From Clostridia bacterium (GTDB taxonomy: Bacteria > Bacillota > Clostridia > UBA1381): 64,000 nt of DNA. Location: NCBI GenBank assembly GCA_017443895.1, contig JAFSXU010000068.1, positions 62,001 to 126,000 of the forward strand, written 5' to 3'. Position 1 is the first letter of the stretch. Each line of letters starts with the position of its first letter. This document shows, piece after piece, positions 1-64,000 of this stretch. The notes under the pieces were generated by a model that was not told the origin of the DNA, did not search any database, and was given only the letters and a program-made list of their open reading frames with translations. The position numbers and the translations under genes are program-made.

Positions 1-245
1 CAAGAGTTCTAAAGCCAAACGGCAGACTGATTTTAAGGGATATGACAACCGCAATTCCTGCGCTTTTGTGGTTTTTTAATCATATTGAAATGCCCCTGAT
101 AAACCATATCGTGCATAAGGGTGATGTTCATGTATATAATAAAAAGGAAATAGATAATTTGTGCAAAAACAGCGGTATGGTGCTTACAAAATACGAAAAT
201 CACAGGTGGTTTCGTATGCATTGTGTATGCACGGCAATCAGTTGA
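1..245 (+). CDS. SAM-dependent methyltransferase, C-terminal fragment
   Basis: The reading frame is open from the left edge of the window to the stop at 243-245, so the gene starts upstream. The first visible residues read RVLKPNGRLILRD, which matches the motif after strand 4 of class I SAM-dependent methyltransferases (the 'R.LkPGG.l.i.D' block). The segment after it ends in a typical strand-7 hairpin region. The SAM-binding glycine motif lies outside the window, so the substrate cannot be inferred. The small ATG-initiated frame at 42 is internal to this gene and is not a separate start. Confidence 0.75.
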   Translation, partial: RVLKPNGRLILRDMTTAIPALLWFFNHIEMPLINHIVHKGDVHVYNKKEIDNLCKNSGMVLTKYENHRWFRMHCVCTAIS

Positions 246-290
246 AATTTAACGAATTATTTACATATTCTATACTAAAGTAATAAACCC

Positions 291-319
291 TTGAATAACA
301 GTCTGCTCTGTAGTATAAT
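291..319 (+). promoter_or_regulatory. Sigma-A promoter of the DUF975 gene
   Basis: TTGAAT at 291-296 and TATAAT at 314-319 are separated by exactly 17 bases. The site lies between the end of the methyltransferase fragment and the next gene, with room for a short leader before the GGAGAGG ribosome binding site at 339-345. Confidence 0.75.
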
Positions 320-355
320 CACGGTAATACATTATATCGGAGAGGAATGAATTTT

Positions 356-1033
356 ATGACACTGAGTGAATACAGAGAAAGAGCAAGACAGAGCCTTAAA
401 GGAAAGTATTGGTATTGCGTTGCGGTATATCTTTTGGTTACGCTGGTTATTGGATTGGTGAGCAGTTTGGGAACGCTTTTTGAAAGAATGGATCAGGGCG
501 AGGGAACGGCACAGACTATAGCGTTTGTTATAAGCTTTTTAGGAACGCTTTTTGTGACATATCCGTTTGCAATCGGACTTACAAGATTTTTTATAAAATC
601 AATAAATGAACGGCGTGAGCTTGACGACCTTGTATTTCTGTATAAAAACGGTCTTTCAAGAGCGATTGTTACCGTGCTTTTAAAAGGAATTTACCTTTTC
701 CTGTGGACAATGTTATTTATAATCCCAGGTATTGTAAAGAGCTATTCATATTTCCTTGTTGAATATCTTTTGGCCGAAAATCCAAGCCTTGAAACAAAGC
801 GTATGTTTGAAATTTCAAAGAGAGCTATGGACGGCTATAAAATGCGTGCATTTTTGCTTGAAATGTCATTTTTGGGATATATTTTTCTGTCACTTCTGAC
901 ATTCGGTATAGGACTTTTATTCCTTGCCCCGTATATGGAGATGACAATGGCGATATTTTATGAAGATGTAAAAGGGTCGGCAATAGAGCGCGGAATATTG
1001 AGTGAAGAAGAGCTTATATACAGCGAAAACTAA
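356..1033 (+). CDS. DUF975 family integral membrane protein
   Basis: This is a multi-pass membrane protein of about 225 residues. It starts with the MTLSEYRERARQSLKGKYW type of N-terminus seen in DUF975 proteins: a short amphipathic 'A+..L+g+yw' segment followed by hydrophobic helices. Around residues 105-130 it has the LFLWTMLFIIPGIVKSYSY segment typical of the family. I prefer the ATG at 356 to the one at 347, because the GGAGAGG box at 339-345 then sits 10 bases upstream rather than 1. The function of the family is not established. It has its own promoter at 291-319 and is probably monocistronic, ending before the hairpin at 1052-1083. Confidence 0.75.
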   Translation: MTLSEYRERARQSLKGKYWYCVAVYLLVTLVIGLVSSLGTLFERMDQGEGTAQTIAFVISFLGTLFVTYPFAIGLTRFFIKSINERRELDDLVFLYKNGLSRAIVTVLLKGIYLFLWTMLFIIPGIVKSYSYFLVEYLLAENPSLETKRMFEISKRAMDGYKMRAFLLEMSFLGYIFLSLLTFGIGLLFLAPYMEMTMAIFYEDVKGSAIERGILSEEELIYSEN

Positions 1034-1051
1034 ATAACAAAAGCGATAAAA

Positions 1052-1083
1052 AAGGGGCTGTTGCATTTTTGCAACAGCCCCTT
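1052..1083. terminator. Bidirectional hairpin terminator
   Basis: A perfect 13-base-pair stem (AAGGGGCTGTTGC pairing with GCAACAGCCCCTT) closes a 6-base loop between two convergent genes. A run of A on the plus strand just left of the stem gives a U tract for transcripts arriving from the right, so it best serves the minus-strand isomerase-like gene. It may also stop the plus-strand gene. The stem shares its CTGTTGCA core with hairpins at 43206 and 56625. Confidence 0.8.
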
Positions 1084-1098
1084 CAGGCTAAAATCAAT

Positions 1099-2517
1099 TT
1101 ATCTTGTTATTATATCTACATCAACATTGAATATCTTTGCAACCTTTAAGATTGTGTCGATATGTCTGCCTGCTGCGGCTGCCATATGATGTGTAGGACC
1201 TGCCTCGCTCCATTTATTGCAGAACTCTCTTGCACCGCAGGTAAAGCGTGTACGCATATTGGTGTCGCCGAAGGTAAAGATTGGACCATCTTCATTTACG
1301 CCCTCAGCCACAACAAACTTAAAGTGACCGTCCTTATCCTGGGTTATGCCAAGATATGTAACAGGACCCAAATGCGGATAGAACTGTGTTAAGTAACCGC
1401 CGCCTGTTTTACCGTGGAATACAGGAACTATCTTCATAGTAGGCTTCTTTGCCGAAATATCCGCATCGCCCGAGCCTGAATGACCGATAATGCAAATATC
1501 ATCGTCAAAGTCGATAGAATACATTTCAGAAAGCTGTCCCATACCTGAGATTGTCTTTAAGATGCTCATTGCCATTGCAACCTTAATATCGCCCTCAACC
1601 GCACAAGCCGTGCCCTGCTTTATAAGCATTGAGAATGCAGGGATAAGCATACTGTCAAGCTCGCCTGCCTTACCCTGTGCAAAACCGTCATAATGCGAAG
1701 CGATAAATCCGAGCTGTTCGTCCTTTACCCACTGCTCAAATGCAACAACATATTTTGCCATATCCCATACTTTTTCTATAGTTCCGCCACCCTCAATATC
1801 AAATGTATCAAGAATTTCCTGCGCCTTTTGACGGATAGCGTCCTCGTCTGTAATATCATCAGCTATTGCCCACATCTTTTCCCAGTCAAACTGCTTGGTG
1901 TAAAGGAACATTCTGTGATAGAGATTTGTTTCATCTATGTATAAGTCCATCATACCGGGGTACGGTCTGCCTATCTGAGCAAGGTTTGTATCACGGAAAC
2001 GGCGTCTTACCTGTGCGGCCTTACACCAATCCTCTATCTCAGCCTGCACATACGGATCGCCGCCCTCAACAACACCGGTTATTACTGCGTGGCGCTTTCC
2101 TGCACGCTCAAGATCGGCTACCATTTCGCCTACCGCACCGCAGGCGTACAGCTCACCGAGCCATGTAGGAGTGTCTGTATTTGCATAATCAGGCGCCTTT
2201 TTCTTTTGAATGTTCACAAGAACAACAGGCACATCTAAATCACGAACAGCAGGAAGCATATTGTATGATGTTGCATAAGTAAGAAGCTGTAGAATAACAA
2301 GGTCAACATCAGCCGCACGGAACTTGTCGCCTGCTACCATTGCCTGCTCCTTTGTTGTAACCATACCGCCGTCGATAACCTCGATTGTATCGGGTAAGGT
2401 CTTTTTAAATTCCGCATATTGGCTTTCAAACTCAGGCACCAATGACGGGAACTGCGGAAGGTACGCTCCGAGTGCAATTGAGAACACACCAACCCTTGCT
2501 TTTGTGTTTACTAACAT
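1099..2517 (-). CDS. L-arabinose isomerase-like protein (AraA/FucI superfamily)
   Basis: The 472-residue product is close to the roughly 500 residues of bacterial L-arabinose isomerase. The four residues that bind the metal and catalyse in AraA have counterparts: Glu308 in AVEGD, Glu331 in LSEMYSIDF, His346 in IIGHSG and His443 or His444 in GPTHHMAAAAG. This supports an aldose-ketose isomerase with a divalent metal site. An AAAGGAGGATT ribosome binding site lies 8 bases before the ATG. No araB, araD or sugar transporter flanks it, and it has its own promoter (2559-2588) and terminator. The true substrate could therefore be arabinose, fucose or another sugar, and AraA itself is only the closest well-known relative. 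Confidence 0.75.
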   Translation of the reverse strand: MLVNTKARVGVFSIALGAYLPQFPSLVPEFESQYAEFKKTLPDTIEVIDGGMVTTKEQAMVAGDKFRAADVDLVILQLLTYATSYNMLPAVRDLDVPVVLVNIQKKKAPDYANTDTPTWLGELYACGAVGEMVADLERAGKRHAVITGVVEGGDPYVQAEIEDWCKAAQVRRRFRDTNLAQIGRPYPGMMDLYIDETNLYHRMFLYTKQFDWEKMWAIADDITDEDAIRQKAQEILDTFDIEGGGTIEKVWDMAKYVVAFEQWVKDEQLGFIASHYDGFAQGKAGELDSMLIPAFSMLIKQGTACAVEGDIKVAMAMSILKTISGMGQLSEMYSIDFDDDICIIGHSGSGDADISAKKPTMKIVPVFHGKTGGGYLTQFYPHLGPVTYLGITQDKDGHFKFVVAEGVNEDGPIFTFGDTNMRTRFTCGAREFCNKWSEAGPTHHMAAAAGRHIDTILKVAKIFNVDVDIITR

Positions 2518-2558
2518 ATTTTAATCCTCCTTTAGAATATATGCTTATTATCCTGTCC

Positions 2559-2588
2559 ATTGTATCATATCTGCGCTTATGATGTCAA
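2559..2588 (-). promoter_or_regulatory. Promoter of the isomerase-like gene
   Basis: Read on the minus strand, TTGACA (2588-2583) is followed after 18 bases by TACAAT (2564-2559). A TG one base upstream makes it an extended -10 element. It lies about 40 bases before the start codon. Confidence 0.7.
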
Positions 2589-2646
2589 GAATTTTGTGGA
2601 AATTCTACAATATACAAAACCCGATATTTTTGATTTATATAAACAT

Positions 2647-3420
2647 TCAACTAATTTCCTCCTCCTTTGGCTCATAGCGGATAATTATTACAATTGCAAT
2701 TATTATGCACAGAATAAATATCCCCAAAAGTGCAGGTATAAGCGGATTGTATTTACGGCGCTGATAATTTTGCGTATCGGCATATGCCAAAAGTGAGGAA
2801 TTATCCAAAAGCTCTCCGCCCATTTTAAGGCTTAAAAGCCGATACGGCTCCTTTGATGTGTCAATTACGGCATAGCTGTATTCATTTTCGGATTTATTGT
2901 TTTCGGTATATGTATCTGAAAAGATTACATATCTTCTTCCGCTCCCCAAATCAAGTACAGATATGATTTTATTTATTTTTGTATCGTATTTGGCATTAAA
3001 TCCGCCACTGTACATATATTTATCCGCACGATAGCAATATCCTTTGTCTATAAGCAGTGCAAAGGGTGGATGAAACGGCTCAATGCCTAAAATCTCGGTT
3101 ATGACAGAGTCAATGTATGCCGAATTTATATAGCTTATATTGTCAACACTCATGCTTTGAGGCTTTTCTTTTACAAGTGACTGAAATTTTTTGTTTGTGT
3201 ATAGAACATGACGGTATATTCTGTCTATGTCATAGTCCTTATAATCAAATTCGGTAAGATCGCACACGGCAAGCAAAAATTCGGTTATTTTCTTGTTGTC
3301 CGCCTGTATAGGTGGGTATGAATAGCTTTTTATAAGCGGATTTAACAGGTTTTTGTTATCGTAGGCATATACGCTTGTGTTTAAGATAAATAAAATAACC
3401 AAAGCCAAGATTTTTTTCAT
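2647..3420 (-). CDS. Hypothetical membrane-anchored exported protein
   Basis: I do not recognise a family. The 257-residue product begins with MKKILALVILFILNTSVYAY, a clear Sec signal peptide with a likely cleavage site around residue 19-20. Near the C-terminus, at about residues 227-247, it has a hydrophobic segment (LIPALLGIFILCIIIAIVIII) followed by a short acidic tail. The layout is therefore an extracellular domain of about 200 residues held by a C-terminal membrane helix. The GAAAGGAATT box upstream of the ATG at 3420 supports the start. The gene is not obviously linked to its neighbours. Confidence 0.6.
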   Translation of the reverse strand: MKKILALVILFILNTSVYAYDNKNLLNPLIKSYSYPPIQADNKKITEFLLAVCDLTEFDYKDYDIDRIYRHVLYTNKKFQSLVKEKPQSMSVDNISYINSAYIDSVITEILGIEPFHPPFALLIDKGYCYRADKYMYSGGFNAKYDTKINKIISVLDLGSGRRYVIFSDTYTENNKSENEYSYAVIDTSKEPYRLLSLKMGGELLDNSSLLAYADTQNYQRRKYNPLIPALLGIFILCIIIAIVIIIRYEPKEEEIS

Positions 3421-3571
3421 TTATAATAATTCCTTTCAAGGCACACAAAACAGCATAAATACTACTTCAAAATGCCGTGCATTTTGTACCTTAATCATTC
3501 ATTGTTTGAATTTTATTCAAGCTTATTTTTAGTATTATTTGCAAAAAAAACAAAAAAATTATAAAAAGGGG

Positions 3572-3600
3572 TTAAAATATTGAAAAGTTTATGATACAAT
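3572..3600 (+). promoter_or_regulatory. Probable promoter of hpt
   Basis: TTAAAA (3572-3577) and TACAAT (3595-3600) are 17 bases apart, with TGA just before the -10 element. The -35 match is weak, but the site is well placed before the AAGGGGG ribosome binding site of hpt. Confidence 0.45.
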
Positions 3601-3628
3601 GTACAAAAAAATTAAGGGGGATTAGAAT

Positions 3629-4174
3629 ATGATACACGATGATGTAAGGGAAGTCTTTGTAGACGAGAAAGAGATACAGCAAATCTGTAAAAGATTGGGC
3701 GAGGAGATAAGCCGTGATTACGAGGGCAAGGAAATTTTAGCGCTTGTTATTTTAAAAGGCTCAATGGTATTTGCCGCTGACCTTATAAGATACATAAGCG
3801 TTCCGCTCCGTCTTGACTTTATGCAGGCGTCAAGCTATGGCGACGGAACAAAGTCGACAGGTATTATCAAGATTAAAAAGGATATGGATAACTCTGCCGA
3901 GGGTAAGCATATTATAATCATTGAGGATATAATCGACAGCGGAAATACCCTGTTTAATATCCATAAGCTTCTTGAGGACAGAGGCGCGGCAAGCGTTAAT
4001 ATCTGCACATTCCTGTCAAAGCCGTCAAGGCGTGAGATTGATGTTGATGTTAAATACATCGGCAAGGAAGTGCCTGACGAGTTTTTGGTAGGCTACGGAC
4101 TCGATTTTGCCGAAAATTACAGGAGCCTGCCGTATGTGGGAGTATTGAAACCGCAAGTATACGCAAAAATCTGA
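3629..4174 (+). CDS. hpt: Hypoxanthine phosphoribosyltransferase
   Basis: This purine salvage enzyme transfers phosphoribose from PRPP to hypoxanthine or guanine. The 181-residue length matches the bacterial family. The PRPP-binding motif IIIIEDIIDSGNT is at residues 95-107. LVILKGSMVFAADLIR (about residues 39-54) and the SSYGDGTKSTG loop (about 68-78) also match Hpt. AAGGGGG lies 8 bases before the ATG. The gene stands alone between a minus-strand gene and the rlmH pair. Confidence 0.95.
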   Translation: MIHDDVREVFVDEKEIQQICKRLGEEISRDYEGKEILALVILKGSMVFAADLIRYISVPLRLDFMQASSYGDGTKSTGIIKIKKDMDNSAEGKHIIIIEDIIDSGNTLFNIHKLLEDRGAASVNICTFLSKPSRREIDVDVKYIGKEVPDEFLVGYGLDFAENYRSLPYVGVLKPQVYAKI

Positions 4175-4209
4175 CGGCTGCCCAATTTAGCGCAGATCAT
4201 TTCATTACA

Positions 4210-4261
4210 CACAAAACTCACCACTTGGAGTATACACATACGCCGGCGGGTGAGTTTTGTG
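4210..4261. terminator. Inverted repeat, possible hpt/rlmH terminator
   Basis: CACAAAACTCACC (4210-4222) pairs perfectly with GGTGAGTTTTGTG (4249-4261) across a 26-base loop, in the 212-base gap between convergent hpt and rlmH. No clear U tract follows on either strand, so termination is a guess from position. The rest of the gap is AT-rich with no gene. Confidence 0.4.
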
Positions 4262-4386
4262 CGTTCTGCATCTAAATTCAATCAGCCTCATTTTTACGGT
4301 AATTGACATAGAAATAAAATAATGATAAAATTTAAAAGATATTTGTTTTAATCGGAGTTTTATAATGAAAAAAATTTTAAAAATTA

Positions 4387-4863
4387 TTATTTATGGTAGC
4401 TTTCATTTCGGTTTATCTTAAATGCGCGGTAAATCTGCTCACATAAAACCACGCGCATAAGCTGGTGTGGAAGTGTGATTTTACCAAAGCTCATTTTAAA
4501 GTCGGAACGGCTTTTTACCTTGTCCCAAAGTCCCAAAGATCCGCCTATAATAAAAACTATATGGCTTTTTTGCATTGAAATATCGGCAATTTTCTCCGCA
4601 AGCTCAACAGATGATACCCCTTTCCCCTCAATACACATTGAAATCACATAGGCATCGGTCGGGAGCTTTGCCAAAATCTTTTCGCCCTCGGTTTCTTTTA
4701 CCTTTTCTTCTTCTTTTTGAGAGGCGTTATCGGGGATTTTCTCATCGGGTATTTCTATAATATTGAATTTTACAAACCGAGAAAGTCGTTTTTTATATTC
4801 ATTTATCGCATCGGTAAAATATTTTTCCTTTATCTTACCTACACATAAAACAGTAATATTCAT
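4387..4863 (-). CDS. rlmH: 23S rRNA (pseudouridine-1915-N3)-methyltransferase RlmH
   Basis: RlmH is a small SPOUT-class methyltransferase that methylates pseudouridine 1915 in helix 69 of 23S rRNA. The 158-residue product has the N-terminal MNITVLCVGKIKEKYF, the SAM-knot motif FIIGGSLGL at about residues 104-112, and the family's characteristic C-terminal end (INRNESYHK). The ATG overlaps the stop of yycJ by one base, so the two are translationally coupled. Confidence 0.95.
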   Translation of the reverse strand: MNITVLCVGKIKEKYFTDAINEYKKRLSRFVKFNIIEIPDEKIPDNASQKEEEKVKETEGEKILAKLPTDAYVISMCIEGKGVSSVELAEKIADISMQKSHIVFIIGGSLGLWDKVKSRSDFKMSFGKITLPHQLMRVVLCEQIYRAFKINRNESYHK

Positions 4864-5639
4864 TATATATTTGTTACTCCGTACCGTTTTGCAACCTGCA
4901 ATCTAACATCATCGCCTACGCTTACACCCTTTTGAGTTAAATAGTTAAAGGTTTCAAGATGTGCAATTTCGGGCGTGTTGTTTTCGTTTGACAAATGCCC
5001 CAGAGCTATGCTTTTTGTGCCGGACTGTATCAGCTTATACGCCGTCATTGCCGCATTTTCGTTTGATAAATGCCCCACATCGCTTAAAATTCTTTGCTTT
5101 AGCGGGAACGGATATGTACCGAACTGCAGCATATCAACATCATGGTTTGATTCGAGCAAAATCCTTGAGCTGCCCATAATGTTTGAGAGGATATAGTCAT
5201 TCATATGCCCTATGTCCGTTGCAAGTGAAAATTTTTCGTCTTGTGAAAAGTATGAATACCCAACAGGGTCAGCCGCATCATGCGGAATGGAGAACGGGCG
5301 TATACCAAAAGTGCCTATCTCAAAATCCGCGTCGGGAGTTATGGTGTGAATAAGACTATCGTCAATATTACCGCAGTTTAAATTTTTTATTGTTTTCTCT
5401 GTTGCATATATGGGTGTGCCGTAGCGCCTTGCTACAACGCCTACGCCCCTTACATGGTCTATATGCTCGTGAGTTACTAAAATTGCGGATAAATTATCGG
5501 GCGATATGCCAAATGCTGATAATGCATCCTTTAGCTTTGAGCCTGACATTCCGCAGTCTGTTAAAATGTGAGTCCTTCCGTCGGATATCAGGGTAGAGTT
5601 CCCCGACGATCCGCTTATAAGTGATGAAAATGTAACCAT
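4863..5639 (-). CDS. yycJ: MBL-fold metallohydrolase, YycJ/WalJ-like
   Basis: This is a metallo-beta-lactamase-fold hydrolase of 258 residues. The metal-binding motif THEHIDH is at residues 56-62. The N-terminal segment LISGSSGNSTLISDG followed by LTDCG is characteristic of the YycJ/WalJ family. YycJ is often encoded near walRK or rlmH and has been linked to cell wall and DNA metabolism, but its exact substrate is unclear. It is followed by rlmH with a one-base overlap, the same pairing seen in many Bacillota. A minus-strand AAGAGG box precedes the ATG. Confidence 0.85.
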   Translation of the reverse strand: MVTFSSLISGSSGNSTLISDGRTHILTDCGMSGSKLKDALSAFGISPDNLSAILVTHEHIDHVRGVGVVARRYGTPIYATEKTIKNLNCGNIDDSLIHTITPDADFEIGTFGIRPFSIPHDAADPVGYSYFSQDEKFSLATDIGHMNDYILSNIMGSSRILLESNHDVDMLQFGTYPFPLKQRILSDVGHLSNENAAMTAYKLIQSGTKSIALGHLSNENNTPEIAHLETFNYLTQKGVSVGDDVRLQVAKRYGVTNI

Positions 5640-5669
5640 ATAACCTCTTTAAAGTAATTTATTATGGAA

Positions 5670-5694
5670 GAAATCCGCATTCTTTGCGGATTTC
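5670..5694 (-). terminator. Hairpin downstream of murA
   Basis: A perfect 10-base-pair stem, GAAATCCGCA with TGCGGATTTC, encloses a 5-base loop about 70 bases past the murA stop. The trailing sequence on the minus strand is only moderately T-rich, so it may be a weak intrinsic terminator. Confidence 0.5.
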
Positions 5695-5762
5695 AGTACC
5701 AATTATATTAAAAGATAAAATTATATTTTTGAACTCTTTGCCATAAAAGCAACAGTCTTACT

Positions 5763-7055
5763 TTATATCAATTCGTAGTCGTCCTCGACTGTAATTCTCT
5801 CGATTTTACCGCCGAGAGCAATGAATTTGTTTTCAAAATTCTCATAGCCGCGGTCAATATGATGAATTTCACTGATATGCGTAACGCCGTCACACATAAG
5901 TCCTGCTATAATCATTGCCGCACCGGCTCTTAAATCCGTTGCCTTAACATGTGCCGAGTACAGGTGGTCAACGCCGTCAATAATTGCAAGCTGACCTTCA
6001 ACCCGTATCGTTGCACCCATTCGCTTTAGCTCGCTTACATATCTGAAACGGTTGTCCCAAACAGCTTCACGAGCCGTTGATGTACCCTTTATTGTAGACA
6101 GGTATGTTACAAGCTGGGGCTGCATATCGGTAGGGAAGCCCGGATATGGCAAAGCCGTAAAGTTAATCGGCTTTAAAACCTTGCCCTCGTCAACCGATAC
6201 ACGGACAGAGTCAACTCCGTATTCCACTCTTACGCCTGTTTGCTGTAATTTTGAACCGATAATTTCAAGATGCCTCGGAATTACATTTGTGATTGTAACA
6301 TCGCCCTTTGTTGCGGCGGCGGCAACCATAAATGTTCCTGCCTCTATCTGGTCGGGGATAATTGTATATATTCCGCCGTGGAGTAAATCGGGGTTTACAC
6401 CCTTGATTTTTATTGTGTCCGTTCCTGCACCTCGTATATTTGCGCCCATCGCATTTAAAAAGTTTGCAAGGTCAACAATGTGCGGTTCCTTTGCCGCATT
6501 CTCGATTGTTGTTGTGCCCGGTGCGGTAACAGCCGCCAAAATTGAATTTATCGTTGCGCCGACTGTAACAACATCAAAATATACATTTCCGCCTGTCAAC
6601 GGCGCGTCGGAATTTCCGACAATCATACCACGCTCTACCTTAACCGATGCGCCCAATGCCTCAAAGCCCTTTATGTGCTGGTCAATCGGTCTTGTTCCGA
6701 AATCACAGCCGCCGGGAGGGTCAACGCTAAACTGCCCGAATCTTCCCAAAAGCGCACCCATAAGGTAGCTTGAGCCTCGCATTTTTCGGGTTAAGTCGCC
6801 CAAAGGCTCGTATGAGTCAACATTAGTACAATCTATATCAACAGTGTGTTCATCAACATATTCAACATCGGCGTGTAAATTCTGTAAAATTTTAAGATAC
6901 AGCTTCACATCCTTGATATTCGGTACATTTTCAAGTCTGCACCGTGCTTTTATAAGGATGCACGCCGGAATAATAGCGACTGCCGCATTCTTTGCGCCGC
7001 TTATTGAAACCTCACCCTTTAAGGGAGTTCCGCCGGTAACTAAAAGCTTTTCCAA
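5763..7055 (-). CDS. murA: UDP-N-acetylglucosamine 1-carboxyvinyltransferase
   Basis: MurA transfers enolpyruvate from PEP to UDP-GlcNAc in the first committed step of peptidoglycan synthesis. With the start chosen here the protein is 430 residues. Lys22 (SGAKNAA) and the fosfomycin-target Cys117 (PPGGCDFGTRPIDQH) are present at the expected places. I take the TTG at 7055 as the start. It gives the canonical MEKLLVTGG N-terminus and places GAAGGAG 8 bases upstream. The GTG at 7064 overlaps that ribosome binding site and cannot be used efficiently. A promoter lies at 7132-7160. Confidence 0.95.
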   Translation of the reverse strand: MEKLLVTGGTPLKGEVSISGAKNAAVAIIPACILIKARCRLENVPNIKDVKLYLKILQNLHADVEYVDEHTVDIDCTNVDSYEPLGDLTRKMRGSSYLMGALLGRFGQFSVDPPGGCDFGTRPIDQHIKGFEALGASVKVERGMIVGNSDAPLTGGNVYFDVVTVGATINSILAAVTAPGTTTIENAAKEPHIVDLANFLNAMGANIRGAGTDTIKIKGVNPDLLHGGIYTIIPDQIEAGTFMVAAAATKGDVTITNVIPRHLEIIGSKLQQTGVRVEYGVDSVRVSVDEGKVLKPINFTALPYPGFPTDMQPQLVTYLSTIKGTSTAREAVWDNRFRYVSELKRMGATIRVEGQLAIIDGVDHLYSAHVKATDLRAGAAMIIAGLMCDGVTHISEIHHIDRGYENFENKFIALGGKIERITVEDDYELI

Positions 7056-7131
7056 GAAAAACACTCCTTCGTATTATTTTATCCGTAAAACAAAAACATC
7101 CATATGTAAATGGAATAAATCTATCTTATTT

Positions 7132-7160
7132 ATTATATCAGAAAAAAAAGAAAAAAGCAA
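7132..7160 (-). promoter_or_regulatory. Promoter of murA
   Basis: On the minus strand TTGCTT (7160-7155) and TATAAT (7137-7132) are 17 bases apart, about 75 bases before the murA start. Confidence 0.65.
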
Positions 7161-7373
7161 TTAAAATGAGAAAATTACAAAAAATATATAACTTTTCTGT
7201 AATTGGCGTGTAACAGAGGGCAATTTTGTTGTCAGTTTTATCCAATTTTTAAGATATTTGTTATGTATCGGAAAATCTGTAAAAACAGTAAATTTTGCAT
7301 AAATTTTTCGGTTTTGTCTTTAATAAATTATTCCAAATGACAGGTATTGGTATAAAATGTTTATAAAAATCCC

Positions 7374-7402
7374 TTGATTTTGTATAGTATATGTGCTAAA
7401 AT
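7374..7402 (+). promoter_or_regulatory. Extended -10 promoter of the polysaccharide locus
   Basis: TTGATT (7374-7379) and TAAAAT (7397-7402) are 17 bases apart. TGC at 7394-7396 immediately precedes the -10, giving a TGn extended element. It is the only convincing promoter before the first transferase gene. No strong terminator is seen before 35466, so it may drive much of the 28-kb locus. The remaining bases between murA and this site (about 7161-7373) are AT-rich and hold nothing I can identify. Confidence 0.7.
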
Positions 7403-7408
7403 AGGATA

Positions 7409-7490
7409 GAATACGATTGTTATGTATTTATGCAGAACGCATCCGTAGCAGAATGCCGAATGGGTGGAAAATAAATATTGTGTCGTATTA
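7409..7490 (+). promoter_or_regulatory. Possible structured 5' leader of the polysaccharide operon
   Basis: Directly after the predicted start of transcription, AATACGA (7410-7416) can pair with TCGTATT (7483-7489), and TATTTA inside it with TAAATA. These pairings close a region that contains two near-direct copies, GCAGAACGCA and GCAGAATGCC. It resembles a folded leader but matches no riboswitch class I recognise. Confidence 0.35.
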
Positions 7491-7515
7491 TAAATTGATT
7501 GTTGGGGCTTTTTAA

Positions 7516-7641
7516 ATGGAAAATAAAGATATTGATAGAATAGCCAAAGAGCAGAATATTGGCTCTGTTATTCGTAACAGACGGATCTTTCTTCACAGGT
7601 TGTTTAATGTAGCCAAGTGGGCAGGTGAAGATAGTGAATAA
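7516..7641 (+). CDS. Possible 41-residue leader peptide
   Basis: An ATG-initiated frame of 41 codons lies between the structured leader and the phosphoglycosyl transferase gene. It has a GGGG box 8 bases upstream and its stop codon falls inside the start of the next gene. Such an overlap would allow translational coupling. The peptide is rich in Arg and Lys around residues 20-30 (IRNRRIFLHRLF). I recognise no family and cannot exclude a chance frame. Confidence 0.3.
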   Translation: MENKDIDRIAKEQNIGSVIRNRRIFLHRLFNVAKWAGEDSE

Positions 7642-9052
7642 ATTTATAAATAACTTAATTTTAAAAATTATTAAAATCTCAAACCCGATACTTTTGACAG
7701 TTCCGTTTGCGATTGTGTGGCTATGTTATTATGTTAATTTAATGGAACATCCGTTTATGTATCGGGGTAACACTGTAGTAATACTGTTATTCTTTATATT
7801 GTACATAGTATTTGGAAAAGTATATGACGGATTTTTAATATCTGTAAGCACAATCTCAGAGATAGTTTACAGTCAGGCTTTGGCGGCAATAATCAGTGAT
7901 GGTATCTTGTGTGTTGTTATCTTCCTTCTTACCGAAGGCATAGCAAATGTGATACCTATGATTTTGCTGTTTTTTATGCAGGTTTTTATATCTTCTGTAT
8001 GGGCGCTTGTAACGCACAAGTGGTACTTTAAAAAATATAAGCCTCAAAAAACGACTGTCATTTTCGATTTGCGAGAGGAAATGGAACAGCTTATAAGTGA
8101 TTACGGTTTTGATAAGAAGTTTCGTGTCCAAAATTCTGTTGATGTCTCAACCTGTTTAGAGGATCTCAGTATATTAAATGGCAGTGAATGTGTATTTTTA
8201 AGCGGTGTAAGAAGCCGTGAAAGAAATGTTATCTTAAAGTACTGCATTGCACATGACATTCGTGTATATATGTTGCCTCGAATAGGTGATGTAATCCTTA
8301 GCGGCGCCAAAAAGGTGCACATGTTCCATTTGCCCATGCTAAGGGTTGAGAGATATAATCCGTCACCTGCATTTTTGATTTCAAAAAGGGTGTTTGATGT
8401 TGTTTCATCGAGTATAGTAATACTCGTTTTATCGCCGGTTATGCTTATAACAGCTATTGCCATAAAAGCTACGGACAAAGGTCCGGTATTGTATAAGCAG
8501 GTAAGGCTTACAAAGGATGGACAAGAGTTTGAAGTTTTAAAGTTTCGGTCAATGAGGGTTGACGCCGAAAAAGACGGAGTTGCAAGGTTATCTGCAGGCG
8601 ATAAAGATGACAGGATAACGCCTGTAGGAAGAATAATACGAAAAATAAGAGTGGACGAGCTTCCGCAGCTGTTCAATATATTAAAGGGTGATATGAGTGT
8701 TGTGGGTCCAAGACCGGAGCGCCCTGAGATTGCGGCAAAATATTGTGAGGTTATGCCCGAGTTTAATCTGAGACTGCAGGCAAAAGCAGGACTCACAGGC
8801 TATGCACAGGTTTACGGGAAATATAATACTACGCCATACGATAAGCTACAGATGGATTTAATGTACATAGCAAAGCCCAATTTCTTTGAGGATTTAAGAA
8901 TAATATTTGCAACAATTAAAATTTTGTTTATTCCCGAATCCACCGAGGGCGTGGCGGTTGGACAAGTTACGGCTGAAACAGTAAACCATAGTAGCGAACA
9001 TATGGAACCTAAAGAAAATGTTGCTGAACAGCAAAGTGCCTTATTGCAGTAG
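7625..9052 (+). CDS. Undecaprenyl-phosphate sugar phosphotransferase (initiating PGT)
   Basis: This enzyme is predicted to start the repeat unit by moving a sugar phosphate onto undecaprenyl phosphate at the inner membrane. The 475-residue protein has several N-terminal membrane helices (about residues 12-135), a cytoplasmic linker, one more helix near 265-285, and the C-terminal bacterial sugar transferase domain (about 260-450). That domain shows the family blocks VLKFRSMRVDAE, RVDELPQLFNILKGDMS and VGPRPERPE. The layout matches WbaP/CpsE-like proteins. The sugar is not readable from sequence. Translation may begin at GTG 7625, or at GTG 7634, which is better spaced from an AGGTGA box. Confidence 0.9.
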   Translation: MKIVNKFINNLILKIIKISNPILLTVPFAIVWLCYYVNLMEHPFMYRGNTVVILLFFILYIVFGKVYDGFLISVSTISEIVYSQALAAIISDGILCVVIFLLTEGIANVIPMILLFFMQVFISSVWALVTHKWYFKKYKPQKTTVIFDLREEMEQLISDYGFDKKFRVQNSVDVSTCLEDLSILNGSECVFLSGVRSRERNVILKYCIAHDIRVYMLPRIGDVILSGAKKVHMFHLPMLRVERYNPSPAFLISKRVFDVVSSSIVILVLSPVMLITAIAIKATDKGPVLYKQVRLTKDGQEFEVLKFRSMRVDAEKDGVARLSAGDKDDRITPVGRIIRKIRVDELPQLFNILKGDMSVVGPRPERPEIAAKYCEVMPEFNLRLQAKAGLTGYAQVYGKYNTTPYDKLQMDLMYIAKPNFFEDLRIIFATIKILFIPESTEGVAVGQVTAETVNHSSEHMEPKENVAEQQSALLQ

Positions 9053-9109
9053 TTACCGATTATTCTTAGATAATATAGGAAGGAGTCAGTTGGTATATTG
9101 TAAGTTAGT

Positions 9110-10027
9110 ATGCCAAGAGATGCTAAAATGGAAAAAAGGTTGGTTTCTGTTATTATTCCTACATACAAAAGGTCTAGTTATCTATTAGGCTCGATTAATT
9201 CTGTCCTGGCACAGACATATGGCGATGTTGAGGTGATAGTAATAGATGACAATGGAGATGATTCGCCTTTTAGGGTTGAAACCGAAAAAAGGATGGAATG
9301 TTTTGCTAATGACAAAAGAGTAAAATATATCAAATTAAAGCATAATTGCGGTGGGGCGATAGCTAGAAATGTGGGCATAGACATAGCAAATGGCGAGTAT
9401 ATTACTTTTTTGGATGATGATGATATATATTTGCCTGATAAAGTCAAAATTCAAGTTCAAGCCATGAGAAAATATGGTTGGGATTTATCTATAATGGATT
9501 TAGAAACCTATAATCAGAACGGTGAGCTTTTAACAAAAAAAACACAGATGATGAGGAATGGAATGAGTAGCAAAGAGTTGATGGCTACACATCTTATGTA
9601 TCACCTTACAGGTACGCCGACCATGATGTTTAAAGCTGATGCGCTACGGAGAATCGGTGGCTTTGTAGATGTAGTGGCCGCTCAGGAATTTATGTTGATG
9701 CTCAAAGCTATTGAGCAGGGATTATTTATTGGATACATTAATAAAGTATCTGTCAAGGCATACATTCGTGATGGGGAGCGTATTTCGACCAGCGAAAAAA
9801 AACTCATAGGGGAAAGATTGCTCTATAAGGCAAAAAAAAATAGGTTTTCTTATCTTAACTGTGCTCAGAGAAGATTTGTTACTTGTAGGCATTTCGGAGT
9901 GCTCTTTTATGTACAGCTAAAAAGAAAGAAGTACATTTCAGCGTTTTTTTATTTACTTTTAACTGTTTGTTGTTCGCCACGCGGATCATATGGTATATAT
10001 GAGGAATACAAAGGTAAATTAAAATGA
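9110..10027 (+). CDS. Glycosyltransferase family 2
   Basis: This is a GT-A fold glycosyltransferase of about 305 residues. Its N-terminal nucleotide-sugar domain reads LVSVIIPTYKRSSYLLGSIN, with VIVIDDNGDD and the metal-binding ITFLDDDD at about residues 100-107. The acceptor and donor are unknown. The ATG at 9110 and the one at 9128 are both possible: neither has a strong ribosome binding site at normal spacing, and the AGGAAGGAG at 9077 is too far upstream. The flanking genes all belong to the polysaccharide locus, so it most likely adds one residue of the repeat unit. Confidence 0.85.
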   Translation: MPRDAKMEKRLVSVIIPTYKRSSYLLGSINSVLAQTYGDVEVIVIDDNGDDSPFRVETEKRMECFANDKRVKYIKLKHNCGGAIARNVGIDIANGEYITFLDDDDIYLPDKVKIQVQAMRKYGWDLSIMDLETYNQNGELLTKKTQMMRNGMSSKELMATHLMYHLTGTPTMMFKADALRRIGGFVDVVAAQEFMLMLKAIEQGLFIGYINKVSVKAYIRDGERISTSEKKLIGERLLYKAKKNRFSYLNCAQRRFVTCRHFGVLFYVQLKRKKYISAFFYLLLTVCCSPRGSYGIYEEYKGKLK

Positions 10028-10049
10028 GTAGTAAGGAGAGAATGATATA

Positions 10050-11366
10050 ATGTCATTGTTTGAAAAAATTGTCAATAAAGAGGAGAAAGTTGCACTGGTA
10101 GGACTGGGATATGTAGGAATGCCTATTGCTGTTGCGTTTGCAAAATATGTGAATGTTATAGGTTTCGATTTGAATTCTGATAAAATAGAGCTTTACAAGT
10201 CTGGAATTGATCCAACAAAAGAAGTTGGAGACGATGCTGTGAGAAATACCAAAGTGGAGTTTACAGATGATGAGAAAAAACTAAAAGAGGCTAAGTTTTA
10301 TATAGTAGCAGTCCCTACGCCTATTAACCAGGATAAAACGCCGGATTTAACTCCAGTTAAGAGTGCAAGTGAGATTTTGGGTAGAAATTTAACCAAAGGC
10401 TCAATTGTGGTTTATGAATCAACCGTATATCCGGGAGTGACAGAGGACATTTGTGTTCCTATACTTGAACAAGAATCAGGCTTAAAGTGCGGAGTTGATT
10501 TTAAAGTGGGTTATTCTCCTGAGAGAATAAACCCTGGAGATAAAATACACCGACTGGAAAATATAAAAAAGATTGTTTCCGGTATGGACGAGCAGTCTCT
10601 TGAAGAAATTAAAAATATATATGACATAGTCATTGAAGTTGGAACATATCCGGTATCAACAATTAAGACAGCAGAAGCAATCAAAGTAGTTGAAAATAGT
10701 CAGAGGGATATAAACATTGCTTTTATGAATGAGCTGGCAATGGTATTTGACAGAATGGGTATAGACACAAATGAAGTTGTTGATGGCATGAATACAAAAT
10801 GGAATGCATTAGGCTTCAGACCCGGACTTGTTGGCGGACATTGTATTGGAGTAGACCCGTATTATTTTACTTATGAGGCTGAAAAATTGGGCTATCATAG
10901 CCAGATTATTCTTGCAGGACGAAAAGTCAATGATGGCATGGGTGAGTTTGTTGCAGATGCGGCCATTAAACAGATGGTATTGGCAGGAAAAGCACCACAG
11001 AAATCAAAGGTTGCAATATTCGGGATAACATTCAAGGAAAATTGTCCTGATATCCGAAACAGCAAAGTGGAGGATATAATAGTCCGTTTGAAAGAATATG
11101 GAATAACTCCGGTTGTTGTAGATCCTTGGGCAGACAAGACAGAAACAAAAAGGGTTTATGGTGTCGATTTAGTTGAAGAAAACTCACTTTCAGCTGTGGA
11201 TTGTATCATCTTGGCTGTTGCGCATGAGGAATTTAAAAAACTCAAACTGTCGGATATTTATAGTTATTTTAAAGATTCAAGCGAGAAAAATGTTCTTATT
11301 GATGTGAAAGGGTTATTAGATATAAAGCAGGTGGACAGGGGCAAAGTTTATTATTGGAGATTGTAA
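10050..11366 (+). CDS. Nucleotide sugar dehydrogenase, WbpA/TviB type
   Basis: This enzyme oxidises a UDP-sugar C6 alcohol to a uronic acid using two NAD+ molecules. The 438-residue protein has an N-terminal Rossmann motif (VGLGYVGMPIA), the central dimerisation helix region, and the catalytic cysteine in the block GLVGGHCIGVDPYY, here at about residue 268. That block is characteristic of the WbpA/TviB/WecC group, which acts on UDP-GlcNAc, UDP-GalNAc or UDP-ManNAc. The plain UDP-glucose dehydrogenase group differs, and a second enzyme of that type is encoded at 32998. AAGGAGAG precedes the ATG. Confidence 0.85.
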   Translation: MSLFEKIVNKEEKVALVGLGYVGMPIAVAFAKYVNVIGFDLNSDKIELYKSGIDPTKEVGDDAVRNTKVEFTDDEKKLKEAKFYIVAVPTPINQDKTPDLTPVKSASEILGRNLTKGSIVVYESTVYPGVTEDICVPILEQESGLKCGVDFKVGYSPERINPGDKIHRLENIKKIVSGMDEQSLEEIKNIYDIVIEVGTYPVSTIKTAEAIKVVENSQRDINIAFMNELAMVFDRMGIDTNEVVDGMNTKWNALGFRPGLVGGHCIGVDPYYFTYEAEKLGYHSQIILAGRKVNDGMGEFVADAAIKQMVLAGKAPQKSKVAIFGITFKENCPDIRNSKVEDIIVRLKEYGITPVVVDPWADKTETKRVYGVDLVEENSLSAVDCIILAVAHEEFKKLKLSDIYSYFKDSSEKNVLIDVKGLLDIKQVDRGKVYYWRL

Positions 11367-11499
11367 AATAAAAGCGTAAAGAGGTATAAAATGGATATAT
11401 GTGATTATCTGCGTCTTGAGAAAAGATAGTTAATTTTGAGTTGTACTATGTCAGTATAGGAAATTTAGGACATTGATGATATGAGGATGAGGCTGTGAT

Positions 11500-12558
11500 A
11501 TGAAAATTGGAGTTATTGGGAGAATTACCGCTGAAGGGAAAGGACCATCATGCGGACAGACAATACGGACAAAAATACTTTTGGATACTCTCAAAAAGCA
11601 TTATGGCGAAGAAAATATTTATTTATTGAATACCGGTTTGATAAAACAGTCTAAAATCAAAGCTGTTTTGTCTCTACTCTATTGTATGCTTACTTGTAAA
11701 GATATCATTCTAATGGTATCTTGGAATGGGTTGCAGCTTTTTTTGCCACTGTTAAGTAAGTGTCAAAAATATTTGGGAAAGAGAATATATAATAACATAA
11801 TCGGTAGCAGTATTTTAGACCTTGTGGAACAGCACCCAAAGTATCCGCAATATATGAGTTCGTTTGTTGTCAACTGGGTTCAAATGAAATCACTCGCTGA
11901 GGAATTTGAAAAGTGGGGTATCTTTAATGTGGAAGTATTGCCGAATTCTAAGCCAATTCATATAAATTCTGATTTAAAAAGCTACAGGAATGATGGTATT
12001 TTAAGATTTTGTACTTTTAGCAGAATATCAAAAGCGAAGGGTATTGAACTTGCAGCTTCAGCTATTCAAAGTGTCAATCAAGAGGCAGGGAGAACTATCG
12101 CTTGTTTAGATATATATGGGGTACCCGATGAGGATTACAAACAGGATTTTGAAAAGTTTTTGCAAACTGTTTCTGATGAGATTTCCTACAAAGGTCTGGT
12201 TGCATATGATAAATCAACAGAAGTGTTAGGTAATTATTTTATGCTCTTATTTCCTACTACATATATTGGCGAATGTTTCCCCGGTACAATTATTGATGCA
12301 TATGCTTCGGGGCTTCCTGTGTTGGCGAGCGATTGGAAGTTTAATCCGGAATTAATTGTAGAGGGAAAGACAGGATATTTGTATGAACATTCCTCGGAAA
12401 TGGCATTTAAGGAAAAAATAGATTATGTTATCGCCCATAAAGAAGAAGTATGCAGTCTGCGTGAGAATTGCTTAAAAGAAGCTGAAAGATATATTCCTGA
12501 AAAGGTGATGCCAATTATCTTTAATAAAATTGATTCCATGCAAGACAGAAAAAAATGA
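11500..12558 (+). CDS. Glycosyltransferase, GT4-like
   Basis: The 352-residue product has the two-domain layout of GT-B retaining glycosyltransferases. There is a glycine-containing N-terminal strand-loop (GVIGRITAEGKGPSCGQTIR) and, in the C-terminal half, the donor-binding block ECFPGTIIDAYASGLPVLASD at about residues 265-285. That is the family's E-x7-E region with the first Glu present and the second replaced by Asp. A GAGG box precedes the ATG. The 133 bases before the gene hold only a 12-codon frame at 11391. Donor and acceptor are unknown. Confidence 0.8.
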   Translation: MKIGVIGRITAEGKGPSCGQTIRTKILLDTLKKHYGEENIYLLNTGLIKQSKIKAVLSLLYCMLTCKDIILMVSWNGLQLFLPLLSKCQKYLGKRIYNNIIGSSILDLVEQHPKYPQYMSSFVVNWVQMKSLAEEFEKWGIFNVEVLPNSKPIHINSDLKSYRNDGILRFCTFSRISKAKGIELAASAIQSVNQEAGRTIACLDIYGVPDEDYKQDFEKFLQTVSDEISYKGLVAYDKSTEVLGNYFMLLFPTTYIGECFPGTIIDAYASGLPVLASDWKFNPELIVEGKTGYLYEHSSEMAFKEKIDYVIAHKEEVCSLRENCLKEAERYIPEKVMPIIFNKIDSMQDRKK

Positions 12559-12636
12559 CTGTAAGAAAAACGGAGTTGCCGTGATTTGTATAGCTAATAC
12601 GATATATAAGCTTATACCTAATTGATTGAAAAATAG

Positions 12637-12837
12637 AGTGGTCAGGCTGTTGGTAGAGTTATTGCTCTTTCCAAGGTGCAGCAAACGGATATATACAAAC
12701 GCGACATTGGTATTGCTGATGGCTCAGTTTATATTTACCATGTTTATAGATTTAGTTTGAACCGCACTAAAGTAGATAGTGTAATACAGTCTTTATTATC
12801 TGATTTTGAACGCTTCTTTGCTTTTATAGACAACTGA
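12637..12837 (+). pseudogene. Remnant of an unidentified coding sequence
   Basis: In the 361-base gap between two glycosyltransferase genes a 66-codon open stretch runs from just after a TAG at 12634 to a TGA at 12835. It has no plausible start and no ribosome binding site. The translation looks protein-like, with SKVQQTDIYKRDIGIADG and a final LSDFERFFAFIDN, rather than random. I read it as the 3' end of a lost gene. I do not recognise the parent family. The bases on either side (12559-12633 and 12838-12903) show nothing else. Confidence 0.4.
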
Positions 12838-12919
12838 TTTTGCAATGAAGCTATTATACTATGAGGATGTTGAGATTTAGGCCTTAATTTAACAAGCTGT
12901 AATAGGAGGAATTATACAA

Positions 12920-14023
12920 ATGGAACGATTATTATGTATTGTTAGTTCGCTTGACCAGGGAGGTGCGGAGACTTTTTTGATGAAAGTCTTTAGGGCATTG
13001 CCGGATCAATACAAGTTAGATTTTGTTGTTTCTGCTAATACAGGGCATTATGAAAGTGAAGTATTGAAATTAGGTGGAAGAATATATAGAATCCCGTTGC
13101 GTACAGAGAGGCCTTTTAAAACATTTTGCGATCTGAAGCAGATTGTGCGGGATAATGGATATACTAATGTTCTAAAGATTTCTTCAGTCCCCATTGCGTA
13201 TTTTGATTTACTTGCATGCAAAAAAGGTGGTGCAAAATGGCTTGCGGTGCGCTCGTGCAATGCCCATTCTCAAATGAGCATTGCAAAGAGAAGTGTTAAT
13301 CGAATTTTACAACAGCGATTTAATGCCATTGCAGATGTAAAAATTGCCCCCTCTGACTTGGCGGCTGAATATACATTTGGAGCAAAAGAAGTAGACAAAG
13401 GCAATGTTGATTTTCTAAATAATGCGTTAGATTTTGATGCATATAAATTTTCTGAGTATCAAAGACAGAAAATACGTGATGAACATAGAATTGATAACGA
13501 ACAGTTTGTGATTGGACATATCGGTAGGTTTTCAAGCCAAAAGAATCATAAATTTCTTATAGATATTTTCAAAGAGATATTGAAAAATAATAGTAATGCT
13601 GTTTTAATTTTGGTTGGAATAGGGAAATTGCAAGAACAGGTAAAAGAACAGGTCAGAAGATATGATATAGAAGAAAATGTAAAGTTTTTAGGTGCCAGGG
13701 ATGATGTAGCAAAGCTCTATTCGGCGTTTGATGTATTGCTGTTCCCGTCGCTGTATGAAGGGATGCCAAATGTTGTTATAGAAGCACAGGCATCAGGGTT
13801 ACACTGTGTAATATCAGATACTATAACTAAAGAGGCAGATATTACAGGATTGATTGATTATGTGCCATTAGAGGAGACTGCACAATATTGGGCCGATAGG
13901 GTACTTGCGTATAGAAATGGATACAAGCGCGAGAACACAAAAGAAGAATTTATAAAAAATGGCTATGATATACAGTCAGTGGTTGATAGGTTTGTAGAAC
14001 TGGTATTTCAAGAAGAGGTTTAA
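12920..14023 (+). CDS. Glycosyltransferase family 4, EpsF-like
   Basis: The 367-residue GT-B enzyme opens with LCIVSSLDQGGAETFLMKVF, the 'GGaE' donor-domain signature of GT4 proteins such as EpsF. The C-terminal domain has IGRFSSQKNHKFLIDIF and the E-x7-E motif in PSLYEGMPNVVIEAQASGL at about residues 278-296. It is expected to transfer a hexose or N-acetylhexosamine in the cytoplasm. AGGAGGA sits 9 bases before the ATG, one of the stronger ribosome binding sites of the locus. The stop is 5 bases before the polymerase gene. Confidence 0.88.
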   Translation: MERLLCIVSSLDQGGAETFLMKVFRALPDQYKLDFVVSANTGHYESEVLKLGGRIYRIPLRTERPFKTFCDLKQIVRDNGYTNVLKISSVPIAYFDLLACKKGGAKWLAVRSCNAHSQMSIAKRSVNRILQQRFNAIADVKIAPSDLAAEYTFGAKEVDKGNVDFLNNALDFDAYKFSEYQRQKIRDEHRIDNEQFVIGHIGRFSSQKNHKFLIDIFKEILKNNSNAVLILVGIGKLQEQVKEQVRRYDIEENVKFLGARDDVAKLYSAFDVLLFPSLYEGMPNVVIEAQASGLHCVISDTITKEADITGLIDYVPLEETAQYWADRVLAYRNGYKRENTKEEFIKNGYDIQSVVDRFVELVFQEEV

Positions 14024-14028
14024 GATAG

Positions 14029-15303
14029 ATGGATAGTATTACGGATAGAGGGCCGGGCTTGAAAAACTTAAGATTTAAAGATGGATTTGGTACAGTTGTG
14101 TTTTTGCTTACCTTGTATATGACATCCGTATTTGCATTTTCAAGTTCACCGGAATTGAATGTATATTCGCATTTACTGTTTTTCGCGGCATTTGGCGGGT
14201 GTGCAGCTTATTTAAACCGCAACCAAGGCAGGCTTCATTTTAGTCCATACATGTTATATTTACTGTTTTTTATATTGTGGTGTGTGATTACTATGTTATG
14301 GGCAAAAGATTCAGGAAAAGCCATGGAAAAAGTGGTTACCTTATCTGAATTGTTGATTGCATCGGTCATTCTCTTTTCATTTTTAGTAAGTGTAGGTAAT
14401 GTTGATTTCTTTTTAATATCGATGTTCGTGGCGGGAATGTTGGGATCGTTCTATATGCTGGGGTACTATGGGTACTCAGGATATATGGAGATGTTAAAAG
14501 AGGGAGAACGGGCCGGGCAAGAAATATCCAATGTAAATGTAATAGGAATGTATATGGCGATAACAGTTTTGTTGGGTTTTTATTTTGCGTACATTAAAAG
14601 CAGAGTATATTGCTATATTCTCATAGCATTGCCGCTTGTTATGGCATTAGGTAGTGGCTCAAGGAAGGTGCTTGTAATTCTTGCTGTGGGTGTTTCTTTC
14701 ATGTTGCTACTTGATAGTATGCAAAGATTTGAGATGAAAAAGTTTGTTAGGATCTGCATTATTGTTATAATATTGATAGCAGTTGCGCTGTGGATATCAG
14801 AGCAGCCGATATTTAATACTATTTTCGAAAGATTCGAGCAAATGACTGGAGCATCAGGTAAGGTGGACGGTTCAACGCTTAAAAGGCAAAAAATGATAGT
14901 TGAAGGCATAAAATACTTTAAAGAACATCCATTTACAGGAACGGGCATAGGTAACACTGGAGAAGTAACCTTAATAGCTATTGGCCGTTCAACATATCTT
15001 CATAATAATTTTGTTGAACTACTTGCAGCAACCGGAATTTTTGGATTTACACTTTATTATTATATATATATTTATTTAGTGTCTAATTTATTCAAAAACT
15101 ATAGAAAAACCCATAGTCCAGCAACAATGTTTTTGTTGTCGTTATTGGTTACAAGGACTGTTGTTGAATATGGTGCGGTAACATATTATGATAAAATGAA
15201 TATGATTTATCTTACAGTTGCAGCGGCGGATGTATATATAACAAAACGAAAAATAAAGGAGCAAAGACGAGAATACTATGAGCAGTTTATTAGAGAAAGT
15301 TAA
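14029..15303 (+). CDS. O-antigen ligase/polymerase-like protein (Wzy)
   Basis: This 424-residue integral membrane protein has about ten or eleven hydrophobic segments. It has a larger extracytoplasmic loop at about residues 255-325 containing FKEHPFTGTGIGN and STYLHNNFVELLAATGIFG. The 'H-N-x-[FY]-x-[ED]' block in a late periplasmic loop is the hallmark of the Wzy_C/O-antigen ligase family. In a locus that also has a flippase and an initiating transferase it is most likely the polymerase that links lipid-borne repeat units outside the membrane. It overlaps the next gene by 26 bases. Confidence 0.85.
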   Translation: MDSITDRGPGLKNLRFKDGFGTVVFLLTLYMTSVFAFSSSPELNVYSHLLFFAAFGGCAAYLNRNQGRLHFSPYMLYLLFFILWCVITMLWAKDSGKAMEKVVTLSELLIASVILFSFLVSVGNVDFFLISMFVAGMLGSFYMLGYYGYSGYMEMLKEGERAGQEISNVNVIGMYMAITVLLGFYFAYIKSRVYCYILIALPLVMALGSGSRKVLVILAVGVSFMLLLDSMQRFEMKKFVRICIIVIILIAVALWISEQPIFNTIFERFEQMTGASGKVDGSTLKRQKMIVEGIKYFKEHPFTGTGIGNTGEVTLIAIGRSTYLHNNFVELLAATGIFGFTLYYYIYIYLVSNLFKNYRKTHSPATMFLLSLLVTRTVVEYGAVTYYDKMNMIYLTVAAADVYITKRKIKEQRREYYEQFIRES

Positions 15304-16201
15304 TAAAGCTATTAAAAATCCCAAACTGGTGTTGCAAGCATTGGGACAGTATGGAATTTATAATTGGATGCCGGATGAGGCATATTTAAAATTTATGTAC
15401 AGTTTAAAAATGGGCAAGAAACTCAACCTTGATAACCCACAGACATTTAACGAGAAGCTGCAGTGGCTAAAATTACACGATAGACAACCTGAATATACAC
15501 AAATGGTTGACAAATATGCGGTGCGTGAATACATAAAAGAGAAATTGGGAGAGGAATATCTCATTCCTTTGTTAGGTGTGTGGGATGATCCCGATGACAT
15601 TGATTTTGATGAATTACCAAACCAATTTGTTTTAAAATGCAACCATAACTCTGGTGTAGGAATGTGTATATGCAAAGATAAATCTAAGTTAGATATAGAA
15701 ACAGTAAGAAAAAAGTTAAAAAAAGGATTAAAAGAAGGTTACTATTTACATGGCAGAGAGTGGCCATATAAAGATGTACATAGAAAGATTATTGCAGAAA
15801 AGTATATGGAGGATGAAAGTGGGGAGTTGAGAGATTACAAGTTTTTCTGTTTTGATGGAAATGTGCAATTTTTGTTTATAGCAACAGATAGGACAAACCC
15901 CAATGCGGAGACTAAGTTTGATTTCTTTGATATGGACTTTAGGCATTTACCTTTTTTGAATGGTCATCCAAATTCTAGTATGTCTATAAACAGACCAAAA
16001 TCTTTTAATGAGATGGTGAGGGTGGCAGCTTTACTATCGAAAGGAATCCCACATGTCAGAGTTGATTTATATGAAATTAACGGAAAAGTGTATTTTGGCG
16101 AGTTAACATTTACTCATTGGAGTGGTATGGTACCATTTGAGCCTGAGGAGTGGGATTATAAGTTTGGTGACTGGATTGATTTGGAGAAAGTGAAAAAATA
16201 A
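15278..16201 (+). CDS. TupA-like ATP-grasp protein
   Basis: The 307-residue protein belongs to the TupA-like ATP-grasp family found in teichuronopeptide and capsule loci. Recognisable parts are NPQTFNEKLQWLKLHDR (about residues 51-67), the KYAVREYIKEKLGEEYLIPLLG block, FVLKCNHNSG at about 120-129, and RVDLYEINGKVYFGELTF near 268-285. ATP-grasp enzymes join a carboxylate to an amine through an acyl phosphate. Here the likely job is attaching an amino acid or peptide to a uronic acid or amino sugar of the polymer, but this is inferred from family and context. The start lies inside the end of the polymerase gene, so the two are coupled. Confidence 0.8.
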   Translation: MSSLLEKVNKAIKNPKLVLQALGQYGIYNWMPDEAYLKFMYSLKMGKKLNLDNPQTFNEKLQWLKLHDRQPEYTQMVDKYAVREYIKEKLGEEYLIPLLGVWDDPDDIDFDELPNQFVLKCNHNSGVGMCICKDKSKLDIETVRKKLKKGLKEGYYLHGREWPYKDVHRKIIAEKYMEDESGELRDYKFFCFDGNVQFLFIATDRTNPNAETKFDFFDMDFRHLPFLNGHPNSSMSINRPKSFNEMVRVAALLSKGIPHVRVDLYEINGKVYFGELTFTHWSGMVPFEPEEWDYKFGDWIDLEKVKK

Positions 16202-16215
16202 AGAATACAGAGTTT

Positions 16216-16443
16216 GTGGCGAAAAAATATGATGAGTTTGCACAACGAATGATAACAAACTATGTTAATGGGCTGTTTGGTGATAACATTATTTTTAGAG
16301 TGGTAAATAAGTTGCTGGGACATAGGTTAAAAATAAAATTATCAGAGAAAAAACGATATGCACTGACAAATTATATTGAGTGTGAAGCACATAAAGAATT
16401 GTTTTTGAAAGGGTTGAAAAATGAGTATGGCAGGGATGAGTAA
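16216..16443 (+). CDS. Small hypothetical protein of the polysaccharide locus
   Basis: A 75-codon frame with a GTG start fills the gap between the ATP-grasp gene and the next glycosyltransferase, and overlaps the latter by 23 bases. The product is basic and helical in appearance (NYVNGLFGDNIIFRVVNKLL, then RLKIKLSEKKRY) with no signal peptide or membrane segment. I recognise no family. Its tight packing in the operon favours a real gene, but the ribosome binding site is weak and it could be the remnant of a longer one. Confidence 0.45.
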   Translation: MAKKYDEFAQRMITNYVNGLFGDNIIFRVVNKLLGHRLKIKLSEKKRYALTNYIECEAHKELFLKGLKNEYGRDE

Positions 16444-17494
16444 TCCTAAATATACAATACATATACCGGTGTACAATGTTGAAAAATTTTTGCACAGGTG
16501 TGTTGATTCGTTATTGAGTCAGACAATCCCTGATTTTGAAATAATTTTGACAGACGATGGCTCGACAGATAGTTCCGGCAGAATATGTGACGAGTATGCC
16601 AATAAAGACCATAGAATCAGGGTGTTTCATAATGCCAACCAAGGCTTGCTTTTGACAAGGCGTTTTTCCATAGCCCGTGCCAGAGGCGAATATTCACTCT
16701 TTATTGATTCTGATGATTATGTAGAATCTAACTATTTGGAAATCATTGACGAAATATTAACCAGAGAACATTGTGATGTAATGGTGTTTAATCTTACAAA
16801 AGTTTCACAGACGGGTAAAAGACAAAAAAATGTGCCAATCTGGGACAAAGAGGTTGTATTTATATCCGCGGAAGAGAAACTGATGTTTTATGAGACCTTT
16901 CTTTTTAATCCGGCGTTGAACAGTATGGCTCGCAAGGCAATTAAAACAGAATTGTTAAAGAAAGACAAAACACCATATGAAGAATACTCAAAAGTTACTA
17001 ATGGCGAAGATGCATTACAATCTTTTTATCCGGTGTTTAATGCCGAGAAGATTGTATATACTCCTGTTAGCATATACAATTATTATTGCAATGATAGTAG
17101 TATGACAAGAAGCTTCAATCCATACAGGTATAAAAGCATATTTGATGTAAGAGAAAAGAGTTTAGAATATCTTCCTTTAATGAAAAATAAAAAAATATAT
17201 GGTAAATATGCTAACTATTGTATAGGTATTCTGTGCTCGATACTGTATGAAATATCACTTTCGGGGGTAAGCACAGCAGATAAAGTTAATATTATGTATG
17301 AAATGCAAAAGCATCGTTTCTACAGCGATTTTATCACTAAGAATGTAAATGTCAACAGATTGTCAAAAAAGTACGGAGTAATATATTTGTTATTTCGGGA
17401 AAAGAGATTCAGAGTGCTCTCGTCTGCATTTAGATTAGCGGTGTTGCTAAAAAATATAAAGGATAGATTTAAATGGATAACGAAATCAAGGTAA
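16421..17494 (+). CDS. Glycosyltransferase family 2
   Basis: This GT-A glycosyltransferase of about 357 residues has the classic N-terminus YTIHIPVYNVEKFLHRCVDS, the aspartates of ILTDDGSTDSSG (about residues 42-53) and the DSDDYVESNYL metal-binding block at about 98-108. A GAAAGGG box precedes the ATG at 16421. A second ATG at 16436 is also possible. The C-terminal third is less conserved and basic. It overlaps its neighbours at both ends (23 and 22 bases), which points to a compact operon. The linkage made is unknown. Confidence 0.85.
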   Translation: MSMAGMSNPKYTIHIPVYNVEKFLHRCVDSLLSQTIPDFEIILTDDGSTDSSGRICDEYANKDHRIRVFHNANQGLLLTRRFSIARARGEYSLFIDSDDYVESNYLEIIDEILTREHCDVMVFNLTKVSQTGKRQKNVPIWDKEVVFISAEEKLMFYETFLFNPALNSMARKAIKTELLKKDKTPYEEYSKVTNGEDALQSFYPVFNAEKIVYTPVSIYNYYCNDSSMTRSFNPYRYKSIFDVREKSLEYLPLMKNKKIYGKYANYCIGILCSILYEISLSGVSTADKVNIMYEMQKHRFYSDFITKNVNVNRLSKKYGVIYLLFREKRFRVLSSAFRLAVLLKNIKDRFKWITKSR

Positions 17495-18432
17495 GTATTA
17501 TATGTAATGCGTATAATCATGAAAAGTACATAAGGGATGCATTAGATGGATTTGTTATGCAAAAAACAAATTTCAAATTTGAAGTTTTAATTCATGATGA
17601 TGCATCTACGGATCATACTGCAGACATAATAAGGGAATATGAAAATGAATATCCCGATATTATAAAGCCGATCTATAGCAAGGAAAATCAGTATTCTAAA
17701 AAAGACGGGTCACTTAGCAGAATTCAGTATGGGCGAGCTAAGGGTAGATATATTGCAATATGCGAGGGTGATGATTATTGGACAGACCCCTTGAAGTTAC
17801 AAAAGCAATATGATGCAATGGAGAAGCATCCGGAAGTCGATATTTGTGCGCATGCCGTTAATACAGTGATAGCGAATACAAAAAAAATAATAGAAGAAGT
17901 TGCACCTAAAAGAAAAGATACAATCATACCGGTTGAAGAAGTAATTCTGGGTGGTGGAGGGTATGTATGTACCGCATCATTATTTTATCGTGCTGATATT
18001 AATAAAAATCAACCTCAGTTTAGGAAACTAATGGGGCTTGACTATTTTTTACAAATTCATGGAGCGTTGCGTGGTGGCATGTTGTATCTATCAGATAATA
18101 TGGCTTGCTATAGAATTGCATCGGATGGTTCATGGACCAGTAGAATGAGCGACAAACCTGATCAAATGAATCAGCATGTTGACAAGATGAATAGAGTTCT
18201 GAAACAGTTGGATCAGGATACTGAATACAAGTATACGCACGCTATACAACACATTATTTTACGAGGTAAGTATAAGAATCTTATGCGACTGGACCAATAC
18301 AGACAGTTAAAGCAGTTACCATATTTAGAAATATATAGGCAAGAGCCTATTATAGAAAAGCTAAAAATTAATTTAAAAATTTACTTTCCATTTTTAATGG
18401 AGATAAAAAAGAAAATCAGGAACAGAAAATAA
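17473..18432 (+). CDS. Glycosyltransferase family 2
   Basis: The 319-residue protein has the GT2 N-terminus KVSIICNAYNHEKYIRDALDG, the aspartates LIHDDASTDHTADI (about residues 40-53) and the ICEGDDYWTDP motif at about 95-105. This motif is common in capsule glycosyltransferases of the WcaA-like subgroup. The C-terminal part has two amphipathic helices that may hold it to the membrane. Start and stop overlap the neighbouring genes (22 bases upstream, one base downstream). Donor and acceptor are unknown. Confidence 0.85.
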   Translation: MDNEIKVSIICNAYNHEKYIRDALDGFVMQKTNFKFEVLIHDDASTDHTADIIREYENEYPDIIKPIYSKENQYSKKDGSLSRIQYGRAKGRYIAICEGDDYWTDPLKLQKQYDAMEKHPEVDICAHAVNTVIANTKKIIEEVAPKRKDTIIPVEEVILGGGGYVCTASLFYRADINKNQPQFRKLMGLDYFLQIHGALRGGMLYLSDNMACYRIASDGSWTSRMSDKPDQMNQHVDKMNRVLKQLDQDTEYKYTHAIQHIILRGKYKNLMRLDQYRQLKQLPYLEIYRQEPIIEKLKINLKIYFPFLMEIKKKIRNRK

Positions 18433-19892
18433 TGTCGAATGAGAGCGTAAGAACAAAAACATTAACGAATATGGCGTGGCGGTTTGCGGAACGATGTGGT
18501 GCGCAAGGCGTTGCTTTTGTTGTATCAATTGTGCTTGCAAGATTGCTTGCGCCTGAGGCATACGGGACGATTGCGCTTGTTACTGTATTCACACAAATTC
18601 TGAATGTTTTTATAGACAGTGGGATGGGTAGTGCCTTAATCCAGAAAAAAGATGCTGACGATCTTGATTTTTCCAGCGTATTCTATTTTAATATAGTAAT
18701 GTGCACTATATTATATATTGGTATGTTTCTAGCATCTCCGTGGATTGCAAACTTTTATAATGATGAAAGTTTGGTTTGGGTGGTGAGAGTATTAAGTCTA
18801 ACTCTTGTCATATCAGGAGTTAAAAATGTTCAACAGTCATATGTTTCAAAAACATTGCAGTTTAAACGCTTTTTCTTTGCTACGCTTGGCGGAACGATAG
18901 GAGCTGCCATTATAGGAATAGCGTTGGCATATAAAGGATTTGGTGTTTGGGCGTTGGTTGCTCAGCAGATATTTAATGCAACTGTTGATACAATCATTTT
19001 ATGGATAACCGTTAAATGGCGTCCTAAACTGATGTTTTCTTTTACAAGGCTCAAGGGTTTGTTCTCGTATGGTTGGAAACTATTGGCATCGGCATTGTTG
19101 GAAACGGTATACAACAATATTCGTCAGCTTATAATAGGAAAATTGTATACAGCAGAGAGTCTTGCCTATTACAACAGAGGCAAAATGTTCCCAAATCTTA
19201 TTATAACAAATATAAATAGTTCAATTGATAGTGTTTTGATGCCGGTAATGTCTGCCGAACAGGATGATAAAACAAGAGTGAAGAACATGGTCAGGCGTTC
19301 GATAAAAACCAGTACATATGTAATGGCACCGATGATGATGGGGCTTGCTTTTATGGCAACTCCGGTTGTGAGATTTATACTTACTGATAAATGGCTGCCG
19401 TGTGTGCCATTTTTATCAATTTTCTGTGTAACATCTATGTTTTTGCCAATAACAACGGCCAATTTAAATGCGATAAAGGCGATGGGCAGAAGTGATTTAT
19501 TTTTAAAGCTTGAAATAGTGAAAAAAATTATGGGAGTAACTGTACTGTTGCTCACAATGTGGCATGGTGTAATGGCTATGGCTTACAGTTTGTTGTTTAC
19601 CAGTGTTATGAGCCAGATTATAAACTCATGGCCTAATAGGAAACTACTTAATTATAGCTATTTATCTCAATTGAAGGATATTTTGCCGGGAATATTGCTT
19701 GCAGTATTTATGGGAGCATGTATATATCCAATACAGTTTTTGCCGATTCCTGTAATATTTGTAATCATAATTCAGGTAGTATTAGGTGCAGCTATATATA
19801 TTGGTTTATCGAAACTGTTTAAACTTGAGGCGTTTGAATATCTTTTTGATATGTCAAAACCGATATTTGATAGAGTAAAAAGAGAAATTTAG
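18432..19892 (+). CDS. Polysaccharide flippase of the MOP superfamily (Wzx-like)
   Basis: The 486-residue membrane protein has about twelve to fourteen hydrophobic helices. Its N-terminus MAWRFAERCGAQGVAFVVS and LARLLAPEAYGTIAL are the first two helices typical of the polysaccharide-transport family (TuaB/Wzx, MOP superfamily). It is predicted to move the undecaprenyl-linked repeat unit to the outer face of the membrane, where the Wzy-like protein at 14029 polymerises it. The ATG overlaps the upstream stop (TAATG). Confidence 0.9.
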   Translation: MSNESVRTKTLTNMAWRFAERCGAQGVAFVVSIVLARLLAPEAYGTIALVTVFTQILNVFIDSGMGSALIQKKDADDLDFSSVFYFNIVMCTILYIGMFLASPWIANFYNDESLVWVVRVLSLTLVISGVKNVQQSYVSKTLQFKRFFFATLGGTIGAAIIGIALAYKGFGVWALVAQQIFNATVDTIILWITVKWRPKLMFSFTRLKGLFSYGWKLLASALLETVYNNIRQLIIGKLYTAESLAYYNRGKMFPNLIITNINSSIDSVLMPVMSAEQDDKTRVKNMVRRSIKTSTYVMAPMMMGLAFMATPVVRFILTDKWLPCVPFLSIFCVTSMFLPITTANLNAIKAMGRSDLFLKLEIVKKIMGVTVLLLTMWHGVMAMAYSLLFTSVMSQIINSWPNRKLLNYSYLSQLKDILPGILLAVFMGACIYPIQFLPIPVIFVIIIQVVLGAAIYIGLSKLFKLEAFEYLFDMSKPIFDRVKREI

Positions 19893-19902
19893 GAGTCGAT
19901 CA

Positions 19903-21051
19903 ATGAAAATTTCTAAACGGGCAAGGCTAATACAGCCGTCACTGACAAGAAAGTTATTTAATATGGCAAAGGAATATGACGATGTTATAGACCTTACCTT
20001 AGGTGATCCGGATTTGGCACCACCTAAGTCTGTTTGTGATGCGGCATATAGCGCAATGAATTCAAATAAGCTTCACTATTCTGCAAATGCAGGACTGTTA
20101 GAAACAAGGGCTGCAATTGCAGAGCGGATAAAACAAGTTTGGGGCATTGATTGCAATCCTGCGGAGGACATAATAACAACAGTTGGAGGTATGGAAGCGT
20201 TGTACCTTGCAATGCTAAGCATGGTCGATGAAGGTGATGAGGTTATCGTATTTGCACCGTATTATGTCAATTACATACAGATGATTGAGCTTTGCGGGGG
20301 CAAGCCTGTGATTATAAATGCGTATGATTCACAAAACGGAATTGTTATAGACGAAAATGTTTTGGAAGAACATATAACAAATAAGACGGTTGCGATAATC
20401 ATAAACTCCCCTAATAATCCGACAGGTGATATAATTTGTGCAGATATGTTAAAAATTATAGCGCGGACTGCACAAAAGTATGACCTTACAATTATATCAG
20501 ATGAAGTTTACCGAACACTGATATATGATAATGTGAAGCATGAGAGTATTTTGCAATTTGAAGAAGCTAAAAACAGAACTATTCTTATAGACAGCTTATC
20601 AAAAGAGTACAGTATGACAGGCTGGAGAATTGGCTATGCATATGGGCCACGGGAGATAATTGCAAATATGGTAAAGCTTCAGGAAAATGTAGCAGCTTGT
20701 GCTACAGTATCATCACAATATGCATTGATTGAGGCATACACAAATCAAATACCAAATGACTACATAAGGACAGAATTTCAGAAACGAAGGGATTACCTTT
20801 TTGGTGAAATAATAAAGATAGATAAGCTAAATCCGCTTATGCCTAAAGGCACATTTTATATGTTTATCAATATATCAAAAACAGGAATGAAGTCAGAAGA
20901 ATTTGCGTATAAGCTACTTAAGAAAGCACATATAGCGGTTGTACCGGGTGTGGCATACGGAGATATGTATGATGATTATGTCAGGGTTGCATTTACAAAA
21001 GAAATTGATGTATTGAAAATTGCAATAGACAGATTGAAGAGATTTATATGA
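19903..21051 (+). CDS. Class I/II PLP-dependent aminotransferase
   Basis: The 382-residue protein follows fold-type I aminotransferases: IDLTLGDPDLAPP at about residues 28-40, NSPNNPTG near 165-172, ISDEVYRTLIY near 197-207, and the PLP-binding lysine in SLSKEYSMTGWRIGY (about residue 234). The family contains aspartate and related aminotransferases. Aminotransferases of this class usually act on amino acids rather than on nucleotide sugars, so inside a polysaccharide locus it may supply an amino acid to the ATP-grasp ligase encoded next. That role is inference. AGGAG precedes the ATG. Confidence 0.8.
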   Translation: MKISKRARLIQPSLTRKLFNMAKEYDDVIDLTLGDPDLAPPKSVCDAAYSAMNSNKLHYSANAGLLETRAAIAERIKQVWGIDCNPAEDIITTVGGMEALYLAMLSMVDEGDEVIVFAPYYVNYIQMIELCGGKPVIINAYDSQNGIVIDENVLEEHITNKTVAIIINSPNNPTGDIICADMLKIIARTAQKYDLTIISDEVYRTLIYDNVKHESILQFEEAKNRTILIDSLSKEYSMTGWRIGYAYGPREIIANMVKLQENVAACATVSSQYALIEAYTNQIPNDYIRTEFQKRRDYLFGEIIKIDKLNPLMPKGTFYMFINISKTGMKSEEFAYKLLKKAHIAVVPGVAYGDMYDDYVRVAFTKEIDVLKIAIDRLKRFI

Positions 21052-21062
21052 TAGGAGAAAGT

Positions 21063-22259
21063 ATGAAAAGAATTTTGATGCTGGGCGGTTCTACATCGCA
21101 GATTTGTGCAATAAAAAAGGCTCAGGAAATGGGGCACTATGTAATTATTTGTGATTACCTGCCAGACAACCCGGGTCAGTATGTTGCGGATGAGTTTTAT
21201 CAGGTAAGCACAACAGATAAGGATGCGGTATTGGAATTGGCACAAAAACTTGACCTTGATGCAGTAGTGTGCTATGCGTCAGATCCTGCTGCGCCGACAG
21301 CGGCTTATGTTTGTGAGAAGCTGGGATTTCCTACAAACCCATATGAGTCGGTTATGGTATTGTCAAATAAAGATACATTCAGAAACTATCTTAAAGAACA
21401 CAATTTTAACACACCGTATGCAGAGTGCTATACGGATATTGACACAATGAAGGTGAGTGCCGGCAAGTTCAATTTCCCGGTAATGGTTAAACCTGTTGAC
21501 AGCTCGGGAAGTAAGGGTATCAATAAAATCTATAGTGCGGACGAATATGATTTTGCATATGAAGATGCAATGAAGTATTCAAGAGCAAAGAGAATAGTAG
21601 TTGAAGAATTTATAGAGAAAAAAGGCTATCAGGTTTCGGGCGATGGATTTACTGTTGACGGAAAGCTTGTGTTCAGATGCTTTGGCAATGAATTTTACAG
21701 TAGTAACGGAATTAAAGAGTATGTACCATTGGGCGAGTGTTGGCCAAGCGTTTTGGATGAGGCGACACAAACAAAAATACACAATGAGCTGCAAAGACTT
21801 ATAACAGAACTGGGCATGAAGACGGGTGCATACAATATAGAGGTAATTCTCGATAAGGATAACAATGTATATATATTGGAGCTTGGAGCAAGAAACGGCG
21901 GCAGCCTTATTCCGCAAATAACGCAGTATGCAACAGATGTTGATATGGTTGAATATACTATCAAGGCAGCGTTAGGCGAGGACTGTTCTACCCTTAAAAT
22001 GGCACCTGCAAAGGGCTATTGGTCAAATTATATGGTGCATAGTAAAAAAACAGGCAAGCTTGTTAAAGTTAATATTGCAGACGAATTAAAGGGTAACTAT
22101 GTTGAGTATCAAACGGACTTTAAAACGGGCGACGATGTTTTTGCTTTTGAAAACTCAGGTCATGCGTTGGGTACAATGGTATTTAAGTATGGCTCAATGG
22201 AAGAAATGTTTGATAAAACAGCAAGGCTTACAGAGCTTGTAACGGTGGAGGTTGAATAG
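21063..22259 (+). CDS. ATP-grasp carboxylate-amine ligase
   Basis: The 398-residue protein has an N-terminal preATP-grasp Rossmann-like domain (ILMLGGSTSQICAIKKAQ) and an ATP-grasp core. The core shows FPVMVKPVDSSGSKGI (about residues 137-152), VVEEFIEKKGYQVSGDG (about 179-195) and the metal-binding end ILELGARNGGSLIP. This is the pattern of carbamoyl-phosphate-synthase-large-chain-like ligases that form amide bonds. The ATG at 21063 with AGGAG 5 bases upstream is preferred to the one at 21048, which lies inside the end of the aminotransferase gene. It may acylate an amino sugar of the repeat unit with an amino acid. Confidence 0.82.
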   Translation: MKRILMLGGSTSQICAIKKAQEMGHYVIICDYLPDNPGQYVADEFYQVSTTDKDAVLELAQKLDLDAVVCYASDPAAPTAAYVCEKLGFPTNPYESVMVLSNKDTFRNYLKEHNFNTPYAECYTDIDTMKVSAGKFNFPVMVKPVDSSGSKGINKIYSADEYDFAYEDAMKYSRAKRIVVEEFIEKKGYQVSGDGFTVDGKLVFRCFGNEFYSSNGIKEYVPLGECWPSVLDEATQTKIHNELQRLITELGMKTGAYNIEVILDKDNNVYILELGARNGGSLIPQITQYATDVDMVEYTIKAALGEDCSTLKMAPAKGYWSNYMVHSKKTGKLVKVNIADELKGNYVEYQTDFKTGDDVFAFENSGHALGTMVFKYGSMEEMFDKTARLTELVTVEVE

Positions 22260-22260
22260 C

Positions 22261-22950
22261 GTGAAGGAAAAACTTATTATTGTTGGAACAGGACCAACGG
22301 CAAAAAGAGTTTATCGGTTTGTAGAGATGTATCGGTTGTATGATATTATAGGTTTTGCTGTAGATAGAGCATATAAAACTACGGAAGAGTTTATGGGTTT
22401 ACCAGTTTATGATTTGGAAGCTCTAAAGGAAGTTGTTGAAGCAAATGATGCCCTTGTTTTTGTGGCCTTGTTCTGGAATAATTTGAACAAAGACAGGAAA
22501 GAAATTTATGATAGATTAAATAGAAAAGGCTATAAATTCGCCAATATAATATCGCCTAATGCCGTAGTAAGAGGAACTATTAAGGGCAATAATTGTTGGA
22601 TTAATGACTTTGTTGTGATTCAAAGTGATGCAGTGCTAGAAAATGATATTTTCATTATGGATATGTCACTCATAGGAAATGAAACGGTTATACACAGCCA
22701 CTCATTCATCGTGTCAGCTAAGGTGGGTGGAGGATCGTCAATAGGCGAACAGTGTTTTATAGGCATAAATGCCGTTGTATTTGATGATACAACAGTTGGT
22801 AACAAGTGTATAATAGGGGCATGCACGACAATAAAGAGAAATGTGAACGACAATACTGTGTGCAAGATGGTTGCAGATAACACCATAAAAAAAGAGTATT
22901 CAGATAATGTGATTGAGAGCAAGCTTAAGACAAATCATAATGTCAGATGA
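22261..22950 (+). CDS. Sugar O/N-acyltransferase, PglD/NeuD-like
   Basis: The 229-residue protein has the PglD/NeuD layout. An N-terminal Rossmann-like domain binds the sugar nucleotide (KLIIVGTGPTAKRVYRFVE). A left-handed beta-helix of hexapeptide repeats follows from about residue 95 (SPNAVVRGTIKGN through CFIGINAVVFDDTTVGNKCIIGACTTI). Relatives acetylate the amino group of UDP- or dTDP-4-amino-4,6-dideoxy sugars. The GTG at 22261 sits 10 bases after GGTGGAGG and 1 base after the previous stop. The TTG nine bases earlier is too close to the box. With the transaminase at 24434 it would complete a dTDP-4-acetamido sugar. Confidence 0.8.
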   Translation: MKEKLIIVGTGPTAKRVYRFVEMYRLYDIIGFAVDRAYKTTEEFMGLPVYDLEALKEVVEANDALVFVALFWNNLNKDRKEIYDRLNRKGYKFANIISPNAVVRGTIKGNNCWINDFVVIQSDAVLENDIFIMDMSLIGNETVIHSHSFIVSAKVGGGSSIGEQCFIGINAVVFDDTTVGNKCIIGACTTIKRNVNDNTVCKMVADNTIKKEYSDNVIESKLKTNHNVR

Positions 22951-22960
22951 GGTGGTAATA

Positions 22961-23905
22961 TTGAAAGAGATTGGCGGATATTTTGAATTGCAGAGATACA
23001 CAGGAAAGGAATATTATCGGGATGCGATAGCATTAAATCGTGCGGCAAATTGTCTGGCGTATTTGATAAAAGCAAAGGGAATAACAAAACTATATATACC
23101 ATATTTTTTGTGCAGAGCAATAAAGAACACATGTGTAAGGTGTAATTGTGATTATGAGTATTACAGCATCGATAAAACATTAAAGTCAGTTGAGGATTTT
23201 GATCTTAAAGAGAATGAATATTTCTATATAGTGGATTACTATGGCCAATTATCAAAGGAGGATGTTGGCTATTATAAGAAAAAATATAGAAGTATTATTA
23301 TTGATGCTGTGCAAGATTTTTTTGCTGAACCTTTTGAGCAGACAGATACACTATATAGTTGCCGAAAATATTTCGGCGTATCGGATGGCGCATATCTTTA
23401 TACCGATGCCTTATTGGATGAGAAACTGGAAACAGATATTTCGTACGAAAGGATGAAACATATTTTAGGTAGGTACGAGGAAACAGCTCAAAAGTTTTAT
23501 AATGATTATACCGAAGCGGAAAAAGCATTTGCAGATTGGCCAATAAAGCATATGTCGAAACTTACACATAACCTTTTGCGTGGCATTGATTATGATTTTG
23601 TAAAGACAAGACGAAAAGAAAATTTTGAGTATTTGCATAGTAAATTAAAAAATATAAATAGACTTGAATTAACTGTTCCTGACGGTGCTTTTATGTATCC
23701 ACTATATGTAGAAAATGGTGCAGAATTAAAAAAGAAATTGATAGCAAATAAAATATTTGTACCAACTCTGTGGGCAGATGTGTATGATGTTTGTAATGAA
23801 GGAACATTGGAATATGATTTTGCAAAAAATATCGTACCGCTGCCTGTAGATCAAAGGTATAGTGTTGAAGATATGAAATATATATTGGAGGTTTTACATG
23901 TATAA
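22961..23905 (+). CDS. Divergent DegT/DnrJ-like PLP protein
   Basis: The 314-residue protein looks like a shortened, divergent member of the DegT/DnrJ/EryC1 fold. It has an N-terminal small-domain segment (KEIGGYFELQRYTGKEYY), a central IIIDAVQDFF where the family has D-x-A, and a candidate PLP lysine in YSCRKYFGVSDGAYL. I prefer the TTG at 22961, with GAGGTGG just upstream, because it begins directly at KEIGGYFELQ; ATG 22940 is the alternative. The substrate is unknown and activity is uncertain because the usual S-x-H-x-x-K-x-x-x-x-x-E-G-G block is degraded. It overlaps the GNAT gene by 8 bases. Confidence 0.6.
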   Translation: MKEIGGYFELQRYTGKEYYRDAIALNRAANCLAYLIKAKGITKLYIPYFLCRAIKNTCVRCNCDYEYYSIDKTLKSVEDFDLKENEYFYIVDYYGQLSKEDVGYYKKKYRSIIIDAVQDFFAEPFEQTDTLYSCRKYFGVSDGAYLYTDALLDEKLETDISYERMKHILGRYEETAQKFYNDYTEAEKAFADWPIKHMSKLTHNLLRGIDYDFVKTRRKENFEYLHSKLKNINRLELTVPDGAFMYPLYVENGAELKKKLIANKIFVPTLWADVYDVCNEGTLEYDFAKNIVPLPVDQRYSVEDMKYILEVLHV

Positions 23906-24410
23906 ATTACGGGAATTATATAAAGATGATCTGGTTGAAATAAATAGGTGGAGAAATGATAAGAATTTAATTGATAATTTAGGTGCGCAGTTTAGATATA
24001 TTAACTTGGGCGTAGATGAAAAATGGTATGAAACATATATGGCAAGTAGGCAGTCGACTGTTCGCTGTGCGATTGTAGATGCAAATGATATGATTGTTGG
24101 CATTGTAGGTTTAGTGAATATAAATCACCTTAACCAAAGTGCGGTTTTTAATATTATGATTGGTAAAAATGAAAATCAAAATAAAGGTATAGGAACATTT
24201 GCAACTAAAGAAATGCTAAAACATGCTTTTTATAATTTAAATTTAAATAGAGTAGAACTGAGTGTTTTAGAATACAACGAACGAGCCATTCGAATGTATG
24301 AAAAATGTGGCTTTGTCAGAGAAGGCAAAAAGCGACAGGTAACATTTAAAAATGGGAAATTCATAGATATGTATATTTACTCAATTTTAAGGGCGGAGTT
24401 TATTTATTAA
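23898..24410 (+). CDS. GNAT-family N-acetyltransferase
   Basis: The 170-residue protein has the GNAT fold order seen in RimJ/RimL-like and PseH-like enzymes. YKLRELYKDDLVEINRWRND is at the N-terminus, the acetyl-CoA loop ENQNKGIGTFATKEMLKHAF at about residues 92-111, and the strand-helix end RVELSVLEYNERAIRMYEKCGF near 116-137. In sugar loci such enzymes acetylate 4-amino or 3-amino deoxysugar nucleotides. It is thus a second candidate acetyltransferase alongside the PglD-like protein. Which of the two acts on the transaminase product cannot be told from sequence. Confidence 0.8.
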   Translation: MYKLRELYKDDLVEINRWRNDKNLIDNLGAQFRYINLGVDEKWYETYMASRQSTVRCAIVDANDMIVGIVGLVNINHLNQSAVFNIMIGKNENQNKGIGTFATKEMLKHAFYNLNLNRVELSVLEYNERAIRMYEKCGFVREGKKRQVTFKNGKFIDMYIYSILRAEFIY

Positions 24411-24433
24411 CATAGGATTAGTGAAATAGAAAA

Positions 24434-25531
24434 ATGTCAAAAATCAATGTAACTCGTTCCTCAATGCCGGAGTTTGAGGAATATGTAGAAGAAATAAAAA
24501 ATTTATGGGAAACAAGATGGCTTACCAATATGGGAGAAAAGCACAATGCTTTGCAGGACAAGCTTTGTGAATATTTATCTGTGGATAATGTATCGTTATT
24601 TACAAACGGTCATCTTGCACTCGAGGCGGCAATTACCGTTATGGGGTTGTCGGGTGAGGTTATAACAACACCGTTTACATTTGCCTCAACTACACAGGCG
24701 ATTGTCAGATGTGGCTTAACACCCGTGTTTTGTGATATAAATCCCGATGATTACACTATTGATGTAAACAAGATAGAGGAGCTTATAACCGACAAAACAT
24801 CAGCTATAATTCCTGTTCATGTTTATGGAAATGTGTGTGATGTACATAAAATTGAGGAAATAGCAAAAAAACATAATCTGAAGGTCATCTATGATGCGGC
24901 TCATACATTTGGCGTACGAGTGGGAGACCAGGGTATTGGCTTATTTGGTGATGCCTCAATGTTCAGCTTCCATGCCACTAAGGTGTTTAACACCATTGAG
25001 GGCGGTTGTGTTACATATAGCGATAGCAGCTTAACAAAAAAACTACAAATACAAAAAAATTTTGGCATGGCAGATCAGGAAAGCTATCCCGAGGTTGCAG
25101 GAAATGCTAAAATGAATGAATTTCAGGCGGCTATGGGCTTGTGTAACCTCCGTCATGTAGACGGCGAGATAAAAAAGCGCAAAGCTGTGGTAGAACATTA
25201 TATAGACAGGCTTGATGGAATAGATGGAATTACAGTATGGAAACCACAAAAGGGAATAAACCACAATTATGCATATTTTCCTGTGGTTTTTGATGAGGTT
25301 AAGTTTGGCAAATCCCGTGATGAGGTTGCCCAAATGCTTGGTGCTGAGGGAATATTTGCAAGAAAGTATTTCTATCCTATCACAAATGAATTTGAGTGCT
25401 ACAAAGGCAGGTTTGAAATTCAGCAAACCCCAATAGCAAAAAAAGTATCTATGGAGGTACTCACCTTGCCGTTATATGCGGATTTGGCAATCAGTGATGT
25501 GGACAGGATTTGTGATATTATTTTAAAATAA
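24434..25531 (+). CDS. DegT/DnrJ/EryC1 sugar transaminase, VioA-like
   Basis: This PLP-dependent sugar transaminase has 365 residues. The N-terminal [35 protein letters not shown] (about residues 75-90), [11 protein letters not shown] (about 152-162) and the PLP lysine in [17 protein letters not shown] (about 181) all fit. The 'rWLTN.G' start and '[15 protein letters not shown]' resemble dTDP-4-amino-4,6-dideoxyglucose transaminases (VioA/DesV group) more than the FdtB/QdtB 3-amino group, as far as memory allows. Directly upstream of rmlA and rmlB, it would use dTDP-4-keto-6-deoxyglucose. Confidence 0.85.
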
Positions 25532-25547
25532 TAAGGAGAGGTTATCA

Positions 25548-26420
25548 ATGAAAGGAATTATTTTAGCCGGAGGCAAGGGGACAAGGTTATATCCAAACAC
25601 GATAGCTGTTTCAAAGCAGTTATTGCCGATTTATGACAAACCGCTTATATATTACCCCTTATCGGTATTATTATTGGCAGGCATAAGAGAGGTTTTGCTT
25701 ATATCCACACCGCATGACATTGATAACTATAAGGAGCTTCTTGGTGACGGATCAAGGATAGGTATACACATAGAATACAAGGTGCAAGAAACGCCCCGTG
25801 GACTTGCCGATGCGTTTATTCTTGGTGAGGAATTTATCGGCAAGGACAGTGTTTGTTTGGTTTTAGGTGACAATGTGTTCTACGGTCAATCGTTTAGTCA
25901 AACATTACAGCGAGCAATAGCAAACACTGAAAAATACGGTGCAAATATATTCGGAATTATGGTAAAGGATCCGAGAGCTTTTGGCGTTGTTGAATTTGAT
26001 AAAGACGGCAAGGTTATTTCAATTGAGGAAAAGCCCCAAAAGCCGAAGTCAAATTATGCTGTCCCGGGACTTTATTTTTACGACAACGATGTAATAGAGG
26101 TTGCCAAAAATGTAAAGCCATCAGATAGGGGCGAGATTGAGATTACAGCCGTAAACAATGCATACCTTGAAAAAGGTAAATTGCATGTAACCTTAATGGG
26201 CAGAGGTATGGCATGGCTTGATACGGGTTCGCCTAAGGGTATGCATAAAGCAGCAGGCTTTGTAAAAACCTTACAGGAAATGCAAGGGTTCTACATTTCA
26301 TGCATAGAGGAAATAGCGTGGCGCAGAGGCTTTATAGATGATGCCAAGCTTTTTAAGCTTGGCCAAGAGCTTAGTATGACAGATTACGGACAGTATATAC
26401 TGTCATTATTGGAGGATTGA
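25548..26420 (+). CDS. rmlA: Glucose-1-phosphate thymidylyltransferase
   Basis: RmlA joins dTTP and glucose-1-phosphate to dTDP-glucose. The 290-residue protein has the nucleotide-binding signature [14 protein letters not shown] at residues 5-18, [18 protein letters not shown] after it, [10 protein letters not shown] at about 107-116 and the [16 protein letters not shown] block. TAAGGAGAGG precedes the ATG. Together with rmlB it makes dTDP-4-keto-6-deoxyglucose. rmlC and rmlD, needed for rhamnose, are absent from the window, so the pathway probably runs to an amino sugar instead. Confidence 0.95.
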
Positions 26421-26426
26421 ATATAA

Positions 26427-27440
26427 ATGAATATTTTAGTAACAGGCGGTGCGGGATTTATCGGTGGTAATTTTGTGCATTATATGGTGGCTGCTCACCC
26501 CGATTACAACATAATTGTACTTGACAAGCTTACATATGCAGGAAATCTTGAAACATTAGAGCCTGTAATGAACAAGATAAAATTTGAAAAAGCAGATATT
26601 GCAGACAGAAAGGCAGTATACAGGTTTTTTGAAGAGTACAAGCCTGATATTGTAGTCAACTTTGCGGCGGAGTCACATGTTGACAGGTCAATAGAAAATC
26701 CCGAAATATTTTTGCAGACAAATATTTTAGGTACTCAGGTGCTTATGGACGCTTGCCGTAAGTATGGGATAGAGCGTTATCATCAAGTGTCAACCGATGA
26801 GGTGTACGGCGATTTGCCGTTAGACAGACCGGATATGTTCTTTACCGAGGAAACACCAATTCATACATCAAGCCCATACAGCGCATCAAAAGCCTCGGCG
26901 GATTTACTTGTACAGGCATATCACAGGACATATGGCTTGCCTGTTACGATTTCAAGATGCTCAAACAACTATGGGCCGTATCATTTCCCGGAAAAGCTTA
27001 TTCCGCTTATGATTGCAAACGCTTTGGCGGATAAACCGTTACCTGTTTACGGCGAGGGCTTGAATGTGCGTGACTGGTTGTATGTTGAAGATCACTGCCG
27101 TGCCATTGATTTGATTATACACAAAGGTACGGTGGGCGAGGTATACAATATCGGCGGCCATAATGAAAAGACAAATATTTATATTGTGAAGAAAATACTG
27201 GAGCTTTTGGATAAGCCCGAAAGCTTAATCACATATGTAACAGACCGAAAAGGCCATGATCTTCGCTATGCGATTGATCCTACAAAAATCCATAATGAGC
27301 TTGGTTGGCTGCCTGAAACAAAATTTGATGACGGTATTGTAAAAACGGTTAAGTGGTATCTTGATAATGAGGGCTGGTGGAAGAAAATCATCAGTGGCGA
27401 GTATCAGGACTACTACGCAAAAATGTACGGAAACAGATAA
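26427..27440 (+). CDS. rmlB: dTDP-glucose 4,6-dehydratase
   Basis: RmlB converts dTDP-glucose to dTDP-4-keto-6-deoxyglucose with an internal NAD+ redox cycle. The 337-residue SDR protein shows the NAD motif [13 protein letters not shown] at residues 4-16, [13 protein letters not shown] at about 82-94, [10 protein letters not shown] with the catalytic Asp-Glu near 124-133, and the YSASKAS catalytic Tyr and Lys near 151-157. GGAGG precedes the ATG, and the gene is 6 bases after rmlA. Confidence 0.95.
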
Positions 27441-27450
27441 GGGATAAGGT

Positions 27451-28686
27451 ATGACACAGGAATTTTATGATGTTGTAAAGTTATTCGGAGCAGGTGCTTT
27501 GGGTACAGTTTACAACCCCGACCATGAACTTGATATTGAAAAAATTTATAAGCTGTCGCTTGAGCAGGGAATTTGGCAGACGGTTTATTTGGCGTTAGAA
27601 AAAATTGCGGATTTATCAAAATATAAAATAAAGTTTTTATCTTCTGTGTCAAAGAATATTTCAAAAAAAGAATTTATTTATGATACTGTTGATGAATTGG
27701 AAGAAAACGGTATTGAGTGTACATATTTAAAGGGTGTTACGGTTGCAAGGTTCTATATTGAACCTGATTGCAGAATATCGGGTGATACCGATATTCTGGT
27801 TGATGAGAAAGAGTTAAGCCATGCAAGAAAAGTTTTAAAACACGCCGGTTTTGATGTTGAGGAAAACATCAGCAATATGTATCATTTTGAAGCACAGCAC
27901 CCTGTTGGCGGGATCTTGGAGGTCCACAAGGATTTGTACCAAAAGCATATAAGAGATATTTTATTTAAAGGATTACTTTCATACAATGAGCCGAGAAATT
28001 GTGTAACGGTGGATAACCATAAAATAAAAACACTCGGCATAAATGATGAGCTTAATCACCTTACCGCACATTATATAAAGCATTACATCACAAAAGGCGC
28101 AGGTATAAGACCACTTATGGATTTAATGCTATATATTAAGCATTACGAGTCTCAAATTGACTGGGAACAGTATAACAAAATTTGGAAAGATATCGGTTTT
28201 TATAAACTTATAGAGATTTTTAAGGGAATTGCGGTTAAATATTGGAATTTTGAATTTAATACATACAATGCCGAATTTGCCGAAGATGTATTGGGAGATA
28301 TAGAGCGAGGAGGCTTATTCGGATTTGGTGATGAGGATGGGATTGACTTTTTAAATGTTTATTTGGCAGAAACTCAGGATAAGAATGCGTTAAATGAGTA
28401 TATGTCTAAAAACCCCTTGCGCTCCAAGTTGTGGAGGATTTTTCCAAACAGACTGTATTTATCAAGAAGCGGATATCCGTATGCCATGAAAGGCGGAGTG
28501 TTCTTATTCTGGGCGAGGCTGGTGCGCTTAAAGCGGATTGCAATAGAAGTGTTACTAAAGAAGAGGAGTGTTTCATCAACTGCTAATTACAATCTCAGAA
28601 CAGATGAAAATGAATCCGAGAAGAACAGAATGGATTTAATGAGGCGTATCGGTCTTGTAAAGAATGATTTAAAGGAAGAAGACTAA
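27451..28686 (+). CDS. Nucleotidyltransferase-fold protein (NTP_transf_5-like)
   Basis: The 411-residue protein resembles the uncharacterised nucleotidyltransferase family NTP_transf_5. The key segment is CTYLKGVTVARFYIEPDCR followed by SGDTDILVDEKEL at about residues 109-121, the G-D-x-D-x-L metal-binding pattern of the polymerase-beta superfamily. EVHKDLYQKH and NHLTAHYIKHYI further on also fit the family. Proteins of this type recur in exopolysaccharide loci, but no reaction is known to me. The stop overlaps the start of the kinase gene by one base, so the two are translationally coupled. Confidence 0.65.
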   Translation: MTQEFYDVVKLFGAGALGTVYNPDHELDIEKIYKLSLEQGIWQTVYLALEKIADLSKYKIKFLSSVSKNISKKEFIYDTVDELEENGIECTYLKGVTVARFYIEPDCRISGDTDILVDEKELSHARKVLKHAGFDVEENISNMYHFEAQHPVGGILEVHKDLYQKHIRDILFKGLLSYNEPRNCVTVDNHKIKTLGINDELNHLTAHYIKHYITKGAGIRPLMDLMLYIKHYESQIDWEQYNKIWKDIGFYKLIEIFKGIAVKYWNFEFNTYNAEFAEDVLGDIERGGLFGFGDEDGIDFLNVYLAETQDKNALNEYMSKNPLRSKLWRIFPNRLYLSRSGYPYAMKGGVFLFWARLVRLKRIAIEVLLKKRSVSSTANYNLRTDENESEKNRMDLMRRIGLVKNDLKEED

Positions 28687-29837
28687 TGAACGATTTTTTT
28701 AAAAGTCAACAAACACATACAGCGTTTTGTCCGTACCGTGTATGTCCCTTAGGTGCGCATATCGACCACCAGCACGGTATTGTTACAGGTTTTGCGCTGG
28801 ACAAGGGAATAACAATTACATATTCAATAAATGACGACGGTATGTGCAGAGTTAAAAGTGCAAATATGGAGGGTGAGAAGGAGTTTAAGGTTTCTCACAT
28901 TCCGCACAAGATCGGTGACTGGGCAGACCATATGCGTGGCGTTATACAGATTTTAAAGCGAGATTATGACATAACAAAGGGCGTTACGGCATATATTGAA
29001 GGGTCGTTGCCGATTGGCGGATTATCCTCATCTGCGGCGGTTATTATTGCGTTTATGTCTGCAATTTGTAAGGCGAACGGGATAGAAATGACAAAGCCCG
29101 ATGTTATAAAATACGCAATGGCGGTTGAAAACAAGTATGTCGGCGTAAACTGCGGTAAGCTTGACCAAAGTACCGAGGTTTACTCCCAAGCCGGACATCT
29201 TTTATACCTTGACACAGAAGATGACAGCTATAAGCTGATTAGTCCGCAAAACAATATGCCTGATTATGAAATAGGAATATTCTTTTCGGGAGTACCCAGA
29301 AGCCTTGCAGGAACGGCATATAATATGCGGGTTGATGAATGTAAGGCGGCGGCATATGCACTTATGGCATTTGAGGGAATGGAATATCATAAATTTGAGA
29401 ATACATATTTAAGAGATGTGCCGTACGAGGTTTTTATACGGCATAAGGACAAGCTACCCGAAAATTGGCGAAAAAGAGCAGAGCATTTTTACAATGAGCA
29501 AAGCCGTGTAAAAAGAGGTGCGAAGCTGTGGGAGCAAGGAGATTTAGTAGGCTTTGGCAAGCTCATAAACGAATCGGGCAAAAGCTCGATAGAGAGCTAT
29601 GAAACAGGATCCCCTGAGTTAAAAGCGTTATATGAAGCGTTGCTTGAGTGTGAGGGCGTTTACGGAACCCGATTTTCGGGTGCGGGATTTAAAGGGTGTT
29701 GTATGGCGCTTGTAGATCCAAAATATAAAGATGAAATAAAAAGTTATGTAACAGAAAAGTATCTTGCAAAATTCCCGGAGTTAAGAGATAATTATGAGGT
29801 ACACTACTGTAAAACTGCAAATGGAGTTGATTTTTAA
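28686..29837 (+). CDS. Galacturonokinase-like GHMP kinase
   Basis: This 383-residue GHMP kinase is related to galactokinase. It has the ATP loop PIGGLSSSAAV at residues 109-119, a catalytic Asp160 in CGKLDQ, and the C-terminal TRFSGAGFKGCC. Galactokinases carry GEHTDY in the sugar-binding segment. Here it is PYRVCPLGAHIDHQHG (residues 16-31), with Ala in place of the Glu that contacts galactose O6. The same PYRxCPLGAHIDHQ segment and GVYG-RFSGAGF-GCC are, from memory, characteristic of plant galacturonokinase. I therefore predict ATP-dependent formation of galacturonate 1-phosphate. Plain galactokinase activity remains possible. It sits next to nucleotidyltransferase and UDP-uronate genes. 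Confidence 0.75.
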   Translation: MNDFFKSQQTHTAFCPYRVCPLGAHIDHQHGIVTGFALDKGITITYSINDDGMCRVKSANMEGEKEFKVSHIPHKIGDWADHMRGVIQILKRDYDITKGVTAYIEGSLPIGGLSSSAAVIIAFMSAICKANGIEMTKPDVIKYAMAVENKYVGVNCGKLDQSTEVYSQAGHLLYLDTEDDSYKLISPQNNMPDYEIGIFFSGVPRSLAGTAYNMRVDECKAAAYALMAFEGMEYHKFENTYLRDVPYEVFIRHKDKLPENWRKRAEHFYNEQSRVKRGAKLWEQGDLVGFGKLINESGKSSIESYETGSPELKALYEALLECEGVYGTRFSGAGFKGCCMALVDPKYKDEIKSYVTEKYLAKFPELRDNYEVHYCKTANGVDF

Positions 29838-31091
29838 ATGATATGTAAAAATTGTGGAAGAGAGATAAGCTCTCAAAACAGCAGATGCCCACACTGCAAT
29901 ACTGTGATAACTGCACAAGAGGTTGAGCAGTACAGAAAAGAAAAGGCACAGAACTCCGAAAAAAACGAGGGTATAACAAAGAGGAATATAATAATTATTT
30001 TGGCCGGGCTTGGCGGTTTGATTTTGCTGGGTGTTGTTGCGGCGCTTATCTGGTCGGGAAGTATCGGCGATGCTATCCGCTATAATTATTATGAGAAAAA
30101 TTATCGGTATGACGAGGCAAAAGCATTGCTTGAAACATCAAAGAGATATGACAACGACAAAAAGTATTATGAGTTTATAGATACAGCATCGGAGCTTTTT
30201 GATGAAACGGAATATGATAGCTACACAGGAAAATGTGATACCGTAATTAAAGCATATGATGAAATAGACCTGACCGTTTTAACTGATGTAAGAAAGAACA
30301 AGGCGGACGCGGTAAAAGCAGCTGTTGATAAGCTTTTAGGCTATAATTTTGATGACATTAAAAACAAAATGAGAATAGCCTATGATTTGCATGAGGAGAT
30401 AAACAAGTATAAGCTAAATTATGGTTTTAATGTAGAAAATGAAAAGGCAAAGCTTGCAAAATGGCAAGAGGATTATAAATCTGTAAACAAAATATATGCA
30501 GATTTAAAAGGTGCTGATTTAAAGGAATATTCGAGCGTTTTGCACATTATTACACAGACCATACGGGAGATTGACAGACTTACCCCCGATGAAAACGGAA
30601 TGGCATTTTTTGAGGGGTTTGCTATTTCGTATCAGAACAGTCCTGATTTAGGAAAGATTGACAGTGAGGTTAAGGACTTGAAAAATGCTGTTGTCTATAA
30701 CTGTTCAAAAACCGTAAGCATTGCATTGTACGGTAACGGCAACAGGGCGACTTTGCAAAAGCCGGTAAACTACGAGGGAAAAGACTCACAAAAAACATAT
30801 GACCTGTTTAAAAATGTAATTGACTTTAACAGCTATATCAAGACTTCCCGTTCGGCAGATTCTGACTTTGAACATTTCTACAGATATGTTGACGGTGAGG
30901 ATCCTGTAGCATCTATTGAGACCTACATCTCTGATATGGAAAAACGGGGCTTTGTACTCACCGAGCACGGAAATACAACCGCCAGAGGTCTGTATGTTCT
31001 TCAGGGCGAAACGGAGAGGGTAAGAATAAGCTACAGTACAGTTGATAAAACGGTAACGGTCCGTGTGGAAAACACGAATGTGCCGAAGTAA
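29838..31091 (+). CDS. Zinc-ribbon membrane protein of unknown function
   Basis: The 417-residue protein starts with a zinc ribbon, CKNCGREISSQNSRCPHC (residues 3-20, C-x2-C then C-x2-C). A basic linker and one transmembrane helix follow at about residues 49-70. The rest is a helical, charged extracytoplasmic region up to about 260 and a beta-rich C-terminal domain. Such zinc_ribbon_2-plus-helix proteins are common in Clostridia and are not characterised. The ATG immediately follows the kinase stop, so it is translated from the same message. No enzymatic motif is visible. It may be a sensor or a scaffold for the surface polysaccharide machinery, but that is a guess. Confidence 0.6.
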   Translation: MICKNCGREISSQNSRCPHCNTVITAQEVEQYRKEKAQNSEKNEGITKRNIIIILAGLGGLILLGVVAALIWSGSIGDAIRYNYYEKNYRYDEAKALLETSKRYDNDKKYYEFIDTASELFDETEYDSYTGKCDTVIKAYDEIDLTVLTDVRKNKADAVKAAVDKLLGYNFDDIKNKMRIAYDLHEEINKYKLNYGFNVENEKAKLAKWQEDYKSVNKIYADLKGADLKEYSSVLHIITQTIREIDRLTPDENGMAFFEGFAISYQNSPDLGKIDSEVKDLKNAVVYNCSKTVSIALYGNGNRATLQKPVNYEGKDSQKTYDLFKNVIDFNSYIKTSRSADSDFEHFYRYVDGEDPVASIETYISDMEKRGFVLTEHGNTTARGLYVLQGETERVRISYSTVDKTVTVRVENTNVPK

Positions 31092-31108
31092 AACAGGAGC
31101 ATGGTATA

Positions 31109-31849
31109 ATGAAATGTATAATTTTAGCAGCGGGATATGCAACAAGGCTATATCCTCTGACCCAAAACTTCCCAAAACCGTTGCTTGAGGTAGGAAATAA
31201 GACGATTGTTGATTGGCTTATAGACGATATAAAAACGGCAAATACGGTTGATGAGTTTATTGTAGTGTCAAATCATAAATTTGTAAAGCATTTTAATGAT
31301 TGGGCAAAAGATAAAAAGAATATCACAATTCTTGATGACGGTACCGACAGTAACGATAATCGCTTAGGTGCCGTAAAGGATATTGAATTTGCAATAGAAC
31401 GATGCAATATTGATGACGATGTTATGGTTCTTGCAGGGGATAATGTATTGGATTTTTCCATGTGTGGGTTTATTGATTATTTTAATAATAAGCATAAAAC
31501 CTGTGTTATGCGGTATTATGAGGAAGATAAAGCCAAAATATCAAAAAGTGGCTGCCTTGTAATTGACACTGCGGATAAGGTGCATGAAATGATGGAAAAA
31601 CCCAAAGCGCCAAAGTCTAATTGGTGTTGCCCGCCGTTCTATATCTATTCCAAAGAAGATGCAAAAAAGATAAATAAAGCAATTGATGAAGGTGCAGGAG
31701 TTGATGCGCCGGGCAGCTTTATTGCTTGGCTGTGTAAGATGGCTGATATATATGCCTTTGAAATGCCGGGACACAGATACGACATTGGAAATCTTGAAAG
31801 CTATGAGCGTGTAAAAGCGGAATATAGGGGAATGTTGTCAGGCAAGTAA
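31109..31849 (+). CDS. Sugar-1-phosphate nucleotidyltransferase
   Basis: This GT-A-like nucleotidyltransferase of 246 residues has the signature ILAAGYATRLYPLTQNFPKP (residues 4-23), where the usual G-x-G-T-R loop reads G-Y-A-T-R. It also has VLAGDNVLDFS at about 111-121 and EKPKAPKSNW near 156-165. The single catalytic domain without a beta-helix tail fits an enzyme that activates one sugar phosphate, in the RmlA/LicC-like group. Next to the galacturonokinase-like gene, its likely substrate is galacturonate 1-phosphate, giving an NDP-uronate. This is an inference from context and the nucleotide is unknown. Confidence 0.75.
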   Translation: MKCIILAAGYATRLYPLTQNFPKPLLEVGNKTIVDWLIDDIKTANTVDEFIVVSNHKFVKHFNDWAKDKKNITILDDGTDSNDNRLGAVKDIEFAIERCNIDDDVMVLAGDNVLDFSMCGFIDYFNNKHKTCVMRYYEEDKAKISKSGCLVIDTADKVHEMMEKPKAPKSNWCCPPFYIYSKEDAKKINKAIDEGAGVDAPGSFIAWLCKMADIYAFEMPGHRYDIGNLESYERVKAEYRGMLSGK

Positions 31850-31854
31850 ATAAG

Positions 31855-31888
31855 ACTCGTTAACCACCGTAAGCGGTGTCAGACGAGT
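31855..31888 (+). other. Two-stem hairpin between uronate genes
   Basis: ACTCGT (31855-31860) pairs with ACGAGT (31883-31888). Inside it CACCG (31865-31869) pairs with CGGTG (31874-31878) around a TAAG loop. There is no U tract. It lies in the 92-base gap before the epimerase gene and could influence message stability or partial termination. Confidence 0.4.
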
Positions 31889-31941
31889 TGCCATAACCAT
31901 ACAATAGATTGACAAGATTAGGAGTATAGGGGAATAGCAAT

Positions 31942-32997
31942 ATGCAAAGGATAGATTTAGAGAATAAAACGGTCTTTATTACAGGTGTTGCAGGGTTTAT
32001 CGGGGCAAACCTTGCAAAGCGTGTTTTAAGTGAGACAAGCGGTATAAAAGTGGTCGGTCTTGATAATATGAACGATTATTACGATGTCCGTTTAAAGGAA
32101 TACCGCTTGGGTGAGTTATCGGGCTTTGATAACTTTACTTTTATTAAAGGCAACCTTGCAGATCGTGATACAGTCAATAGGATATTTGATGAATATAAAC
32201 CGTCGGTTATTGTAAATCTTGCCGCACAGGCGGGGGTACGGTATTCGATTACAAATCCCGATGCCTATATAGAGGCAAATCTGATAGGCTTTTATAATAT
32301 ATTAGAAGCGTGCCGTCATTATATGCCGGAGCATCTTGTATACGCATCATCATCCTCCGTTTACGGCTCAAATAAAAAGGTGCCGTATTCTACCGATGAC
32401 AAGGTGGACAATCCTGTATCGTTGTATGCGGCAACAAAAAAATCAAATGAGCTTATGGCACATGCTTATTCAAAGCTCTATAATATCCCATCAACCGGAC
32501 TTAGGTTCTTTACCGTATACGGACCTGCAGGCAGACCTGATATGGCATATTTCGGTTTTACAAATAAGCTCTTAAAAGGGGAAACGATACAGATATTTAA
32601 CTATGGAAACTGTAAGCGTGATTTTACATATGTTGATGATATAGTTGAGGGTGTTCTAAGAGTAATGCAGGGTGCACCCGATAAAAAGACGGGCGAGGAC
32701 GGTCTGCCAATTCCTCCGTATGCGGTATATAACATAGGAAATAATCAGCCGGAGAATTTGCTTGATTTCGTGCAGATTTTACAAGAGGAGTTAATCAGAG
32801 CTGAGGTTTTACCTAAGGACTATGACTTTGATGCACATAAAAAACTTGTGCCTATGCAGCCTGGCGATGTGCCTGTTACATATGCAGATACCGAGGCACT
32901 TGAGCGAGATTTCGGATTTAAACCGTCAACCTCGTTAAGAGAGGGACTAAGACGGTTTGCACAGTGGTATAAGAAGTTTTATTTGGAGGATAAGTAA
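31942..32997 (+). CDS. UDP-glucuronate 4-epimerase-like SDR
   Basis: The 351-residue SDR enzyme has VFITGVAGFIGANLAKRVL (residues 11-29), AAQAGVRYSITNPDAYIEAN (about 93-112), ASSSSVYG and the catalytic YAATKKSNELMAHAYS (about 155-170). AAQAGVRYS together with LRFFTVYGPAGRPDMA is the pattern of UDP-glucuronate 4-epimerases, which interconvert UDP-glucuronate and UDP-galacturonate. The next gene supplies UDP-glucuronate from UDP-glucose, so the pair forms a de novo route to UDP-galacturonate. An AGG-rich leader precedes the ATG. Confidence 0.85.
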   Translation: MQRIDLENKTVFITGVAGFIGANLAKRVLSETSGIKVVGLDNMNDYYDVRLKEYRLGELSGFDNFTFIKGNLADRDTVNRIFDEYKPSVIVNLAAQAGVRYSITNPDAYIEANLIGFYNILEACRHYMPEHLVYASSSSVYGSNKKVPYSTDDKVDNPVSLYAATKKSNELMAHAYSKLYNIPSTGLRFFTVYGPAGRPDMAYFGFTNKLLKGETIQIFNYGNCKRDFTYVDDIVEGVLRVMQGAPDKKTGEDGLPIPPYAVYNIGNNQPENLLDFVQILQEELIRAEVLPKDYDFDAHKKLVPMQPGDVPVTYADTEALERDFGFKPSTSLREGLRRFAQWYKKFYLEDK

Positions 32998-34239
32998 ATG
33001 CCGGATTTAAAGATTGCAGTGGCAGGAACGGGATATGTAGGGTTATCTATCGCTACACTCCTATCTCAGCATCACAGAGTTTATGCAGTGGATATAATCC
33101 CTGAAAAGGTGGATTTAATAAATAATAAGAAATCTCCCATACGGGATGAGTATATAGAAAAATATCTTGCACAAAAAGACCTTAACTTAACTGCCACCCT
33201 TGATGCAAAGGAAGCGTATACGGATGCTGATTATGTTATAATTGCTGCTCCTACAAACTATGACAGCAAGAAAAACTTTTTTGATACTTCGGCAGTCGAG
33301 TCTGTAATTGAGCTTGTAATGAAGTATAACCCAAATGCTATTATGGTTATAAAATCAACCATTCCCGTTGGTTATACCGAGCATATAAGAGAACAATCGG
33401 GCAGTAAGAATATAATATTCAGTCCTGAATTTTTAAGAGAGAGTAAGGCATTATATGATAATCTGTATCCGTCAAGAATTATTGTGGGTACTGACTTAAA
33501 TGATAAAAGGCTTACGAATGCCGCAAATGAGTTTGCAGGGCTCTTAAAAGAGGGTGCAATAAAGGAGGATATTACTACTCTTATTATGGGCTTTACGGAG
33601 GCTGAGGCTGTTAAGCTCTTTGCAAACACATATCTTGCCCTAAGAGTTGCATATTTTAATGAGCTTGATACATATGCAGAAAGTAAAGGACTTGATACTA
33701 AGCAGATTATTGACGGCGTATGCCTTGATCCGAGAATAGGCTCGCATTATAATAATCCGTCATTTGGTTATGGCGGCTACTGCTTACCGAAGGATACCAA
33801 GCAGCTGCTTGCAAATTATCAGGATGTGCCTGAAAACTTAATCGGCGCTATTGTTGAGTCGAACAGAACGAGAAAAGACTATGTTTCTAACCGTGTACTT
33901 GAAATTGCAGGGGCATATGGTGAAAACGACAGCTGGGATAATGATAAGGAAAAGGATATTGTTGTCGGAGTATATAGGCTCACAATGAAGTCAAATTCTG
34001 ATAATTTCAGACAATCATCCATTCAGGGCGTTATGAAGAGAATTAAGGCAAAGGGCGTTGAGGTTATTATCTATGAACCCACATTGGAGAATGGAACCAA
34101 GTTCTTTGGAAGTAAGGTTGTAAATAATCTTGATGAGTTTAAGCGCTTGTCAAATGCAATTATTGCAAACAGATACGATACTTGCCTTGATGATGTAAGG
34201 GATAAGGTATATACAAGGGATATATTCAGACGGGATTAA
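32998..34239 (+). CDS. ugd: UDP-glucose 6-dehydrogenase
   Basis: This enzyme oxidises UDP-glucose to UDP-glucuronate with two NAD+. The 413-residue protein has the Rossmann motif [13 protein letters not shown] at residues 6-18, [10 protein letters not shown] at about 122-131, [19 protein letters not shown] near 142-160, and the catalytic cysteine in [16 protein letters not shown] (about residue 262). The GGYCLPKDT form is typical of true UDP-glucose dehydrogenases, unlike the enzyme at 10050. The ATG follows the epimerase stop directly (TAAATG), so the two are co-translated. Confidence 0.92.
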
Positions 34240-34288
34240 AATATTGAATGTGCAAGTTGGGTTATCATATAGAATGGAGGATAAGAAT

Positions 34289-35455
34289 ATGGGTACAGTG
34301 AGAAAGCTATTGAACTGTATTTTGGTGGGCACTTTAGTTGTGGCATGTGCAACGCCGGTTATGGCTGATGATATTCAAGTTACGCTCAATGGAGAGACGC
34401 TCGCATTTGATGTAAAACCACAGATTATAAATGACAGAACTATGGTGCCGCTGCGTGCAATCTTTGAAGCGTTGGGTGCAGTTGTTGACTGGAATCAGGA
34501 TACAAAGACCATAACATCGCAAAAAGCAGACAGAAAGGTTATCTTGGGTATTGGTGAAAAAACAATGCTTGTAAATGATAATACCGTAGAAATAGATACT
34601 CCTGCGCAAATTGTAGAGGACAGAACTCTTGTGCCGGTGCGTGCCATTGCCGAGGCATATGATGCTGATGTTACATGGAATGCAGATACAAAGACTGTAG
34701 TAATTGTCGATAATACTCCGAATGCTACTGTAACGCCTACTCCCGAAAAGCAGGCAGAATATGAGTATAAGGCAAAGACTGTTGCATATTACCAAGGTGG
34801 CGGAAATCTGCCCCGTTATGACAGTGTTGTCGATTGCGGTAAAGAGATAAAATTTGATGAGTTGGAATCTGTATATTATTACAAATATACGAGTGACGAG
34901 GATATACAGACCTATATCGAGGTGGCAAAACTTAAAGGCTTTAATGAATTTAAAGAGGGCGATAAGGTAATCCTTGCCCGTAAGCCGTTGGACTATATTT
35001 CTATTGAAAAAGTAGATGATACAGTAAAAGTCAAAGCAAAGGTGTTGGAATCATACAGAAATACCGACTTTGTGCGTATAGAAGAACTGATTGCTGAAGC
35101 GGAATTTCAGAGTGATAAAACACAAGATGGAAAAAATGTCGATGTTAATAAAACATGTAATCCGGAATGGTATACATATGTAAAAGATAAGAGTGAGTAC
35201 AGATATGATACATATTATTATAACTCAGATCTTACTTTAGACAGCATAAAAGATGCACTTGAAAGGTATAACGCAATGTATGATTGCTACAGGATTGAGA
35301 GTATGAATGCAGGTCTTAGATTATGTGTATATTTAAAGGATAATGAGGAATATGCAATGAGAATGTTAACGAGTACAGAATACCATTACAGTAAAAAATA
35401 TAGAAAATATGGTAGCTTCCCTTGTACAATAATTCGTGTGGTTCATCCCAAATAA
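34289..35455 (+). CDS. Exported protein with copper amine oxidase N-terminal-like domain
   Basis: The 388-residue product begins with a signal peptide (MGTVRKLLNCILVGTLVVAC, cleaved near ATPVMAD). A copper-amine-oxidase N-terminal-like domain follows at about residues 27-135, with INDRTMVPLRAIFEALGA and VEDRTLVPVRAIAEAYDA as its twin repeats. A short Thr/Pro linker and a 230-residue C-terminal region of unknown function rich in Tyr and charged residues complete it. I chose ATG 34289 because GGAGG lies 8 bases upstream. The same domain occurs in the PL11 lyase at 58057. It closes the polysaccharide locus before a strong terminator and may act on or bind the polymer outside the cell. Confidence 0.75.
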   Translation: MGTVRKLLNCILVGTLVVACATPVMADDIQVTLNGETLAFDVKPQIINDRTMVPLRAIFEALGAVVDWNQDTKTITSQKADRKVILGIGEKTMLVNDNTVEIDTPAQIVEDRTLVPVRAIAEAYDADVTWNADTKTVVIVDNTPNATVTPTPEKQAEYEYKAKTVAYYQGGGNLPRYDSVVDCGKEIKFDELESVYYYKYTSDEDIQTYIEVAKLKGFNEFKEGDKVILARKPLDYISIEKVDDTVKVKAKVLESYRNTDFVRIEELIAEAEFQSDKTQDGKNVDVNKTCNPEWYTYVKDKSEYRYDTYYYNSDLTLDSIKDALERYNAMYDCYRIESMNAGLRLCVYLKDNEEYAMRMLTSTEYHYSKKYRKYGSFPCTIIRVVHPK

Positions 35456-35465
35456 AGCATTATCA

Positions 35466-35499
35466 AAAAAGGTAATGAGCGTTTGCTCATTACCTTTTT
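35466..35499. terminator. Bidirectional terminator between the polysaccharide locus and divIVA
   Basis: AAAAAGGTAATGAGC (35466-35480) and GCTCATTACCTTTTT (35485-35499) form a perfect 15-base-pair stem with a GTTT loop. Runs of A and T at the stem ends give U tracts on both strands, so it closes two convergent operons. Confidence 0.9.
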
Positions 35500-35509
35500 C
35501 AAATATCCG

Positions 35510-35950
35510 TTACTCTGCATCGTCAAGCATCTGTATCATATTCTGACAAAGAGATTTCAAGCGTGTTTTATACATTTCGGTTTCGGATTTAATGCGGAGC
35601 ATTTCGTTATGGCGTTTAATATGCTCATCGTCGATTTGTTTTGCAAGGCGGGAGGCGTCAAGCTTGGCATTATTTATTATCATTTGTGCCTCAGAGTTTG
35701 CGCTGTCCTTAATACCCTTTGCGGTCTGCTTTGCCATATCAACGGATTTTGTGAGCGAGTCTTCAAGAGCCTTGTAGTTCTCAACTGTTTTTGTAAGCAT
35801 TCCGACTCTGTTTTTCAGTGACTGGTTTTCCTTTAATAGGTTACTGTAATCCTTAATTATCTCATCAAGAAAATCATCAACTTCGTTACAGTCATAGCCC
35901 TTAATCTTCTTTGAAAAATCTTTATTCTGAATATCAACCGGCATAATCAT
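35510..35950 (-). CDS. divIVA: DivIVA-domain protein
   Basis: The 146-residue protein opens with the DivIVA membrane-binding domain, PVDIQNKDFSKKIKGYDCNEVDDFLDEIIKDY (shown in part in the family as F.k.~rGYd.~EVD.FLd). The rest, from about residue 35, is a coiled coil with heptad-like Leu, Ile and Met spacing. DivIVA marks negatively curved membrane at poles and septa. It is the last gene of the division cluster. AGGAGGA lies 9 bases before the first ATG; a second ATG follows two codons later. Confidence 0.92.
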   Translation of the reverse strand: MIMPVDIQNKDFSKKIKGYDCNEVDDFLDEIIKDYSNLLKENQSLKNRVGMLTKTVENYKALEDSLTKSVDMAKQTAKGIKDSANSEAQMIINNAKLDASRLAKQIDDEHIKRHNEMLRIKSETEMYKTRLKSLCQNMIQMLDDAE

Positions 35951-35970
35951 AACTAAAATCCTCCTATATT

Positions 35971-36717
35971 TTATATATATTTGTCTGCGGTTATGTGCAG
36001 TCTGCCTTTTCGTGTTTCGCCGTCGGCGCTTATAAACACAAACCGCCCATAGCCTCTTATTGAAAGAAGCGAATTATCCGCAACTGTTTTTGACACATCC
36101 ACACATTCTCTGTGGTTAAGCTTAACAAGTCCTGCATTTATCAGCTTTGCGCTTTGAGCTCTTGAAATATTGCATATTGCGCCGACTATGGCATCAAGTC
36201 TCTTTGACGCACAAATTGCACCCACTCGTTCTTTTTTAGGCTCCGGAATATCAATATCACAAATATCCATAACCTTGATACTGACACCCTGATTTGAAAT
36301 CTTTTCGATATTATTTGCAAGGTAGTCGGCAATATCACTGCACACAAAAGCATACGCCTGAGTATCGTCTACAATGATGTCGCCGGTCTTATTTCTGTCA
36401 ATTCCCTGGGACAGTATAGTTCCCAGATAATCGCGATGTGTAAGTTTTTTTGTAAAGTTTGACTTTATATAGAGTACCTTTATCGGAAATTCAAACTCCG
36501 TTTCCCATTCGGGGAATACTCCCAAAATTTTTCGCTCAGCTTCATCAAAGCCGCCAAAATATTTAACATTCACATCGGCAGGGAACAGGAAATTATCGCC
36601 AATTTCGGCAATCTCGCCACCGTCTAAAAAGTTACTGAATACAGGCTCGCATCTTCGGGTACAGAGCCTTGCCATATCCGCACATTTTGCAATCAATAAA
36701 TCTGTTGTTTTATCCAT
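35971..36717 (-). CDS. ylmH: S4-domain RNA-binding protein YlmH
   Basis: The 248-residue protein has the YlmH layout: an N-terminal domain, a middle region ending in RVGAICASKRLDAIVGAICNISRAQSA, and the C-terminal S4 RNA-binding domain (from about residue 165). YlmH sits beside sepF and divIVA in most Bacillota and binds ribosome-associated RNA through its S4 domain, with a proposed role in ribosome rescue. It is downstream of a terminator-like hairpin at 36738 and upstream of divIVA by 20 bases. Confidence 0.88.
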   Translation of the reverse strand: MDKTTDLLIAKCADMARLCTRRCEPVFSNFLDGGEIAEIGDNFLFPADVNVKYFGGFDEAERKILGVFPEWETEFEFPIKVLYIKSNFTKKLTHRDYLGTILSQGIDRNKTGDIIVDDTQAYAFVCSDIADYLANNIEKISNQGVSIKVMDICDIDIPEPKKERVGAICASKRLDAIVGAICNISRAQSAKLINAGLVKLNHRECVDVSKTVADNSLLSIRGYGRFVFISADGETRKGRLHITADKYI

Positions 36718-36737
36718 ATAATACTATATCCGTTTAG

Positions 36738-36766
36738 AAAAAAAGGCGGAACATAGTCGTCCGCCT
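36738..36766 (-). terminator. Intrinsic terminator-like hairpin after sepF
   Basis: On the minus strand AGGCGGA pairs with TCCGCCT across a 9-base loop, followed by a run of six or more T. It lies in the 59-base gap between sepF and ylmH and could attenuate transcription into ylmH and divIVA. Confidence 0.65.
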
Positions 36767-36776
36767 AAAGCTTGTT

Positions 36777-37217
36777 TTATACTGTCCAGTCAAAACTGTT
36801 TTTGGTCTGCTCTTTTAAGTTATCGCCTGTAATGTCAATGTGACTTGGTGCTGCAACGAATATTCCGCCCGACACTCTGCGTACATTTCCGTTTAAGGCA
36901 TAAACAGCACCTGCTATAAAATCAACAATCCTTCTTGCTTCATCTGCGTCAAGGCTTGTAACATCAAATATAACAAGTCTGTTTGCTTTTGTTTCGTCTG
37001 CAATCTTTGCCGACTCATCAAAGCTGTTAGGCTTTATAATTCTTACCTTTGAGCTTGCGCCTGAATGAACAGGAACTACCTTTGGAGCTCTGAAACCGCC
37101 AAATCTTTTCTTTGGCTCGTCCTCCTCATAATCTTCTTCTTCCATATACTCATCATCTTCATAGTATTCATCTTCATCCATGCCAATGAAACTTTTAATT
37201 CCGTTTATAAAACCCAT
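36777..37217 (-). CDS. sepF: Cell division protein SepF
   Basis: SepF bundles FtsZ and anchors it to the membrane. The 146-residue protein has the N-terminal amphipathic membrane-targeting helix (GFINGIKSFIGM), an acidic linker of about residues 13-34 (EDEYYEDDEYMEEEDYEEDE) and the C-terminal SepF domain, VRIIKPNSFDESAKIADETK through VDFIAGAVYALNGN with its conserved glycines. The order yggS-sepF-ylmH-divIVA is the standard dcw-associated arrangement. YlmG/YggT, usually between sepF and ylmH, is absent here. Confidence 0.93.
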   Translation of the reverse strand: MGFINGIKSFIGMDEDEYYEDDEYMEEEDYEEDEPKKRFGGFRAPKVVPVHSGASSKVRIIKPNSFDESAKIADETKANRLVIFDVTSLDADEARRIVDFIAGAVYALNGNVRRVSGGIFVAAPSHIDITGDNLKEQTKNSFDWTV

Positions 37218-37242
37218 TTAAAATACTCCTTCCACTTGTTTT

Positions 37243-37941
37243 TTATGTCTTTGAGTAATCTCTTGCGCCGAAAATTGCGGTTCCGACTCTTACCATTGTT
37301 GCGCCGTGTAATATAGCTTCTTCATAGTCCCCACTCATACCCATTGACAAATGTTTCATAGTAACATTATCGTATTTTTTGCAACTTATGTCAACAAAAA
37401 GTTGACGAATGTTGTCAAAATGTAACGAATTTGTAATATTATTCTCGACTTTTGGCATAATAGTCATAAGCCCCTCGACTCTTATATTTGAGAGGGTTCC
37501 TGCATGCTCCAATAATTGGGGCAATTCCTGACGGCTTACGCCCTGTTTTGTTTCCTCGCCCGAAATATTTACCTGAATAAGTATCGGCATAATTAGGCTG
37601 TGCTTTTTTGCCTGTTTGTCTATCTCATCCATAAGATGTATCGAGTCCACGGAATGTATAAGGCATACCTTATCAATTATATATTTTATTTTGTTTGTCT
37701 GCAAATGCCCGATAAGATGCCACTTTACGCCGTCTTTTACATCATGGAACTTATCCCGTACCTCTTGTGGCTTGTTTTCGCCAATATCGGTTGCGCCTGA
37801 TGAGATTACCTCGTTAATTTCATCGGCAGTCCTTGTTTTTGTCACGGCAATAACTGTTATATCCTCAAGCGTTCTGCCTGATTCCTCTGCGGCAGTGCGA
37901 ACTTTTTCCAAAACTTTATCCCAATTTTCCTTGATACTCAT
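37243..37941 (-). CDS. yggS: YggS-family pyridoxal phosphate homeostasis protein
   Basis: This PLP-binding TIM-barrel protein has no known catalytic reaction and maintains PLP balance (PLPHP/YggS/YlmE). The 232-residue protein has the lysine motif TVIAVTKTRTADEI near residues 28-41, IGENKPQEVRDK at about 53-64, KWHLIGHLQTNKIKYI near 73-88, and the GMSGDYEEAILHGATMVRVGTAIFG end with the phosphate-binding glycines. It lies between the HlyD-like gene and sepF, as in many Clostridia. Confidence 0.93.
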   Translation of the reverse strand: MSIKENWDKVLEKVRTAAEESGRTLEDITVIAVTKTRTADEINEVISSGATDIGENKPQEVRDKFHDVKDGVKWHLIGHLQTNKIKYIIDKVCLIHSVDSIHLMDEIDKQAKKHSLIMPILIQVNISGEETKQGVSRQELPQLLEHAGTLSNIRVEGLMTIMPKVENNITNSLHFDNIRQLFVDISCKKYDNVTMKHLSMGMSGDYEEAILHGATMVRVGTAIFGARDYSKT

Positions 37942-37949
37942 ATTTACAT

Positions 37950-39143
37950 TTACCTCTCGCCGATAACTATACGGTCCATTGATGACACTCTGTATTTGGC
38001 ATTGTCGGTTGATTCAACTATTGCATACCCCTCTTTTGTGTCTGTGAAAAGCACATCAACATCGCAGTCAAGCTGTCGGTTGTCTTTTGTGCCTATTACC
38101 TTATGTCCGCCGTTTTCAGTTGTATGAACTGCCGAAATGGGAACCTTGTACCCCGAATAGCGTTCAAAGATTATCTCAACATCGACTGCTCTGTATGAGA
38201 AAGCCCCTTCAAAATAGTCCGAGCAATCAATAAGTACAAAGCATTTACCGTCCTTGTTCTGCTCCGGGGTACTGATATATGAGATTGTGCCCTTTTGCTC
38301 TGCATCTGCAATATTTTTAAAGCGAAGAGTTACCGTATCGCCTGTTGAGTAATTTGACATTTCCTCCTCGTCGGTTATAAGAATAAGGCTCCATTTATGG
38401 TTGTTTACAAGCGAGCAGATAAAATCGCCCTCTTTAACCTTGTCAATAACGGACTCGTTGGGAGTAGGCTTCCCGAGTCCTTCAAGCTGTTCTACAGAGT
38501 ATTCCGATACCGCATCACGGCTCAGTTTTCCTTCAAAACCGTCATAATACATAGTAAAAACGCCTGAAATTTCGGCATAACGCTCCGATCTGGAATCTGA
38601 AATACTGCCGTCAATGCTTTGTTTTTGCTGTTCAAGCTCCGTGAGCTTTGCCTGCGCATCCTCAAAGGAGCCGGTTTGGCGGAGTGATATAATATCCTGC
38701 TTATACTGTGAGATTTTAGCCACATCATTTTTCTTTGCGGCAGTTATAATCTGAGATGTTCTTGAAGCAATGGCGCTCTCGACCGAAATAAGCGATGTAC
38801 CGTACATACTCTGAGCCGCCTGCTCGCGCGCAAGGGAAATCTTTTTATTTAGGGTGTTAAGCTCCTTAATGGTATTATTATCAACAGAGTCATCATAAAT
38901 TGTATAAATCAGAGCATCCTTCATAACTCTGTCTCCAACGGAAACATTCTTATATAATTTACCCGCACGCTCGGCATAATATGCCCATTCATCACGGATA
39001 ATATAACCTTTTGCCATAATGCTGTGCTCGTTTGTTGCATGTTCAACCGCTTGCGACGGCACGGGAGATACAGCGTATTTTATACCGTATCCGAGAACAA
39101 GGGCGGCAATTATTGCCATAAATATTATAAATGCTTTTTTCAT
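37950..39143 (-). CDS. HlyD-family adaptor-like membrane protein
   Basis: The 397-residue protein has an N-terminal membrane anchor (FIIFMAIIAALVLGYGIKYAV, about residues 5-25), a lipoyl-like segment (GKLYKNVSVGDRVMKDALIYTIYD, about 61-84), an alpha-hairpin coiled coil (about 90-180) and beta-rich domains to the end. This is the HlyD/RND adaptor layout. No partner transporter is encoded nearby. Genes of this kind often lead the yggS-sepF-ylmH-divIVA cluster in Clostridia, but their role in division is not established. A promoter (39199-39227) precedes it. Confidence 0.8.
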   Translation of the reverse strand: MKKAFIIFMAIIAALVLGYGIKYAVSPVPSQAVEHATNEHSIMAKGYIIRDEWAYYAERAGKLYKNVSVGDRVMKDALIYTIYDDSVDNNTIKELNTLNKKISLAREQAAQSMYGTSLISVESAIASRTSQIITAAKKNDVAKISQYKQDIISLRQTGSFEDAQAKLTELEQQKQSIDGSISDSRSERYAEISGVFTMYYDGFEGKLSRDAVSEYSVEQLEGLGKPTPNESVIDKVKEGDFICSLVNNHKWSLILITDEEEMSNYSTGDTVTLRFKNIADAEQKGTISYISTPEQNKDGKCFVLIDCSDYFEGAFSYRAVDVEIIFERYSGYKVPISAVHTTENGGHKVIGTKDNRQLDCDVDVLFTDTKEGYAIVESTDNAKYRVSSMDRIVIGER

Positions 39144-39198
39144 ATTTATTTTCCTTCAATATGTTACAAAATCTACCTATTAAAAACAGTACATACCT

Positions 39199-39227
39199 AT
39201 TATATACAATTTTCGTCATAATTACAA
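39199..39227 (-). promoter_or_regulatory. Promoter of the division cluster
   Basis: On the minus strand TTGTAA (39227-39222) and TATAAT (39204-39199) are 17 bases apart, about 55 bases before the HlyD-like start. Confidence 0.65.
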
Positions 39228-39368
39228 TAGCATAGAAAGGATTGTAATTATATTTTAAATTTTACAAACCTTGAATACGGGCGAATTGGTCAATTTTAGT
39301 AGATTGTTGGTAATTTATATAAAATATCCTAAAAATTAAAAAAAATTTATAAAAATTTTACAAAACAC

Positions 39369-39397
39369 TTGAAAATTTGTATAAAATGATGTATAAT
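39369..39397 (+). promoter_or_regulatory. Promoter of the oligosaccharide importer
   Basis: TTGAAA (39369-39374) and TATAAT (39392-39397), 17 bases apart, form a near-consensus sigma-A promoter about 70 bases before the importer's first gene. The rest of this 323-base divergent gap (39144-39466) is AT-rich without further features. Confidence 0.85.
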
Positions 39398-39466
39398 AAC
39401 AACAGTGTATTTGTGTGTTTTGACAAAAAAAGACACATAGACAAAAAATTATTAGGGAGGGTTTTT

Positions 39467-40441
39467 ATGGCAAAAACACAGACAGCGGCTGTTTCGGCAC
39501 AGGAAAAACAAGCCGCAAAGGAAAAAACCTGGATTAAGCTAAAGAGAGACAAATGGATGTATTTGTTGCTCTTGCCGGGTGTACTTTATTTTATAATCTT
39601 TAAGATTGTTCCTTTATGGGGTATCCTTATTTCATTTAAGGATTATTTCGCAGGTGTGCCATTCTTAAAGGCTAACTGGATAGGCTTCGATAACTTCATC
39701 GATTTCTTTACAGATATAAGCTTCTGGCAGCTGTTAAGGAATACTCTTATAATTTCGTTCATGAATTTGATTTTCTTCTTCCCACTGCCGATTATTTTGG
39801 CATTGCTGTTGAATGAAATCAGAGTTCAGTGGTACAAGAAAGTGTTGCAGACATTTGTATATGTACCGCACTTTGTATCTATGGTAGTCGTTACATCTAT
39901 CACATTCATGCTTATTAAAACTCCTGCAATGGAGGGTGCAGCAGGTGGTATGATTACAGAGCTTTTGTCAAAGCTCACCGGTCATGATGTAAACATCCTT
40001 GGAAACGGTCCTGCAATTTACTGGATTTTACTTATCCAGGCAATCTGGAAAGAGTGTGGTTGGGGAACAGTTATCTTCCTCGCTGCTATCGCAGGCGTTG
40101 ATATGGAACAGTATGAGGCAGCTATCGTTGACGGTGCAAGCCGTTTCCAGCAGCTTATCTATATTACTTTACCTGCAATTTTAGGTACAATCGTAACAAT
40201 GTTCATCTTAAGAATGGGTAGCGTGTTAAACACAGGTTTCGAGCAGATTATCCTTATGCAGAACGATATTAACCGTGAATATTCAGAGACATTTGATACA
40301 TATGTATACCAGTATGGTAGAGTTGAGGGTAACTACGGTTATTCAACGGCGGTTGGTTTGTTTAAGTCAATCGTAAGCTTGCTTTGTATCCAGCTTTCAA
40401 ACCGCGGTGCTAAGGCTGTAGGCCAGGCAGGATTATTCTAA
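39467..40441 (+). CDS. ABC transporter permease, LplB type
   Basis: This is the first permease of a carbohydrate importer (CUT1-like). The 324-residue protein has a short cytoplasmic N-terminus, six membrane helices and the cytoplasmic EAA loop (EQYEAAIVDGASRFQQLIYITLPAI, about residues 214-238). The N-terminal IKLKRDKWMYLLLLPGVLYFIIFKIVPLWGI is characteristic of LplB. I place the start at ATG 39467, with GGGAGGG 5 bases upstream. An ATG at 39377 in the same frame lies between the promoter's -35 and -10 boxes. Relatives import complex oligosaccharides, some of them rhamnogalacturonan-derived. Confidence 0.92.
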   Translation: MAKTQTAAVSAQEKQAAKEKTWIKLKRDKWMYLLLLPGVLYFIIFKIVPLWGILISFKDYFAGVPFLKANWIGFDNFIDFFTDISFWQLLRNTLIISFMNLIFFFPLPIILALLLNEIRVQWYKKVLQTFVYVPHFVSMVVVTSITFMLIKTPAMEGAAGGMITELLSKLTGHDVNILGNGPAIYWILLIQAIWKECGWGTVIFLAAIAGVDMEQYEAAIVDGASRFQQLIYITLPAILGTIVTMFILRMGSVLNTGFEQIILMQNDINREYSETFDTYVYQYGRVEGNYGYSTAVGLFKSIVSLLCIQLSNRGAKAVGQAGLF

Positions 40442-40460
40442 GAAAGGGAGGTTAATATCA

Positions 40461-41372
40461 ATGATTAGTATTAGAAGAAAAACATTAAACGATATCGTTT
40501 GGGATGTAGTAATATATGTATTATTAACTGTCCTTTCTCTTATAATGGTTATACCGTTTATATATGTAATCGTTGCATCATTTGCAAGAGAGTCACTTAT
40601 TCAGACAACCTCTATGGACTTGTTCTGGAAGATATTTGCTCCTGTAGGTAACCATCCTAACGGATTTACATTGGCAGCTTACAAGGAAGTATTTGATATG
40701 GACGGCATAGGTATTCAGGTACTCAGATCACTTGCAGTTTCAGTTTGCGTAACAGTGTTCGGTACATGTGTAAACCTCTTCTGTTCAACAACTATGGCAT
40801 ACGGTTTATCCCGTTCAAGCCTTATCGGTAAGACTGTAATTATGCGTATGGTACTGTTCACCATGGTATTTGGCGGCGGTATGATCCCTACATTCTTGGT
40901 AGTTAAGTCATTGGGAATGTACGATTCATATGCGGCATTGATTTTACCGGGTGCGATAAGTGCATACAATATGCTTATCATAAGAAACTTCTTTATGGAG
41001 CTTCCTGCGGGACTTGAAGAGGCGGCGTCAATCGACGGATGTACGGACATCGGAATTTTTGTAAAGATTGCTCTTCCTCTGTCACTTCCTATGCTTGCAA
41101 CATTCGGTCTTATGTACGGTGTTGGACACTGGAACAGCTACTTTGACGCTTTACTTTACTTAGACGATTCATCAAAGTATCCATTCCAGCTGGTATTAAG
41201 AAATGTAGTAAACCAGACAGGTGCAGATATAGACAATCTTGACGAGTTACCACCGTCAGACACATTAAAGATGGCAGTTATCGTTATCGGTACAGTTCCT
41301 ATTCTTTGTGTATATCCGTTCCTCCAGAAGCACTTTGCAGCAGGTGTTATGACCGGCGCAATCAAGGGTTAA
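40461..41372 (+). CDS. ABC transporter permease, YtcP type
   Basis: This is the second permease of the importer, 303 residues with six membrane helices and the EAA motif LEEAASIDGCTDIGIFVKIALPLSLP near residues 193-218. VFGGGMIPTFLVVKSLGMYDS near 138-158 is typical of YtcP-like permeases. It follows the LplB-like gene by 19 bases with an AAGGGAGG box. No ATPase gene is present in the cluster, as is common where a shared MsmK-like ATPase elsewhere powers several importers. Confidence 0.92.
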   Translation: MISIRRKTLNDIVWDVVIYVLLTVLSLIMVIPFIYVIVASFARESLIQTTSMDLFWKIFAPVGNHPNGFTLAAYKEVFDMDGIGIQVLRSLAVSVCVTVFGTCVNLFCSTTMAYGLSRSSLIGKTVIMRMVLFTMVFGGGMIPTFLVVKSLGMYDSYAALILPGAISAYNMLIIRNFFMELPAGLEEAASIDGCTDIGIFVKIALPLSLPMLATFGLMYGVGHWNSYFDALLYLDDSSKYPFQLVLRNVVNQTGADIDNLDELPPSDTLKMAVIVIGTVPILCVYPFLQKHFAAGVMTGAIKG

Positions 41373-41395
41373 TTTTGAAGATAGGAGGAATAGCG

Positions 41396-43195
41396 ATGAA
41401 ATTATTTAAAAGAATAACTACAGCAGCTCTTGCTTTGGCTTTGGGTGTTACAACTCTTGGCATAAGCGGCTGTTCGGAAACTACAGAGCTTGATATAAAC
41501 AATCCTGTAATCACAATTATGCTTCCAACCTTCGCAGTAAAATCGGCTGATACTGACAGCCCTGTTGTAAAGGCGATTGAGGAGTTCTGTGCAAAGGAAA
41601 TGGGTGTTGACTCATTAAAGCTCAATATCAAGTGGGCTGCAAACTCAAACTACGGTGAGAAGGTTACAGCGGCTATGGGCTCAAATAACTGGCCTCATTT
41701 AATGCTTGTAACAAGCAGAACATCAACAATTATCCAGAACTCTCGTGCAGACAGTTTCTGGGATTTAACAGATTTAATTAAAGAAACAACAACAAACGAC
41801 AAGGGCGAAACTGTTTATAAGTATCCTAACCTTGCAAGCACTGATGACATGATTAACCATAACATCTCTGTTGATGGTAAGGTTTACGGTCTGTACAGAG
41901 CAAGAGAGGTTGGTCGTGCAGGTGTTACGGTAAGAAAAGACTGGATTGATAAGCTCCACGCAAAGGGCGCATTGTCATTCGGTTCAGATCATATCAATGA
42001 TATGACAATGGCAGAGTTTGAGGAAATGCTCTATGCATTCAAGAACAACGACCCTGACGGTAACGGTCAGAACGATACATACGGTATGATAGTTGCAGGT
42101 GCTGACTATTTATCAGGTCCGCTTGAGAACTTGGCTGTATGGAACGGCTCACCAAACGCATGGGGTTATAATGAAAAGTCAGGTCAGATTGAGCCAAGCT
42201 ATATGTTTGACGAATATGTTGACACTCTTACACTTATGCGTAAGTGGGTTGCAGAGGGTGTTATCAACTCAAATATCGCAACATTCAACTCAGGCGACTG
42301 GAACAACCCATTCTTACAGGGTCAGGCAGGCGTTATTATAGATGTGGCAGACCGTGCAAGACGAGTTGCCGCAAATATGCAGGAGTTAAATCCTGAAGCA
42401 GAGGTTGATGTATTCGGCTTTGTTGCAAAATCAGCAGATGTAGAGCCAAGAACATTACCTACAACAGGTTATTCGGGCTACTTCGTATTACCTACAGCTT
42501 CAATCAAGACTGAGGAAGAGCGTGACTTTATGTTGAAGTTTATGGATGTTGTAAGCTCTACATATGTAGCTAACCTCTTAAACTACGGTATCAGAGGCGA
42601 GAGCTATGAGGAGAGCAAGGACGGCGACAAGAAGATTGTTACCGTTTCTCCTGCAGGAACGCACTATGCTGTAATTGATAACCCTGACGGTACACATTCG
42701 GCTATTAAGTCAACAGACGCTGCAAGAATTGCCGAGTATCAGGATCTTAACCAGTTCGGTACAGGCTATGACGGCCCAAGAAACGATGTATATCTTACAA
42801 CATACTATTCAACCGATGTTGCAAAGACAGTTGATAAGGTTTATAAGTATAACAAGCTCTTCAAGGTACCTAACTTTGCAGAGGCTTATATTTCACCTAC
42901 ATACTCAAGACACTCAACACAGCTTGACGCTATCATGAGTGCTGCTACAACCAAGTATGTTTCGGGTGCTATTACACTTGATGCATGGAAGGCAGAAAGA
43001 GACAGATGGTTTAATCAGGGCGGCGAAAAGGTTATAAAGGAAATGAACGAGTCATATAACCTTGATGAAGATAAGCTTACTGATGAAACTGTAAAAGAGG
43101 CAAATCATAAGCTCCAGTATGAGCAGGGCTTTACAAAGTGGCTCACTGCTGATGAAATGGCTAAGTTTGCCGCTGCTGATGTAATCGGTGACTGA
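41396..43195 (+). CDS. Extracellular solute-binding lipoprotein, LipO/YtcQ type
   Basis: The 599-residue protein begins with a lipoprotein signal peptide and lipobox (TTLGISGC, Cys26). The rest has the two-lobe layout of large solute-binding proteins: NDPDGNGQNDTYGM near residues 219-232, LMRKWVAEGVIN near 280-291 and the C-terminal FNQGGEKVIKEMNES. It captures oligosaccharides for the two permeases upstream. ATG 41396 with AGGAGG is the true start; a longer frame beginning at 41306 overlaps the YtcP gene. The closest well-known relatives are LipO and YtcQ. Confidence 0.92.
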   Translation: MKLFKRITTAALALALGVTTLGISGCSETTELDINNPVITIMLPTFAVKSADTDSPVVKAIEEFCAKEMGVDSLKLNIKWAANSNYGEKVTAAMGSNNWPHLMLVTSRTSTIIQNSRADSFWDLTDLIKETTTNDKGETVYKYPNLASTDDMINHNISVDGKVYGLYRAREVGRAGVTVRKDWIDKLHAKGALSFGSDHINDMTMAEFEEMLYAFKNNDPDGNGQNDTYGMIVAGADYLSGPLENLAVWNGSPNAWGYNEKSGQIEPSYMFDEYVDTLTLMRKWVAEGVINSNIATFNSGDWNNPFLQGQAGVIIDVADRARRVAANMQELNPEAEVDVFGFVAKSADVEPRTLPTTGYSGYFVLPTASIKTEEERDFMLKFMDVVSSTYVANLLNYGIRGESYEESKDGDKKIVTVSPAGTHYAVIDNPDGTHSAIKSTDAARIAEYQDLNQFGTGYDGPRNDVYLTTYYSTDVAKTVDKVYKYNKLFKVPNFAEAYISPTYSRHSTQLDAIMSAATTKYVSGAITLDAWKAERDRWFNQGGEKVIKEMNESYNLDEDKLTDETVKEANHKLQYEQGFTKWLTADEMAKFAAADVIGD

Positions 43196-43205
43196 TAAGA
43201 ATTTT

Positions 43206-43237
43206 AACAGAGCTGTTGCAAATGCAACAGCTCTGTT
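43206..43237 (+). terminator. Terminator of the importer operon
   Basis: AACAGAGCTGTTGC (43206-43219) pairs with GCAACAGCTCTGTT (43224-43237) around an AAAT loop: a perfect 14-base-pair stem, followed by a short T-rich stretch. Confidence 0.8.
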
Positions 43238-43257
43238 TCGCTTTATAGGTTTTAGTG

Positions 43258-43286
43258 TTGATTTTTTGTTATAGATTATATATAAT
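43258..43286 (+). promoter_or_regulatory. Promoter of the DUF1287 gene
   Basis: TTGATT (43258-43263) and TATAAT (43281-43286) are 17 bases apart and sit about 50 bases before the ATG. Confidence 0.75.
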
Positions 43287-43336
43287 ATCGTAAGACTGAA
43301 AAGTCTTAAATGCGTGTATGAGATAAGAGGTGGCTT

Positions 43337-43993
43337 ATGCGTAGCTGTCAAAAAACGGTGTTTTCGCTCTTAGTTTTATTTTTGCTGTTAATAGCGGTAT
43401 ATGTACTGTATTATTTTAACTATATACCCCACAGAAAATATACAAATGCAGATTTTGGCATAGAAACATATATAAGCGCTTATGACAGAGACAATGACGG
43501 AACAGACGACCAAACGGATATATTAAAGAGTGCAAGAGAATATACCAAGACAAAACCGCATTATAAGAGCAAATACTATCAAACGGGATACCCTGATGAT
43601 GAATACGGTGTATGTACCGATGTTGTGGCATTTGCAATGCTTGGAGCAGGCTATGACCTTATGGAACTGGTAAATGAGGATATTAAAAACAATCCTCAAA
43701 TGTACAACATTGATGTGATAGATAAAAATATAGATTTCAGACGGGTTGATAATTTAGAGGTGTTTTTGGAACGCAATGCAATAAAGCTTACTGATGATTT
43801 AAGCCAAACAGAACAGTGGCAGGGCGGAGATATTGTTGTATTTAAACAGCATATCGGTATAGTGTCGGATAAACGGAATAAAAACGGTGTGCCGTTTGTC
43901 ATACATAACGCCTATCCTTTGCAACGCTCATATGAGGAGGATATACTTACCGGCGGTTTTTATGAGCTTGTGGCACATTACCGTGTGAGTTAG
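43337..43993 (+). CDS. DUF1287 family membrane-anchored protein
   Basis: The 218-residue protein has an N-terminal membrane anchor (FSLLVLFLLLIAVYVLYYF, about residues 9-27) and an extracytoplasmic domain of the DUF1287 family. Recognisable parts are YKSKYYQTGYPDDEYGVCTDVVAFAML at about residues 75-101, with a Cys typical of a papain-like cysteine peptidase or amidase fold, QWQGGDIVVFKQHIGIVSDK at about 161-180, with His in H-I-G-I, and FVIHNAYP. The fold and the Cys/His pair suggest hydrolysis of a cell wall or protein substrate. The substrate is not known. Confidence 0.8.
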   Translation: MRSCQKTVFSLLVLFLLLIAVYVLYYFNYIPHRKYTNADFGIETYISAYDRDNDGTDDQTDILKSAREYTKTKPHYKSKYYQTGYPDDEYGVCTDVVAFAMLGAGYDLMELVNEDIKNNPQMYNIDVIDKNIDFRRVDNLEVFLERNAIKLTDDLSQTEQWQGGDIVVFKQHIGIVSDKRNKNGVPFVIHNAYPLQRSYEEDILTGGFYELVAHYRVS

Positions 43994-44052
43994 ATTTTTG
44001 CTGCAATAAGTCGCTTTAACAAAGATTTAGGCGTTGTGTAACACAAAACATA

Positions 44053-44081
44053 TTTACAATTTGTATTATTTGATGTATAAT
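44053..44081 (+). promoter_or_regulatory. Promoter of glmM
   Basis: TTTACA (44053-44058) and TATAAT (44076-44081) are 17 bases apart, about 38 bases before glmM. No terminator is seen between the DUF1287 stop and this promoter. Confidence 0.8.
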
Positions 44082-44118
44082 CAATGGGATAACGGATTTA
44101 AAATGGAGGTTATTTAAA

Positions 44119-45468
44119 ATGGGAAAGCTTTTCGGTACAGACGGTGTTCGCGGTGTGGCAAACACTGAGCTGACAGCAGAATTGGCGTTTAAAACAGGTC
44201 AGGCAGGTGCGTATGTTTTAACAAAGCATACATCTAAAAGACCGAGAATTTTAATAGGTAAGGATACAAGAAAATCAGGTGATATGTTAGAGGCGGCTCT
44301 TACGGCTGGTCTTTGCTCCGTTGGCGCAAAGGTAATTCCTTTAGGCGTTATCCCGACGCCTGCGGTTGCATATCTTACAAGAAAGTATAATGCAGATGCA
44401 GGAGTTGTAATTTCAGCATCACATAACCCTTGCGAATATAACGGCATAAAATTCTTTAACGGTGACGGATATAAGTTAAGCGACGGTCTTGAAAATGAGA
44501 TTGAAAGCTATATCTTAGGCGAAAAGAAGATTGAAAACCTGCCTACCCACGGCAAGGTCGGATATGTAAGCGCTAACCACAATGCGGTTGAGGACTATGT
44601 GGCATTTGCCATTTCAACAGTGGATTGCAGGCTTGACGGTATGAAGATTGCCATTGACTGTGCAAACGGTGCGGCATATCAGACAGCGTTTAAGGCACTT
44701 AATAAGCTGGGCGCAAATGTTGAGGCAATACACAATACCCCTGACGGAATAAATATAAACTACAAGTGCGGTTCAACACATCTTGAGAGCTTACAGGCAT
44801 ATGTAACCTCAATAGGCGCTGATGTCGGCATTGCGTTTGACGGCGATGCGGACAGAATGCTTGCGGTTGATGAAAAGGGTAATGTCATTGACGGCGACCA
44901 GGTTATGGCGGTGTGCGCTAACTATATGCGCCAGAACGGTACTTTAAAGCAAAATACCTTGGTTGCAACGGTTATGAGTAACTTAGGTCTGTTCATCGCA
45001 GGTGAGAAAATGGGTATAAACATACCCCGTACGAAGGTTGGCGACAGATATGTACTGGAGGAAATGCTTGCAAAGGGCTATAACATCGGCGGTGAGCAGT
45101 CGGGGCATATAATATTCCTTGACTACAATACTACAGGTGACGGACTTGTTTCCGCTTTGCAGTTCTTATCGGTTTTAAAGAAAACAGGTATGAAGGCATC
45201 GGAGGCAGCGTCAATAGTTTCCGTTATGCCACAGGTGCTTAAAAATGCAACCGTTAAGCTTGAGAACAAGAACACATATATGGAAAACGAGCAGATTGCC
45301 GCAGCGTGCAAGGCGTTGGAGGATGAATTTGCAGGCGAGGGCAGAGTTTTAATCCGTCCTTCAGGCACAGAACCGCTTGTAAGGGTTATGATTGAGGGCA
45401 AGGACATTGACTACATAACTAAAAAAGCAACCGAGCTTGCGGATATGATTGAGGAAATCTTAGGCTGA
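44119..45468 (+). CDS. glmM: Phosphoglucosamine mutase
   Basis: GlmM interconverts glucosamine 6-phosphate and 1-phosphate on the way to UDP-GlcNAc, the common precursor of MurA and of the polysaccharides in this window. The 449-residue protein carries FGTDGVRGVAN (residues 5-15), the phosphoserine loop VVISASHNP with Ser101, the metal loop AFDGDADRMLAVD near 238-250 and the phosphate-binding RPSGTEPLVRVM near 413-424. The stop overlaps the rsmG start by one base. Confidence 0.97.
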   Translation: MGKLFGTDGVRGVANTELTAELAFKTGQAGAYVLTKHTSKRPRILIGKDTRKSGDMLEAALTAGLCSVGAKVIPLGVIPTPAVAYLTRKYNADAGVVISASHNPCEYNGIKFFNGDGYKLSDGLENEIESYILGEKKIENLPTHGKVGYVSANHNAVEDYVAFAISTVDCRLDGMKIAIDCANGAAYQTAFKALNKLGANVEAIHNTPDGININYKCGSTHLESLQAYVTSIGADVGIAFDGDADRMLAVDEKGNVIDGDQVMAVCANYMRQNGTLKQNTLVATVMSNLGLFIAGEKMGINIPRTKVGDRYVLEEMLAKGYNIGGEQSGHIIFLDYNTTGDGLVSALQFLSVLKKTGMKASEAASIVSVMPQVLKNATVKLENKNTYMENEQIAAACKALEDEFAGEGRVLIRPSGTEPLVRVMIEGKDIDYITKKATELADMIEEILG

Positions 45469-46196
45469 TGGAGGAAATGTTAAGACAGGGCACCAAGGAG
45501 CTGGGTGTTACATTAAGTGATATGCAAATATCACAGCTTGTAAGATATGCACGACTTTTGCAGGAATGGTCGCAGAAAATGAACCTCACAGCTATAAAGG
45601 ACGATGAGGGAATTGTAACAAAGCATTTTTTAGACAGCCTCTCGGCGATAAAAACAGGCTATGTATCGGGCAGGGTTATTGATGTCGGCACGGGAGCAGG
45701 ATTTCCGGGACTGGTTTTAAAGATTGCAATGCCCGAGATTAAGCTCACGCTTTTAGACTCATTAAACAAACGGCTTACATTTTTGAAAGCGGTTTGTGAG
45801 GAGCTGGGCATAGACGATGTGGAGTTCATACACGCAAGAGCGGAGGATTTTGCCATGAAGGCAGGCTACCGTGCAGGTTTTGATACGGTGGTATCAAGAG
45901 CTGTTGCAAAAATGGAGACTTTGGCGGAGTGGTGTATACCGTACCTTCGTGAGGGTGGGTATTTCTTAGCCTTAAAAGGCCCTGCCGCAGATGAGGAAAT
46001 TGTGGGGGCAAAGCGTGCAATTACCATAATGGGCGGTGATGCTCCCAAAACGGTTGAGGTACAAATCCCATACACTAACTTAAATCACAGGATAATATGC
46101 ATAAAAAAAGTAAGACAAACTCCGATGCGTTTCCCCAGGAAAAAAGCTATTGTGGCAAAATTATCTGTCGAACAGTGTTACAAAAAAAGGAAATAA
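45468..46196 (+). CDS. rsmG: 16S rRNA (guanine-527-N7)-methyltransferase
   Basis: RsmG methylates G527 of 16S rRNA. The 242-residue protein has the family N-terminus (YARLLQEWSQKMNLTAI), the SAM-binding VIDVGTGAGFPGLVLKIAMP near residues 68-87 and VVSRAVAKMETLAEW near 142-156. The gene is coupled to glmM by a one-base overlap. The rsmG-noc order is the same as in Bacillus subtilis. Confidence 0.96.
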   Translation: MEEMLRQGTKELGVTLSDMQISQLVRYARLLQEWSQKMNLTAIKDDEGIVTKHFLDSLSAIKTGYVSGRVIDVGTGAGFPGLVLKIAMPEIKLTLLDSLNKRLTFLKAVCEELGIDDVEFIHARAEDFAMKAGYRAGFDTVVSRAVAKMETLAEWCIPYLREGGYFLALKGPAADEEIVGAKRAITIMGGDAPKTVEVQIPYTNLNHRIICIKKVRQTPMRFPRKKAIVAKLSVEQCYKKRK

Positions 46197-46215
46197 AAAA
46201 ATAATGTAAATTTAG

Positions 46216-46256
46216 AGCAAATTCTGTAAAACGAATTTGCTTTATTTTTTCTTTTA
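46216..46256 (+). terminator. Terminator of glmM-rsmG
   Basis: AGCAAATTC (46216-46224) pairs with GAATTTGCT (46233-46241) and is followed by a long T-rich run to about 46256. This is a textbook intrinsic terminator. Confidence 0.88.
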
Positions 46257-46260
46257 GCCT

Positions 46261-46269
46261 TGCTATAAT
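46261..46269 (+). promoter_or_regulatory. Extended -10 promoter before the noc leader
   Basis: TGCTATAAT at 46261-46269 is a perfect TGn extended -10 element. The -35 region (46241-46246, TTTATT) is weak and overlaps the upstream terminator tail. It would start a transcript near 46276. Confidence 0.6.
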
Positions 46270-46275
46270 ACTACT

Positions 46276-46485
46276 TGTAAGACAACCTGTATCAAAACTA
46301 ATGCAAAGCTTTGCATTAAATTCAAAAGGTACATCTATTAGCCGGGCTGCCCCAAGGCCCGCTAACCCCCAAAATGTCTTACACCTTCCACCACCGAGGG
46401 TGATAACCGGAACGGCAGACAGTCTTTTCATCATAGCTAATACATCAGTTTTGCCGTTCCGAGGTTATCGCTCAGCAGCTAAAAG
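46276..46485 (+). ncRNA. Large structured RNA or leader upstream of noc
   Basis: About 210 bases between the extended -10 and the noc ribosome binding site hold three clear foldings. The first is a perfect palindrome, TAATGCAAAGCTTTGCATTA (46299-46318). The second is the hairpin TTAGC-C-GGGC / GCCCGCTAA (46338-46365). The third is a long stem formed by GATAACCGGAACGGCA (46402-46417) and TGCCGTTCCGAGGTTATC (46452-46469). GC content and symmetry differ from nearby spacers. From memory the layout recalls the raiA-motif class of clostridial RNAs, but I cannot confirm this. Reading frames over it look non-coding. Confidence 0.6.
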
Positions 46486-46494
46486 AGGTTAATT

Positions 46495-47301
46495 ATGTTT
46501 GGTTTATTTAAGAAAAATGACGAGGACAGACCCGATGTTATAAATATTGCCATTGACAAGATTGTACCTAATAAAAATCAGCCCAGAAAGTACTTTGACC
46601 CCAAAGCCATGGAGGAGCTTACAGCGTCTGTTTTGGAGTACGGCATAATCCAGCCTGTTACGGTAAGGCGCACAAAGGGTACATATGAGCTTGTGGCAGG
46701 CGAGCGACGGTGCCGTGCCGCACAGCTTGCAGGACTTACTAAAATTCCTGCCGTGGTAGTCGAGGCAAATACGGGAAAAAGTGCAATACTGTCCCTGCTT
46801 GAAAACCTGCAAAGAGAGGATTTATCGTTTTTTGAGATTGCAGAGAGCTACAGACGGCTTATAAGAAATCAGGGTATGACGCAAAATGAGCTTGCAAAAC
46901 AGGTGGGAAAGAGCCAGTCCTCCATAGCAAATAAATTAAGATTGCTAAATCTTTCGCCTCTTGTGAAAAAACTCATACGGGATTACAATTTATCCGAGCG
47001 TCACGCAAGGGCGTTACTTGCATTAAAAAGCGAGGACGAGCAGGTTGAGGTAATACGGAGCATCTGCCGTGAACGCTTAAATGTTTCACAAACCGAAGAG
47101 CTTATCAAGATTATGAATGATGAGAATTTTAAAAAGGATAACAATCTTCATGTGGCGAGCGTTAAGGATATAAAGGTTTTTAAAAATACCGTAAATCACG
47201 CTCTTGATATTATGAAGCAGGGCGGAGTTGAAGCGCATATGGAGGAAAATTCCTTTGACTGGGGTACGGAATATGTCATAAAAATAAAAAGCTTGTATTA
47301 A
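46495..47301 (+). CDS. noc: ParB-family nucleoid occlusion protein Noc
   Basis: This ParB-type DNA-binding CTPase-fold protein has 268 residues. It starts with a short amphipathic segment (MFGLFKKND) like the membrane-targeting helix of Noc. The ParB N-terminal domain follows (DKIVPNKNQPRKYFD, then GTYELVAGERRCRAAQLAGL near 62-81), then the helix-turn-helix (MTQNELAKQVGKSQSSIANKLRLL near 128-151) and a C-terminal dimerisation region. Position after rsmG and the N-terminus favour Noc over chromosomal ParB, and no soj/parA gene is adjacent. AGAGG lies 6 bases before the ATG. Confidence 0.85.
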   Translation: MFGLFKKNDEDRPDVINIAIDKIVPNKNQPRKYFDPKAMEELTASVLEYGIIQPVTVRRTKGTYELVAGERRCRAAQLAGLTKIPAVVVEANTGKSAILSLLENLQREDLSFFEIAESYRRLIRNQGMTQNELAKQVGKSQSSIANKLRLLNLSPLVKKLIRDYNLSERHARALLALKSEDEQVEVIRSICRERLNVSQTEELIKIMNDENFKKDNNLHVASVKDIKVFKNTVNHALDIMKQGGVEAHMEENSFDWGTEYVIKIKSLY

Positions 47302-47316
47302 AGCCCGGTACGGGCT
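47302..47316 (+). terminator. Short hairpin directly after noc
   Basis: AGCCCG and CGGGCT form a 6-base-pair stem with a GTA loop immediately after the noc stop. No U tract follows, so it is a weak terminator candidate. It also abuts the left end of the repeat element. Confidence 0.4.
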
Positions 47317-47324
47317 GACACAGT

Positions 47325-47491
47325 TAAATTTTGGTTTAGCGTATCATTTTGATTACGGTAAATTGGTATGGTCGTAGGGGCAGGTCTCCGTGCCTGCCCG
47401 TATCCCCGATAATGCATACTGGGAACGGGAGGGCATGGAAACCCTCCCCTACAAATTGTGATACCCATTCACCCATATAAACCAAAATTTA
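47325..47491. mobile_element. MITE-like element, copy 1
   Basis: A 167-base non-coding element is bounded by perfect 14-base inverted repeats, TAAATTTTGGTTTA (47325-47338) and TAAACCAAAATTTA (47478-47491). Inside, GTAGGGG and CCCCTAC form a second inverted pair and the core holds two short GC-rich hairpins. It shares its ends and the 22-base stretch starting GTAAATTGGTATGG with the copy at 56354, while the middles differ. It encodes nothing and lies in the 423-base gap between noc and the next gene. It looks like a small element moved in trans or a palindromic repeat family. Confidence 0.7.
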
Positions 47492-47525
47492 TATCGGGTA
47501 AATCAAAACACTATATATGGCAACA

Positions 47526-47562
47526 AATGGACTGCTTACATTTTTTATGCAAGCAGTCCATT
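47526..47562 (+). terminator. Hairpin after the repeat element
   Basis: AATGGACTGCTT (47526-47537) pairs with AAGCAGTCCATT (47551-47562) around a T-rich loop. It is followed by TGCTTTTGTG, a modest U tract. It could end transcripts from noc. Confidence 0.55.
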
Positions 47563-47646
47563 GCTTTTGTGTAAAATCGACAAAAAAATGATTTTAACAT
47601 TGTGCAACATTTCGGTTAAAATACAATAGGAAAAATGAAAAAAATG

Positions 47647-47655
47647 TGGTATAAT
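47647..47655 (+). promoter_or_regulatory. Extended -10 promoter of the cpsB-wzz-cpsD cluster
   Basis: TGGTATAAT at 47647-47655 is a TGn extended -10 element. No good -35 is seen. It is 69 bases before the first gene of the cluster. Confidence 0.6.
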
Positions 47656-47724
47656 CAAAATGTATGATATAGATGGTTTTATAGTGTCTTTTAGGCAAAA
47701 AACAATAGCAGATGGGATTTTGTT

Positions 47725-48297
47725 ATGATAATAGTTATTAGTTTAAGGGTTGTAAAAGCAATTCTTGCATTTTTGGTTTTTGTCTTAGCTATTTATGCAA
47801 TTAAGCCAAGATTCAGAAACAGAACTAAAATAAGATACATAATTATCAGTGAGGCGGATGGAAAATACACATCCGAAACAGCATTCTGGAAGGTTAAGCG
47901 GCTCAGGCAAAGCGGACTTAAAGGCTTTTTTTACACTAACAGGTGGTCATTTATACCGCTTATACCGGTGTTTGTAAAGATTGGGCGGGTATATGTTTTA
48001 CCCAAATTCAATATAGGTAAAAAATCGCAAATTCTTTTTAAAACAACAAGAGATATAAAGAAAATTGTCAAGGTAAATCCCGATTATCATTTCAGCTCCA
48101 ACCAAAGAGTTGATTTAAGGGTTGATTCGCACCGCCTCTTAGGCGAGGTGCCTTGTAAGAAACGGTCGGCTGTTCTTGATTACGGAAGAAGCTATTTGCT
48201 TATCTTTGATGATGATATGGGCTACGCCGTAAAGATTAGGGAAAACAGACGCCGAAAAAGAAAAAAAGTGAAGAAGGTAAGTGATGAGCTACTTTGA
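47725..48297 (+). CDS. Hypothetical membrane-anchored basic protein
   Basis: I recognise no family. The 190-residue product has one N-terminal membrane helix (about residues 8-25, VVKAILAFLVFVLAIYAI), a mixed basic region, and a highly basic C-terminus (ENRRRKRKKVKKV). It overlaps the cpsB start by 14 bases, so it is the first gene of the capsule-control operon. The position suggests a role linked to polysaccharide control, but nothing in the sequence shows one. Confidence 0.55.
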   Translation: MIIVISLRVVKAILAFLVFVLAIYAIKPRFRNRTKIRYIIISEADGKYTSETAFWKVKRLRQSGLKGFFYTNRWSFIPLIPVFVKIGRVYVLPKFNIGKKSQILFKTTRDIKKIVKVNPDYHFSSNQRVDLRVDSHRLLGEVPCKKRSAVLDYGRSYLLIFDDDMGYAVKIRENRRRKRKKVKKVSDELL

Positions 48298-48970
48298 TTT
48301 TCATTCGCATATCCTGCCGGGTATTGACGATGGTGCACAAACTGTTCAAACATCTTATAAGATGCTTCAGATGTTACATAACCAAGGCGTGGAAAAGGTG
48401 GTTTTCACTCCGCATTTTTGGCCTGAGGCTATGGATTTTGATACATTTTGCATAAACCGTGACGGGGCTTTAAAAAAGCTTGCGGCAGGCTATGACTCCA
48501 AAACAATGCCCGAATTTTTTGTAGGGGCGGAGGTCAAAATTATGCCAAAAGTCTCAAAGTTTGATTTGTCAAAATTCAGCTTTAAGGATAATTATATTCT
48601 TTGTGAGATGCCTGCCATCTATGGGGATTGGATTTTAAACGAGCTTGAAACAATAATGCTAAGAGGCTATAAGATAATATTTGCGCATATTGAGCGGCCG
48701 CTTATGGAGTTTTCAAAGTCGGATTTTAAAAAACTCATAGACTACAGGTCATTTACATACCAGCTTAATGTTGAGGCATTAAAAAGCATGGCTCTGAGAA
48801 GATATTTTGTCGGCGAGTATAACAAGCATGGCGGCAGATTTATCTTAGGAAGCGATGCGCACGGTGTTGACGACAGAAAGCCCGAATTTGATGCTAAGGC
48901 GCTTAAAAAACGCAGTATGAAAGAATTTATGGATGCTGTTTACCAAAACAGCAAAAATATTTTAGGATAA
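48284..48970 (+). CDS. cpsB: PHP-family tyrosine-protein phosphatase, CpsB/YwqE
   Basis: This manganese-dependent phosphatase removes phosphate from the tyrosine cluster of CpsD-type kinases. The 228-residue protein has the PHP motifs FDFHSHILPGIDDGA (residues 4-18), FTPHFWPEA near 46-54, IIFAHIERP near 130-138 and ILGSDAHGVDDR near 188-199, which supply the metal ligands. ATG 48284 is preferred to the GTG one codon earlier because it is nearer the normal spacing from GAAGG. It precedes the Wzz-like and kinase genes, the order of Streptococcus and Bacillus capsule operons. Confidence 0.92.
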   Translation: MSYFDFHSHILPGIDDGAQTVQTSYKMLQMLHNQGVEKVVFTPHFWPEAMDFDTFCINRDGALKKLAAGYDSKTMPEFFVGAEVKIMPKVSKFDLSKFSFKDNYILCEMPAIYGDWILNELETIMLRGYKIIFAHIERPLMEFSKSDFKKLIDYRSFTYQLNVEALKSMALRRYFVGEYNKHGGRFILGSDAHGVDDRKPEFDAKALKKRSMKEFMDAVYQNSKNILG

Positions 48971-48984
48971 AAGGAGAAAAATAA

Positions 48985-49776
48985 ATGGCACAGGATAATG
49001 AATTAAAGGTACAAAATGCCGTACAGGACGGGGAGATGCTTATTACAGTACAAGATGTAATGTATATCCTAAGGTCTAATATAATTGCTATAATTGTTAT
49101 GGGAATTATAGGCGGAGTGATTTTCGGAACATATACAAAGCTTTGTATAAAGCCGCAGTATCGTTCCACTGCAAGAATGTATGTTATCTCTTCATCTGAT
49201 AACTCGCTTATTCAGTTATCGGAGCTTGAGCTGGGAAGCCGTCTGGCGGCAGACTATGTTGAAATGATGATGTCACGGCCGATGCTTGAAGAGGTTATTG
49301 CAGAGCTATCACTTGAGAATGTATACACCGCATCAACTCTTAGCGGACACATTACAATTGATAACCCGCAGGACACCCGAATTTTAAATGTAGTTGCACA
49401 GTGTGACAGTCCCGAGCTTGCGGCAGATATTGCAAATACCTTGGCTGAGGTTTCTGCAAAGAACCTTTCAGACATCATGGAAACCGCCCAGCCTAAGGTT
49501 TTCCAAAGAGCAATTGTTGACCCGAGAAAGATTTCGCCCAACAACTCAAAGAATACCTTGATAGGTGTTGTTTTAGGTGCGGCTCTTGCTATAGGCCTTG
49601 CGGTATTGTTATACATCTTAGACGATACCTTAAAGACAGAGGAAGATATAGAAAGATATGCAGACCTTGCCAACTTTGCTACTATCAGTGATGCTCCAGA
49701 CTCAAAGAGAAAGAGCAACAAGAAGAGAAAGAGCGGATATTACGCATATGCGCCGTATGGAAAGAGTAATCAGTAG
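48985..49776 (+). CDS. Wzz/CapA-like chain length and kinase activator protein
   Basis: The 263-residue membrane protein has an N-terminal cytoplasmic piece, a first helix at about residues 33-50 (IIAIIVMGIIGGVIFGTY), an extracellular Wzz domain (residues 60-180, PQYRSTARMYVIS and the typical N-x-x-D-x-R-I-L segment) and a second helix near 190-211 (GVVLGAALAIGLAVLLYIL). In Gram-positive capsule systems such proteins (CapA/YwqC/CpsC) activate the separate BY-kinase through their C-terminal cytoplasmic tail. That tail here is long, basic and Tyr-containing. AAGGAG precedes the ATG. Confidence 0.9.
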   Translation: MAQDNELKVQNAVQDGEMLITVQDVMYILRSNIIAIIVMGIIGGVIFGTYTKLCIKPQYRSTARMYVISSSDNSLIQLSELELGSRLAADYVEMMMSRPMLEEVIAELSLENVYTASTLSGHITIDNPQDTRILNVVAQCDSPELAADIANTLAEVSAKNLSDIMETAQPKVFQRAIVDPRKISPNNSKNTLIGVVLGAALAIGLAVLLYILDDTLKTEEDIERYADLANFATISDAPDSKRKSNKKRKSGYYAYAPYGKSNQ

Positions 49777-49802
49777 GTTAGAAAAGGTGAGGTAACAAGG
49801 TT

Positions 49803-50639
49803 ATGAAAAAAATAGAATTTAAGAGCTTAACCAAGCTTGAATATACAAGAAACGAGCAGTTTAACAGTCTTTCCGTAAATGTAAGATTTTCGGGTAAGGA
49901 TGTGCAGGTTATCGCTATAACAAGCTGTTCTGAAAACGAAGGTAAGTCCTTTGTAACAATGAACTTAACGAGAAAATATGCCGAGGACGGCTTAAAGGTA
50001 TTGATGATAGATACCGACCTTAGAAAGACAAGACTTATCCGTGACTACAATGTTCAGGGCGTTGACGAAATTAAAGGTCTTTCGCATTACCTGAGCGGTC
50101 AGGCAGAGATTGCCGATGTTATATATGATACCAATGTTCCTAACATGCATATCATATTTGCGGGTCGTTCAGTTCCAAAGCCGATTGCCCTGCTTGACAG
50201 TGAGAGATTTGAAACTCTGATTGCAGAGGCAAGAAAGAAATACGATTTGGTGCTTATAGATACACCGCCGCTTTTGCCGGTTATTGATACGGCTGTCATT
50301 GCGCCAAAATGCGACGGTACAATGATTGTTGTAAACTACGGAAATACAAGACGCCGTGATTTAACGGAAACAAAGAAACAGCTTGAGGTTTCGGGCGCTA
50401 AAATCCTTGGTACAATTCTAAACCAGGTACCGTTAAATGCCAACAAGTATTCATACCTATACTACAGAGGCTACAGCCGTTATCTTAGCTACGGTTACGG
50501 CGGCAGATACGGCTATGGCAGGTATGGCTACGGAAGATACGGGAGAAGACACGGCTATGGCAGACGGGGCTACGGTTCAACCTACGGTCAGGTGGGTTAC
50601 GGTAATACCTACGGAAATACCAATGACACTAAAAAATAA
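49803..50639 (+). CDS. cpsD: BY-kinase, CpsD/YwqD type
   Basis: This bacterial tyrosine kinase has 278 residues: a Walker A-like loop (CSENEGKSF, residues 42-50), Walker A' (VLMIDTDLR, 66-74) and Walker B (LVLIDTPPLL, 149-158). It works with the Wzz-like partner to tune polymer length and is reset by CpsB. The C-terminal tail from about 216 to 270 is extraordinarily rich in Tyr, Gly and Arg, with about 18 tyrosines, mostly in Y-G-R or Y-G-x units. It forms the autophosphorylation cluster but is longer than the usual 4-6 tyrosines. Walker A lacks the usual second Lys-Thr, as in the family. Confidence 0.93.
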   Translation: MKKIEFKSLTKLEYTRNEQFNSLSVNVRFSGKDVQVIAITSCSENEGKSFVTMNLTRKYAEDGLKVLMIDTDLRKTRLIRDYNVQGVDEIKGLSHYLSGQAEIADVIYDTNVPNMHIIFAGRSVPKPIALLDSERFETLIAEARKKYDLVLIDTPPLLPVIDTAVIAPKCDGTMIVVNYGNTRRRDLTETKKQLEVSGAKILGTILNQVPLNANKYSYLYYRGYSRYLSYGYGGRYGYGRYGYGRYGRRHGYGRRGYGSTYGQVGYGNTYGNTNDTKK

Positions 50640-50723
50640 GTAAAATTTTAATGTCAGACTAATATAAAAACAAGAGCAATATATTTTAAAGTGCTATGAT
50701 ATTGCGATAACGGGAGGAAAACA

Positions 50724-51746
50724 TTGAAGAATGTATTTATAAATTATAACGCCAAGGACAATTTGGGTGATGATTTATATGTAAATATCATATGTAAGTA
50801 TTTTTCGGATATGAAGTTTACAACAATCATTCCAAAGAACTCGGGCAAGGGGATTTCAAAAATTCCCAATCTGAAGATTATAAATGCAAATCCTGCTAAA
50901 ATCAGAAGACAATATGAAAAGGCAATCATAAAAGCGGAATGTTCGATGTATGTGGGAGGTTCTGCCTTTACAGAGCCGGAGGACAATCTTGGTGATTTTT
51001 GGGATTTTAAATATTTGTTTGCTCAAAACCCAATCTATTATATAAGTACGGATTTTGGCCCGTATACAAATACGGATTTCAGACGCCTGAGTGAAGAGTA
51101 TTTTTATGACTGTGAGGGAGTATGGTTTCGGGATACTCAGTCAAAGGCGGAGATTGAGGGTGACGATGTAGACTTTGCACCGGATCTTACCTTTATTGCG
51201 GACTTGCCGGAGCCTATAAAAACAAACAAGCAGTATGCAGTAATTGCGCCGGTGGATTTAAGCGGCCGCCGTGGTGTTACAATGTTTAATGAGGAATACC
51301 TCAAAAAAATGCGGTTTATTGCAGAAACTCTCAAAAATAAAGGCTACGATATTATAACTGTTGCCATGTGTCCTGCTGAGTGGGATGACAGGGTTGCGCA
51401 GATTTTCAGAGATTTGGGGAATATTATTGTCTATAGCGGTGATAACCTGACACAGATTTTATCTGTTATAGCGGGCGCAAAAGCGGTAGTCGGCAGCCGT
51501 GTCCATGCCCTCGTTCCTGCCATGATGTCGGGAGTAAGCATTGTGCCGGTTCTTTATAAAGAGAGCCTGGAGCAGATGCTCCGTGATGTCGATGGAAGCT
51601 TGGCTTGCTTTAGTGTGAAAAAATTGAGCGAGGTTAGTGAAAGCTCCGTTATGGATATGGTCAACCGTAAGCCTCAGTTTAATAAGGAACAAATAAAAAA
51701 GCAGGTTCTTGACGAGCTTGAAAAAATAAAATCAGAATTTATTTAG
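50724..51746 (+). CDS. Polysaccharide pyruvyl transferase family protein
   Basis: This 340-residue GT-B-like protein belongs to the pyruvyl transferase family (CsaB/WcaK-like), which adds ketal-linked pyruvate to sugars. Recognisable parts are NYNAKDNLGDDLYVNI near residues 7-22, YVGGSAFTEPEDNLGDFW near 76-93, YISTDFGPYTNTDF near 107-120 and AVVGSRVHALVPAMMSGV near 255-272. The start is the TTG at 50724, with GGGAGG 6 bases upstream and no alternative ATG nearby. It follows the capsule kinase by 84 bases and probably decorates the surface polymer. Confidence 0.85.
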   Translation: MKNVFINYNAKDNLGDDLYVNIICKYFSDMKFTTIIPKNSGKGISKIPNLKIINANPAKIRRQYEKAIIKAECSMYVGGSAFTEPEDNLGDFWDFKYLFAQNPIYYISTDFGPYTNTDFRRLSEEYFYDCEGVWFRDTQSKAEIEGDDVDFAPDLTFIADLPEPIKTNKQYAVIAPVDLSGRRGVTMFNEEYLKKMRFIAETLKNKGYDIITVAMCPAEWDDRVAQIFRDLGNIIVYSGDNLTQILSVIAGAKAVVGSRVHALVPAMMSGVSIVPVLYKESLEQMLRDVDGSLACFSVKKLSEVSESSVMDMVNRKPQFNKEQIKKQVLDELEKIKSEFI

Positions 51747-51753
51747 ATTATAC

Positions 51754-51782
51754 TTGCCAAACAAAAAAATAAGTGATATAAT
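51754..51782 (+). promoter_or_regulatory. Promoter of the sortase operon
   Basis: TTGCCA (51754-51759) and TATAAT (51777-51782) are 17 bases apart, with TGA just before the -10 making an extended element. About 68 bases of leader follow before the sortase gene. Confidence 0.8.
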
Positions 51783-51850
51783 AAAATAGTAGTTATTATA
51801 AAATTAACCTATTTGTAATATCTTTGTAACAACCTGATATGAGGTATCAT

Positions 51851-52654
51851 ATGGAAAATAACAAAAATATCAAGGATTTTACCGATAATAGCTCCAGTGA
51901 ACAGCATAAAAGAATATCATGGAAATTGATAGTGATTTGTATTCTGGCACTTATTGTTGTTGTCGGAGTTATTGTGTTTGTTGTAAACAAAAGGCAAAGC
52001 TCACAGGGTAAACAATATCTTGAGGAGATAATAGAACAGCATCTTGATACGCCTACTGATGCAGAGGAGGGTGCGGATATTCCAAATCCGATTGATTTTG
52101 ACAAGCTAAAGCTCTTAAATGATGATATTTATGCATGGCTTGATGTACCGGATACGGTTATAAGCTATCCGATATTACAAAATCCAAAGGATAATTCTTA
52201 TTATATAACGCACAGCTATGACGGCTCATCATCATATTACGGAGCCATATTCTCACAGGCGATATATAATAAGAACGATTTTTCAGACAGCGCAACGGTA
52301 CTTTTTGGGCATAATATGCGTGACGGTACCATGTTTGCGACGCTCTCGCGCTATACAAATGAGGAATACTTTAAGGCGCATAATAAATTCTACATATATA
52401 TGCCCGAAAAAGTTTTACAGTATCAGGTCTTTGCGGCAATTCCGTTTGATAACAGAAATATCCTGCATTCATGGGACTGCACACAGAGAAATCAGTACTG
52501 GTCATTGGTCCAGACAATATTGAATACAAGAAGCATGGATTCATACATAGACAGAGATGTTGATGTTAATATGTATGACAAGATTGTGATATTGTCAAGC
52601 TGTTACCCCGGTGACAGTTCAAGACGGTATTTAGTAATAGGAAAGTTAATTTAA
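51851..52654 (+). CDS. srtB: Class B sortase
   Basis: Sortases cut a C-terminal motif on exported proteins and link them to the wall. The 267-residue protein has an N-terminal membrane anchor (about residues 24-45) and a sortase domain. It carries His154 (LFGHNM), the catalytic Cys251 (ILSSC) and Arg258/259 (DSSRR). The roughly 75-residue segment between anchor and core, NDDIYAWLDVPDTVISYP and SYYITHSYDGSSSYYG, is typical of class B enzymes. I choose ATG 51851 over 51839 because a GAGG box then lies 6 bases before it. The next gene encodes a protein with an SPQTG motif, a plausible substrate. Confidence 0.92.
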   Translation: MENNKNIKDFTDNSSSEQHKRISWKLIVICILALIVVVGVIVFVVNKRQSSQGKQYLEEIIEQHLDTPTDAEEGADIPNPIDFDKLKLLNDDIYAWLDVPDTVISYPILQNPKDNSYYITHSYDGSSSYYGAIFSQAIYNKNDFSDSATVLFGHNMRDGTMFATLSRYTNEEYFKAHNKFYIYMPEKVLQYQVFAAIPFDNRNILHSWDCTQRNQYWSLVQTILNTRSMDSYIDRDVDVNMYDKIVILSSCYPGDSSRRYLVIGKLI

Positions 52655-52682
52655 GTTAAATATCCAAGGAGGAGAATGAAAA

Positions 52683-53537
52683 ATGAAGAAGTTTTTAGCA
52701 ATAAGTGTAGCTTGCGCTATAGCGGTGCTGTCATTAACGGCATTAGCGGCTAATCCAAGCCAGCAGTCATACGGCGGTGGCGGCGGAGGCAGCAGACCTG
52801 CTATTACACCTGCTCCTGCAACCCCAAGACCTACAGCAACCCCGACTGTTACATTAGCACCGGGTGAGACAGCAACCCCTGCTCCGACAGGCGAGCCGGG
52901 CGCACCGACACCTGAGGTTACCCAAGCACCCGGAGAGGCAACTCCTGTTCCTACAGTAGTGCCGTTGGTAACTCCGCCTGCAATTGTAACACCGGACGGC
53001 GATACAGGTGTTCCTGATGGTGAGTATATAGATGTCGTTGAAATTCCGGGCGGTATTGAAAACGATGGTGATTATACCGATCCGACAAATGAAATCGGCG
53101 GTTTGAAGGATGACGATTTCTCCGAGTATGTTTCATACGAGGTAATAGCATCTGATAATATCAAGAAGGAAGTAAACGAGGATCCCGACAAGAGGGTAAA
53201 GGTAATTGTAAATGCCGACATTGACACAACAAAGGAATTTGCAGTAATGGTAAACTACGGTGACGGCTGGTATGCGGTTTCTCCCGATGATGTTGTTGTA
53301 AACGGTGACGGTACAGTAACTCTTACACTTGACAAGATCGGTGCGGTTTCATTCTTTGTAAAGAATGACGGAACAATCAGCACGGACGACGGCGCAGGGA
53401 AGCCCGGTAAGGATATTCCGAGCGCGCAGGCAGATTATACCGTTGACAAGAATGTTGATTACACAGTAGTATCACCACAGACAGGATATCTTGATGCATG
53501 GGAAGTTTCATACGGTATTCCCGCAGCTTTAAACTAA
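52683..53537 (+). CDS. Exported Pro/Thr-rich protein with C-terminal SPQTG motif
   Basis: The 284-residue protein starts with a signal peptide (MKKFLAISVACAIAVLSLTALA). It has a Gly-rich patch (GGGGGG, residues 31-36), a Pro/Thr/Ala-rich stalk (about 40-104) and a beta-rich domain of about 130-250 residues with TVTLTLDKIGAVSFFVKNDGT. Near the end it has SPQTG at residues 264-268. SPxTG is a known recognition motif of some clostridial class B sortases, such as that of Clostridioides difficile. Only 16 residues follow it, with no hydrophobic stretch and no charged tail, so it is not a conventional sorting signal. It is encoded between the sortase and the LCP gene, probably as part of the same operon. 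Confidence 0.75.
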   Translation: MKKFLAISVACAIAVLSLTALAANPSQQSYGGGGGGSRPAITPAPATPRPTATPTVTLAPGETATPAPTGEPGAPTPEVTQAPGEATPVPTVVPLVTPPAIVTPDGDTGVPDGEYIDVVEIPGGIENDGDYTDPTNEIGGLKDDDFSEYVSYEVIASDNIKKEVNEDPDKRVKVIVNADIDTTKEFAVMVNYGDGWYAVSPDDVVVNGDGTVTLTLDKIGAVSFFVKNDGTISTDDGAGKPGKDIPSAQADYTVDKNVDYTVVSPQTGYLDAWEVSYGIPAALN

Positions 53538-53538
53538 T

Positions 53539-54555
53539 ATGAGAGATTTATTAAACGGACATAATAAAACAAAGCTAATAATAATAATTGCCGCAGCAGT
53601 TGCTTTACTTGCGGCAATTTATTGTGTTCTGAATTATTTTGAAAGATACGGCGAGGTTGAGGATGTGACGGGAGACGGCTTTGCAAAGACTGTTCCCGAC
53701 ATTACCTATGAGGGCGAAACATATAGCTACAAGGGCAGACTTAAAAATATTGCAATCTTAGGTGTTGACGATAAGGATATTGCCAATGAAAAGAATGGTG
53801 TAAGCTATATGGGCGGCAGAACTGATATGATTTTCCTTGTATCAATTGATTATGCCAACCGTACAGTAACACCTATTCAGATTACCCGTGACGCCATGGT
53901 TGAATACGCACCCATGGACAGCAGTGGAAACAGGCTTGGCTCTGATTACGAGTCCATTACTTTTGCATACAGCTATGGTGACGGTGGCAGGATAAGTGCT
54001 AACAATACGAAAGAGGCGTTGTCAAATCTTTTATACGGTACACCCATAACCGACTGCTTCTCAATTCAGGTAGACGGTGTTGCACCCTTAAATGATGCAG
54101 TGGGCGGTGTAACGGTAACGGTTGAAGACGATTTCTCAAATATTGACCCGTCTCTTACCCAAGGTGCAACAGTCACTCTGACAGGTACACAGGCGGCTGA
54201 GTTTGTTCGTTCAAGAACAGGCGTCGGCGATGAAACAAACGAAGAGCGTATGTCAAGGCACCGTACATATCTTACATCATTTATGGATACCCTAAGACCG
54301 AAGCTTGAAGAGGACAGAACCTTGATATCCACCCTTCTTGACGGTATTTCAGAATATAGCTACTCTTCAATGAGTGCGGCTACTATAGCGTCAATTATCA
54401 ATAATACAGCCGATTTTGAGGTAAAGGATATCATAACCCCGACAGGCACAACGGTTGAGGATAAGACAGGTCATAACTGGCATCTGGTTGAGCTTGACGA
54501 TGAGCAGTTAAAGAAGATAATTGTAAATACCTTCTATGAAAAGGTAGAAGAATAA
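53539..54555 (+). CDS. LytR-CpsA-Psr (LCP) family protein
   Basis: LCP proteins transfer undecaprenyl-linked polymers to peptidoglycan or other acceptors. The 338-residue protein has a short N-terminal cytoplasmic segment, one membrane helix (about 12-30, KLIIIIAAAVALLAAIYCV) and an extracellular LCP domain. LKNIAILGVDDKD (about residues 67-79), the arginine-containing GGRTDMIFLVSID (about 91-103), VTPIQITRDAMV near 109-120 and a late FVRSRTGVGDETNEERMSRHRTYL near 230-253 bind the lipid phosphate. It starts one base after the previous stop. It probably attaches the capsule. Confidence 0.92.
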   Translation: MRDLLNGHNKTKLIIIIAAAVALLAAIYCVLNYFERYGEVEDVTGDGFAKTVPDITYEGETYSYKGRLKNIAILGVDDKDIANEKNGVSYMGGRTDMIFLVSIDYANRTVTPIQITRDAMVEYAPMDSSGNRLGSDYESITFAYSYGDGGRISANNTKEALSNLLYGTPITDCFSIQVDGVAPLNDAVGGVTVTVEDDFSNIDPSLTQGATVTLTGTQAAEFVRSRTGVGDETNEERMSRHRTYLTSFMDTLRPKLEEDRTLISTLLDGISEYSYSSMSAATIASIINNTADFEVKDIITPTGTTVEDKTGHNWHLVELDDEQLKKIIVNTFYEKVEE

Positions 54556-54570
54556 AAAGTTGGATGAAAA

Positions 54571-55323
54571 ATGGAATTTAAAGCATACTTTATTGTATTT
54601 TTGGAGTTTGCGTTTTTGTTTATGGTCGGCAGTCTGCTCGGCTGGTGCTTAGAGCTTGTGTACAGACGGTTTTTCTCGAAAAACAATCCCGACCGCAAAT
54701 GGATAAATCCCGGCTTTTTAACAGGGCCTTGTGTTCCGCTTTACGGATTTGGACTATGCGCCCTGTTTTTTATGGCAAACTTTAATGCAGAAACGGGAAA
54801 TGGAATTTTAAACGGCATTGTACGGGTGATTATGATGTCAGCTTCAATGACGGCAATTGAATATGTTGCGGGAATAGTCTTTATTAAAGGTATGAATGTG
54901 AAGCTTTGGGACTATTCGGACGAATGGGGAAACATACAGGGTATAATTTGTCCAAAGTTTTCGTTTTACTGGACAGTTCTTGCAATGATTTTCTATGTTG
55001 CCGTAAACCAATTTGTTGCAAACTCTATCATATGGTTTGTTGATAATGTATGGTTTTCGTATTTTGTGGGAATATTCAGCGGTTTCTTTATAATCGACTT
55101 TTGTGTGTCCCTAAACCTTATGAACAAAATCCGCGCATTTGCCAGGGAGCATGAGATTGTCGTAAGAACTGAGGAATTAAAACAGCATATCGTTGCGTTT
55201 AAAGAGGAACACAATATCGGTGGCAAGTTTATACTTGCACTTCATACATCGGGTACATTGCGTGATCGGCTTGACGAATATATAGATAAAATTAAGGAAA
55301 AAAGGGAACATAAATGGAACTGA
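54571..55323 (+). CDS. CmpB-like putative ABC-transporter membrane protein
   Basis: The 250-residue membrane protein resembles the CmpB/'ABC-transporter type IV' family. It has about five helices, with FLFMVGSLLGWCLELVYRRFF near residues 14-34 and the conserved WINPGFLTGPCVPLYGFG near 44-61. Near the end come a coiled-coil-like region and a basic tail. No ATPase is encoded with it and the family has no firm function. It overlaps rsmA by 10 bases, so it is co-transcribed with it. Confidence 0.75.
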   Translation: MEFKAYFIVFLEFAFLFMVGSLLGWCLELVYRRFFSKNNPDRKWINPGFLTGPCVPLYGFGLCALFFMANFNAETGNGILNGIVRVIMMSASMTAIEYVAGIVFIKGMNVKLWDYSDEWGNIQGIICPKFSFYWTVLAMIFYVAVNQFVANSIIWFVDNVWFSYFVGIFSGFFIIDFCVSLNLMNKIRAFAREHEIVVRTEELKQHIVAFKEEHNIGGKFILALHTSGTLRDRLDEYIDKIKEKREHKWN

Positions 55324-56168
55324 CATCCATAAAAACTATAAAAGATATACAGCAAAAATTCGGGTTTACATTTAAAAAGGGCTTGGGACAGAACTTTTTA
55401 ACATCGAGCGGAGTTATTGATAAGATTGTGGAAGCATCTGAATGTGAGAACGGCGTTATTGAGATTGGGCCGGGCTTTGGAGTGCTGACTCATGCACTTT
55501 CAAAAAGCTCCAAAAAGGTTGTATCAATTGAGATTGACCAAAGGCTTATTGAGGTACTGGACTATACCTTGTCAGACTGCGACAATGTAAAAATCATAAA
55601 CACAGATGTCCTGAAGACAGATTTAAGTAAAATTATCAGTGACGAGTTTGGCAATGCAAAAATTTCGGTAGCCGCAAATCTGCCCTATTATATAACAACA
55701 CCCATTATAGTTAAGCTGATTGAGGATAAGCTGCCTCTTAATTCAATCGTTGTAATGGTACAAAAAGAGGTTGCGCAAAGAATTTGTGCAAAGCCCGATA
55801 CAAAGGACTACGGAGCGATTTCAGTGCTTTGTCAGTATTACTGTACGCCCTGCATTGTTACAAATGTTCCAGCATCATTGTTTGTGCCGCCGCCAAAGGT
55901 TGACAGTGCGGTTTTAAAACTTAAATTGAGGGATAAACCGCCCGTTTCTGCGATTGATGAGGCTATGTTTTTTAAATGTGTAAAAGCCGCATTTTCACAG
56001 CGCAGAAAAACACTGCTAAATTGCCTTAGCTCGTTTTTTGGAATGGATAAGAGCGAATTATCGGCAAAAATGGAGAGCATAGGGATTACTCCGTCAAGAC
56101 GGGGCGAAACCCTGACACTTCAGGAATTTGCAGCCCTTGCCGATATGATGTATGGTATGCAAAAATAA
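55314..56168 (+). CDS. rsmA: 16S rRNA dimethyladenosine transferase
   Basis: RsmA (KsgA) dimethylates A1518 and A1519 of 16S rRNA. The 284-residue protein has KKGLGQNFLTSSGVIDKIVE near residues 22-41, the SAM motif VIEIGPGFGVLTHAL near 52-66 and the catalytic NLPYYITTPI near 122-131. ATG 55314 lies inside the end of the previous gene (10-base overlap). The stop is followed by a strong terminator. Confidence 0.96.
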   Translation: MELTSIKTIKDIQQKFGFTFKKGLGQNFLTSSGVIDKIVEASECENGVIEIGPGFGVLTHALSKSSKKVVSIEIDQRLIEVLDYTLSDCDNVKIINTDVLKTDLSKIISDEFGNAKISVAANLPYYITTPIIVKLIEDKLPLNSIVVMVQKEVAQRICAKPDTKDYGAISVLCQYYCTPCIVTNVPASLFVPPPKVDSAVLKLKLRDKPPVSAIDEAMFFKCVKAAFSQRRKTLLNCLSSFFGMDKSELSAKMESIGITPSRRGETLTLQEFAALADMMYGMQK

Positions 56169-56183
56169 TATTGTAATGTGTAT

Positions 56184-56208
56184 AAAAAAGTGCCGAAGGC
56201 ATTTTTTT
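56184..56208 (+). terminator. Terminator of the srtB-rsmA operon
   Basis: AAAAAA-TGCC pairs with GGCA-TTTTTT around a GAA loop with one bulged G, followed directly by the T run (56202-56208). It lies 16 bases after rsmA. Confidence 0.8.
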
Positions 56209-56243
56209 ATTGCATTGACTGTAAAAAAGCGGTGTTACCGCCG

Positions 56244-56341
56244 TTAAATTTTGGTTTAGCGGTGTAATTTTGATTAAATGAATAATGAATGATGAATAAT
56301 GAATAATTATGGTGGAAAAATCTCCGATTTTTCTATAATAT
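56244..56341. repeat. Partial left end of the MITE-like family plus short tandem AT repeats
   Basis: TTAAATTTTGGTTTAGCG at 56244-56261, followed by TGTAATTTTGATTAAATG, resembles the left end of copy 1 (47324 onward) and has no matching right end of its own. From about 56281 it runs into short repeats of GAATAAT and GATGAATAATGAAT, then a small GAAAAATC/GATTTTTC hairpin. I read it as a broken copy into which, or beside which, copy 2 was placed. Confidence 0.5.
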
Positions 56342-56353
56342 GGCGGTTGGGGG

Positions 56354-56585
56354 TAAATTTTGGTTTAGCATACCATTGCAAAATCGTAAATTGGTATGGT
56401 CGTAGGGTTGGGGCTTGCTCCAACCGTTGTTTACGGTATCGGGGATACGGTTGTAGTAGGGGCGGATATTATCCGCCCGATTTTGCGTTATTTGTGCCGG
56501 GGACAACGGGCGGATAATATCCGCCCCTACAATCCCATACCAATTTACGGTTTTTCAAAATGGTGCACATATAAACCAAAATTTA
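56354..56585. mobile_element. MITE-like element, copy 2
   Basis: This 232-base non-coding element has the same terminal repeats as copy 1: TAAATTTTGGTTTA (56354-56367) and TAAACCAAAATTTA (56572-56585). CGTAAATTGGTATGG pairs with its complement CCATACCAATTTACG near the right end. A 24-base inner inverted repeat (56456-56479 with 56507-56530) is built from GTAGGGGCGGATATTATCCG and its complement, and each arm is itself nearly palindromic. It could fold into a long imperfect hairpin. It sits between the rsmA terminator and glyA. No gene is present in the 516-base gap. Confidence 0.72.
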
Positions 56586-56624
56586 TATCCAAATCAAACA
56601 AAAAATATTATGTATAAACAACAA

Positions 56625-56658
56625 AGGGACTGTATGCATTTTTCATGCAACAGTCCCT
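56625..56658 (-). terminator. Terminator of glyA
   Basis: AGGGACTG (56625-56632) pairs with CAGTCCCT (56651-56658), and ATGCA in the loop can also pair with TGCAT. It lies 27 bases past the glyA stop on the minus strand, followed by a T-rich stretch. Confidence 0.7.
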
Positions 56659-56684
56659 GCTGTTATCTTGTTTATGAAACAGCC

Positions 56685-57926
56685 TTATGCGTATAATGGG
56701 TGTTTTTCACACAAAGCCTTAACTCTTGCCTTAACCTCTTCCTTATTACCCTCAAAATCATTTATTGTCATTGCGATAAGTGTTCCTACCTCAACCATAT
56801 CCTCTTCAACAAAGCCTCTTGATGTGGTTGCAGGAGTACCAATTCTTACACCGCTTGTAATAAACGGACTGCGTGGATCGTTGGGAATTGCATTCTTATT
56901 AACCGTAATTCCTACCTCGTCAAGCATATGCTCTGCGTCCTTACCTGTAACATCACGGCCTGTGAGGTCAAGGAGCATTAAATGGTTGTCCGTACCGCCC
57001 GAAACAAGCTTAAATCCGTTTTGAATTAAGGTATCGGCCAACACCTTTGCATTTTTAACAATCTGCTCCTGATAAGCCTTGAACTCATCTGTTAACGCTT
57101 CACCAAAGCATACTGCCTTTGCGGCAATTGTGTGCATAAGCGGACCGCCCTGAATACCCGGGAATATAGCCTTATTGAACTTCTTTGCAAGCTCCTCGTC
57201 ATTTGTAAGAATAAGTCCGCCTCTTGGACCTCTTAATGTCTTATGAGTAGTTGTTGTTACAACATCTGCATACGGCAATGGCGATGGGTGACAGCCTGCG
57301 GCAACAAGACCTGCAATGTGCGCCATATCAACCATAAAGTATGCGCCAACCTCATCGGCAATATCACGAAACTTTTTCCAGTCAATTGTTCTTGGGTATG
57401 CAGACGCACCTGCAAGAATAAGCTTTGGCTTATGCTCGATGGCTAATTTTCTTACATTATCATAATCAATGGTATTTGTATCGTCGGTTACGCCGTAAGG
57501 CACAATGTTAAAATACTTACCCGACATATTAACAGGGCTTCCGTGACTTAAATGACCGCCATGCGCAAGGCTCATTGATAACACTGTATCGCCAGGTGTC
57601 AATAATGCAAAAAATACTGCCATATTTGCCTGCGCTCCGCTGTGCGGCTGAACATTTGCAAAAGAGCAGTCAAAGAGCTTTGTTGCTCTCTCGATTGCGA
57701 TATTTTCTGCAATATCCACATACTCACAGCCACCGTAATAGCGCTTGCCCGGATACCCTTCTGCATATTTATTCGTAAGCGGAGAACCGCTTGCCTCCAT
57801 TACCGCCTCCGATACAAAGTTCTCGGATGCAATAAGCTCTATTTTGTTTTGCTGTCTTGAAGTTTCAAGCTCAATTGCCTTGAAAATTTCAGGATCTGAT
57901 GACTTCAAAAATGTATAATCCCTCAT
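56685..57926 (-). CDS. glyA: Serine hydroxymethyltransferase
   Basis: GlyA converts serine and tetrahydrofolate to glycine and methylene-tetrahydrofolate, the main source of one-carbon units. The 413-residue protein has [17 protein letters not shown] near residues 29-45, the PLP lysine in [16 protein letters not shown] (about residues 218-233, Lys225) and [15 protein letters not shown] near the end. A GAGGAGG box lies before the ATG. It has its own promoter and terminator. Confidence 0.97.
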
Positions 57927-57958
57927 TTATCTTACCTCCTCAGGTATCATTACGCTAT

Positions 57959-57987
57959 ATTATAGCCATATTTTGTATAAATATCAA
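57959..57987 (-). promoter_or_regulatory. Promoter of glyA
   Basis: On the minus strand TTGATA (57987-57982) and TATAAT (57964-57959) are 17 bases apart, about 33 bases before the start codon. Confidence 0.85.
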
Positions 57988-57994
57988 GTATTTC

Positions 57995-58023
57995 TTGAAA
58001 AAAAGTCATAAAAAAGCTATAAT
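57995..58023 (+). promoter_or_regulatory. Promoter of the PL11 lyase gene
   Basis: TTGAAA (57995-58000) and TATAAT (58018-58023) are 17 bases apart. Its -35 box lies only 7 bases from the -35 box of the divergent glyA promoter, so the two promoters could interfere. A GAAGGGGGA ribosome binding site follows before the ATG. Confidence 0.85.
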
Positions 58024-58056
58024 ATTTATATAAAGCAGAGTGAAGGGGGAGTTTGC

Positions 58057-60555
58057 ATGAAAAAATTTATTGTATCAGTCTTGGCGCTCGCAATTCTTGC
58101 TACAGGCACCGCATTTGCAAAGTATGAGCCGTATGACGAAAATACAAAACCCGATGATTACACATTGGGCTATTACAGTGACGAATTAAAGAGCCAAACG
58201 GAGGAAAAGGTAAGCGATTTATATAAAAACCGTCCCGAGCTTGAGCAGATAAGCCAAAATTATTCACGGGGTATGATTGCCGTACCCACGGATAACGGAA
58301 CGCTCGTAAGCTGGCGCACTAAAATGAACGAGAACGGTCTGGGTTATAACCTCTACTGTAACGGCACTATGATTAACGATGAGCCGATTGTAACAGGCAA
58401 TTTCCTGCACAAAGACGCCCCGAAGAATGCGACCTATAAATTAGAGGGCATTACAACAAACGAGGTTTGTCAGTGCACCGCTTTGGATAAGGATTACATA
58501 GAATTTAATGTTTCAGACCGTGAGGGGTATAACATTGACGACGGTGCAGTGGGAGATCTTGACGGCGACGGCGAATATGAGATAATTCTAAGACGCACGC
58601 CGTCTATGGATGTAAAAACAAGAACAACCTATCCGCTTATCGAAGCGTATAAAACAGACGGTACACATCTTTGGACTATTGACGAGGGCCCTAACGAGAT
58701 TAACGAGATTGATATAAACTTCCTTGTCTATGACCTAAACGCCGACGGTAAGGACGAGGTCGTTATGCGCTCATTTGAGGGAACAATTGACGGTAAGGGT
58801 AACAAAATCGGCGATACCAATAACGACGGCATTGTTGACTATTCAAAAAACGATGAAAACCTTGCAATTTTTAAGGACAGACAGTATGTAATATCCACAC
58901 CCGAATTTTTGTCCGTGTACAGTGGCGAAACAGGCGAGGAAATGGACAGAACGGAGCTTTTACCCAAAAAAGAACCGTTATCGGACTGGTCCTACCGCTA
59001 CAGCGACACGCCACGACTTACAAAGCGTGCAAGCCATTATCTTTTCGGAGTTGCGTATCTTGACAATAAAACGCCGAGCGTTGTTATGGTGCGTGGCGCA
59101 TGGGATAATGTAAAGGCGGCGGCATGGCATCTTGAAAACGGCAAGCTTAAATCAGACTGGTTGCTTGATACGCCCAATGTTGAAGCGCCCGATAATATCT
59201 GGGGTGCGTGCAACCATAATATGGTAACTGCCGACATTGATTTTGACGGCTTTGACGAGATTATATCAGGACCGATGGCAATTGACCATGACGGTACGGC
59301 AATGTATTCTGTTACCGCATACGATAACGACGGCAAGGCGCAAAAGCTGTTGCACGGTGATGCGTTTGACCTTGCAAAAATGAGCCCCGACTATGACGGC
59401 TACAGCGTATGGGCGTGCCATGAAACAAAGGAGCTTATGGCAAATGCCGAGCTTCATGACGCTCTTACAGGTCAGGTAATATTTGGCTACGGTAAGACCA
59501 AGGACACGGGCAGAAGCAGGGCAGCGGACATTGACCCGACAAAACGAGGCTATGAGATGTGGGCATCTACATGGACAGTTCCGCAAAATATCGGCGGCGA
59601 AAAATTGGCATATGCATGGAACAAGTTCACTTTCACAGACGAGGAGGGCAAAACAACTCTTGAAGAGGGTAGCTTGCCTGTCAATTTCAAACTTTACTGG
59701 GACGGCGATTTATTAAGCGAGCTTTTAGACAATATTACCGTTTCAAAGTATAACTGGGAGGAAAAATCCGTTGATACGCTAAAGACATTTACCGATTGTG
59801 CATCAAACTGCGGTACAAAGGCTGTGCCGTGCGTGTGTGCCGATATTATGGGCGACTGGCGTGAAGAGGTTGTTATAAAAACGGCTGATGAAAAAGCGGT
59901 CAGGATTTATTCAACAACCATTCCGACCTCATATAATCTTCCGTCACTTATGTATGACAGGTACTACCGCTCATGCATAGCAACACAGAATAACCACTAT
60001 AACCAGCCTGCAAATGTAAGCTATTACTTAGGTGCCGAAACTACCGAAATTCCGGGCTTTGGCGAGGTTAAAAACAACGGCGTTGGCGCATTGTCGGTAA
60101 AATTGCAGGTAAATAACCCATACGGCTATACAGGCAATGACAAAACGGCGATTGATAATACAAATAATGCCGTTGTGCCGTATATTGAAAACGACAGAAC
60201 GCTTGTGCCTGTAAGATTTATAAGCGAGAGCTTGGGACTTGATGTAGGCTTTGATAACGGCGTGGTTACTTTAACGGGTAACGGATATACCGTTAAAATG
60301 GAGCTTGGTAAGAGCGAGTACACAGTAAACGGAACAAAGTATACCTTAGATGTGCCTGCGCAGGTAAAAAATGACCGTACATTCATACCGCTTCGCGCAA
60401 TGGCAGAGGCAATCGGCATGAATGTTGAGTGGTTAGAGGATAATCAGATTATCTATATCGGGCAAAGACCGATGTCACAAAAGTACGCAAATGCAATAAA
60501 GGCAGAGCTTCCTCTTGCATTTAGAATTTTAAAAAGCTCATACGATAATAAGTGA
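58057..60555 (+). CDS. Rhamnogalacturonan lyase (PL11) with copper amine oxidase-like domain
   Basis: The 832-residue exported enzyme has a signal peptide (residues 1-22, ending TGTAFAK) and a PL11 beta-propeller (about 60-680). PL11 enzymes cleave rhamnogalacturonan I by beta-elimination. Calcium-binding GDLDGDGEYEIILRR is at 166-180, DLNADGKDEVVMRSFEG near 227-243 and ADIDFDGFDEI near 388-398. DIMGDWREEVVIKT near 608-621 belongs to the family's last blades. The C-terminus (about 700-815) is a copper-amine-oxidase N-terminal-like domain with twin NDRTLVPVRFISESLG and NDRTFIPLRAMAEAIG. This domain probably has a binding or spacer role. The importer at 39467 is a candidate partner for the products. 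Confidence 0.92.
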   Translation: MKKFIVSVLALAILATGTAFAKYEPYDENTKPDDYTLGYYSDELKSQTEEKVSDLYKNRPELEQISQNYSRGMIAVPTDNGTLVSWRTKMNENGLGYNLYCNGTMINDEPIVTGNFLHKDAPKNATYKLEGITTNEVCQCTALDKDYIEFNVSDREGYNIDDGAVGDLDGDGEYEIILRRTPSMDVKTRTTYPLIEAYKTDGTHLWTIDEGPNEINEIDINFLVYDLNADGKDEVVMRSFEGTIDGKGNKIGDTNNDGIVDYSKNDENLAIFKDRQYVISTPEFLSVYSGETGEEMDRTELLPKKEPLSDWSYRYSDTPRLTKRASHYLFGVAYLDNKTPSVVMVRGAWDNVKAAAWHLENGKLKSDWLLDTPNVEAPDNIWGACNHNMVTADIDFDGFDEIISGPMAIDHDGTAMYSVTAYDNDGKAQKLLHGDAFDLAKMSPDYDGYSVWACHETKELMANAELHDALTGQVIFGYGKTKDTGRSRAADIDPTKRGYEMWASTWTVPQNIGGEKLAYAWNKFTFTDEEGKTTLEEGSLPVNFKLYWDGDLLSELLDNITVSKYNWEEKSVDTLKTFTDCASNCGTKAVPCVCADIMGDWREEVVIKTADEKAVRIYSTTIPTSYNLPSLMYDRYYRSCIATQNNHYNQPANVSYYLGAETTEIPGFGEVKNNGVGALSVKLQVNNPYGYTGNDKTAIDNTNNAVVPYIENDRTLVPVRFISESLGLDVGFDNGVVTLTGNGYTVKMELGKSEYTVNGTKYTLDVPAQVKNDRTFIPLRAMAEAIGMNVEWLEDNQIIYIGQRPMSQKYANAIKAELPLAFRILKSSYDNK

Positions 60556-60572
60556 TATGAATAGGTAGCATT

Positions 60573-61205
60573 ATGACAAAGAAACAAAAAATCGCACTTT
60601 TAAGGGTGGAATTGGATAGAGCATACCCCGATGTAAAATGCTCGCTAAACTACCAAACACCCGTACAAATGCTTATTGCAACCCAGATGTCCGCCCAATG
60701 CACCGATGCAAGGGTAAATATAATAACAAAGGACTTGTTTAAAAAATACCCCGATGTTGAAGCCTTTGCAAACGCCGATTATGAGGAGCTTTGTAATGAT
60801 ATAAAATCGGCAGGCTTTTACAGGAACAAGGCAAAAAATATAATTGCCTGTTGTAAAAGACTGATTGATGTATACGGCGGAGAGGTGCCAAATACCATGG
60901 ACGACCTTTTAACCCTGCCGGGTACTGGCAGAAAAACGGCAAATTTAGTGCTTGGCGATATTTTCGGACTTCCTGCAGTTGTGGTTGATACGCACTGTAT
61001 AAGGCTTACAAACAGAATAGGACTTACAAAGTCAAAGGAGCCACAAAAGATTGAAGCAGAGCTGAAAAAGATAATCCCCGACGATTATCAGCTTCGGTTT
61101 TGTCATCAGATGGTGTACCACGGCAGAGCGTGCTGTACCGCAAGGAAACCGCAGTGCAGCGCCTGCCCGATTAAGGATTTATGCAATAGAGTTGGGGTTA
61201 AGTAA
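60573..61205 (+). CDS. nth: Endonuclease III
   Basis: This base-excision repair glycosylase/AP lyase removes oxidised pyrimidines. The 210-residue protein has the helix-hairpin-helix with the catalytic lysine (LPGTGRKTANLVLG, about residues 110-123), the catalytic Asp in VVDTHCIRL near 132-140, and the iron-sulfur cysteines, C-x6-C-x2-C-x5-C, at the C-terminus (CTARKPQCSACPIKDLC). It lies 17 bases after the lyase gene, without its own promoter, so it may be co-transcribed. Confidence 0.96.
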   Translation: MTKKQKIALLRVELDRAYPDVKCSLNYQTPVQMLIATQMSAQCTDARVNIITKDLFKKYPDVEAFANADYEELCNDIKSAGFYRNKAKNIIACCKRLIDVYGGEVPNTMDDLLTLPGTGRKTANLVLGDIFGLPAVVVDTHCIRLTNRIGLTKSKEPQKIEAELKKIIPDDYQLRFCHQMVYHGRACCTARKPQCSACPIKDLCNRVGVK

Positions 61206-61207
61206 TA

Positions 61208-61247
61208 AAAAATGACTGTTACGGTAAGACTCGTAACAGTCATTTTT
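61208..61247. terminator. Bidirectional terminator after nth
   Basis: AAAAATGACTGTTACG (61208-61223) pairs with CGTAACAGTCATTTTT (61232-61247), a perfect 16-base-pair stem with an 8-base loop and T runs on both strands. It also ends the minus-strand gene at 61247. Confidence 0.9.
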
Positions 61248-62527
61248 CACATTACTTGTTTCCACATAAGATACCCCGAAAAATAAATTCCGAACAGTAT
61301 TGCAGAAATTGTGATAAGCGGATATTTTAGCCATTTGTATTTTTCCAAGGCTTCTGCAACTTCAAAGTATGCAGGGAACATACAGCAAAGGTATCTCGAC
61401 AGCGAAATCGGCCATGATGCGCCTGCGTTATAGGCAAAGTATACAAGCATAAAGCTAAGATACATTAATCTTGTTTTGTTTGATGAATACAGTATCACAA
61501 TTACCGAAACCAAAGCGCTTATAATGCCGGGTATAAAGATTGCCAAAGCCACAGATATATCGCCCGTTGCATAATCGGCAAGGGTTTTTACGGATTTTCC
61601 GAAAAACTGCAAATTCTGATGCCAATGCTCGCTTTGATATTTTAAAAATATAAACGGATTTCCTGTGGTCTGATAGTTTATAAAAAGGTATATTAAAGTT
61701 CCCCAAATCATCAGTAAAACAGGCAAAAATCCCAAAAATTCTTTTAAAATTTTCTTGTCGTGATTTTTAATTGCCATTATCGGCTTATTATCCTCATACC
61801 ATTCAAAAAATGCAGGTATTATCATAAGCACACCCACCGAGCGGGATAGAGCGCATAACATTCCAAACACTCCCACACGCCACCAAGTATGACGGCGTAT
61901 TGCATAAAATGTAAGCATTGCCGTCAGGAAAAATACGCTTTCGGTCATTGCCGTACCGAAGAAAAACGCAAACGGAGATACCGACAAAAGCACAATACTA
62001 AAAATCGCGGTATTTTTATCATAGTCTGAAATGGCAAGCTTATACATTATCACCGTGCCGAATGAAAATGCAAGCCACGATATTATAATGGCACAGAGCA
62101 TACCGTTTGGTATGAATACGGAGAATATTTTTATAAGTATGGGATATAGCGGAAAGAACACAAGCATTAAATGCTCACCGTTTTCGATTAACTGTCCGTA
62201 TCCGCTTTTTGCAATGTCAATATAGTGCTGTGCATCGCCTGCGGTGTATCGGTGCAAAAAGTCTGCCATTGGCAGACTTTTTATGTTATCGAGCATTAAA
62301 CCGCATATCGCATATGAGGCTAAAAATACCAATACCCTAAAACACAGCGCAATGAAAAATATAAACATAAGCTCATAAAAATCGGGTTTTTCGTTTGTGT
62401 GTGTTTGGTATTTGTTGCATACAAGTGATGCGACTATATTGTTTTTTGGGTTAATACCTGTAAGCCTCAGTAAAAATACCGATACGCTTAAAAAGAACAA
62501 TATTGATATAATCGTACTTATAATCAT
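61247..62527 (-). CDS. GT-C type mannosyltransferase-like membrane protein
   Basis: The 426-residue protein has about ten or more membrane helices and the layout of GT-C glycosyltransferases of the PIG-V/DUF2029-like kind. YTAGDAQHYIDIAKSGY near residues 94-110 is the acidic loop after the first helix that carries the catalytic acidic residue. FFPLYPILIKI and SVSPFAFFFGTAMTES near 180-195 are the next conserved parts. Such enzymes use lipid-linked sugar donors and act outside the membrane. The acceptor is unknown. It starts 2 bases after ychF and is probably expressed with it. Confidence 0.75.
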   Translation of the reverse strand: MIISTIISILFFLSVSVFLLRLTGINPKNNIVASLVCNKYQTHTNEKPDFYELMFIFFIALCFRVLVFLASYAICGLMLDNIKSLPMADFLHRYTAGDAQHYIDIAKSGYGQLIENGEHLMLVFFPLYPILIKIFSVFIPNGMLCAIIISWLAFSFGTVIMYKLAISDYDKNTAIFSIVLLSVSPFAFFFGTAMTESVFFLTAMLTFYAIRRHTWWRVGVFGMLCALSRSVGVLMIIPAFFEWYEDNKPIMAIKNHDKKILKEFLGFLPVLLMIWGTLIYLFINYQTTGNPFIFLKYQSEHWHQNLQFFGKSVKTLADYATGDISVALAIFIPGIISALVSVIVILYSSNKTRLMYLSFMLVYFAYNAGASWPISLSRYLCCMFPAYFEVAEALEKYKWLKYPLITISAILFGIYFSGYLMWKQVM

Positions 62528-62529
62528 AA

Positions 62530-63624
62530 TTATACATTAAACAGGAAGTGGACAATATCGCCATCCTTCATTACATATTCCTTGCCCTCTGAACGGACCA
62601 AGCCTTTTTCCTTGGCAGCCGCCATTGTTCCGCACGCCATTAAATCATCATAGTGTACCACCTCGGCGCGGATAAAGCCCTTTTCAAAATCGGTATGGAT
62701 TTTACCTGCCGCCTGCGGTGCTTTTGTGCCTTTTGTAATTGTCCACGCACGAACCTCAGGCTCGCCTGCGGTTAGATAGCTTATAAGTCCCAAAAGCGAA
62801 TAGCTTGCCTTAATAAGTCTGTCAAGACCTGACTCTGTAATATTAAGCTCCTCTAAGAACATTTCCTTTTCTTCGTTCTCAAGCTGTGAGATTTCCTCCT
62901 CAATTCTTGCAGAAACCGCAATTACCTCCGAGTTTTCAGTCTTTGCAAACTCACGCACACGGGTTACATACTCGTTATTGTCAATGCCCTTTGAAAAATC
63001 ATCCTCTGCAACATTTGTTGCGTATATAACAGGCTTCATGGAAATTAGAGAAACCTCTTTCAATATTGCCATATCGTCCTCGTCATATTCAAGGCTTCTG
63101 GCGCTTTTCCCGTCCTCTAAGGTTGCTTTTATCCTCTCAAGCAGATCAAGCTCACTCTGTAAGGATTTATCGCCCTTTAGTGCTTTTTTTGTGCGGTCAA
63201 TCCTGCGCTCGATTATTTCAAGGTCGGATAGGATAAGCTCTAAATTTATCGTTTCAATATCACGGATAGGGTCGATTGTTCCGTCAACATGGGTGATGTT
63301 TGTGTCCTCAAAGCAACGCACCACATGGACTATTGCATCAACCTCACGGATATTTGACAAGAACTTGTTACCCAAGCCCTCGCCCTTAGACGCGCCCTTG
63401 ACAAGACCTGCAATATCGACAAACTCTATATATGCACGGGTTATCTTCTTTGGGTTATACATCTTTGCAAGCGCATCTACTCTCTCGTCAGGCACATCTA
63501 CCACGCCGACATTCGGCTCAATAGTGCAAAACGGATAGTTTGCACTCTCCGCACCTGCCTGTGTTATAGCATTAAACAATGTTGATTTACCGACATTCGG
63601 TAAGCCTACAATACCTAATTTCAT
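62530..63624 (-). CDS. ychF: Redox-regulated ATPase YchF
   Basis: This OBG-family P-loop protein prefers ATP and is thought to act near the ribosome. The 364-residue protein has GLPNVGKSTLFNAIT (residues 6-20), the ANYPFCTIEPNVGVVDVPD switch region, VDIAGLVKGASKGEGLGNKFL near 68-88, and the C-terminal TGS-like domain (ending FLFNV) after an internal coiled coil. A leader with AAAGGA precedes the ATG. A small DUF3006 gene lies upstream on the same strand. Confidence 0.96.
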   Translation of the reverse strand: MKLGIVGLPNVGKSTLFNAITQAGAESANYPFCTIEPNVGVVDVPDERVDALAKMYNPKKITRAYIEFVDIAGLVKGASKGEGLGNKFLSNIREVDAIVHVVRCFEDTNITHVDGTIDPIRDIETINLELILSDLEIIERRIDRTKKALKGDKSLQSELDLLERIKATLEDGKSARSLEYDEDDMAILKEVSLISMKPVIYATNVAEDDFSKGIDNNEYVTRVREFAKTENSEVIAVSARIEEEISQLENEEKEMFLEELNITESGLDRLIKASYSLLGLISYLTAGEPEVRAWTITKGTKAPQAAGKIHTDFEKGFIRAEVVHYDDLMACGTMAAAKEKGLVRSEGKEYVMKDGDIVHFLFNV

Positions 63625-63676
63625 TTATTCTCGTCCTTTCGTATTCAAATCAAGGTATATTATATACCAAAACTTA

Positions 63677-63823
63677 TTATTCGTCAAACCATTCCTCATC
63701 AATTGTTACGGTGTCGCCCTCTTTTGCATCGGGAAAGAGGGAGCGGGGAAGATTTATAAATTCGCCCTCGTCTACCTCGCAAACCGCAAACTTGCCCTCA
63801 AATCTGTCTATTATAACTTCCAT
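63677..63823 (-). CDS. DUF3006 domain-containing small protein
   Basis: This 48-codon gene is too short for usual gene thresholds. The product MEVIIDRFEGKFAVCEVDEG followed by EFINLPRSLFPDAKEGDTVT is a complete DUF3006 protein, a small SH3-like beta barrel with the typical start 'M-x-[VI]-I-[DI]-R-F-E-G'. AAAGGA lies 8 bases before the ATG. DUF3006 genes commonly sit next to MBL-fold or ComEC-like genes, as here, where the C-terminus of such a protein lies just upstream. Function unknown. Confidence 0.85.
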   Translation of the reverse strand: MEVIIDRFEGKFAVCEVDEGEFINLPRSLFPDAKEGDTVTIDEEWFDE

Positions 63824-63867
63824 TTTTAGTTGTCCTTTCTCATATAAAAACAGGTAAGATACGCCGT

Positions 63868-64000
63868 TTATTTTTCGCTCAATTTATAGTCCTCATCGGG
63901 GTACGCCTTAATATCATTTCCGTTTGATGTAACCACAATATCGCCAAGCGTTGAGGTTGCAAGCACTCTCGCGCCGACGCCGTGCCAGTTGTTTATGGCA
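63868..64000 (-). CDS. C-terminal fragment of an MBL-fold/ComEC-like protein
   Basis: The frame runs in from the right edge and stops at 63868-63870. The visible 43 residues include WHGVGARVLATSTLGDIVVT and SNGNDIKAYP. They fit the last beta-hairpin of metallo-beta-lactamase-fold hydrolases of the ComEC/competence type, which end in 'G-x-V-x-x-T-x-x-x-G-x-I-x-V-x-[ST]-x-G'. The catalytic part is outside the window. The gene lies upstream of the DUF3006 gene on the same strand, a pairing seen in other Clostridia. Confidence 0.55.
   Translation of the reverse strand, partial: AINNWHGVGARVLATSTLGDIVVTSNGNDIKAYPDEDYKLSEK

Follow-up and report, generated by a model that had tools for sequence, protein, structure and literature searches.

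A galactokinase-like kinase and its partner nucleotidyltransferase as a candidate galacturonate salvage route in gut bacteria

Pectin consists mainly of galacturonate, a sugar that bacteria are usually known to burn rather than to reuse as a building block. A kinase-based way of reusing sugars is given by cell-wall sugar recycling of the AmgK/MurU type, in which an anomeric kinase and a nucleotidyltransferase act together and de novo synthesis is bypassed. In plants, galacturonokinase (GalAK), with a Km for galacturonate of 71 uM (PMC3938481), produces galacturonate-1-phosphate (PMC8636097), which is an accepted substrate of the plant UDP-sugar pyrophosphorylase (PMC5609113). Fish and frogs are reported to carry a short pyrophosphorylase fused to a glucuronokinase (DrGKUP, zebrafish/Xenopus); the pyrophosphorylase half has bacterial relatives, including in Ruminococcus, Firmicutes, Prevotella, Alistipes and Verrucomicrobium, and its activity in the zebrafish fusion was undetected in vitro (PMC3938481). 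Our literature search found no published bacterial galacturonokinase, an absence that is weak evidence as few subscription papers were covered.

Here we analyse a gene cluster in a 64,000-nucleotide stretch of DNA from a Clostridia bacterium (the window; Table 1). Judged from its sequence, and with a probability of roughly 0.8, it would encode a bacterial galacturonokinase and a dedicated galacturonate-1-phosphate uridylyltransferase that feed UDP-galacturonate (UDP-GalA) and UDP-glucuronate (UDP-GlcA) synthesis for surface polysaccharide. The route would then best be read as plant-type salvage with a bacterial dedicated pyrophosphorylase. The main doubt concerns the substrate, galacturonate versus glucuronate or a 6-deoxy or pentose sugar, as well as the nucleotide.

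Table 1. Features of the gene cluster in the window; functions are predicted
Feature	Position	Strand	Remarks
RfbA glucose-1-phosphate thymidylyltransferase	25548..26420	+	TIGR01207 above cut-off; same gene run, other sugar
RfbB dTDP-glucose 4,6-dehydratase	26427..27440	+	TIGR01181 above cut-off; same gene run, other sugar
PF14907 uncharacterised nucleotidyltransferase	27451..28686	+	One-base overlap with kinase start
GalAK-type GHMP sugar-1-kinase, predicted galacturonate 1-kinase	28686..29837	+	383 aa; confirmed by translation, ATG 28686, stop 29837
Sugar-binding segment R18-V-C-P-L-G-A24-H-I-D27-H-Q29 (codons 18-29)	28737..28772	+	Translation; clade-specific C20, P21, A24, H28
Zinc-ribbon/TcaA-like protein between kinase and partner	29838..31091	+	417 aa
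Sugar-1-phosphate nucleotidyltransferase (partner), predicted galacturonate-1-phosphate uridylyltransferase	31109..31849	+	246 aa; PF00483
UDP-glucuronate 4-epimerase-like SDR (UDP-GalA <-> UDP-GlcA)	31942..32997	+	351 aa
UDP-glucose 6-dehydrogenase (de novo UDP-GlcA)	32998..34239	+	413 aa; TIGR03026 above cut-off, NF011631 567 bits

The kinase lies in a dense plus-strand gene run (24434-34239) with gaps of 0-92 bases from position 26420 on. An earlier sequence-only reading had called it a clear GHMP kinase, which is borne out by three Pfam domains above cut-off, namely GHMP_kinases_N, GHMP_kinases_C and the galactokinase galactose-binding signature. Its top NCBIfam model is the galactokinase (GalK) model TIGR00131, with 223 bits against a curated equivalog cut-off of 226.65, and the confident AlphaFold model (mean pLDDT 87) has as its top PDB matches galactokinases, many of them galactose-bound (query TM mostly 0.8-0.9, 25-28% identity). 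The protein hence has a galactokinase fold, yet is no galactokinase by the curated rule.

What sets it apart is the sugar-binding segment. The kinase contains both PYRVCPLGAHIDHQ and GVYGTRFSGAGFKGCCMA, in agreement with the sequence-only reading, which had noted GAHIDHQ in place of the galactokinase GEHTDY and an exchange of Glu for Ala; Ala24 indeed aligns with the GEHTDY Glu of the Lactococcus galactokinase (1pie). In the latter enzyme (residues Arg36, Glu42, His43, Asp45, Asp183 and Tyr233), the Glu missing here is the O6 contact. R18 and D160, the catalytic Arg and Asp, are kept, as are the sugar-binding His25 and Asp27; the GalK counterpart of Asp27 contacts ring hydroxyls of the O3/O4 side. 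When 117 members of the kinase's clade (the GAH clade) were aligned with 26 galactokinases, all of the former had Ala24, and 88% of the latter had Glu at this position. As all 117 collected relatives share it, Ala24 is not a stray mutation. Further clade-specific positions in this alignment are Tyr17, Cys20, Pro21, His28, Leu159, Val216, Trp282, Gly298, Ser301, Gly308, Phe330, Ser331, Cys339 and Pro364. Two features speak against a galacturonokinase: no clade-specific Lys or Arg for carboxylate binding stands out among these positions, only His28, and Phe replaces the Tyr matching Tyr250 of the Arabidopsis enzyme in 94 of the 117 members.

A phylogeny, proposed together with the sequence-only reading as a check on it, supported that reading by placing the kinase outside bacterial GalK. 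In this maximum likelihood tree the 25 sampled GAH members form one clade (support 100/100) on a stem of 1.7 substitutions, separate from GalK and from kinases with Asn at the Glu position (Asn-type). When 398 genomes of the phylum were searched with a profile, a clean gap appeared as well, with clade members at 452 bits or more and GalK at 242 bits or less. One could still take the protein for an ordinary galactokinase that has drifted at one residue, given its GalK fold, the galactokinases that are its closest solved structures and a score barely below the GalK cut-off. However, the uniform exchange in all relatives, more than 12 additional clade-specific positions, the score gap and the separate clade make this hardly credible.

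The comparison with plants was made with a provisional Arabidopsis GalAK sequence, not a database copy, which was in place before L165, a deep bacterial member, entered the analysis. Its numbering gives Ala41 (the counterpart of Ala24), Tyr250 and Ala368, the residues of published mutants. Its identity to clade members is 34-44%, against 23-32% to other kinases. Within the GAH clade it pairs with L165 (support 100/99; 44% identity), with which it has YLGLRNGILDQSAILL in common, a stretch that is absent from the window kinase. The resemblance to plant galacturonokinase claimed earlier would thus extend to the tree, and we regard the apparent link between plant GalAK and the bacterial clade, with the plant side provisional, as a strong lead and no more. 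The Arabidopsis enzyme (At3g10700, EC 2.7.1.44) and the window kinase are both GHMP kinases with the motifs PYR-I/V-CPLGAH-x-DHQ and GVYGxRFSGAGFxGCC; the reaction predicted for the bacterial protein is identical, and both would supply UDP-GalA. They differ in that the window kinase is bacterial and about 39% identical over the protein to the provisional plant sequence, and in that plants employ a broad UDP-sugar pyrophosphorylase whereas the window has a small dedicated nucleotidyltransferase in the operon.

The new point of this study is the near-constant linkage of the GAH kinase to this one nucleotidyltransferase. The window protein contains PF00483 and reaches no specific equivalog cut-off. 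Its family, about 245 aa long, directly follows the kinase in 80 of the 86 loci with room for it, including every such related genome, and it is also found beside distant members from other lineages such as a kinase only 35% identical to the query from the phylum sample drawn for an Opitutales genome; at the deep member L167, no partner lies alongside the kinase. Among 101 related genomes, a high-scoring partner occurs in all 12 kinase carriers, and one truncated partner occurs without a kinase (Fisher p ~1e-14, to be taken as a guide only because the genomes are related). Kinase and nucleotidyltransferase would together activate a free sugar, the first forming a sugar-1-phosphate and the second using it. 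Such a bypass would resemble the AmgK/MurU arrangement, from which it differs in kinase fold and sugar. With DrGKUP it would share the succession of a uronate kinase and a short bacterial-type pyrophosphorylase, both activities being predicted in the window; unlike DrGKUP, the window has two separate genes and a kinase on another GHMP branch. The partner also appears to occur in the same kinds of bacteria as the relatives of the DrGKUP pyrophosphorylase, a likeness drawn at the level of taxa. The zinc-ribbon/TcaA-like gene between kinase and partner also follows the kinase in a second genome, and only in this genus, the partner being directly next to the kinase at other related loci; its product is probably outside the pathway.

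A second subfamily of short nucleotidyltransferases (L195-L202; 38-43% identical to the partner, 229-270 bits) is found in relatives without the kinase, in several genomes directly 3' of a PRPP synthetase-like gene as seen by eye, and elsewhere next to various other genes. It was dropped as a functional clue, as none of the eight loci read has it beside a sugar kinase.

Downstream of the partner, the epimerase-like protein carries YAATK, fitting the SDR YxxxK motif. Its nearest solved structure is 5u4q (deposited as a dTDP-glucose 4,6-dehydratase), next comes 6zl6 (4e-41), from the characterised UDP-GlcA 4-epimerase of Bacillus cereus, and 6kv9 (MoeE5) ranks lower. A gene of this kind lies near the kinase in 39 of 91 loci and a UDP-glucose dehydrogenase in 21, and the window has both. 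The setting among uronic acid genes, as described before, is therefore real and recurrent, although not universal, since many kinase loci lack the epimerase. The PF14907 gene is likewise recurrent near the kinase at several other loci, but not constant.

The dehydrogenase and epimerase would be equally compatible with a supply of UDP-GlcA. The kinase could also be a glucuronokinase or a dual uronate kinase, whose glucuronate-1-phosphate the partner would convert directly into UDP-GlcA, and the bacterial relatives of the animal pyrophosphorylase, reported from Ruminococcus, Prevotella, Alistipes and Verrucomicrobium, fit this as well. We consider it unlikely. Asp27, a ring contact of the O3/O4 side in GalK, is conserved. 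In addition, the sequences of plant GalAK and glucuronokinase are reported to differ strongly (PMC3938481), and the window kinase is GalK-like and groups with the provisional GalAK sequence.

On the preferred galacturonate reading, the kinase would convert ATP and D-galacturonate to alpha-D-galacturonate-1-phosphate, from which the partner would form UDP-galacturonate with UTP. The epimerase would then interconvert UDP-GalA and UDP-GlcA, and the dehydrogenase would add to this pool by de novo synthesis from UDP-glucose. Substrate, nucleotide, reaction direction and incorporation into polysaccharide are all inferred. Galacturonate that is imported or set free from pectin could in this way go directly into the surface polysaccharide of the cluster, besides being burned via UxaC. 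The host genome encodes UxaC and six GH28 genes, and the cell therefore probably has free galacturonate at its disposal.

The loss of the Glu side chain need not imply a carboxylate. The substrate might instead be a galacto-configured sugar without one (L-arabinose, D-fucose, or galactose at relaxed specificity), with Ala merely dropping the O6 contact. In this context, the second GalK-like protein of the host genome (L002:1321-2607, G000 contig C5; 429 aa) reads GGNHTDHQHG and thus has Asn at the Glu position, and Ala alone cannot be held diagnostic of a galacturonokinase, which is a correction to the sequence-only reading. However, the clade shared with the provisional plant GalAK sequence, the adjacent uronate enzymes, the separate GalK-like kinase and the lack of a nearby GalT render a non-carboxylate substrate quite improbable. 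With one GalT query, GalT was found near none of the clade kinases (0/119 loci), compared with 8 of 53 loci of other kinases, where the flanks were shorter than for the clade loci. A second, lower-scoring GalK-like gene was present in all five genomes tested from other lineages. The GAH kinase hence has the fold, the catalytic Arg and Asp and the sugar-site His and Asp of GalK, and departs from it in Ala24, the further clade-specific changes, its own clade and its neighbours.

The Asn-type kinase occurs in most relatives and adjoins threonine synthase in several of them and GalT in one (G088, L207). Its identification as a homoserine kinase was dropped, since a relative of it adjoins GalT.

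The kinase clade is widespread, with hundreds of loci mainly in herbivore-gut genomes, and includes Bacillota, Bacteroidota, Verrucomicrobiota and Planctomycetota. Scanning named genomes gave at least 575 stretches encoding a clade kinase, the best 80 of which come mostly from Clostridia and Bacteroidales, besides a single member each of Opitutales and Thermoguttaceae, and largely from herbivore guts, in which the scanned collection is itself rich. Among the 101 related genomes, 12 have a clade member (identity at least 51%), and the remaining GalK-like matches are at most 36% identical, short partial matches excepted. Even sampling of the phyla to which three clade loci belong shows the kinase to be rare overall (1/296, 3/241 and 2/244 genomes). 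A bacterial galacturonokinase-like gene, which the sequence-only reading had thought unusual, is not rare among gut bacteria.

If the galacturonate reading is true, gut bacteria could build galacturonate from the diet directly into capsule or exopolysaccharide, and 'galactokinase' annotations would be corrected in many genomes. It would also provide a bacterial system in which to test the animal-type uronate pyrophosphorylase, for which activity failed to show in vitro. One could speculate further, with somewhat less than even confidence, that a two-gene module from galacturonate to UDP-galacturonate is widespread in bacteria and that plant galacturonokinase derives from its kinase lineage and the domain of the animal glucuronokinase fusion, itself of unproven activity, from its pyrophosphorylase lineage.

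Searches of phages and plasmids gave only ordinary GalK matches, with the exception of one Lactococcus garvieae plasmid (CP066001.1; L203:13977-15153). Its capsule locus has the order epimerase, kinase, nucleotidyltransferase and dehydrogenase, and its epimerase and dehydrogenase are 83-84% identical to those of the window. With the kinase frame broken in two and no annotation for the partner, the pair may be decaying on this plasmid. Lastly, at six other loci (L056, L057, L076, L082, L094 and L105) the kinase pair was seen by eye to lie directly 3' of genes resembling those for UDP-L-FucNAc synthesis (WbjB/C/D-like).
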